Source: a virus. From it: DNA of 29,112 nucleotides. This document shows, piece by piece, positions 1 to 29,112 of the stretch. The notes beneath the pieces were generated by a model. That model was not told the DNA's origin. It searched no databases and worked only from the letters and a program-made list of their open reading frames with translations. The stretch's first letter is position 1. Each line of letters begins with the position of its first letter. The stretch is taken from the IMG/VR virus record IMGVR_UViG_3300017728_000073, positions 1-29,112 of that record. The stretch is one strand, 5' to 3'. The position numbers and the translations under genes were made by a program.

Positions 1-152
1 ATACCACCTATGGTTCCAGCAGCAGCAAATACACTACCTAAACTTGTTACATAAAAATTAGGTGGTCCAGCAGTAATAGCTTGAGCAAGCGTTGTACCTG
101 CATTACCAGTACCAAGCCAAACATTACCTGTTGTATCTACATGAAATCCCAT
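1..152 (-). CDS. Tail fiber protein, N-terminal part (cut by the window edge)
   Basis: The reading frame begins with ATG at 152 and is open to base 1, so only about 50 residues are visible. It starts MGFHVDTTGNVWLGTGNAG and continues to a TSLGSVFAAAGTIGG segment. The F-x-VD-x-x-GN-x-x-LG pattern is a beta-structured module typical of phage fibers, and the preceding gene ends with the same kind of module (FVVDENGNLYLGHHTFG). The ATG directly follows the TAA of the upstream tail-tip gene and is in the same frame, so the two could be one fiber interrupted by a stop codon. A GGGGAG lies 12 nt upstream, long for a Shine-Dalgarno spacing but usable for reinitiation. Fiber function is inferred from the module and the context. 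Confidence 0.6.
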   Translation of the reverse strand, partial: MGFHVDTTGNVWLGTGNAGTTLAQAITAGPPNFYVTSLGSVFAAAGTIGG

Positions 153-3100
153 TTAAATATGTAACTCCCCACCAGTAATTGTAACAGAAGTTGCTACAAG
201 GTCACCGCTATTAGAAACAGAAAATGGTGCATTACCAAAAGTATGATGTCCAAGGTATAGATTTCCATTTTCATCAACTACAAAAATATCTGTATCAGTT
301 GTATTATCGTATTTAGCACTAGCACCTATAGTCAATGTTCCACCAACAACATCTGACCTAAAAGTACCACTGTTAAATTCAACAGAACCATCATTATTTA
401 AAATAAATCCAGAAGAACCAGCAGAGTAATTACCTTTAATAGTTGTATTACCAGCATCTAATTCTAAATTACCTGCTGTTAATTTATTACTAGCTATAGA
501 CCATCCACCAATATTTCCTGTAGTTGCAGTTATGTTACCTCTTATTACTGCATCACTTATTTCTATAAAACCATTTGGAAAACCTGCTGCGTTTTTTTTG
601 ATAGTCCAACCAGATGTACCTGTTGAGTAATTATCAGATTCTATTGTGTCAGAAATTTTTGCATTAGATATTGCAGCATTAGCAATCTTTGCTGTTCCTA
701 CTGCTAAGTTTTGTATTTTCGCAGTAGTGATAGCTGCATCATCAATATTTGCAGTTTTAACTAAGTCTGCATTACCAGTCTGTTGGTCAGAAGGGTCTGA
801 TTCATTACCAGCATTATCTACTGCAGTAAATCTAAAAAACATAGTCGCAGAGCTATCTAAAGATTCACCTTTTAATGTTGCTACTGCTGGAATGCTTAAT
901 CTTAAAAAGGAAGCATCACATGGTATATTTCCTAATTTAGTTGATTCTCCAACAGTAAAACCAGAAGTAGTAGAACCATAAACATTTAAGTAAGATAAAT
1001 CAGAAGGTAATGTGAAGTTGACTACTGTACCTACTGGATTACCTGAATTATCTGTAGCTCTACCTAAATGGTGTATTACTTGTACTGCACCCTGTATTGT
1101 TGCAATAGTTGTAGCTTGTGCTGGTTTATTAGGTTTTGCAGTATCAACTGCAGTTGTAATTGTTTCATATACAAATCCAGAAGCTGCACCTGTAGTTACT
1201 GCTTGGACACCAACCTTGTAATCAGTAGCTTTTTGTAAACCTTCAACAGTAAATGTTTCGTTACCCCATTGTACAAAGTATCTTGTAGCGTCCCCTAAAG
1301 CAGGATTAGTTGGCTCAACAGTTACTTCATAGTGAAGTCCATTTTCAATAACAGTACCACTAGTATTTCTTGGAGCTTTCCACTCTATAAAAATAATAGA
1401 TTGTTGAGTTCCTAAAGCATCAGTATAAAAACTAGATGTAGTTCTAATACCTTCTGCACTCAAATTATCAGGGTCAATAACTTTTCCAGGTTTGTATTCT
1501 GTTCTACCTGTAGTCGTACCAGATAGTTGATTAGAAAATCTTAAATCATCTCCAATCTGTTTTCCTAAATCTCCGACATCAAGTGAAGTATTACCTGTTT
1601 CGAAAATCATATAATCAGTTAAATCTATATATTTCACTGTGTATGGATTCTTATTAACTACCTTCCTTAGATAAACTCCAAAGCTATCTTCGATAGGATA
1701 AGTAATTCCAATAATTCTTATTTTTTCAGGATTAATATATTGACCTTGCCAAATAGCTTCATAAGGTTCTGTTCTACCATCAGCAATTGCTTTTGTTAAA
1801 TCATCGACAAAACCTACTTCAGGGTCATAAACAAATATATTATCCCCTACTTCAAAATCTCCTTTAATGTCATAGTATTCTAAAGATAGTGATAATGATT
1901 TTTTGACTCTTGTAAACTCTTCTAAATAAGCTTCTGCTCTTTTGGGTGCCATGAGAGCATTTGTATCCTGTTCGTTAACATATGCAACTCTTTCTAAAGG
2001 ATTACCAAATAAATCATAATAAGGTATGTCTGTTAAAAATCTTTCTACTAAATCAATATTTTGACCATCAGAACCAACATTCTTTAAGTATTCGACACCA
2101 GAAACCCAATCTTCTGCTTCAAACTGAGTAGTTAAAGCATCAGGGTTTAAACCAATAATACCTGGGTCTTCACCAGAAGAATCTCTTACAATAATTGCTA
2201 AAGGGTCATTTGTTCCATGACCTACAAATAAATTTTCTCTAGGTCCTGAATCAATCTTTCCTTGATTAGTAACTTTATATTCTGTATCCATTTGAGACAT
2301 TATTTTTTTTAAAGCGTTATACACAGATTCAACATTGTGTAGACCTGTATAACTATTTGATGTATTTTCAACTGTTGGAGCAGATGAAGAAGGTGTGAAG
2401 TTAGCATCATAGGAAGCTTCACCTTTAGTTATTTTTAATCCATCTATATACCCTTTAAAGTAATCCGCATGTTGACTCCTTCCTATAGAAAGATTCATAG
2501 ATGCTTTTTCATCGCTACCACTAGATTTTGCATCTCTAGTGACTCTCTTAATAGTCTTATCAGAATTCCATTGAGAAACTAAAGTACCGTTTTCCCATGT
2601 TGTAAATTTATTACCTTTTCTAGTTATTGCTCTATGTACCCATTGACCATTAGAAACATCACCTAGTTTTATACCATCAGCAATGTCCCAGATTGTACTG
2701 TCTATTCCTGTAATACCATCAATGGTACTCTCTGCTCTAGTACTAGTTATATATACTCCTAGTTCTCCAGAGCCATTATTCAAACCAAAAATATAAGGAG
2801 GTACCGAGCCATCACCTTGTGCAGCTACAGCTGGTCCATTAGTTGTCTTAGGTCTAGGTGCAATAAATGTTTGGTTTCCTTTATACCACCTATTATTTAT
2901 TTGCCAGAAGGCAGAAAAAGCTTTTTGATAAAACGGGTCTTCTTCCCAATAATTTTCATTACCTGGATTTGTTGCATAAATTGACGCATCTCCTGTGTAG
3001 TAGAGGGGTATTTGGTCTCCCTGACCGTTAGCAAGTAATGTGAGAATAGTATTGCTTACAGAACCAGAAGGTAATGTAGACGTTACAACATCAGACCAAG

Positions 3101-4181
3101 CAGGTGCATTTGGTCTAGCCATAAAAAAATCAGTAGGTATTGCTGGTCCTTGATACCACTGTGAATTTGTTCTTGGGTCTAAAGGAGTAGCAGATGGATT
3201 AACAACACTATTAGAGCCCAATAGTTCATCAATGTCTTCTTGTCTTTGTTTTATTAAAGAAGGGTCCCAGACAAATTTATTTTCCCAAGTTACTTTTACA
3301 CCATTTACTACTATTGGTTCTTTGTTTGTTAAGTATAAGTTATTTGAACTTGAAGCATCGCCAGCTGGATAGTCCATAGGTTTTGCTTTACCCCCAAGAA
3401 ACATTAAAGCGTACCCAGCATCATTGTATGCAGTCAAACTTGAAGAACTTGTAACTGATGTGCCATCTACTAATTTATATCTATTAACAAAGAAAGTATC
3501 TTCAAAGGCTTCTTTTCCTATTGCAAAACATAAACCTACCATCATATCAAAATGTTGTTGAGCTAGTGTACTGTCATAGGGAAAAGCATCTTCGCTTCCA
3601 TTAAATACAGCTATAACTTTATTCTTATAACCAATCAAATCTTCACTTAATAAAGTACTTGCAATTGATTCTGAAAATCTTTGATTAGTATTCGCAGTAT
3701 CATCACCAATATATTTTATTCTTATACCTTTAGTGATAACATTATTGGAAGCATCTAAAAACTTACCACCATCATCTGTTGTAGCAAATACATCTCCTTT
3801 TTGAATTGGAAATGCGTAATCTACACTGTTTATAGTAAATGATGTTGAATTTGAATCACCAGCGTTCTCTTTTATTGAATAAAAATCATAAAACAAAGCA
3901 TCAGAACCTCTCCATTGAGCTCCTTCGTTTCTATATGTATGTCCATAACCTACAACTAGGTTACCTCTTACACCGTTATGAAAGTCAGGGTCAAATGGAA
4001 CTCTACCACCAATACTTTCTGAAAAAATATCAGAACCACTTGGTACAGGGTCATTATCTATGTAATTACCTAAATTTGGATAGCCCGTGTCATAGACAAA
4101 CGGAACGAAACCTATTCTATTTTTAATATTTGTAAAACCACTAGAGCTTACATTTGCATTTGCTAAATCAAATTGTGGCAT
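153..4181 (-). CDS. Tail-tip / baseplate hub protein with half LamG, Fn3-like and fiber modules
   Basis: This 1342-residue protein probably forms the tail tip and carries receptor-binding modules. Residues 1-440 are a segment I do not recognise. Residues about 455-600 look like the second half of a LamG/concanavalin-type domain (WDIADGIKLG, QWVHRAITRKGNKFTTWENG, FKGYIDGLKITKGEASYDANFTP). Residues 610-900 resemble the Tal/hub region of siphovirus tips (SLEYYDIKGDFEVGDNIFVYDP at 766-787). Residues about 910-1135 look like two Fn3-type domains. Residues 1140-1180 hold near-repeats of the AKI-x-NAAI type, and 1200-1342 are fiber modules (ATTGNIGGWSI, FVVDENGNLYLG). It starts 6 nt after the TGA of the preceding gene. 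The missing first half of the LamG domain is at the end of that gene. The role as tail tip is well supported; module boundaries are approximate. Confidence 0.75.
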   Translation of the reverse strand: MPQFDLANANVSSSGFTNIKNRIGFVPFVYDTGYPNLGNYIDNDPVPSGSDIFSESIGGRVPFDPDFHNGVRGNLVVGYGHTYRNEGAQWRGSDALFYDFYSIKENAGDSNSTSFTINSVDYAFPIQKGDVFATTDDGGKFLDASNNVITKGIRIKYIGDDTANTNQRFSESIASTLLSEDLIGYKNKVIAVFNGSEDAFPYDSTLAQQHFDMMVGLCFAIGKEAFEDTFFVNRYKLVDGTSVTSSSSLTAYNDAGYALMFLGGKAKPMDYPAGDASSSNNLYLTNKEPIVVNGVKVTWENKFVWDPSLIKQRQEDIDELLGSNSVVNPSATPLDPRTNSQWYQGPAIPTDFFMARPNAPAWSDVVTSTLPSGSVSNTILTLLANGQGDQIPLYYTGDASIYATNPGNENYWEEDPFYQKAFSAFWQINNRWYKGNQTFIAPRPKTTNGPAVAAQGDGSVPPYIFGLNNGSGELGVYITSTRAESTIDGITGIDSTIWDIADGIKLGDVSNGQWVHRAITRKGNKFTTWENGTLVSQWNSDKTIKRVTRDAKSSGSDEKASMNLSIGRSQHADYFKGYIDGLKITKGEASYDANFTPSSSAPTVENTSNSYTGLHNVESVYNALKKIMSQMDTEYKVTNQGKIDSGPRENLFVGHGTNDPLAIIVRDSSGEDPGIIGLNPDALTTQFEAEDWVSGVEYLKNVGSDGQNIDLVERFLTDIPYYDLFGNPLERVAYVNEQDTNALMAPKRAEAYLEEFTRVKKSLSLSLEYYDIKGDFEVGDNIFVYDPEVGFVDDLTKAIADGRTEPYEAIWQGQYINPEKIRIIGITYPIEDSFGVYLRKVVNKNPYTVKYIDLTDYMIFETGNTSLDVGDLGKQIGDDLRFSNQLSGTTTGRTEYKPGKVIDPDNLSAEGIRTTSSFYTDALGTQQSIIFIEWKAPRNTSGTVIENGLHYEVTVEPTNPALGDATRYFVQWGNETFTVEGLQKATDYKVGVQAVTTGAASGFVYETITTAVDTAKPNKPAQATTIATIQGAVQVIHHLGRATDNSGNPVGTVVNFTLPSDLSYLNVYGSTTSGFTVGESTKLGNIPCDASFLRLSIPAVATLKGESLDSSATMFFRFTAVDNAGNESDPSDQQTGNADLVKTANIDDAAITTAKIQNLAVGTAKIANAAISNAKISDTIESDNYSTGTSGWTIKKNAAGFPNGFIEISDAVIRGNITATTGNIGGWSIASNKLTAGNLELDAGNTTIKGNYSAGSSGFILNNDGSVEFNSGTFRSDVVGGTLTIGASAKYDNTTDTDIFVVDENGNLYLGHHTFGNAPFSVSNSGDLVATSVTITGGELHI

Positions 4182-4187
4182 AACTTA

Positions 4188-4877
4188 TCACGCAACCCTG
4201 TACTCCCACCACTCAACAGTAAAGTCTTCAGACTCAAATTGAAAGTGATATGAGTAATCTACTTCTAAATAATCTCTGTCACCATCTAGTTCTAAAGATG
4301 TAGAACCAAATTTAGACTGGTCTGTACTTATGTGAGCATTTCCGTAAAAGTTAATATCATGTTTTTTTGAGGTTGCGTCAGTAGTAGTTACGCTATCATC
4401 TGTTCCTTCAAAATTTAAAAGTAAATCAGTACTTTCTTTTGTAGGGTTAGTTATTGTTCCAGGTCTAATACTTCTAAGACCTCCATCTCTACCATCTCTT
4501 AAAATTCCATAAGGTGTTCCATCTTTATTATCTAAGACAAACTCTAAAGATGTATTTTCAAAACTTCTCATGTTAGAAATATCGCCTTGGTCAGATATAG
4601 GCATACCACGACTACCTCCATCACCTAGATATGTTCCAAGTCCAGCACCTTCTATTTCTACTGAGTCATCTCCAAGACCTAGTGATTTTACGACACCAAC
4701 ATATTCAGAAGATGTAAGCATAGCTGAATCATTAAGTTCATCTTCGGTAACTCTTGATGGTGTTATTACTATTTGGTCCCAAGCGTCTATTGAGTTTAAA
4801 ACGGAGTTAGGTAATTTGTTATAATCCAATTGTAAATTGAATGAACCTTGAGCCATTAATTTTTCTGTAACTGACAT
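4188..4877 (-). CDS. Small baseplate-like tail protein ending in the first half of a LamG domain
   Basis: A 229-residue protein between the distal-tail-like protein and the tail-tip protein. Residues 1-145 are beta-rich with no family I can name (VEIEGAGLGTYLGDGGSRGM at 73-92). Residues 151-229 read as the start of a LamG/laminin-G3-like domain: LLLNFEGTDDS, then ISTDQSKFGSTSLELDGDRDYLEV, then FESEDFTVEWWEYRVA at the very C-terminus. Intact family members continue past this strand into a second half, which here appears only in the next gene after an extra 440 residues or so. The ATG overlaps the stop of the upstream gene by one base (TAATG), suggesting coupled translation. Tail location is inferred from gene order; the LamG call is by motif. 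Confidence 0.65.
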   Translation of the reverse strand: MSVTEKLMAQGSFNLQLDYNKLPNSVLNSIDAWDQIVITPSRVTEDELNDSAMLTSSEYVGVVKSLGLGDDSVEIEGAGLGTYLGDGGSRGMPISDQGDISNMRSFENTSLEFVLDNKDGTPYGILRDGRDGGLRSIRPGTITNPTKESTDLLLNFEGTDDSVTTTDATSKKHDINFYGNAHISTDQSKFGSTSLELDGDRDYLEVDYSYHFQFESEDFTVEWWEYRVA

Positions 4878-6223
4878 TATGACTTAACTAATTTTTGATA
4901 TTCGTAAACGTTATCTAAATATTGGTCCCTTACTGAGTCTTTCGCATCAGCAGTGTTTATACTTCCATTCTCCTGTGCTAATTCATAACCTATAAATGCT
5001 TTCATCTGTGCACCTGTTTTATATAACATTTCTCTAGCTACATCAAATTGTGCAGATGAAGCTGCACTATCAGGACTTCCTAATAACCATTTATTACCAT
5101 CTTCTGGACTAGAAGTACCGTCATAAATATATCCCGTACCTGTTGAAGCATTTGTTCCTGAAGCTGTTGCTAAAGATAAATTAAATCTACTAGATGTATA
5201 TTGATTCGCAACAATAGAAACATGATGAGCACCTCTACGCAATGTAAAATCTACTACTAATCTTCCATCTTTACTATCAGCATTAAGATAGGTAGTACAT
5301 CTTACTGTTGCACATTCTGGGTGATTTTTTAATATTTGCATAGTTCTCCAACCCAACCAGTTGTTAGCTAATTGATTAGAGCCTGTTGGTGAACCTTTAG
5401 TAAATACCCAATCTTTGCTAGATTGATAATCTGCTACATCAAATATAAAACTAGTAAATAATGCTTGGGTAGTCGAAGCACTAAATTGTATTTTTACCAA
5501 ACCATTTTCTATTGTTAAACTACCAGGATTATTTGTTGAAAACAAACCGCATCTTACCTCATTAGCAGTATCACTTATTGTTTGTACGTTGTTTGTAGAA
5601 GTAAAACCAGTATCGTACGTACCAGTTTTAATTAGACACGCACCTTTGTAAAAATCAGAAGGTTCTACGTGATATGTAGCATTTGCATTTCTTAGATTAT
5701 TATCTGTTTTTAATCTTAAAGTTGTAGATGCACCACTAGCAGTACTAGTTTCATCTTTAGATAACCTAGTACCATCAGTTGGTTCTGATGGATGATAGTA
5801 GTTATAATGATTACCAGGACTTGCATGAAACTGATTTGTAGTACTTGTTATACTATGGTCATTATCTAATAAAGCTCCAGTAAATCTTGATTCGAATACT
5901 ACTTCACCTGAGCGACCTAAATACTCTAAATCTACTCTATAGCTAAAACCACCACGTTGATATTTTTGAGTACTGACTGAGCTAGAGTTAACTTTGACAT
6001 ACCCGTCGTAACTAGAATCACCATCATATCTAAATGGTACAGTTAATCCGTATGCAGCAATAGAAACTAACTCGTCTCTTATATATTTTATGTGGTCAAG
6101 TGTTATTTCTACACCACCTATTTTACCATTAAAGCTTAATCCTCTTCCACCGTCAGTAGAATCAAAGTTAATAGAACCAGGTGATGTAAATGATAATCTA
6201 CCAATATGTACTTTATGTGCCAT
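4877..6223 (-). CDS. Distal tail (Dit)-like protein
   Basis: A 448-residue beta-rich protein directly downstream of the tape measure gene, the usual place of the distal tail protein that joins tube and tip. The N-terminus (VHIGRLSFTSPGSINF and FNGKIGGVEITLDHIKYIRD) fits the short-strand style of Dit N-terminal domains. The remaining 300 residues are Ser/Thr/Asn-rich and could be a carbohydrate-binding or galectin-like extension; I see no diagnostic motif for that. Both its start and its stop overlap the neighbouring genes by one base (TAATG), so it is probably translated in step with them. The Dit assignment rests mostly on position and size. Confidence 0.55.
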   Translation of the reverse strand: MAHKVHIGRLSFTSPGSINFDSTDGGRGLSFNGKIGGVEITLDHIKYIRDELVSIAAYGLTVPFRYDGDSSYDGYVKVNSSSVSTQKYQRGGFSYRVDLEYLGRSGEVVFESRFTGALLDNDHSITSTTNQFHASPGNHYNYYHPSEPTDGTRLSKDETSTASGASTTLRLKTDNNLRNANATYHVEPSDFYKGACLIKTGTYDTGFTSTNNVQTISDTANEVRCGLFSTNNPGSLTIENGLVKIQFSASTTQALFTSFIFDVADYQSSKDWVFTKGSPTGSNQLANNWLGWRTMQILKNHPECATVRCTTYLNADSKDGRLVVDFTLRRGAHHVSIVANQYTSSRFNLSLATASGTNASTGTGYIYDGTSSPEDGNKWLLGSPDSAASSAQFDVAREMLYKTGAQMKAFIGYELAQENGSINTADAKDSVRDQYLDNVYEYQKLVKS

Positions 6224-9200
6224 TATCTCCTCGTCAAACCTGTTCCTGAAACACCTTCTTTTTCTAATTTGACCAAAGCTTTTTGAATTTGTACAGCAGC
6301 TTTTCTAGCTTGTACAGGGTCAGTAGGTACTCCCGTTACATTTACATTTAAACTATTGACATTAATACTACCACCTCTTTCAGAACCTTGAGGTGTTACT
6401 CTCAATCCACCTTGAGGCAAAGCAGTAACCATTTCAGGTCCATACTCACCTACTAATGCTCTTTGGAAAGGTTTCATACCACCACCATATTTTCTCTTTA
6501 ATAGATATTCATATCTACCATCTCCCAAGGTATCTAATAATTTTGAAACATTACCTAAAAGTTCATCTTTGTAACCCTTCTTATTTTTATCTCTGTTGTA
6601 TCTATGTCTATGGTCATCAGTTTCAGATATAAGGGAACCATCTTCTTTTATTTTCTTACCAAAGTCTGGGTGTCCTGGTTTTACCGTTGTTTGAGGTAGT
6701 CCTCGCATTCCTAAAGATTCTAATACTTCCTCTACTCTGTTTATATTGCTACCAGTAGCTCTGTTAAACAATGCTACTAAATCATCTCTATTTGTAACGT
6801 CATATGTAGTAGGAGTAAAACCTAATTTATCTTGTCTAGCTTGAGACATTCCATAGTTGTATTCTATTTTTTCATTAGGTGCCAATCTTGATAAGTCACC
6901 CATTTCACTAGTCAAGTAATCACCACTAGCTCCTAATACAGCTGTTCCAAAGCTTTGGTCATTTACTTCTCCTTTAGCCTGAGCAACTGTAGCTGTATCA
7001 GCGATTCCTAGTCCTTCTAATTGCTCATTAGCAAAGTTTATGTTACCTGCTGTGTCAACATTTGTTGCAACACCTAAATATGATTGAAGGGCTCTTGCAA
7101 AATCACTAAAAGTTATATCCTTACCACTTCTTGCATCTTCTAGTGCTTGTTCTGACGCCATAAAGTCATCTATATCTTTAAATACTGACCTATCCATAGC
7201 TGATGTTCTACCAGCACCTGTAGCTGACATATCTTTAAAATCGTTTATAACTCCTTCTAAAGGAGTTCCTCTAAATATTTCTAAAAATTCTTTTGCAGTA
7301 CCTACCGTGTTTCTTGTTTTCATTTCGTCATGTGATGCACTTTCAAAACGTGTATCTGCTAATAAATCTAATGATGTTAAATGTGCAGCAGTTTTATTAG
7401 CCTCAGTAACTATTTTTTGTAATGCAAGAACTGCTCTATCAGCACCAGTTTCAGTACTATTTACTAAATTTAAAGTTTTATTTTTTATAGCATCGATAGT
7501 GCTTCCTACACCACCATACCCTGAAATTAATGCATCGAACAATTCAGGTGATGCTTTAACAAATTTATCAAATTTATCTCTAGCTTCTGCATACTTCATT
7601 TCAGCAGTAAATACTCCTTCAGTTGAAGCCTCTAAATTATCATATGCAGTTTGTAATTCAAATGATTCATTAGCAGCTTCATCAAGTAACTTAATATTTT
7701 CTTCTCTTAAACTAATAAGTTGTTCGTCAACCTCTCTAGCTTCTTTTTCTGTTTCCTGTAATTTTTTCTCGGCTTCTGCAAGTTGCAATATTGCAACACG
7801 TTGTTCTTCAATGGATTTATTGGTACCTTTAAGTTCTGCAAGTTTTTCTTCCGCAACTTCAACATCTAATGAATCTACAATACCTGCTTCAGCAGCAAGT
7901 CTTAATTCTTCTAATTCTTTTTCGGAATCTGCAATAGCTTTTCTTTCAGATGCAGATTTTTTGCCGCTCATTTCTCTTTTCATATCGTCTATAGAAATTT
8001 TTTGTTGAAGAATATTTAATTCTTCAGTCATAGTTATATTATTTTTTCTACCTTCAAGTTCTGCTTTTTGAAGAGCTATTTGATTTTTAGATATTCTTTC
8101 TTGTAGGGTTGCATTCTTTCTTCTAGTTGCCATTAAAGCTTGTTCGGATTTCTGCACTCCATAATTAGCAGCAGTCAATGCTCTCTTTCCAGCTGTAACT
8201 GCAAACATAGTTGTTAATGCTCTTGAGAGTTCAGATATTCCCTCACTTGTTTCCATTAGAAGTAATTGTGTTTCTTCAATTGCACTCTCTACAACCCTAA
8301 TCATGGTATCTTTAATTTTACCTTCTTCATTTTCAATACCTAATGCAATACCTTGACTAATAGGTTCACCAAGAATTTCCGCAGTTAATCTGGATGGGCT
8401 AAAGCTTTTAATTGAATATTTAGTTGCGTCAATTGCTCCTTGTACAGAACTAATTAAAACTCGTTCTAGTTCTGCTTGTCTATTTTGTATTCCTACAATA
8501 ATACCTTCAGAAGCTGAGTCACCTAATCTAAGACCAGCATCTTGCATTCTTTCAATTTCTTCTTCACTTAAACCTAATTGTTCAGCTTTGAAAGGTGCAA
8601 TTCTATTCATTGAGGCTTCCATTGAGAATGCTGCAACTGGGTCTGATAATAAATCACTTAACATTTGTCTAGCAGCTAATCCCTGGTCAGCTAAGTTTTT
8701 AGCTAGCATTGGAGCAATGCTTGAAAGTCTTTTTATATCATTTTGAAAGTTTTTAAGTCTAGCTTCTTTTATAATCATTTCGTTTAACATTTCATCAACA
8801 CCTTTTCTAACTGTTAAAGGTATTTCTGTAAATATACTTGCTAAGTTACCCGCTGACCTTTGAAGACTTTCATTAAGAGCTTTTTCAAATTTACTCATTT
8901 GAAACTCAAGTATTCCTAATGTATCTGCTGCTTGTTGAGCTTTATCTATTTGTTGCTTTTGATAAACTCTAGTAGCATTAGCCACCATTTGAATAGCTCT
9001 TTGTCTATCTTTAAATGGGTCAACATCTTGCATAATTACACCATTAGCTTTTAGGAATTGCATTTGTTTAATTAAGCCTTCATTTTGCATTTTTATAAAA
9101 GTAGAATTTGATGAAGCTAAGCTTCCAGCTTTTTTACCAGTTGCTTGAGACCTTAGAGTTTCTGCAAGAATTATGTATGCAGATAAGTCATTTAATACTT

Positions 9201-12200
9201 TATCCATATCTACTGGATTGTTATCTTCATCTACAAAAGTATCAGCCGCTAGTACAGCTATTGGTTCCTGTGCTACACTTGCAATATTTCCATACATATC
9301 TGTGTAGCCTTCTTCTATTGCTTGAAATACCCCAACACTTCCATCTTCCAATTCTTTAAAACTTAATCCAAATCTTTCAGCTAAACTACCAGATACATTG
9401 TCAGATAAAGCACCTTCACCACCTAGTATTGAACCTGAGAAAGTATCTTGAAAGTTCATACCAAATACATCTCCAGTACCTTTTAAGAAATCTTCGAATT
9501 CACTTCCTGTTTGTCTTTGTATATCTCTAAGCACATCAAATACTGCAATCTCTTCTTCTAATTCTTTTAATCTAGGGCTAGTTTTAGCTGTGAATCCACC
9601 ATCTCTTAAAGTATCTATTTCTTCTTGGGTTTCTTCTAAATTTTGTAATGTTCTTAATAATGTATTAGTAGTTCCATTTTCAAAATCAGTTATCTGTTTT
9701 CCTACCTCAACAAAAAATTCTTCTAAATCAAAAGTATTACCTAAGGCTCTATTTATTCCTTCTAATCTGGCTTCTACATTTACACCATCTTCAGTTGTTT
9801 CAAGCATCATAGACTTTCCAATTTCAGCCATGTTTTGTTCTATATTAAATTTAGCCTGATTTATACCGTCATCCATGTCTGATAGTTGTTGTTGGAATGT
9901 TTTAATTAATGTTTGGTCTGGACTTCTCTTTTTCATTTCATTTTCTAAAGCATCTTCTATCAATCCTTTTTGTAAATCGCTAAATACTAATTCATCTTGT
10001 AGGTCTATAACACTTTTAATCTCATCACCAATTTCTCTTATAGCTGCAGCAGTTTTTTTAGAGTTTTCCCATAGCTTCATTATGTATCCAAAAATTGCAC
10101 CAAATGCAACCATTGCTCCAAGCGAAGCCAATAAGGATATAGTTGCTGCTTTTAGACCAATCATGGCATTTGTTAAACCTTGAGTTGCTACTTTCATACC
10201 TGTTGTAACTTGAGTAGATGAAACAATAGCACTACTATTAGCTAAAAGTTGTTTTCTAGTCATACCTAACATTCTTAAGAAAGATTTGAATACGCCTGCT
10301 GTTTTTTTAGTCTCATTACCAAATACAGTCATATTTCCAGAAAGCAATTTCATACTTTGTCCTACACTTCTAAAGGCATTATTATCTCTTGCAGGGTCAA
10401 CTCCTGCAATACCAGAAGCTGCACCGACACTTTGTGTTATAAAACCGCCTTGTGCTTGAGTTGCTTGAAGTTGTTTTAATTCTTTTTCTTGTTCATTAAT
10501 TTTTGCATTTGTTTCGCTAAGAGAAGCTTGTGCTACTTCAGCGTCAGCTTTTTGTTGTTTTGTAACTTTACTTGATGCATTTCCAACCTTATCATAATCT
10601 TCGACTACATTGACTAAATCTTTTCCTAAAGCATCTACTGCAGTACTGTTACTATCTAAATTTTTAACTGATTTTTTTATCTCTTTGCCACTATCTTCTA
10701 CTGCTTCTGTAAACATGGTAACTTCATTTTGAGCAGTCGCTACAGCCTTTGCTTGTTTGGTATAGTCACCACTTCCTATTGTTTTTGCATCGCTTAATTG
10801 TTTTTCAGCGTCAATTAAATTTTCTTGAGCCATATCAAGGTTTTGCAATGCAATATTGTAATCTACAGCTTGTTTTTGTAATTTTTCAAATCCCTCAATA
10901 TCGTCGTCAAAATCTACTTTTTTAGTATCTCCAAGAACACTATTTAAGTCATCAACTGTTTGTTTTATTTTATCTGGGTCTTTCATCTTAGTTTGAGCTT
11001 CATCTTTTGTTAGAACATGAGCTTGTTCAGATAGCTTGAGTGCTTTTTGTTTTAAATCGGCTATATTGGATTCAATATTTTCTATATCAATTAGCTGTTG
11101 AGAATGCTTTATTCCTTCTTGGTTTAAAGCCTGCATATTTGCTAATCTATCCTGTTCACCACCACTGAGTGATTTTTCACTACCGTCTGCACCTAAAAAT
11201 CTAACATCTTCTGGTGCAGTATCTGTAAACCCACCAATCTTATCCATTAAAGCTTGGTTGGCTTCAGCATCAAACATATCAATACCTTGAATTTGTGCAT
11301 TTTGCAAAATGTTATCAAAACCCCTAGTTGGTCTTCCCATTGCTGCTTGTTGAGCAAGAAAATCTTGTTTATTAAATCTTTGATTTAATCCACCTCCTTG
11401 ACCTTGAATTTTTTTAGCTCTTCTTCTATGTGCTAGTTCTCCTTTTAATGGGTCCGTAGGAAATACATCTCCTATTAAATTTATTTTCCCATCAATACCA
11501 GTTCCTGATAAACCACCAGCTTGTGCAACTTGGTTTAACTGAGTCATTTTTTTTCTCATAACCATTACACTATTCATAGCAAATGCTATGCCTACAAATC
11601 TTTTAGCTATGTTTTGCAAATCTTGAGATGTTGTTCCACCTGCTATAGTTGTGAAAGCATCAACAACTTCATTAAGAGGACCTAGTAATGTATTACCAGT
11701 TTCTATACCTAAAGCAGTAACATTATTTCTCAATATACCCATTTGTGAAACAACAGTTTCATATCTTTTTTCTGCTTCAGTCTGTAAAGCATTATTTAAT
11801 GCAAACTCTTCATTAGCAGAACTTAAAGCAGCTTTAACATCATCTGAAGCTAAAGCCATAGAACGTAAAGCTCTTAATGTTCTTTGCTGACCTAATCCTA
11901 ATTCTTCTAGTAACTGTACTGTGTCTGCACCAGCATTACCTACTGCTTGTAAACCATCTAAAAATGCGACAAAAGCTTGTGCTGGTGATGCTTCTGCAAG
12001 GTTTCTAAAAGTATCTGATGTCATACCTGCTACTTTTGCAAATAATGAAAGTTCTCTACCACCTTGTAGTACAGCAGTAGCCATAATGTCTAATGACCTA
12101 GCAACTGCAGTAGAACCAGCTTGTGTTTGCTGACCAACTTGTTTTAATGCTGCTGCTAAAGCTAATGAGTCTGCTGCTGCATTTGAAGTAGGTGATTCAA

Positions 12201-12828
12201 GTAGTTCTAAAGCTGAAGCAATTTTCATTGCAGTATTTACTATTTCACCTTCAGTAGCTGCAAACTCGTTACCTAATCTAACAAGTACAGAAGCTAAGTT
12301 ACCTAAATTTCTTTCAGGTAGTCTAGTAATAGCTGCAAGTCTTGACAAAGCAAAAGAAGCTTCTTCTGCTGACATAGTTGTTGCTACCGTTAGTTGTGAT
12401 ATGGTTTTAGTAAATTTTGTTATTGAACCAGCTGATATACCTAACTGACCACCAATTTCGCCTATTCTCGCAAGTTCATTTGCAGCCATAGGTGTTGTTC
12501 TTGAGATATCAACTAAAGAAGCTGATAAAGCTTTAAAATTTGCTTCTTGATTTTTTGCTGCAGTACCTGAAAAGTTTAATGTTTTTCTAACACCTGCGAA
12601 TGAGTCCTGAAATTGTACTGCTGCTCTACCTGCAAATGAAAAAGCTGAAAATGCTGCTGCACCAACTGCAGCGAATGCTGGCACGAAAGAAGTCATAGAA
12701 GATGCTACGGTTGCTGTCTTACGCTGAAGAGTACTAAGCTCGTTAGCTATGCCTTTAGTTGCTTTTGATAGTGATGAGTTGTTCGCTTGGAACTCAAGCA
12801 TCACCTTTATCGATGCGTCTTTAACCAT
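6223..12828 (-). CDS. Tail tape measure protein
   Basis: At 2201 residues this is the largest gene here, and it follows the tail chaperones as in other siphoviruses. Tape measure proteins set tail length and are ejected with the DNA. The N-terminal 400 residues match the TP901-type core in style (SFAGVRKTLNFSGTAAKNQ, TTPMAANELARIGEIGGQLG, ATTMSAEEASFALSRLA). A hydrophobic stretch near residues 885-915 (ISLLASLGAMVAFGAIFGYI) is a likely membrane segment. The motif SFSPSRLTAEILGEPISQGI at about 1475 is typical of tape measures, followed by a long Glu/Lys/Leu-rich coiled-coil region to about 1800. The C-terminus carries the usual VGEYGPEMVTALPQGG signature. I saw no peptidase or transglycosylase motif. 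ATG lies 3 nt after the preceding stop. Confidence 0.92.
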   Translation of the reverse strand: MVKDASIKVMLEFQANNSSLSKATKGIANELSTLQRKTATVASSMTSFVPAFAAVGAAAFSAFSFAGRAAVQFQDSFAGVRKTLNFSGTAAKNQEANFKALSASLVDISRTTPMAANELARIGEIGGQLGISAGSITKFTKTISQLTVATTMSAEEASFALSRLAAITRLPERNLGNLASVLVRLGNEFAATEGEIVNTAMKIASALELLESPTSNAAADSLALAAALKQVGQQTQAGSTAVARSLDIMATAVLQGGRELSLFAKVAGMTSDTFRNLAEASPAQAFVAFLDGLQAVGNAGADTVQLLEELGLGQQRTLRALRSMALASDDVKAALSSANEEFALNNALQTEAEKRYETVVSQMGILRNNVTALGIETGNTLLGPLNEVVDAFTTIAGGTTSQDLQNIAKRFVGIAFAMNSVMVMRKKMTQLNQVAQAGGLSGTGIDGKINLIGDVFPTDPLKGELAHRRRAKKIQGQGGGLNQRFNKQDFLAQQAAMGRPTRGFDNILQNAQIQGIDMFDAEANQALMDKIGGFTDTAPEDVRFLGADGSEKSLSGGEQDRLANMQALNQEGIKHSQQLIDIENIESNIADLKQKALKLSEQAHVLTKDEAQTKMKDPDKIKQTVDDLNSVLGDTKKVDFDDDIEGFEKLQKQAVDYNIALQNLDMAQENLIDAEKQLSDAKTIGSGDYTKQAKAVATAQNEVTMFTEAVEDSGKEIKKSVKNLDSNSTAVDALGKDLVNVVEDYDKVGNASSKVTKQQKADAEVAQASLSETNAKINEQEKELKQLQATQAQGGFITQSVGAASGIAGVDPARDNNAFRSVGQSMKLLSGNMTVFGNETKKTAGVFKSFLRMLGMTRKQLLANSSAIVSSTQVTTGMKVATQGLTNAMIGLKAATISLLASLGAMVAFGAIFGYIMKLWENSKKTAAAIREIGDEIKSVIDLQDELVFSDLQKGLIEDALENEMKKRSPDQTLIKTFQQQLSDMDDGINQAKFNIEQNMAEIGKSMMLETTEDGVNVEARLEGINRALGNTFDLEEFFVEVGKQITDFENGTTNTLLRTLQNLEETQEEIDTLRDGGFTAKTSPRLKELEEEIAVFDVLRDIQRQTGSEFEDFLKGTGDVFGMNFQDTFSGSILGGEGALSDNVSGSLAERFGLSFKELEDGSVGVFQAIEEGYTDMYGNIASVAQEPIAVLAADTFVDEDNNPVDMDKVLNDLSAYIILAETLRSQATGKKAGSLASSNSTFIKMQNEGLIKQMQFLKANGVIMQDVDPFKDRQRAIQMVANATRVYQKQQIDKAQQAADTLGILEFQMSKFEKALNESLQRSAGNLASIFTEIPLTVRKGVDEMLNEMIIKEARLKNFQNDIKRLSSIAPMLAKNLADQGLAARQMLSDLLSDPVAAFSMEASMNRIAPFKAEQLGLSEEEIERMQDAGLRLGDSASEGIIVGIQNRQAELERVLISSVQGAIDATKYSIKSFSPSRLTAEILGEPISQGIALGIENEEGKIKDTMIRVVESAIEETQLLLMETSEGISELSRALTTMFAVTAGKRALTAANYGVQKSEQALMATRRKNATLQERISKNQIALQKAELEGRKNNITMTEELNILQQKISIDDMKREMSGKKSASERKAIADSEKELEELRLAAEAGIVDSLDVEVAEEKLAELKGTNKSIEEQRVAILQLAEAEKKLQETEKEAREVDEQLISLREENIKLLDEAANESFELQTAYDNLEASTEGVFTAEMKYAEARDKFDKFVKASPELFDALISGYGGVGSTIDAIKNKTLNLVNSTETGADRAVLALQKIVTEANKTAAHLTSLDLLADTRFESASHDEMKTRNTVGTAKEFLEIFRGTPLEGVINDFKDMSATGAGRTSAMDRSVFKDIDDFMASEQALEDARSGKDITFSDFARALQSYLGVATNVDTAGNINFANEQLEGLGIADTATVAQAKGEVNDQSFGTAVLGASGDYLTSEMGDLSRLAPNEKIEYNYGMSQARQDKLGFTPTTYDVTNRDDLVALFNRATGSNINRVEEVLESLGMRGLPQTTVKPGHPDFGKKIKEDGSLISETDDHRHRYNRDKNKKGYKDELLGNVSKLLDTLGDGRYEYLLKRKYGGGMKPFQRALVGEYGPEMVTALPQGGLRVTPQGSERGGSINVNSLNVNVTGVPTDPVQARKAAVQIQKALVKLEKEGVSGTGLTRR

Positions 12829-12831
12829 ATC

Positions 12832-13149
12832 TTATCTAGTCTTACCTTGTCCTTTACTCTCCTTTACGAACTGGTCCAATGATACTTGTTGTCTAGGTCT
12901 TTTACGTCCTTTGATTCTATCAAGTTCCGATTTGTACCAACCTTTAGGTGGTTCCAGACCTGACTCTGATTTATATGTAGTGCCTTCTTGTGCAGCATTT
13001 AAAAATGGTGCGTAAAATGATGAAGAGTCTACAGGTAAATTAACAAGTAGTAACATGAACCTTCTCCATGTCAGTATACCTGGGTCTTCTACAAGATAGT
13101 GTCTTTGAAAGTCTGCTTCAACCTGAGCCCATCGATAAACTATCTCCAT
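12832..13149 (-). CDS. Tail assembly chaperone, T part reached by -1 frameshift (GT product)
   Basis: This frame encodes 105 residues from its own ATG, but it is most likely expressed as the C-terminal part of a fusion with the preceding chaperone. A CCCAAAA slippery heptamer at 13164-13170 lies right at the end of the upstream frame, and the -1 frame is open through ITFES into MEIVYRWAQVEADFQRHYLV. With the upstream GTG start (13523) the fusion would be about 230 residues. This is the lambda G/GT arrangement, in which both products load onto the tape measure before tube assembly. The sequence includes WRRFMLLLVNLP and a basic tail (GRKRPRQQ), common in such T domains. No clear Shine-Dalgarno precedes the internal ATG, which supports the frameshift reading. 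Confidence 0.82.
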   Translation of the reverse strand: MEIVYRWAQVEADFQRHYLVEDPGILTWRRFMLLLVNLPVDSSSFYAPFLNAAQEGTTYKSESGLEPPKGWYKSELDRIKGRKRPRQQVSLDQFVKESKGQGKTR

Positions 13150-13160
13150 GGACTCGAAAG

Positions 13161-13523
13161 TTATTTTGGGCTGTCTTCGTCACCCTCTTCTGGTTCAACT
13201 TCTAATTCAGCATCGTTTTCTTGAACTATTTGATATTCTGCTAGAAGGAATTGAAGTAACTCTTCTAATTGTTCCCATGTTGCACCTTCGTCAAGAATAT
13301 CTTCCATAACTTCTTCACCTACAATAGATGATAGCCATTCTGGAACTGCTGCTGTAGGCATTGCACCAGTTTCATCCATCCATCGCATTTGCGATAAAAC
13401 AGTTCTAGCTGGTAGTGCTGGGGGAAAGGTATATATATTACCGTTTAATTTAACCTGAATAGGTTCTTTAGCTTCTTCCTTTGATGCTTCATCAAAGTCT
13501 TTATATCTTTTTGTGTCGACCAC
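13161..13523 (-). CDS. Tail assembly chaperone, G-like
   Basis: A 120-residue acidic protein between the major tail protein and the tape measure, the standard slot for the G chaperone. It contains QVKLNGNIYTFPPALPARTV and a helical Glu/Leu-rich C-terminus ending EEGDEDSPK. I chose the GTG at 13523 because a GGAGG sits 5 nt before it. The frame can be extended to a TTG at 13535, but that would place the Shine-Dalgarno inside the coding region. The last codons before the stop form the CCCAAAA slip site. Family membership is inferred from size, acidity, position and the frameshift. Confidence 0.8.
   Translation of the reverse strand: MVDTKRYKDFDEASKEEAKEPIQVKLNGNIYTFPPALPARTVLSQMRWMDETGAMPTAAVPEWLSSIVGEEVMEDILDEGATWEQLEELLQFLLAEYQIVQENDAELEVEPEEGDEDSPK
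13164..13170 (-). promoter_or_regulatory. Programmed -1 frameshift site (slippery heptamer)
   Basis: Minus strand reads AGC CCA AAA TAA. In the G frame this gives C-CCA-AAA, an X-XXY-YYZ heptamer immediately before the TAA. After a -1 slip the next codons are ATA ACT TTC GAG TCC ATG GAG, continuous with the downstream frame. Position and frame match those of tail chaperone frameshifts in many siphoviruses. Confidence 0.85.
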
Positions 13524-13559
13524 GCCGACCTCCAATCATTATCATTATTTTTTAATATA

Positions 13560-14204
13560 TTAGTTAATATCGAATACGTCTGTATCGTTCTTATTATCAA
13601 CAATTCTGAACAAGTCAGTATGTTGTGATACAGCTTTTGGTAAGAGTACTTTAAACTCAGTTGCGATAACAACTTTTTGAGGTGCTTTTTGATGAGCCAT
13701 AGAGAAAGCTCCCACGTTAATTGCACGTGGAATCTCTACATGTCTATCTGCACCTGCTGGTCCGTCAACTTTTAACAATAATGATTTCTCATCAAAGTCG
13801 TCAGTTGATGGTGGTATTAAAGACGCATAATCAGATGCATAATTAACAGTATCACTTGATGTGAAAGTACCGCCACCTAATGCAATCTGTAAGTTAGTCA
13901 TACCAGCTTGAGCAAGCTCACCTGTTAGTCTAACTTCTTGTGCTGTCTTAAATGTACCAATTGGGTCAATTTCTTCAGCGACCATGATATCTTCAAATGT
14001 TTTATCCATTTCAAGAGTCCAACCGTCTTCAGAATACCCAACGTCTACCCAGCCTGAAGCCATGGCTGCCCATGCTCCAGAGCCGTTATCAGCTGGAAAT
14101 GCTACATAATCGCCAGATGCATTACCATCATTAGCAATTTGTGCAACATAAAGTACACCAGTTCCGACAATAACTTCAGATATTGTACCATTTGTACTTG
14201 GCAT
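13560..14204 (-). CDS. Major tail (tube) protein
   Basis: A 214-residue protein between the tail terminator region and the chaperones, as expected for the tube protein that polymerises around the tape measure. It opens with an adhesin-like strand (SEVIVGTGVLYVAQIA), then GWVDVGYSEDGWTLEMDKTF and AEEIDPIGTFKTAQEVRLTG. That pattern, in which the tube protein states an offset and difference from wild type, is common in actinophage and HK97-like tube proteins. A strong AGGAGA lies about 6 nt before the ATG. No Ig-like C-terminal domain is evident. Assignment is by position, size and these motifs. Confidence 0.85.
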   Translation of the reverse strand: MPSTNGTISEVIVGTGVLYVAQIANDGNASGDYVAFPADNGSGAWAAMASGWVDVGYSEDGWTLEMDKTFEDIMVAEEIDPIGTFKTAQEVRLTGELAQAGMTNLQIALGGGTFTSSDTVNYASDYASLIPPSTDDFDEKSLLLKVDGPAGADRHVEIPRAINVGAFSMAHQKAPQKVVIATEFKVLLPKAVSQHTDLFRIVDNKNDTDVFDIN

Positions 14205-14218
14205 AATTTATCTCCTAG

Positions 14219-14533
14219 TTATTCTTCTTCTACTTCAGTATCTTGCAAGACACTGCCATTGCTGGCAAAGTCTTCAATGTCTGATTCATCCACAAAGTCA
14301 TCTGAAGCTTCATTGTCTTCATCTTCAGCGACTTCCTCGTCTGCGATAATTAATAAAGGATAATTTTTCCCGTCAAGGGTCCAATTTTTTTCCTTTAGTC
14401 TATCCCAGTCTTTGGACTCAATCTCTACCCATTCGTTTTGACTGAACATAATGCCAGTCACAACGTCTTTAGCTTTGCTCTGTGAGAACAAGGCATTAAT
14501 CTTAACTTTGACTTTATCGTCTTTTCCAAACAT
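14219..14533 (-). CDS. Small acidic hypothetical protein in tail operon
   Basis: A 104-residue protein of unknown function between the tail terminator and the major tail protein. The first 65 residues form a compact beta-type sequence (VKVKINALFSQSKAKDVVTG, then WVEIESKDWDRLKEKNW). The last 35 are almost entirely acidic (EEVAEDEDNEASDDFVDESD, ending EVEEE). AGGAG lies 5 nt before the ATG. The conserved order suggests a minor structural or assembly role, but I recognise no family. Confidence 0.7.
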   Translation of the reverse strand: MFGKDDKVKVKINALFSQSKAKDVVTGIMFSQNEWVEIESKDWDRLKEKNWTLDGKNYPLLIIADEEVAEDEDNEASDDFVDESDIEDFASNGSVLQDTEVEEE

Positions 14534-14541
14534 AAGGTCTC

Positions 14542-15024
14542 CTATACTGCTCTGTACATCATACTCAATGCTATTGAGTACCTACCTAATCCAGTTGCAG
14601 TTTCTTCTACTCTGGTAGGCATCTGCATGATTTGAAAGCCATAAATCTTCGCTCTTAATGGCGTTGTATCATCAGATGATATATACCCATTACTATAGTT
14701 GAAAGCTGACTGAATCACGGCATTTGCAAGCTCATATGCTTTTCCATAATCAGGAGTTCCAGTGTTAGCTGAACCTCCCCACTTGCCAGCAAAACAATCC
14801 ATAGGCATTAAAGCTGCTTGAATATGTACTTCTGATATTGGATTTACTAATTGACCACCTGCTCTATAAAGAGTTAAAAAAGGTAAGTTAGCTTCACGAG
14901 GCAGTCTTGTTGCTATGTTATTACCAGTAATATCTGTAATAGCAGACTGTCCCATAGCCCATTTTCTTAATATAATTTCAGCGTCAGGTGGTGCTTTTTG
15001 TGTTTGGTCTAAATTGTTAGGCAT
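14542..15024 (-). CDS. Tail terminator / tail completion protein
   Basis: A 160-residue protein immediately upstream of the tube cluster, where the gp17/U-like tail terminator is encoded. Features include the N-terminal helix (AEIILRKWAMGQSAITDI), a central LPFLTLYRAGGQLV strand and a C-terminal strand (GLGRYSIALSMMYRAV), consistent with the small alpha/beta terminator fold. These proteins cap the growing tube and dock it to the head. AGGAT precedes the ATG. The fold call is inference from position, length and strand pattern. Confidence 0.7.
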   Translation of the reverse strand: MPNNLDQTQKAPPDAEIILRKWAMGQSAITDITGNNIATRLPREANLPFLTLYRAGGQLVNPISEVHIQAALMPMDCFAGKWGGSANTGTPDYGKAYELANAVIQSAFNYSNGYISSDDTTPLRAKIYGFQIMQMPTRVEETATGLGRYSIALSMMYRAV

Positions 15025-15043
15025 GATTATATCCTAATATATC

Positions 15044-18000
15044 TTATAAGAAAAACATATCTTTAATTATATCTATCATATGCATTTCCTTACCAAAAAG
15101 ACTGCTACTTGTATTTTTAAGTTCAGCTCTCATCCTATTAATATGTGTTATATTTATTTCTCTATTTCTTCCTACAGTTAAATATCTATCTCCAACAGAT
15201 TTACCTTCTCTTACAGTGCTTTGTCCACTAGTTGTCATTCCATAACTTGAGTTTGGGTCAAATATGTCATGAATTTCTTTTATAACATTGTCATTGTTTT
15301 CAAATATCAAAATAAAATGTAGCATAAGATATTTATCGTCACTTGAAAATATTTGGTCTGATAAGTTTCTAACTGCACCTTTAAAAGCAGGAGAACCTAT
15401 TCCTTTTTTATCATGTAGAGCTTGAAAACCAGCTCCACCCCCACCACCAATATTTCCAGTCTGTTTATGTGCAGGACCGTGAACATTAACATAACTTCTT
15501 AAATTTTTGTATGCCCTAAGAACTTCTCCATCATCCATTACAGCATTAAAAGCACTAGTAATATCCTCTGCATTTGATAAAAAATTACCATTTCTTAAAC
15601 TTTTCATAGCATTAGCTTTTCCAGCACCTACTCCTATTATTCCTCTAACTGTTTTTGAATTAGCTAATCCACCTGGTGCTCCGCCTAAAGCTTTTATCGC
15701 ATCTTGTTCAGTAGGATTGCCAAATAAATTTGATTTACCTTTATTTACATTACCACCAACACCGCTGACTTCATTTAATCCAGCATTACCAGAAATTTCT
15801 ATGTTTCTTAAATCTCCAACACCCTCAAATTTTGGTTTTGGATTTAATATATCTTCTCTTGAAGTAGGTTCTATTATTGTAGGTTCATGAGCAACTCTTC
15901 TGTACATAGGCTTACCACTTGCAGATGTACCAAATAATTCCATTTTAAATCCTATTTGATTTTCTATAGCTCTCAATTGGATTTTGCCATTACTAGTAAT
16001 CTCAGAAAATATTTCATCAGCTAATCCTTTATTCTCAGCCATAAGGGCATTGTAATATTTGATATATTTAGACCTCATAACTACAGGAGCAAAAGGCATA
16101 AGGCTTGCACTTCTGTTACCAGAACCTCTAATAACATTTTCTATTTGATTATTTATACTTTCTAATTTTTCTCTTACGACTGGATGATTTGGACCTAAAT
16201 TTCCAAGTACTTGGTTATAAGCTCTGTTTTGTACTACTGCGTAACCTGACTCGTACATAGCATCCATTTCGTCCGCTATTTCTATCTTGCGTCTTCTGAG
16301 GTCTTCACCCTTAAGTTTTTCTTTTTCAAGAGCAGCCATTTTGGCATTAGCTTCTATAGCTAATCTTGTTTCCATTTCTTTTTGACCAATACTTAATGCC
16401 CGCATATACTGAGGAAATAATTCTTTTGCACTTTCTTCTAAGGCTTGGTCTAATATATCATCTGCACTCCAAACACCACCTTTAACTCTAAAATTCTGTC
16501 TTCTTAACTGAGTTGGGTCTAATTGTCTTCTATTACCATATTCGTTAGTTCCTAAATCATCACTTAAAAATTGAGTTTGTCTTCTACGTGCTGCATCTTT
16601 AGTATATGCTCGTGATATATAGTATTCATCTGATAAAGGCATGTCTCCACTTATAGGTTTTAGATTCTTTTTTAAATCTTCTTCCAATCTATCAAAGGCG
16701 TTTTTAAACTCTGGTGGGTAATCTTTTGCATCTAATTTTCTTGTAATTATATTACCATCAGCATCTCTAACCTGTATGGTATTTTGCCCTTTAACAAACC
16801 TATCATACTTACCTGCTTGTATCGGAGCATCTGACACTTTCATATCAGAAAAGCTAACTTTATTACCATCTCTTAGTTTTGCTCCTCTAGCTCTAATTAC
16901 ATCTTGTTTCATAACTTCTCTAACTCTATTATCTACCATTAATGTGAATCCACCATTTTTAGCATTATTTTGGTTTTTATCTTTTTGAAAGTTAGATATT
17001 GCTTTTGTTCTTCTTTGAGCTAAAGTTCCAATAACATCTCCTCTCCTTTTGGAGAATTTTAGGTCTGCTTCAATACCTAATTTATTTGCAGCTTTTTGTG
17101 CAGCTTTGTGGACAAACATAGTTCTAGCATAAATGTATCTATCACTTCTATTTTTTAAACTTCTACCTATGTCTGTTGCTGGTCCACCATATTCTATTTG
17201 TTGAACATCTCTAAGGCTTTTATGAGATTGAAATTCAATACCGTAAACTAAAAAACCACCTTTGGGATTCTTTTTATGCATGTTCTTTGCATCCATCATA
17301 CTTAACCCTTTAATTATTTGTGGTCTTGAAGCTATGTAGTTGTTTTCTTTTATATTACTTGAGGAACGTACAGTTCTATAATTATTACTGTCCATCTGAC
17401 TATCAATATCAGAATATTCACCTGTTTTATCTTTTAAAGTACCACCAGTAACAACTTCAATTTTTTCTCCTCTTTTACCTTTTTGGTCATATAATTGTTC
17501 CATCCTTGTTGTTTTAGTTGTTTTTCCATATTTTAAAGAATCTGGACCCATTTGTGTGCTTGAACCACCAAAAAAACTTTCGAATACTTGCATAGGACCA
17601 TCATATAAATCTATACCTAAAGCTTTAGAAAGTACTTCATTGACTCTATTCTGTTGCATCATAGTAATATCTTCGTCAAACGCTGAATGAGAACCTGTTC
17701 CGCTATCCGTCATATAAAAAGATTTTTCTGTCTCTTGAACCCCTTTTATTTCTTTACCCGTTGATATATATACTTCGCTTCTACCTTGAACTAGTTTTGA
17801 AGAATCTTTACTAAACTTGTTATGTTTATTTAAAGAACTAAATATATCTTCGTTAAGACTTTGATACTTTGCCATAATATCGTCAGGGTCTCCACCTTCT
17901 TCCATAGCTTTTATTAAATAAGTCATTTCTGGAGCATTTAAACCAGATTGACTCATTCTTTGTAATACATCGGTTCTTTTACTTAAATAAGAATCTGTTT

Positions 18001-18655
18001 TATTTTTTTCACCATCAGAAAATCCTGCCGCTTTATCTTGAGTATCCATTCTCCCATGCTTCATTACTTTGTTTGCTTGAGTAGCAAATGGGTCTGGTGC
18101 TCCTGTAATAGCTTCAGCAAGTGCCATACCTGCCCAAGTCGGACCTATGCTTCCTGCTGTTTGTAATTGCTTTAATATTTCTCTTTGAGTTTTTGTTATA
18201 TTCTCAAATTTCATTTCAGTAGTTGTAAAGTAATTCATAAAATCACCTAAAACTTTTCTTGAAAATTGTCCACCTTTAACACGCATAAACCTACCAAAAG
18301 GACCCCCACCTTGAGGTAAAAGTTTACCCTGAACTTTACCAAATGCTCTACCTGCAACAACCCAACCATAACGAGCAGCAATAGAACGAACTAAACTATC
18401 AGATGTTACAAATGCAGATATATTGTTTAATGTTTGAAGCGTGCTGTAAGTACCGTCAGATAGTTTATTAAAAAAATCTGTCTTCATACCAAAAGATTTA
18501 GACCAGTTGTAATACCTAAGAGTTTTAAATGCTGTAGCTTCAGTTTTACTAGATATAATAATATCTTTACGACCTTCTGAAACACTCATAGTCTTAGTTG
18601 TTACTCTAGTTTCCCCAAACTGACTAGCAACTTTTTTTGTACTAGAATTAGCCAT
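15044..18655 (-). CDS. Large unknown virion protein in the neck slot
   Basis: A 1203-residue protein between the head closure protein and the tail terminator. In HK97-like phages this slot normally holds a neck protein of roughly 100-160 residues (HK97 gp10 type). I recognise no domain. The first 150 residues (FNKLSDGTYSTLQTLNNISA, then SLVRSIAARYGWVVAGRAFG) could be a small neck-like or amphipathic region. The middle is hydrophilic and basic with a charged helical stretch near 732-818 (MAALEKEKLKGEDLRRRKIE). The C-terminal part has a Gly-rich patch (GNIGGGGGAGF near 1067) and VHGPAH at 1058. No long hydrophobic segment is obvious. The start overlaps the upstream stop (TAATG). It may be a neck protein with a huge extension or an ejected/internal protein; both are guesses. 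Confidence 0.75.
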   Translation of the reverse strand: MANSSTKKVASQFGETRVTTKTMSVSEGRKDIIISSKTEATAFKTLRYYNWSKSFGMKTDFFNKLSDGTYSTLQTLNNISAFVTSDSLVRSIAARYGWVVAGRAFGKVQGKLLPQGGGPFGRFMRVKGGQFSRKVLGDFMNYFTTTEMKFENITKTQREILKQLQTAGSIGPTWAGMALAEAITGAPDPFATQANKVMKHGRMDTQDKAAGFSDGEKNKTDSYLSKRTDVLQRMSQSGLNAPEMTYLIKAMEEGGDPDDIMAKYQSLNEDIFSSLNKHNKFSKDSSKLVQGRSEVYISTGKEIKGVQETEKSFYMTDSGTGSHSAFDEDITMMQQNRVNEVLSKALGIDLYDGPMQVFESFFGGSSTQMGPDSLKYGKTTKTTRMEQLYDQKGKRGEKIEVVTGGTLKDKTGEYSDIDSQMDSNNYRTVRSSSNIKENNYIASRPQIIKGLSMMDAKNMHKKNPKGGFLVYGIEFQSHKSLRDVQQIEYGGPATDIGRSLKNRSDRYIYARTMFVHKAAQKAANKLGIEADLKFSKRRGDVIGTLAQRRTKAISNFQKDKNQNNAKNGGFTLMVDNRVREVMKQDVIRARGAKLRDGNKVSFSDMKVSDAPIQAGKYDRFVKGQNTIQVRDADGNIITRKLDAKDYPPEFKNAFDRLEEDLKKNLKPISGDMPLSDEYYISRAYTKDAARRRQTQFLSDDLGTNEYGNRRQLDPTQLRRQNFRVKGGVWSADDILDQALEESAKELFPQYMRALSIGQKEMETRLAIEANAKMAALEKEKLKGEDLRRRKIEIADEMDAMYESGYAVVQNRAYNQVLGNLGPNHPVVREKLESINNQIENVIRGSGNRSASLMPFAPVVMRSKYIKYYNALMAENKGLADEIFSEITSNGKIQLRAIENQIGFKMELFGTSASGKPMYRRVAHEPTIIEPTSREDILNPKPKFEGVGDLRNIEISGNAGLNEVSGVGGNVNKGKSNLFGNPTEQDAIKALGGAPGGLANSKTVRGIIGVGAGKANAMKSLRNGNFLSNAEDITSAFNAVMDDGEVLRAYKNLRSYVNVHGPAHKQTGNIGGGGGAGFQALHDKKGIGSPAFKGAVRNLSDQIFSSDDKYLMLHFILIFENNDNVIKEIHDIFDPNSSYGMTTSGQSTVREGKSVGDRYLTVGRNREINITHINRMRAELKNTSSSLFGKEMHMIDIIKDMFFL

Positions 18656-19002
18656 TATTCAAAATATATTAAATCAGCTGTGACTGAGAATAGTCTTCCT
18701 ACTCTGTTGTGACTTTTTCTTAAACTAGAAACTTCAAAATACTTATTTTCTGAATTCCAGTAAATTCTGTCTGAAGCTTTTAAATCAACGATACCATTAA
18801 AATATCCTGCCCAGTTTTCTATAACTGTATTTCTTCCTTCTCTATTTTCTGTTTCACTTAAAAACTCTAATCTGCAAGGTATGTTAGTACTAGAATCTGA
18901 CCAAATATCTGAATCTAATCCACGAGTGTCTATATTAGAACCTGTAGTTCTTTGAATTGTAACTCTATGTATTAATAAACGTTCGGGATATGAGCCTGCC
19001 AT
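18655..19002 (-). CDS. Head closure / head-tail joining protein
   Basis: A 115-residue beta-barrel-type protein of the SPP1 gp16 / phage head-tail joining family by pattern. It opens LLIHRVTIQRTTGSNIDTRG and continues with IPCRLEFLSE and SDRIYWNSENKYFEVSSLRK, as in this family, where an N-terminal HRVTIQR strand is typical. It would seal the connector after DNA packaging and provide the tail docking face. It follows the connector region and overlaps the next gene by one base. Confidence 0.8.
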   Translation of the reverse strand: MAGSYPERLLIHRVTIQRTTGSNIDTRGLDSDIWSDSSTNIPCRLEFLSETENREGRNTVIENWAGYFNGIVDLKASDRIYWNSENKYFEVSSLRKSHNRVGRLFSVTADLIYFE

Positions 19003-19026
19003 ACTATAAATCTAGCACTAAGATTA

Positions 19027-19653
19027 TTAGATTATGTTATTTAGTCTTCTCTTGGTTCTACGTTCTTTTGATTGACAGTTCTTACAAAACAAAGAGTACC
19101 CATCTTTCATAGCTCTATTTTTATTAAAACTTTTAACAGATAGTGATTTTTTACACATAAAACAAGTTTTTCTTTTAATATCTTCATTTTCGTCGATAAC
19201 TTTTGACTGACAATCTTTACAGTATCTGTTATATCCATCATTATATTTTTGACTTTTGTTAAAATTATCTATATTAAATATTAAATCACATTTGTAACAT
19301 TTTTTTTCAGTTTTATCAGATGATAAATATTCTTCTCTAGCTAAGTCACATTCTTCTTTTATGCTTGGGTCTTTTATCATCCAAGTTCTAAATCTGTCAT
19401 AACCAATAGGTAGTCCAGAATATAAAGCTCTATTGGTTAGAGTTGATTCACCGTTTCTTATTCTTTGAACAATTGTATTTACAATACGTGTATCTATTTC
19501 AGACATAGGAACTATACCTGCTTGTTCTTTGATTTGTCTTACTCTTTCTATTGAGACACCCCACTCCTTAGCCCAGTCTTTTAATTTGTATTGAGGTTTA
19601 TCTTTAAAGAGTTGATTAGCCTCTTCTAGTGTGGGAGTAACCTTGTTTGGCAT
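19027..19653 (-). CDS. HTH plus double zinc-finger protein (putative DNA-binding)
   Basis: A 208-residue protein with two parts. Residues 24-45 (DWAKEWGVSIERVRQIKEQA) look like a helix-turn-helix, and residues 68-95 may be a second helical DNA-binding unit. Then come two similar zinc-binding modules of C-x2-C ... F-x-K ... DG ... C-x2-C form: Cys119/122/145/148 and Cys164/167/190/193, separated by a short linker and followed by a basic tail (KERRTKRRL). Such treble-clef-like modules occur in phage DNA-binding proteins and beside HNH nucleases, but no HNH catalytic residues are seen. It lies between two head-tail connector genes, an odd place for a regulator, and overlaps the upstream stop by one base. 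Function unknown; binding to DNA or RNA is inference. Confidence 0.75.
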   Translation of the reverse strand: MPNKVTPTLEEANQLFKDKPQYKLKDWAKEWGVSIERVRQIKEQAGIVPMSEIDTRIVNTIVQRIRNGESTLTNRALYSGLPIGYDRFRTWMIKDPSIKEECDLAREEYLSSDKTEKKCYKCDLIFNIDNFNKSQKYNDGYNRYCKDCQSKVIDENEDIKRKTCFMCKKSLSVKSFNKNRAMKDGYSLFCKNCQSKERRTKRRLNNII

Positions 19654-20309
19654 TATACAAAATAGGACTTTCTATAGGGGGCTAACAAATTCATATCTGC
19701 ATTGGTTAAAGGTGCTAAAGACAATGCTTCAGTTCCTACTCCATAATCTGCTGAATAATCCCCTATTCTTTCGGACATTGCTAAATTAAAATTACCAGCT
19801 ACTGTTGAACCTTGTGCTTTTATCTCACCTGGTTCTTGCTGTGATGATACCGATAAAATATTTTCTAATAATCTAGCTGCTGCTCTGGAAGAAACCATTT
19901 TAATCTGAATTGGTAAATCTGTAGAGACTCCTCCACCAAATGCGGTATATCCAGATACGTATGTAACTACTATATTTTGTTCTTTAGCGTAAGACCATCT
20001 TTTACCTAATCTTCTCAATCTACCACTACCATAAAAGACAAAATCACTCTCATTACCTTCTGTCAAAGTAATGCCGTCTTCTACTACAGAAGTAATTGAA
20101 CGAATAGGTAAGTGTCTTAAGAAAATTTCTTGAGTTTGGTCTCCTGTAAAAGTTTCTGTTTTAGTACCATGTGATAATACATATCCAACATATTGTTCAA
20201 TAGCTGCATCTACGAATGGTATTAAGTTGTTTGTTAAATGTGTCTCTATACTCGAATCAAAATTAATCTGAGTATATGACTCGACATCAGATGCCGTAGA
20301 GAAAGCCAT
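19653..20309 (-). CDS. Head-tail connector protein (gp6-like)
   Basis: A 218-residue protein that follows the capsid genes and precedes the head closure gene, the place of the HK97 gp6-type adaptor that forms a ring under the portal. It has an N-terminal helical part typical of the family (SDVESYTQINFDSS, then FVDAAIEQYVGYVL) and a central beta insertion (FTGDQTQEIFLRHLPIRSIT, and IVVTYVSGYT). The C-terminal portion has a helix (IKMVSSRAAARLLENILSV). A strong AGGAGGT lies just before the ATG. Its stop overlaps the next start. Confidence 0.82.
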   Translation of the reverse strand: MAFSTASDVESYTQINFDSSIETHLTNNLIPFVDAAIEQYVGYVLSHGTKTETFTGDQTQEIFLRHLPIRSITSVVEDGITLTEGNESDFVFYGSGRLRRLGKRWSYAKEQNIVVTYVSGYTAFGGGVSTDLPIQIKMVSSRAAARLLENILSVSSQQEPGEIKAQGSTVAGNFNLAMSERIGDYSADYGVGTEALSLAPLTNADMNLLAPYRKSYFV

Positions 20310-20318
20310 TTAGACCTC

Positions 20319-20579
20319 CTACTTGTCTTCGACGTCTTTTTTAACTGATTTATCTTCTACATCTGATTTTTTGACTGCTTTTTCAGCTGGTTTAGGGGCA
20401 GCTTTTTTAGGTGCTGCTTTTTTCTTTCCCCAACCTTGCTCTTTGAGCCAATCAGTAGGGTACTCTTTACCAGCTTTAGCAATCAAGTCAGCTTGTGAAA
20501 AAGGTAAATCTACTGGATTACCTTCCCATAGCTTTCCATCAGGTAGCTTATAAATGTTCTTTTCTGGAATTGTATACAT
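20319..20579 (-). CDS. Small Lys/Ala-rich hypothetical protein
   Basis: An 86-residue protein between the capsid region and the connector. The first 50 residues are compact (PEKNIYKLPDGKLWEGNPVD, then YPTDWLKEQGWGKKK). The rest is a low-complexity Lys/Ala/Pro tail (AAPKKAAPKPAEKA) that turns Lys/Asp-rich, resembling histone-tail-like or linker sequences. AGGAT lies upstream. I recognise no family; a capsid-associated or DNA-contacting role is possible from position only. Confidence 0.7.
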   Translation of the reverse strand: MYTIPEKNIYKLPDGKLWEGNPVDLPFSQADLIAKAGKEYPTDWLKEQGWGKKKAAPKKAAPKPAEKAVKKSDVEDKSVKKDVEDK

Positions 20580-20618
20580 AATAATTAATCCTAACTTATT
20601 AAACCAAATTAATTGGTA

Positions 20619-20693
20619 TTATCTTCTTCTGCTACCACGTTTTTTAGGTGCAGTACGTCTTGTTGTTCTTCCGTATCCTCTGCCTTTTGGCAT
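20619..20693 (-). CDS. Tiny basic Gly/Arg peptide (24 residues)
   Basis: ATG at 20693 is preceded by a strong AGGAGATAATT Shine-Dalgarno like those of the neighbouring structural genes. The product begins MPKGRGYGRTTRRTAPKK and ends in Arg-Arg-Arg, giving eleven or more Lys/Arg in 24 residues. The MPKG-x-GYG opening resembles tiny basic proteins I know from other marine phages, so this is probably a real conserved gene. It sits just after the capsid terminator. A nucleic-acid or capsid interior role is inference. Confidence 0.65.
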   Translation of the reverse strand: MPKGRGYGRTTRRTAPKKRGSRRR

Positions 20694-20711
20694 AATTATC
20701 TCCTATATTGT

Positions 20712-20741
20712 TAAAAGAAAAGGGCTCCCGAAGAAGCCCTT
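20712..20741 (-). terminator. Rho-independent terminator after the capsid gene
   Basis: On the minus strand AAGGGCT-TCTTCGGG-AGCCCTT forms a perfect 7-bp stem (20735-20741 with 20720-20726), followed by TTTCTTTTA. It lies 28 nt past the capsid stop and upstream of the tiny basic peptide, so it should limit read-through from the highly expressed capsid gene. Confidence 0.8.
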
Positions 20742-20768
20742 ATCATTAAACTACTGTTTAATCCAAAC

Positions 20769-22013
20769 TTAGAAGTTTGTGATTTTACAGAAAGCTGATG
20801 GTCTGTAGATTGCAAAACCCATTCTCATGGTTAATCTGATTGCAAGTTGATTCTTCGCAAAGAAATCACTATGACTATCAGAAATAGCAAGGTCAACACC
20901 TTGTCTCATGATTATTTGTGCTGCATCTCCTCCGCCGAATTTACCGACTAATGCGGTACCTTCTGCGATAGCAGATGATGGAACAACAGTCAATCCCCAT
21001 AGTTTAGCTGTGACATCGTTGCCGAAGCCTCCAGCTGCTACTATTAATGGATTCTTTGCTGCTGCACCACTAGTGGTTGTTGCAATATCTCCTACAGCGG
21101 TAACTACTTGATACCAATCTGAAGGGTGCATAATTATAGCATCAGGTTCAACGAAAGCGTTTTTTCTGATATCTGTAATTGCTTGATACACCTGTCCAAG
21201 TCTATTCAGTTCTCCTGCATAGTTGCTGTAGTTAAATCCGGAAATTCCAGATTTTGATAATACACCAGTTAAGTTTGGAGCAGAACCATTACCGTTAAGT
21301 AATTGATTGTCCATTCTTAATTTCATCATTGTTTGTAGTCTTGAGTTCACGTATCCTTGGATACCAGAAACATCTTGTAACAACTCATCAGTTACAGGTA
21401 AGAACGTAGCAATCTTTCTGACTGATTCTGTTCTTTCTGTAAATGCAAGTGCTGATTCGTTTGAGGAAGCAATATCTCCTGCTTCAGCAATTTCACCAGC
21501 ATTGTTTGTGAAAGTTGTCTCTTCAAGATACACATAAGCATTTTGGTCTGTTTGAATTTGGTCAAACAATCCAATAACGCTATTAGGGTCTCTTAAAGCT
21601 GTCTCCAATATTCCAGGTGCTCTTAAAGACTCTGGTGGATAACCTGTGGTATTTAAAGTGGTTTTAAATTCTGCTTGAGAATCTACGCCCTTAACACCAT
21701 TGCTCATATATTGTGCGTAAGCCGCTGTATCTGTGAATTTCTCACCTATTGATTTAACGCCAGCTGGAGCTTCTTCAACTACAGGAAGTTGATTAACAAC
21801 TTCTTCTGCAATTTCCATAGCTTTTTCATTAGCAACTTTTGATTCTTCAATCTTTAGTTCGTCTAATGAATCAGAAAGCTCTGTATTCAAACCTTTAATT
21901 TTATCTTTTTGGTCTGAAGAATACTTTCCTTCTTCTGCTGGAGCTTCAAAAACGGTTTTGAGTTCTTCACGAGACTTAGCGATTTGCTCTTTAAGCTCTG
22001 TAACTTTATTCAC
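20769..22013 (-). CDS. Major capsid protein, HK97 fold
   Basis: A 414-residue HK97-type capsid protein. Residues 1-75 are a charged coiled coil (delta/scaffolding-like domain) that the prohead protease would remove. The body shows the family signature RKIATFLPVTDELLQD at 199-214 and MDNQLLNGNGSAPNLTG at 234-250, and ends with a strand-rich region (LAIRLTMRMGFAIYRP). I chose the GTG start at 22013 because AGGAGA lies 7-8 nt upstream and no better ATG exists. It is followed by a terminator and preceded by protease and portal, the classic order. Confidence 0.93.
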   Translation of the reverse strand: MNKVTELKEQIAKSREELKTVFEAPAEEGKYSSDQKDKIKGLNTELSDSLDELKIEESKVANEKAMEIAEEVVNQLPVVEEAPAGVKSIGEKFTDTAAYAQYMSNGVKGVDSQAEFKTTLNTTGYPPESLRAPGILETALRDPNSVIGLFDQIQTDQNAYVYLEETTFTNNAGEIAEAGDIASSNESALAFTERTESVRKIATFLPVTDELLQDVSGIQGYVNSRLQTMMKLRMDNQLLNGNGSAPNLTGVLSKSGISGFNYSNYAGELNRLGQVYQAITDIRKNAFVEPDAIIMHPSDWYQVVTAVGDIATTTSGAAAKNPLIVAAGGFGNDVTAKLWGLTVVPSSAIAEGTALVGKFGGGDAAQIIMRQGVDLAISDSHSDFFAKNQLAIRLTMRMGFAIYRPSAFCKITNF

Positions 22014-22038
22014 GTTAATTATCTCCTATTAGATATTC

Positions 22039-23214
22039 TTATACTTGTTCGTCGTCAGATACCTCAGCGACTATAGCATCAGCTATAAGTCTTTGAGATT
22101 CTGCCCACACTTCGTCATCAAGGTCATCTGACTCAACCGATTCTGTGTTATCTTCTGGAGTGTCTTCAGCAATTTCCTCTTCAACTTCTGGTTCAGTAGT
22201 AGATTCCTCTACAACTTCTTCTTCTGTCTCAGGTTCCGCTTCAACAACATCAGTTGACATTTCTGCTTCATCAACAAATTCATCAACTTCTTCAGATTGT
22301 TCATCTTCTAGGTCAAGTTCTAAAGCACCTTCGGTTCCAACAGTATCAATAAACTGGTCCAATTCGGTCCAAGCTTCTTGTAAGTCGTCCTGAACTGCCC
22401 TTAATGCTTCAGTAGCCTTAACGCCTATTTTCCTTCCATCTTTGGCACGTAACATCGCAATGGCGTTAGTTCGTGTCATCAAGTCATGTAACGCAGCAAG
22501 CACGTCTTTGACTTCCTCTGAAAAAGGTTTCCCTTTTTCCGAAACTTCTGTATCATCAGATTTCTTCATGTCTTTTGCACAATTTCCATCTTTTTCATAA
22601 GAACACTTACCGTATCCTTTTTCGTCATCTGATACTTCTTCTACAGTGTCTGTTTTATCAACATCTGATTCTTCAGTGTCTTCTGTAGAAAAACTTGAAT
22701 GTCCAAGAACTGCTTTTTCTTCAGCAAGCTCTTTAACGAGTTCATTGTTTGATTTTATAGCCATTGTGTAAGTGTCTTGGTTAGCACCAACAAGAACAGG
22801 GGATACTTCATAAACAGATAAATCTTTGAGATACCTGGCATCAGCTTCTTTACCTTCATTCTCGAATGTTCCTCTCTCACTATCATTGACTCTATAGCCG
22901 AATGACCATTGTTGTAAGTCACCCATAGCTTTTACTAAATTGTATGCTTCTTTACCAGACTCTGTGTCCATGAAAAACGAACCTTCAAAAGTAGCTTTAT
23001 CGCCATCTTGTTTTATTTCGCCTTTACCAATTGGCATGTCCCATTTATGAGCCCATACCATAGGTACTGAACCTGATTTAAATCCTGATTTTATAGCTTT
23101 TGGAACAACAACGTCACCGTCGCTATCCAACGTATTAAAGACTGAGAATACGGCGGAGACTTTACCTTCGCTATCTCCCTTAAACTCTAAGTCGATATTT
23201 TTAATTTCACTCAC
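22039..23214 (-). CDS. Prohead protease (HK97/S78 family) with acidic scaffold-like tail
   Basis: A 391-residue protein. The N-terminal 155 residues are the serine protease domain that matures the prohead: likely catalytic His56 in MVWAHKWDMPIGKG, Ser104 in QQWSFGYRV, and Glu136 in LSVYEVSPVLVGANQDT. The remaining 230 residues are very acidic, with a small Cys pair (GKCSYEKDGNCAKD near 202-215), a helical segment near 230-290 and a long Glu/Asp/Thr-rich stretch. Such tails are known to act as internal scaffold in some phages; that role here is inference. Start is GTG at 23214 with AGGAG upstream, after an 88-nt gap from the portal gene. Confidence 0.9.
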   Translation of the reverse strand: MSEIKNIDLEFKGDSEGKVSAVFSVFNTLDSDGDVVVPKAIKSGFKSGSVPMVWAHKWDMPIGKGEIKQDGDKATFEGSFFMDTESGKEAYNLVKAMGDLQQWSFGYRVNDSERGTFENEGKEADARYLKDLSVYEVSPVLVGANQDTYTMAIKSNNELVKELAEEKAVLGHSSFSTEDTEESDVDKTDTVEEVSDDEKGYGKCSYEKDGNCAKDMKKSDDTEVSEKGKPFSEEVKDVLAALHDLMTRTNAIAMLRAKDGRKIGVKATEALRAVQDDLQEAWTELDQFIDTVGTEGALELDLEDEQSEEVDEFVDEAEMSTDVVEAEPETEEEVVEESTTEPEVEEEIAEDTPEDNTESVESDDLDDEVWAESQRLIADAIVAEVSDDEQV

Positions 23215-23302
23215 GAGTGCTTCTCCTAAATATATTTGTTAACAGATTTATTTAGGTGCATATAGTTATAAATATAACAAATAGTTAGAAAGTACGTGGT
23301 AT
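23215..23302. promoter_or_regulatory. Intergenic gap with inverted repeat, possible promoter for protease-capsid genes
   Basis: This 88-nt gap is unusually long for the window. It contains the inverted repeat GTTATA-AA-TATAAC (23265-23278). On the minus strand TATAAC could serve as a -10 element, with a weak ACTTTC 17 nt upstream. A separate promoter for the protease and capsid genes would make sense, but the match is weak in such AT-rich DNA. Confidence 0.25.
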
Positions 23303-26002
23303 TTATTTAGTAATGTCTTTAATAACTGTTAATTTAGAAATAGGCATAGTGACTTTTCTATCAGTCTTTTTATGACCACCATCTTCCATGATTGCCCAAA
23401 CTAACATGGTAGCTTCTTTGTCTTTAGAATTAATACTAGTTACGACACCATGAACTGTTGAAGGTGGGTCGGGGTCCTTATTGATTGACCAGCTTACAGA
23501 TTGACCTATACGAACAAAACTTGCTTTCATTTCATCATTACCCTTTTTAGATGAGAGTGGGTGTGATGAAGGAAGTAAATCTTGGTCATAAGGCTTTCTC
23601 TTAAATCTTCCTGTTCTCAATGCATGAAGGAACCCGTTAACTCTGGCTACGCCCCACTGGTCAGGTCCTGAAACATTTCCACGAACTGAACCAGGGTTTG
23701 TACGATAAGCACCTACACCTCTACGAAACACAGCAATTAATGTTCTAAGATTAGCTCTGTGTTTTGGTTTTTTTGAGTTGTGTTCTTCAACTTTATTAGT
23801 TAGCGTTTTTCTGATTCTTGAAGAAACTGCTTTTGCAGCATTTTCATCAGCTATTTTACTAGCAAGTTCGTAAGCTTCTTTACGCCTAGTACGTACTACT
23901 TTTTTTTGGTCAGAAATTACTTTTTTCATAGCAGGAACACCCATGTTTAAAACACCACCCCATTTTATAGCGGCAACAACGCCAGCTAATCTGTTGTTGT
24001 TTTGATGTCTTCCCATGAAACGTTCTCTTCTACGTACCCAGTTAAGTACTGATTCGCTTCTATCGCCAGATTGGTATTTACTCCATCTGTTAAAAGCGTC
24101 ATTACCTGTAAATGAGGTAGGAGGGTTTCCACCATTTCCACCTCGTCTCCATATTTCTGGGTAAGTCTCTTTTAGGTTTTTTGCATAACCGTGAGGAAAC
24201 ATTTTATATTTTGAATTTGATATTCTTACAAGCTTATCATCACCAGGACTTGGAAAATTTGTTCTATCTTTTTTAGGTTTATCTTTTTTAATATTCTCTA
24301 GTTCCATTTCAAACATTTGCTCCATAATTACTTCAGCTTCCTCTAAAGAAACTTTTAACTCTTCAATAATACCATCAATAAAAGATTTTTTTGTATTTTG
24401 AAAACTCTCATGAGAGCTACAAGGCATGTAGTAAGTTACATCTTCTATCTTATGAGTATGTGAACCTTCACAACCCATTTGTATTGCTCTTTCTTCGGCA
24501 GCTTCTCTAGTAGTAAACATGTCCATGTTTCTTGAAGGAGTCGTAGTAACAGCTTGTCTTGTTGTTTCTGGAGAAGCATCTACACTATCCATTTTTGCAT
24601 CAAAAAGTTTTCTCAACATTTTAGCTTCGTAACTAGCTTCTGATGAAGCAGCTTCTAGCTTAGGCTCTTCTTCTTTTTGTGGTTCTTCTTGCACAGGTTC
24701 AGAACCATCAGCAGGTACTTGTAACATGTTTAATGGTCTTAAATATACTTCGTGCTTGTCGTCAACATCTAAACCAACTACTTGTCTAGCTTCACCAATT
24801 GTTATCCAACCACCTGAAACACCCATGTTTACTCGTTTATATAAAGCATCCATATCTGTTTGTAAGGCACGTACATTCATAACGTCATAATCACACATTA
24901 ATTCTGTGTCGTTGAAATCTGGTATCAATAGTTGATGTGTCAATTCATTAGCAACTGTTTTCCATAATGGAACAAGTTTTTGTTCTGTAAAAAATTCTCT
25001 TAACTCAGCAGTATTATTATATGTAGCTGCATCTAAACCTGCTCCAAGTCCAGCTAATATTGCTGGTACTCCTAATACAGCAGAAACTCTTTCTTCAGGT
25101 AATCTTCTTAATTCTTGTAATTTCATTTGGTCTGGAGAAAAAGAAACAACTTCTACTGCCATTGAACCAGACAAAACCATAGGGGAACCTCTATTAGCTC
25201 CACCAAATTTTTGTTTGTAAGATTGAGCAATAGCTTCAGCTTCTTCTCTAGTAGGACCACCCATTGCGTCATTTCTAGGAGAAAGAACAACACCTGGCAC
25301 TGCTAAATTTGTTAACAAAGCAGATGAATATTGACCAGCAGCTTCATCACCAATTAATTCTCTTAAAATAGATTTAAGTGGTGCATGACCTCGTCTATGG
25401 TCATTTGGGTCAATACCCTGTCTTATGTGAATTATGTCTTCTGATTTAATTTGCATTGGCTCACCAGAACTAGAACCGTGAGCAAAATATTCATAATGAG
25501 TAATTAGCTTATTCTCGTTTCCCCTTACAGATACGAGTTCAGGCATTAGTGGAACAAGTTCAACAACCTTGCCTTGATTATTTCTATTTTTATATATAAA
25601 AGCATCGCCGTGAGCACTTATTGAAATAATTATATAATGAGACAAAAGACTAGAAGACATAAATTCATTTGGTCTTCTGTATAACTCAGCAACAGGATGT
25701 GTATGATTTACTTCCCTATCTCCAAATTTTTGGTCTCTTTTAACAACTTGTAACATTGGTTCTGCAAATGATGTTGCGAGAACATTAAGACAGGCGACTA
25801 CTGCGGAGTTAGCTGTACCGTCACCTATCTCTTTTAAATCTGCTGTTTCCCAAAAACCAGCACTTGTATTGTAACCAAAAATTGATGAATCTCTACTACT
25901 AGAAGCACTTTGATTGTAACCAGCCATTTTACGAAGTGAGGCTTCACTTGGTTTACTTAAATATTCTGTTGCTCTTTGTAAAAAACTTTTATTCTCTGCC
26001 AT
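23303..26002 (-). CDS. Portal protein with long multi-domain C-terminal extension
   Basis: An 899-residue protein. Residues 1-430 are an HK97-family portal: NSAVVACLNVLA near 65, SHYIIISISAHGDAFIYKNR at 121-140 and the signature LRRLPEERVSAVLGVPAILA at 298-317. The portal ring is the packaging motor's dock and DNA exit. Portals of this family are usually 400-500 residues. Here 430-490 is an acidic linker. Residues 495-535 form a small module with Cys511, the SHTH motif at 514-517, Cys528 and SSH at 529-531. Residues 540-585 are an acidic helix. Residues 590-820 are a basic domain with WGGVLNMGVPAMKK, FRRGVGAYRTNPGS, WGVARVNGFLHALRTGRF and YDQDLLPSSHPLSSKK. Residues 828-899 look like an SH3/Tudor-type barrel (VRIGQSVSWSI). 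ATG follows the terminase TAA directly. Confidence 0.9.
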   Translation of the reverse strand: MAENKSFLQRATEYLSKPSEASLRKMAGYNQSASSSRDSSIFGYNTSAGFWETADLKEIGDGTANSAVVACLNVLATSFAEPMLQVVKRDQKFGDREVNHTHPVAELYRRPNEFMSSSLLSHYIIISISAHGDAFIYKNRNNQGKVVELVPLMPELVSVRGNENKLITHYEYFAHGSSSGEPMQIKSEDIIHIRQGIDPNDHRRGHAPLKSILRELIGDEAAGQYSSALLTNLAVPGVVLSPRNDAMGGPTREEAEAIAQSYKQKFGGANRGSPMVLSGSMAVEVVSFSPDQMKLQELRRLPEERVSAVLGVPAILAGLGAGLDAATYNNTAELREFFTEQKLVPLWKTVANELTHQLLIPDFNDTELMCDYDVMNVRALQTDMDALYKRVNMGVSGGWITIGEARQVVGLDVDDKHEVYLRPLNMLQVPADGSEPVQEEPQKEEEPKLEAASSEASYEAKMLRKLFDAKMDSVDASPETTRQAVTTTPSRNMDMFTTREAAEERAIQMGCEGSHTHKIEDVTYYMPCSSHESFQNTKKSFIDGIIEELKVSLEEAEVIMEQMFEMELENIKKDKPKKDRTNFPSPGDDKLVRISNSKYKMFPHGYAKNLKETYPEIWRRGGNGGNPPTSFTGNDAFNRWSKYQSGDRSESVLNWVRRRERFMGRHQNNNRLAGVVAAIKWGGVLNMGVPAMKKVISDQKKVVRTRRKEAYELASKIADENAAKAVSSRIRKTLTNKVEEHNSKKPKHRANLRTLIAVFRRGVGAYRTNPGSVRGNVSGPDQWGVARVNGFLHALRTGRFKRKPYDQDLLPSSHPLSSKKGNDEMKASFVRIGQSVSWSINKDPDPPSTVHGVVTSINSKDKEATMLVWAIMEDGGHKKTDRKVTMPISKLTVIKDITK

Positions 26003-27217
26003 TTAATATGCTACCCAGCTTCTCCTCTGTACTAGACTCTGTGCTCCTAATACTAATGAGTCGACAATATCATCATGTCGACCAACGGGAAAGGTCATTA
26101 ATTCTCTCTCTAGCTCTTCTAACCACGATGCATTACGACGAAATAGCACATCGCCTGACTCCATCCTAGCTGATAAAGGTAAAGCCTGTGTTATTTTATC
26201 TTTAGAAGTGTCCATTTCTCTAACTCTCATCCCAGTACGTTGTGCTAACTGTGTAAAGTTTTTAGTAAAGTTTTGTTTTTCTAAACATACATGAGCCCAT
26301 TTGTATTTATTGTACATTTGTTGAATAGTAGGAACAATATCAGGACCTTCTATTTTGACTCTTACCATATCCTCAACAAACAATTTCATATCAGGAGAAA
26401 TTGCACATGATAAAATTACTGTATAATCTGAAGTTGTTTTAGTAGTAACGGCAAGGTCAGCAGTTCCAAAGTGTAACATTTCTGCTGGGTTCCATTGAGA
26501 ACCACCACCAATGTACATTCTGTCTTTTATATCAAAATAATTAATCCATTCTGGTTTAAACATACCTTGACCTGCATCTACAAATTCAGCTAAATACTCT
26601 TGTGCAAAAACAATAGAGCCAACTTCATTTTTAGCAGAGTCAATTTCATCATCATCAATCATAGGATTGTCGTATGTAGAAAATCTAAATCTTTCCCAAT
26701 TAGGTGCTTTTTCAGCAGTCATCCATAAATCATAAAACCAATTATCCATACCCATAGGAGTACTAATAAAAAGTGCAGAACCTTTTCTTTCAGTTAGTGT
26801 AGGTCTTAATACTTCTTGCCAAACATCAGGTTTAATAAACGCAGCTTCGTCCATTACTAAGAAGTCCAAACCCTCACCACGTAGTCTTTGGGGATTATCA
26901 GCAGATTTACAAGATATAGAACCACCATTTGGGAATATAACTTCCATGTTAGCTAGTGATACTTTAGGTCTAATCTCTTCGGGAAAAGAATAAGCTGCAT
27001 TTTCTAATGCTCTCCAGCCAACTCTTGCAATTGCAAATGTAGGTGCTACCCACCATGCTCTACCACCATTTAAAGCTTTTTCCATACACATATGAATTCC
27101 AAGTCTTGTTTTACCAAAACGTCTACCAGCACAAAGTATTTTCCACCTTGAATCTGAACTAGCTACTTCTTTTTGATTTTCATGAAGTCCTGGAAGTTCT
27201 GGTACGTATACAGGCAT
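26003..27217 (-). CDS. terL: Terminase large subunit
   Basis: A 404-residue DNA packaging motor. ATPase motifs: Walker A GRRFGKT at 31-37, Walker B FLVMDE at 119-124, and the coupling motif STPMG at 152-156. The RNase H-like nuclease half shows candidate metal-binding residues Asp254 (GTADLAV), Glu313 (CLEKQNF) and the HDDIVDSL motif at 381-388. Length is on the short side but complete. It begins 1 nt after the HNH stop and its TAA is directly followed by the portal ATG. I did not identify a small terminase subunit in the window. Confidence 0.96.
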   Translation of the reverse strand: MPVYVPELPGLHENQKEVASSDSRWKILCAGRRFGKTRLGIHMCMEKALNGGRAWWVAPTFAIARVGWRALENAAYSFPEEIRPKVSLANMEVIFPNGGSISCKSADNPQRLRGEGLDFLVMDEAAFIKPDVWQEVLRPTLTERKGSALFISTPMGMDNWFYDLWMTAEKAPNWERFRFSTYDNPMIDDDEIDSAKNEVGSIVFAQEYLAEFVDAGQGMFKPEWINYFDIKDRMYIGGGSQWNPAEMLHFGTADLAVTTKTTSDYTVILSCAISPDMKLFVEDMVRVKIEGPDIVPTIQQMYNKYKWAHVCLEKQNFTKNFTQLAQRTGMRVREMDTSKDKITQALPLSARMESGDVLFRRNASWLEELERELMTFPVGRHDDIVDSLVLGAQSLVQRRSWVAY

Positions 27218-27218
27218 T

Positions 27219-27620
27219 TTATAGTTTAAATTTATATTTCATATTAAGGTAGCCAATTAACAATTCTCTATAAGCTCTTTTACTACCTTTAGTATCTCTA
27301 CCATCATAAATATCGTGATGATATTTACATAGTATGCAAACATTATCTAAATCATATTTCTTATCTGCACTTCTACCACCCATTCCTATATCGAGTATAT
27401 GTGCAAGTTCTAACCATTGTTTACTACCACAGTCTTCCCATTCACATGCATATTTAGCTCTTTGTAAAGCTTGTTCTCTTATTTTAGATAAACCACCTTC
27501 AGGTTTTACTGCATTTTTCTTTTTACCTACACCACCACGCATACCTTTACCTTTTGTACGCATTTTAAATTCTTTGTGAGTTTCTTTATCGGGGTCCCAG
27601 AACTCATAATTGTCTACCAT
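27219..27620 (-). CDS. HNH endonuclease next to terminase
   Basis: A 133-residue HNH nuclease. The basic N-terminus (KGKGMRGGVGKKK) leads into a zinc-supported HNH core: Cys59 and Cys64, His74 in LELAHILDIGMGG, Asn93, Cys95 and Cys98, and His101-His102 in LCKYHHDIYDG. HNH proteins encoded beside the terminase assist DNA cleavage during packaging in HK97-like and other cos phages, and the placement here fits. AGGA lies about 8 nt before the ATG. It overlaps the upstream zinc-ribbon gene by 7 nt. A free-standing homing nuclease is an alternative, but the operon position argues against it. Confidence 0.88.
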   Translation of the reverse strand: MVDNYEFWDPDKETHKEFKMRTKGKGMRGGVGKKKNAVKPEGGLSKIREQALQRAKYACEWEDCGSKQWLELAHILDIGMGGRSADKKYDLDNVCILCKYHHDIYDGRDTKGSKRAYRELLIGYLNMKYKFKL

Positions 27621-27859
27621 CTGAATTTCCTTTTCTTCGCTTTTTGATACTTCTGATAAGAACTAGTTGTTAAATCGCTTGGGTCTTTTTCCCATTCTAC
27701 ATCAACTGGTGTTTCAAACATGACATTACGAGAAATTTGTCTTTGAGTAGGACTTGCACATTTTGGACAATTTATTTTAGGTTCTTCTTTTATTCCATAA
27801 GTAACTTCAAATAAAAATTCGCAAATATCTTTTAAACACTTGTGTTCATATCTAGGCAT
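27614..27859 (-). CDS. FmdB-type zinc-ribbon protein
   Basis: An 81-residue protein opening MPRYEHKCLKDICEFLFEVTY with CPKC at 31-34, the layout of the FmdB/CxxC regulatory zinc ribbon. The first Cys pair is spaced C8-x4-C13 instead of the usual C-x2-C, so the first knuckle is slightly unusual. The C-terminus is basic (KYQKAKKRKFRW). It starts 5 nt after the SET gene stop and overlaps the HNH gene, so it belongs to the early part of the packaging operon. Function of these small ribbons in phages is not established; nucleic-acid or protein contact is a guess. Confidence 0.72.
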   Translation of the reverse strand: MPRYEHKCLKDICEFLFEVTYGIKEEPKINCPKCASPTQRQISRNVMFETPVDVEWEKDPSDLTTSSYQKYQKAKKRKFRW

Positions 27860-27864
27860 AATAC

Positions 27865-28170
27865 TTAGGATAATTCAGTAGGGTCGTACATACTGTATTT
27901 AACTGTAATTTCTTCTCCAACTTCAATGTCTCTTAAAAAATATAAATACCTTACTCTTTGCACTTCTACGATTTTAGCATTAGGTTCTTCACTGTGATTT
28001 ACAAAACCACCAAGTGGAGTTCTAAACAACTTTTTACTTAAAGGGTCAGTAACATGAGTTATGCCAGCATTATATCCTTTTTCTATTTTCTCTGATGTAA
28101 ATAATCCCAAACCATCTATATCAGATTCTTTGATAGTTAAAAATTTTGGTAGTGGTCTATAGTTTTCCAT
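27865..28170 (-). CDS. Mini SET-domain protein (putative protein lysine methyltransferase)
   Basis: A 101-residue protein consisting of little more than a SET domain. Seen motifs: SDIDGLGLFTSEKIEKG at 16-32 (the opening G-x-G segment), GGFVNHSEEPNAKI at 54-67 (the NHS-x-x-PN motif that binds S-adenosylmethionine), and DIEVGEEITVKYSMYD at 81-96 (the GEE-[IL]-x-x-x-Y closing motif). Post-SET cysteines are absent, as in short bacterial and viral SET proteins such as the PBCV-1 enzyme. The target is unknown. No clear Shine-Dalgarno precedes the ATG; instead the upstream region carries hairpins. Confidence 0.85.
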   Translation of the reverse strand: MENYRPLPKFLTIKESDIDGLGLFTSEKIEKGYNAGITHVTDPLSKKLFRTPLGGFVNHSEEPNAKIVEVQRVRYLYFLRDIEVGEEITVKYSMYDPTELS

Positions 28171-28262
28171 TTATTAACTATAACATCTAATAGTTTTAGA
28201 TACAGCTCTCCTAAGAGAGCCGATGATGGGAGGAGGTCGGTGTGGATGCCGACAATTTAACT
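28171..28262 (-). other. GC-rich intergenic stretch with three hairpins
   Basis: Between the 72-residue gene and the SET gene are three stem-loops in a row: GTCGG/CCGAC (28236-28253, loop 8), GCTCTC/GAGAGC (28205-28220, loop 4) and ATCTAA/TTAGAT (28185-28201, loop 5). Bases 28203-28253 are clearly GC-richer than the surroundings. No U-run follows the strongest stem on either strand, so a simple terminator is not a good fit. A leader RNA structure, a processing site or a packaging-related site are possible. Confidence 0.4.
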
Positions 28263-28481
28263 TTACCTCTTAATAGAAAAACCTGTGGTATTTGACAATG
28301 CAGGGTAACTAGATAAAACCACAAAAGAAATCTGTTGAATTGTTTCAAGTGAAGTTAAATTACTAGAAAGTTTAAATGTATCTACTACTTGTTTATCTTT
28401 TATCATTTCAACTAATACTTTTTCTGAATTTTTTGGTATTTGTTTCGTTTTGAATCTGATGCCGCCGAGAATATAATCCAT
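28263..28481 (-). CDS. Hypothetical protein (72 residues)
   Basis: A small protein I do not recognise, starting MDYILGGIRFKTKQIPKN and containing VLVEMIKDKQVVDTFKLSSN. It looks like a compact alpha/beta protein with no membrane segment or zinc motif. It is the first minus-strand gene after the divergent LexA-type-box region, so it may share regulation with the plus-strand gene. No Shine-Dalgarno is seen before the ATG; leaderless translation, common in Actinobacteria, is possible. Confidence 0.6.
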   Translation of the reverse strand: MDYILGGIRFKTKQIPKNSEKVLVEMIKDKQVVDTFKLSSNLTSLETIQQISFVVLSSYPALSNTTGFSIKR

Positions 28482-28572
28482 AGTTTTACAACTGTATCAC
28501 AAAAAAAATTTTTAATATGTCTTTCAATTTAATACTATAAATATAGAACATTTGTTCTAAAATAAATAGATT
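28482..28572. promoter_or_regulatory. Divergent promoter region
   Basis: This 91-nt AT-rich gap separates the only plus-strand gene from a minus-strand gene, so it must serve at least one and probably two promoters. For the plus strand, TACTATAAAT (28533-28542) offers a -10 that would place the start point around 28548. On the minus strand, TTAGAA and TAGTAT are spaced 17 nt apart across the LexA-type box. Both -35 matches are weak. Confidence 0.45.
28544..28559. promoter_or_regulatory. LexA/SOS-type operator
   Basis: TAGAACATTTGTTCTA is a perfect inverted repeat with 7-bp arms and a 2-bp centre. Its core GAACATTTGTTC fits the Gram-positive and actinobacterial LexA box GAAC-N4-GTTC. It overlaps the predicted transcription start of the plus-strand gene, 13 nt before its ATG, the right place for repression. 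Confidence 0.65.
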
Positions 28573-28722
28573 ATGGATTATTTAATTGGATTTCTTTTAG
28601 GTTATTTTTTAAAAGAAGCTATCAGATTTATTAAAAGAATAAGCGAATACGATTGGGAAAATCGTGTCGTATATAAAGATGAGTGGGAATCCATACCTTT
28701 CAGTGAGGACGACTTACCTTAA
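28573..28722 (+). CDS. Small membrane protein (49 residues), the only plus-strand gene
   Basis: ATG at 28573 opens a 49-residue frame beginning MDYLIGFLLGYFLKEAIRF, a short hydrophobic N-terminal segment followed by a basic boundary (RFIKRIS) and an acidic hydrophilic tail ending FSEDDLP. This is the pattern of a single-span membrane protein with its C-terminus inside. It runs opposite to all other genes and overlaps the end of whiB by 9 nt, tail to tail. A LexA-type box lies 13 nt upstream. There is no strong Shine-Dalgarno. Possible roles include a host-damage-induced lysis helper, antiholin or superinfection-exclusion peptide; nothing in the sequence decides between them. Confidence 0.6.
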   Translation: MDYLIGFLLGYFLKEAIRFIKRISEYDWENRVVYKDEWESIPFSEDDLP

Positions 28723-29025
28723 TAAATCTCCTAAGGAATCATCTTCATCCTTAACAGGTTGCATTTTTCTTTCTTTACGTATTGCTCTGCGTTCCCGTTC
28801 TGATTTACCACCCCAAATACCAAATCTCTCACCTCGTTCAAGTGCCTGTTCTAAACAAGGCTCTTTTACTGGACACTCGTTACAGATTGCCTTAGCTTTT
28901 TTTGTAGAACTACCTCGTTCTGGAAACCATTCATCTGCGTTAAGTTCTGGATAAACAACAGTATTGCAAGCGGCGTCTGAATACCACTCAGGAATACCTA
29001 ATACTTCTGCTAATAAGCTAGCCAT
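28714..29025 (-). CDS. whiB: WhiB-family iron-sulfur regulator
   Basis: From the ATG at 29025 the product is 103 residues starting MASLLAEVLGIPEWYSDAAC. It has the four WhiB cysteines (spacing C-x27-C-x2-C-x5-C, in DAAC, AIC, NEC and EPC), which bind a [4Fe-4S] cluster, then the GIWGG turn and a basic stretch (SERERRAIRKERK) that contacts DNA. Wbl proteins bind the primary sigma factor and change promoter choice; phage copies such as TM4 WhiB interfere with host Wbl function. A longer form from a TTG at 29043, with AAGG upstream, is also possible. This gene is the strongest indication of an actinobacterial host. Confidence 0.93.
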   Translation of the reverse strand: MASLLAEVLGIPEWYSDAACNTVVYPELNADEWFPERGSSTKKAKAICNECPVKEPCLEQALERGERFGIWGGKSERERRAIRKERKMQPVKDEDDSLGDLLR

Positions 29026-29048
29026 ATAAAGAACTCTAAACAAATTTA

Positions 29049-29112
29049 TTAACCTTTAAAAGATTTATTAAGAAAACTAAATGCGGATTGTAATGATGTC
29101 CAATTATAGAAG
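29049..29112 (-). CDS. C-terminal end of an unknown gene (cut by the window edge)
   Basis: An open minus-strand frame enters from the right edge and ends with TAA at 29049-29051. The visible 20 residues read FYNWTSLQSAFSFLNKSFKG, plausible as a protein C-terminus. It ends shortly before whiB in the same direction, consistent with the dense packing. Too short to identify, and it could be a chance open frame. Confidence 0.35.
   Translation of the reverse strand, partial: FYNWTSLQSAFSFLNKSFKG

Follow-up and report, generated by a model that had tools for sequence, protein, structure and literature searches.

A putative host LexA operator at a small membrane protein gene of a presumed actinobacterial phage

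LexA bound at a promoter blocks RNA polymerase, and RecA-driven self-cleavage of the repressor frees the promoter. That phages use the LexA of their host is established, the Bacillus tectivirus GIL01 being an example (PMC4551915, PMC6182141), and others are cited in PMC9437464. Alphaproteobacterial phages have been described that are under the control of CtrA, a situation termed "lytic deferment" (PMC9437464). Actinomarinales phages with WhiB have also been described (PMC7771536, PMC3861242), and neither paper mentions a LexA site. Our search of the literature on WhiB, LexA and phages found no LexA site at a phage whiB gene or at a membrane gene of the lysis-cassette type. Thus, LexA use by phages is known, while the arrangement presented here appears to be undescribed.

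The DNA analyzed here (the window), 29,112 bases long, is an IMG/VR virus record in its entirety and is linear. Its gene content is late (tail, capsid, portal, terminase, HNH, Zn-ribbon, SET, 72-aa, 49-aa and whiB), and the contig represents the late half of a genome. The 49-aa gene and whiB sit at the window end, where they converge and overlap tail to tail by 9 nt (Table 1). An earlier note on this DNA had described the 49-aa gene as the only plus-strand gene, which is true within the window, but is partly an effect of where the contig ends; the early genes that lie past whiB in the relatives are co-oriented with the small gene. The window WhiB has the four cysteines and the G-I-W-G-G motif of its family, and C20, C48, C51, C57 and GIWGG are invariant across 13 phage proteins.

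Table 1. Features at the end of the window
Feature	Position	Strand	Basis
Putative host LexA operator, TAGAACATTTGTTCTA	28544..28559	.	recA identity, syntenic conservation, matrix score
Putative -10 of the small gene, TAAAAT	28558..28563	+	overlaps operator end; placement shared with relatives and part of host lexA promoters
49-aa small membrane protein, MDYLIGFLLGYFLKE...SEDDLP	28573..28722	+	80 relatives, invariant residues, predicted helix
whiB-family transcription regulator	28714..29025	-	PF02467 E=7.7e-21; phrog_472 E=2e-25
Putative -10 of leaderless whiB, TAGAGT	29033..29038	-	sequence; inferred
72-aa protein, first late-operon gene after whiB	28263..28481	-	conserved in 12 records
72-aa gene, putative -10 of its own, TACAGT, TG one base before	28491..28496	-	sequence; inferred

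Between the 72-aa and Zn-ribbon genes lies a phage-encoded SET-domain protein (PF00856, E=8.6e-9; window 27865-28170, minus strand), which is common in relatives. The space between the 72-aa and SET genes (window 28199-28253) holds an extremely conserved non-coding element, GTCGGCATCCACACCGACCTCCTCCCATCATCGGCTCTCTTAGGAGAGCTG in the minus-strand sense. Its 30-nt core occurs exactly in 84 IMG/VR contigs, always upstream of terminase genes, and two hairpins form when the element is folded (z -3.2), with variation in the second stem that takes the form of compensating changes (CTCTC/GAGAG, CTCTTC/GAAGAG, CTGTCC/GGATAG). It had no match in Rfam; it might mark a site of packaging or act as a leader RNA.

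The 16-mer that the earlier note called a perfect palindrome is present, with 7-bp arms, although its non-palindromic TT centre is unpaired. The GAAC-N4-GTTC core was seen once in the window, compared to 0.23 expected, and at least once in 21 of 100 shuffles; taken alone, the core is weak evidence, being only mildly unusual. What makes the box compelling is the comparison across relatives and host. When the window was scored with a 16-bp matrix built from host recA and lexA operators only, the box reached 25.6, compared to 9.3 for the second-best site in the window and 18.0 for the top of 300 simulated windows.

A profile search with the phage WhiB returned only actinobacterial relatives, largely Acidimicrobiia, and CGAAC-N4-GTTCG-type boxes were found at most of the lexA promoters examined in that class. 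As the presumed-host set we used a single order of 42 Acidimicrobiia genomes of ≈1 Mb and 28–32% GC, a size and base composition that fit Actinomarinales as described in PMC7771536. Among these presumed Actinomarinales, all 30 recA loci had the box in their promoters, ≈65 nt before recA, and all 28 scored lexA loci had it exactly or with one mismatch. The window sequence TAGAACATTTGTTCTA is the recA operator of three genomes (L336, L338 and L339), and its reverse complement is the recA operator in 13 more. The claim that the core is the actinobacterial SOS box was thus borne out by identity to the presumed host's recA operators, and the earlier proviso that the host might use a different box fell away. 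The WhiB, the base composition and the operator itself indicate that the host of this marine phage is probably to be sought in Actinomarinales, which are very small bacteria of the ocean. A direct link through the phage terminase was also sought, and gave only distant matches in the 42 Actinomarinales-like genomes.

The recA operator comes in two variants among the genomes of the order, TAGAAC..GTTCTA and TCGAAC..GTTCGA (L329–L358), and the phage boxes show both, a possible marker of host group. Besides LexA, most of the ≈1-Mb Actinomarinales-like genomes (L278–L292) hold a second, UmuD-like S24 protein.

Using the 72-aa protein, WhiB and the terminase as queries, we recovered syntenic relatives of the locus. 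The box is in place in seven of nine, as TAGAACAAATGTTCTA in L086, L096, L097, L098 and L100, TCGAACAAATGTTCTA in L091 and TCGAACATTTGTTCTA in L106, and the ATG follows it by 12–13 nt. These boxes share 13–15 of 16 letters with that of the window (more when the opposite strand is read), against a flank identity of 58–74% and a small-protein identity of ≈50%. The palindrome is therefore kept against diverged flanks. In the other two (L092 and L093), the small gene is kept and an extended -10 replaces the box. Loss of the palindrome beside retained flanking genes, which the earlier note had named as evidence against its proposal, was accordingly found in L092, L093 and some phages that are more distant; the other seven syntenic records do not show it. 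Judged from homologues of the small gene alone, conservation would appear to be refuted, with the box absent from 78 of 80 homologues and present only in the near-identical contigs L001 and L002, but the syntenic loci gave the opposite answer; the boxless homologues lie mostly in other phages or positions and have an extended -10 ≈7 nt before the ATG.

The claim that the box lies over the promoter of the small membrane protein also stood, in that it overlaps a putative -10 and does so in orthologous loci. The geometry of box over putative promoter is the same in the relatives and in part of the host lexA promoters, as seen when the phage L096 sequence (TTTTAGAACAAATGTTCTAATATTGAGAGCTATG) is set against the host lexA promoter of L266 (ATTAGAACATATGTGCTAATATGGAGTATG). 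Because of the placement of the -10, the small-gene transcript is predicted to start at or next to the ATG and to be essentially leaderless. A general promoter scan did not pick up the proposed small-gene promoter. The box is very probably a host LexA operator, set in a promoter that resembles the lexA promoter of the host.

The same operator recurs beyond the window arrangement. Across 75 related records, the neighbourhood of the small gene and whiB (62 kb) contains 36 GAAC-N4-GTTC sites and the remaining 507 kb three, a local enrichment of ≈98-fold, and 24 of the 33 records with enough sequence have a site at the locus, although many records are closely related, and their counts are not counts of independent events. 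Three arrangements were distinguished: the box lies before the small gene, as in the window; directly before a leaderless whiB, filling the gap to a TACAGT -10; or between a terS-like HTH gene and whiB, 88–165 nt ahead of the aligned start of the latter. In L123, L125 and L132, the sequence before whiB is TCGTACATATGTTCGA. A second sample of 80 records, picked through an unrelated conserved element, had a host-type box in 18 of the 26 records holding whiB and its upstream region, and none in the 717 kb searched downstream of the conserved element. Some phages with whiB carry no box, and in the window lineage there is none upstream of whiB. The suggestion of an SOS-linked phage module is thus borne out in a larger form than proposed, with sister phages placing the same operator before whiB.

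Many of the related contigs (L102–L168) end no more than ≈180 nt upstream of whiB, some of them (L149 and L159) exactly at the box, perhaps because the genome physically ends there (cos) or because assemblies commonly break at this point.

The 49-aa reading frame proved to be real and conserved, with 80 relatives in which M1, D2, G6, F7 and G10 are invariant. A single helix is predicted for residues 2–39, followed by a flexible acidic tail. The gene belongs to no Pfam or PHROG family, and Pfam, PHROGs and Rfam name neither it nor its leader. In the window it adjoins whiB, whereas its homologues in other phages sit in lysis cassettes, next to genes for a holin (phrog_443) and an amidase endolysin (phrog_1493). 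A membrane or lysis role is our best guess for the protein, since homologues elsewhere head such gene sets; the lysis role put forward earlier is weakly favoured by this gene neighbourhood, which is its only basis.

The family heads lysis-type cassettes in L029, L012, L044 and L053 (around 6001), and these homologues mostly have an extended -10 ≈7 nt ahead of the ATG, which points to transcripts without a leader. Different reading frames, of 52–62 aa, occupy the small-gene slot in L101 (4867-5043), L108 (2601-2759) and G311 (37466-37654); those of L101 and L108 have no membrane helix, yet share an identical LTEDDLP tail.

We consider it likely, on sequence grounds, that a host LexA operator gates the small membrane protein by DNA damage. 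In an undamaged cell, host LexA would sit on the box and keep the gene off, the operator being placed as in host lexA promoters, in which it adjoins or overlaps the -10 and transcription begins at the ATG or right beside it. RecA filaments formed on damaged DNA, whether from sunlight or from phage nucleases acting on host DNA, would then trigger LexA self-cleavage and derepress the gene; the nuclease-like genes of the relatives might themselves provoke the SOS response. The likeliest outcome would be a membrane or lysis-related activity timed by SOS in damaged or late-infected cells, and in sister phages whiB would come under the same LexA control. LexA binding, repression and induction are predictions from the sequence, as are the identity of the host and the function of the protein.

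That the box is a chance palindrome without function has next to no probability: the core turns up in about one-fifth of shuffled windows, but a chance origin is ruled out by conservation against the diverged flanks and the 98-fold local enrichment, and the host-matrix score exceeds that of all 300 simulations. Another regulator, such as a phage-encoded HTH protein, might bind the box, and the terS-like HTH gene upstream of whiB would be a source for one; this is very improbable, however, given that the box is identical to host recA and lexA operators and that the variation of its outer bases (TA or TC) mirrors that among the host operators. It is hardly to be expected, either, that the operator acts on the divergent 72-aa gene and the late operon. 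The box does lie between two divergent genes, but its distance to the small-gene ATG is fixed, and the 72-aa gene has an extended -10 of its own (TGaTACAGT), 10 nt before its ATG and 47 bp (≈50) from the operator, which argues against the shared control that had been suggested.

Two readings accept the operator and differ in what it does. LexA might gate a whiB-centred locus in which the boxed gene varies by lineage, so that what is conserved would be the timing of WhiB, with the small membrane gene as an exchangeable passenger, recruited secondarily in the window. The box precedes whiB in most sister phages, directly or 88–165 nt upstream, and the slot in other lineages holds a different small reading frame with the same EDDLP tail; in the window lineage, however, the box lies over the small-gene promoter and the whiB promoter is separate and unboxed, and we regard this reading as unlikely. 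We are similarly doubtful that this is a temperate phage, or one that resides like a plasmid, with LexA as a GIL01-like lysogeny repressor and damage starting the lytic cycle. GIL01 needs no integrase and uses host LexA (PMC4551915, PMC6182141), and a prophage is known in Actinomarinales (PMC7771536), but there is a single box here, at the small gene or whiB. No LexA box was found at a main lytic or lysogeny operon promoter, and no host-type box elsewhere. Neither a tyrosine integrase, a resolvase-type recombinase nor an S24 repressor was found in 24-34 records, some of them fragments and possibly incomplete, so that the absence is provisional. Since the searches turned up neither integrase nor S24 repressor, the likeliest reading appears to be a phage that does not integrate and whose expression at this locus is gated by damage. 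More tentatively, and with somewhat less than even confidence, we propose that non-temperate marine actinophages read LexA as a damage sensor during lytic infection, timing WhiB or a lysis-type membrane protein, and that the operator moves between genes at one locus.

If true, this would give UV and other kinds of DNA damage a direct link to the gene expression of phages whose hosts are small marine actinobacteria of high abundance, and SOS control of whiB genes in phages would become open to testing. The operator variant would give a sequence clue to the host group of uncultured phages. The analysis also defines the SOS operator of Actinomarinales-like genomes, which went unmentioned in the related literature that we found.

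A nucleotide search against cultured phages gave a single short match, to a Pelagibacter phage. The locus shares a phage-borne whiB with the WhiB-bearing actinophages, those of Actinomarinales also being low GC marine contigs. In the five cultured WhiB actinophages examined, by contrast, whiB is part of an operon and overlaps the adjoining genes, and none of the five has an SOS box at a whiB promoter of its own; Bernal13 has one GAAC-N4-GTTC, inside coding sequence. Compared to the actinobacterial LexA/SOS regulon, the 16-bp operator is the same, and for lexA so is its placement relative to the -10 and the ATG, but the boxed gene here is phage-borne and is no repair gene. The CtrA-controlled phages likewise have sites for a host regulator before uncharacterised phage genes and so read the state of the host (PMC9437464), although there it is CtrA and the cell cycle, in other hosts, and here LexA and DNA damage. 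GIL01 also has host LexA sites in a phage promoter, but it is temperate, its main lysogenic promoter contains several boxes, and it has a cofactor of LexA, gp7, whereas the present locus has one box and no lysogeny genes were found alongside it.
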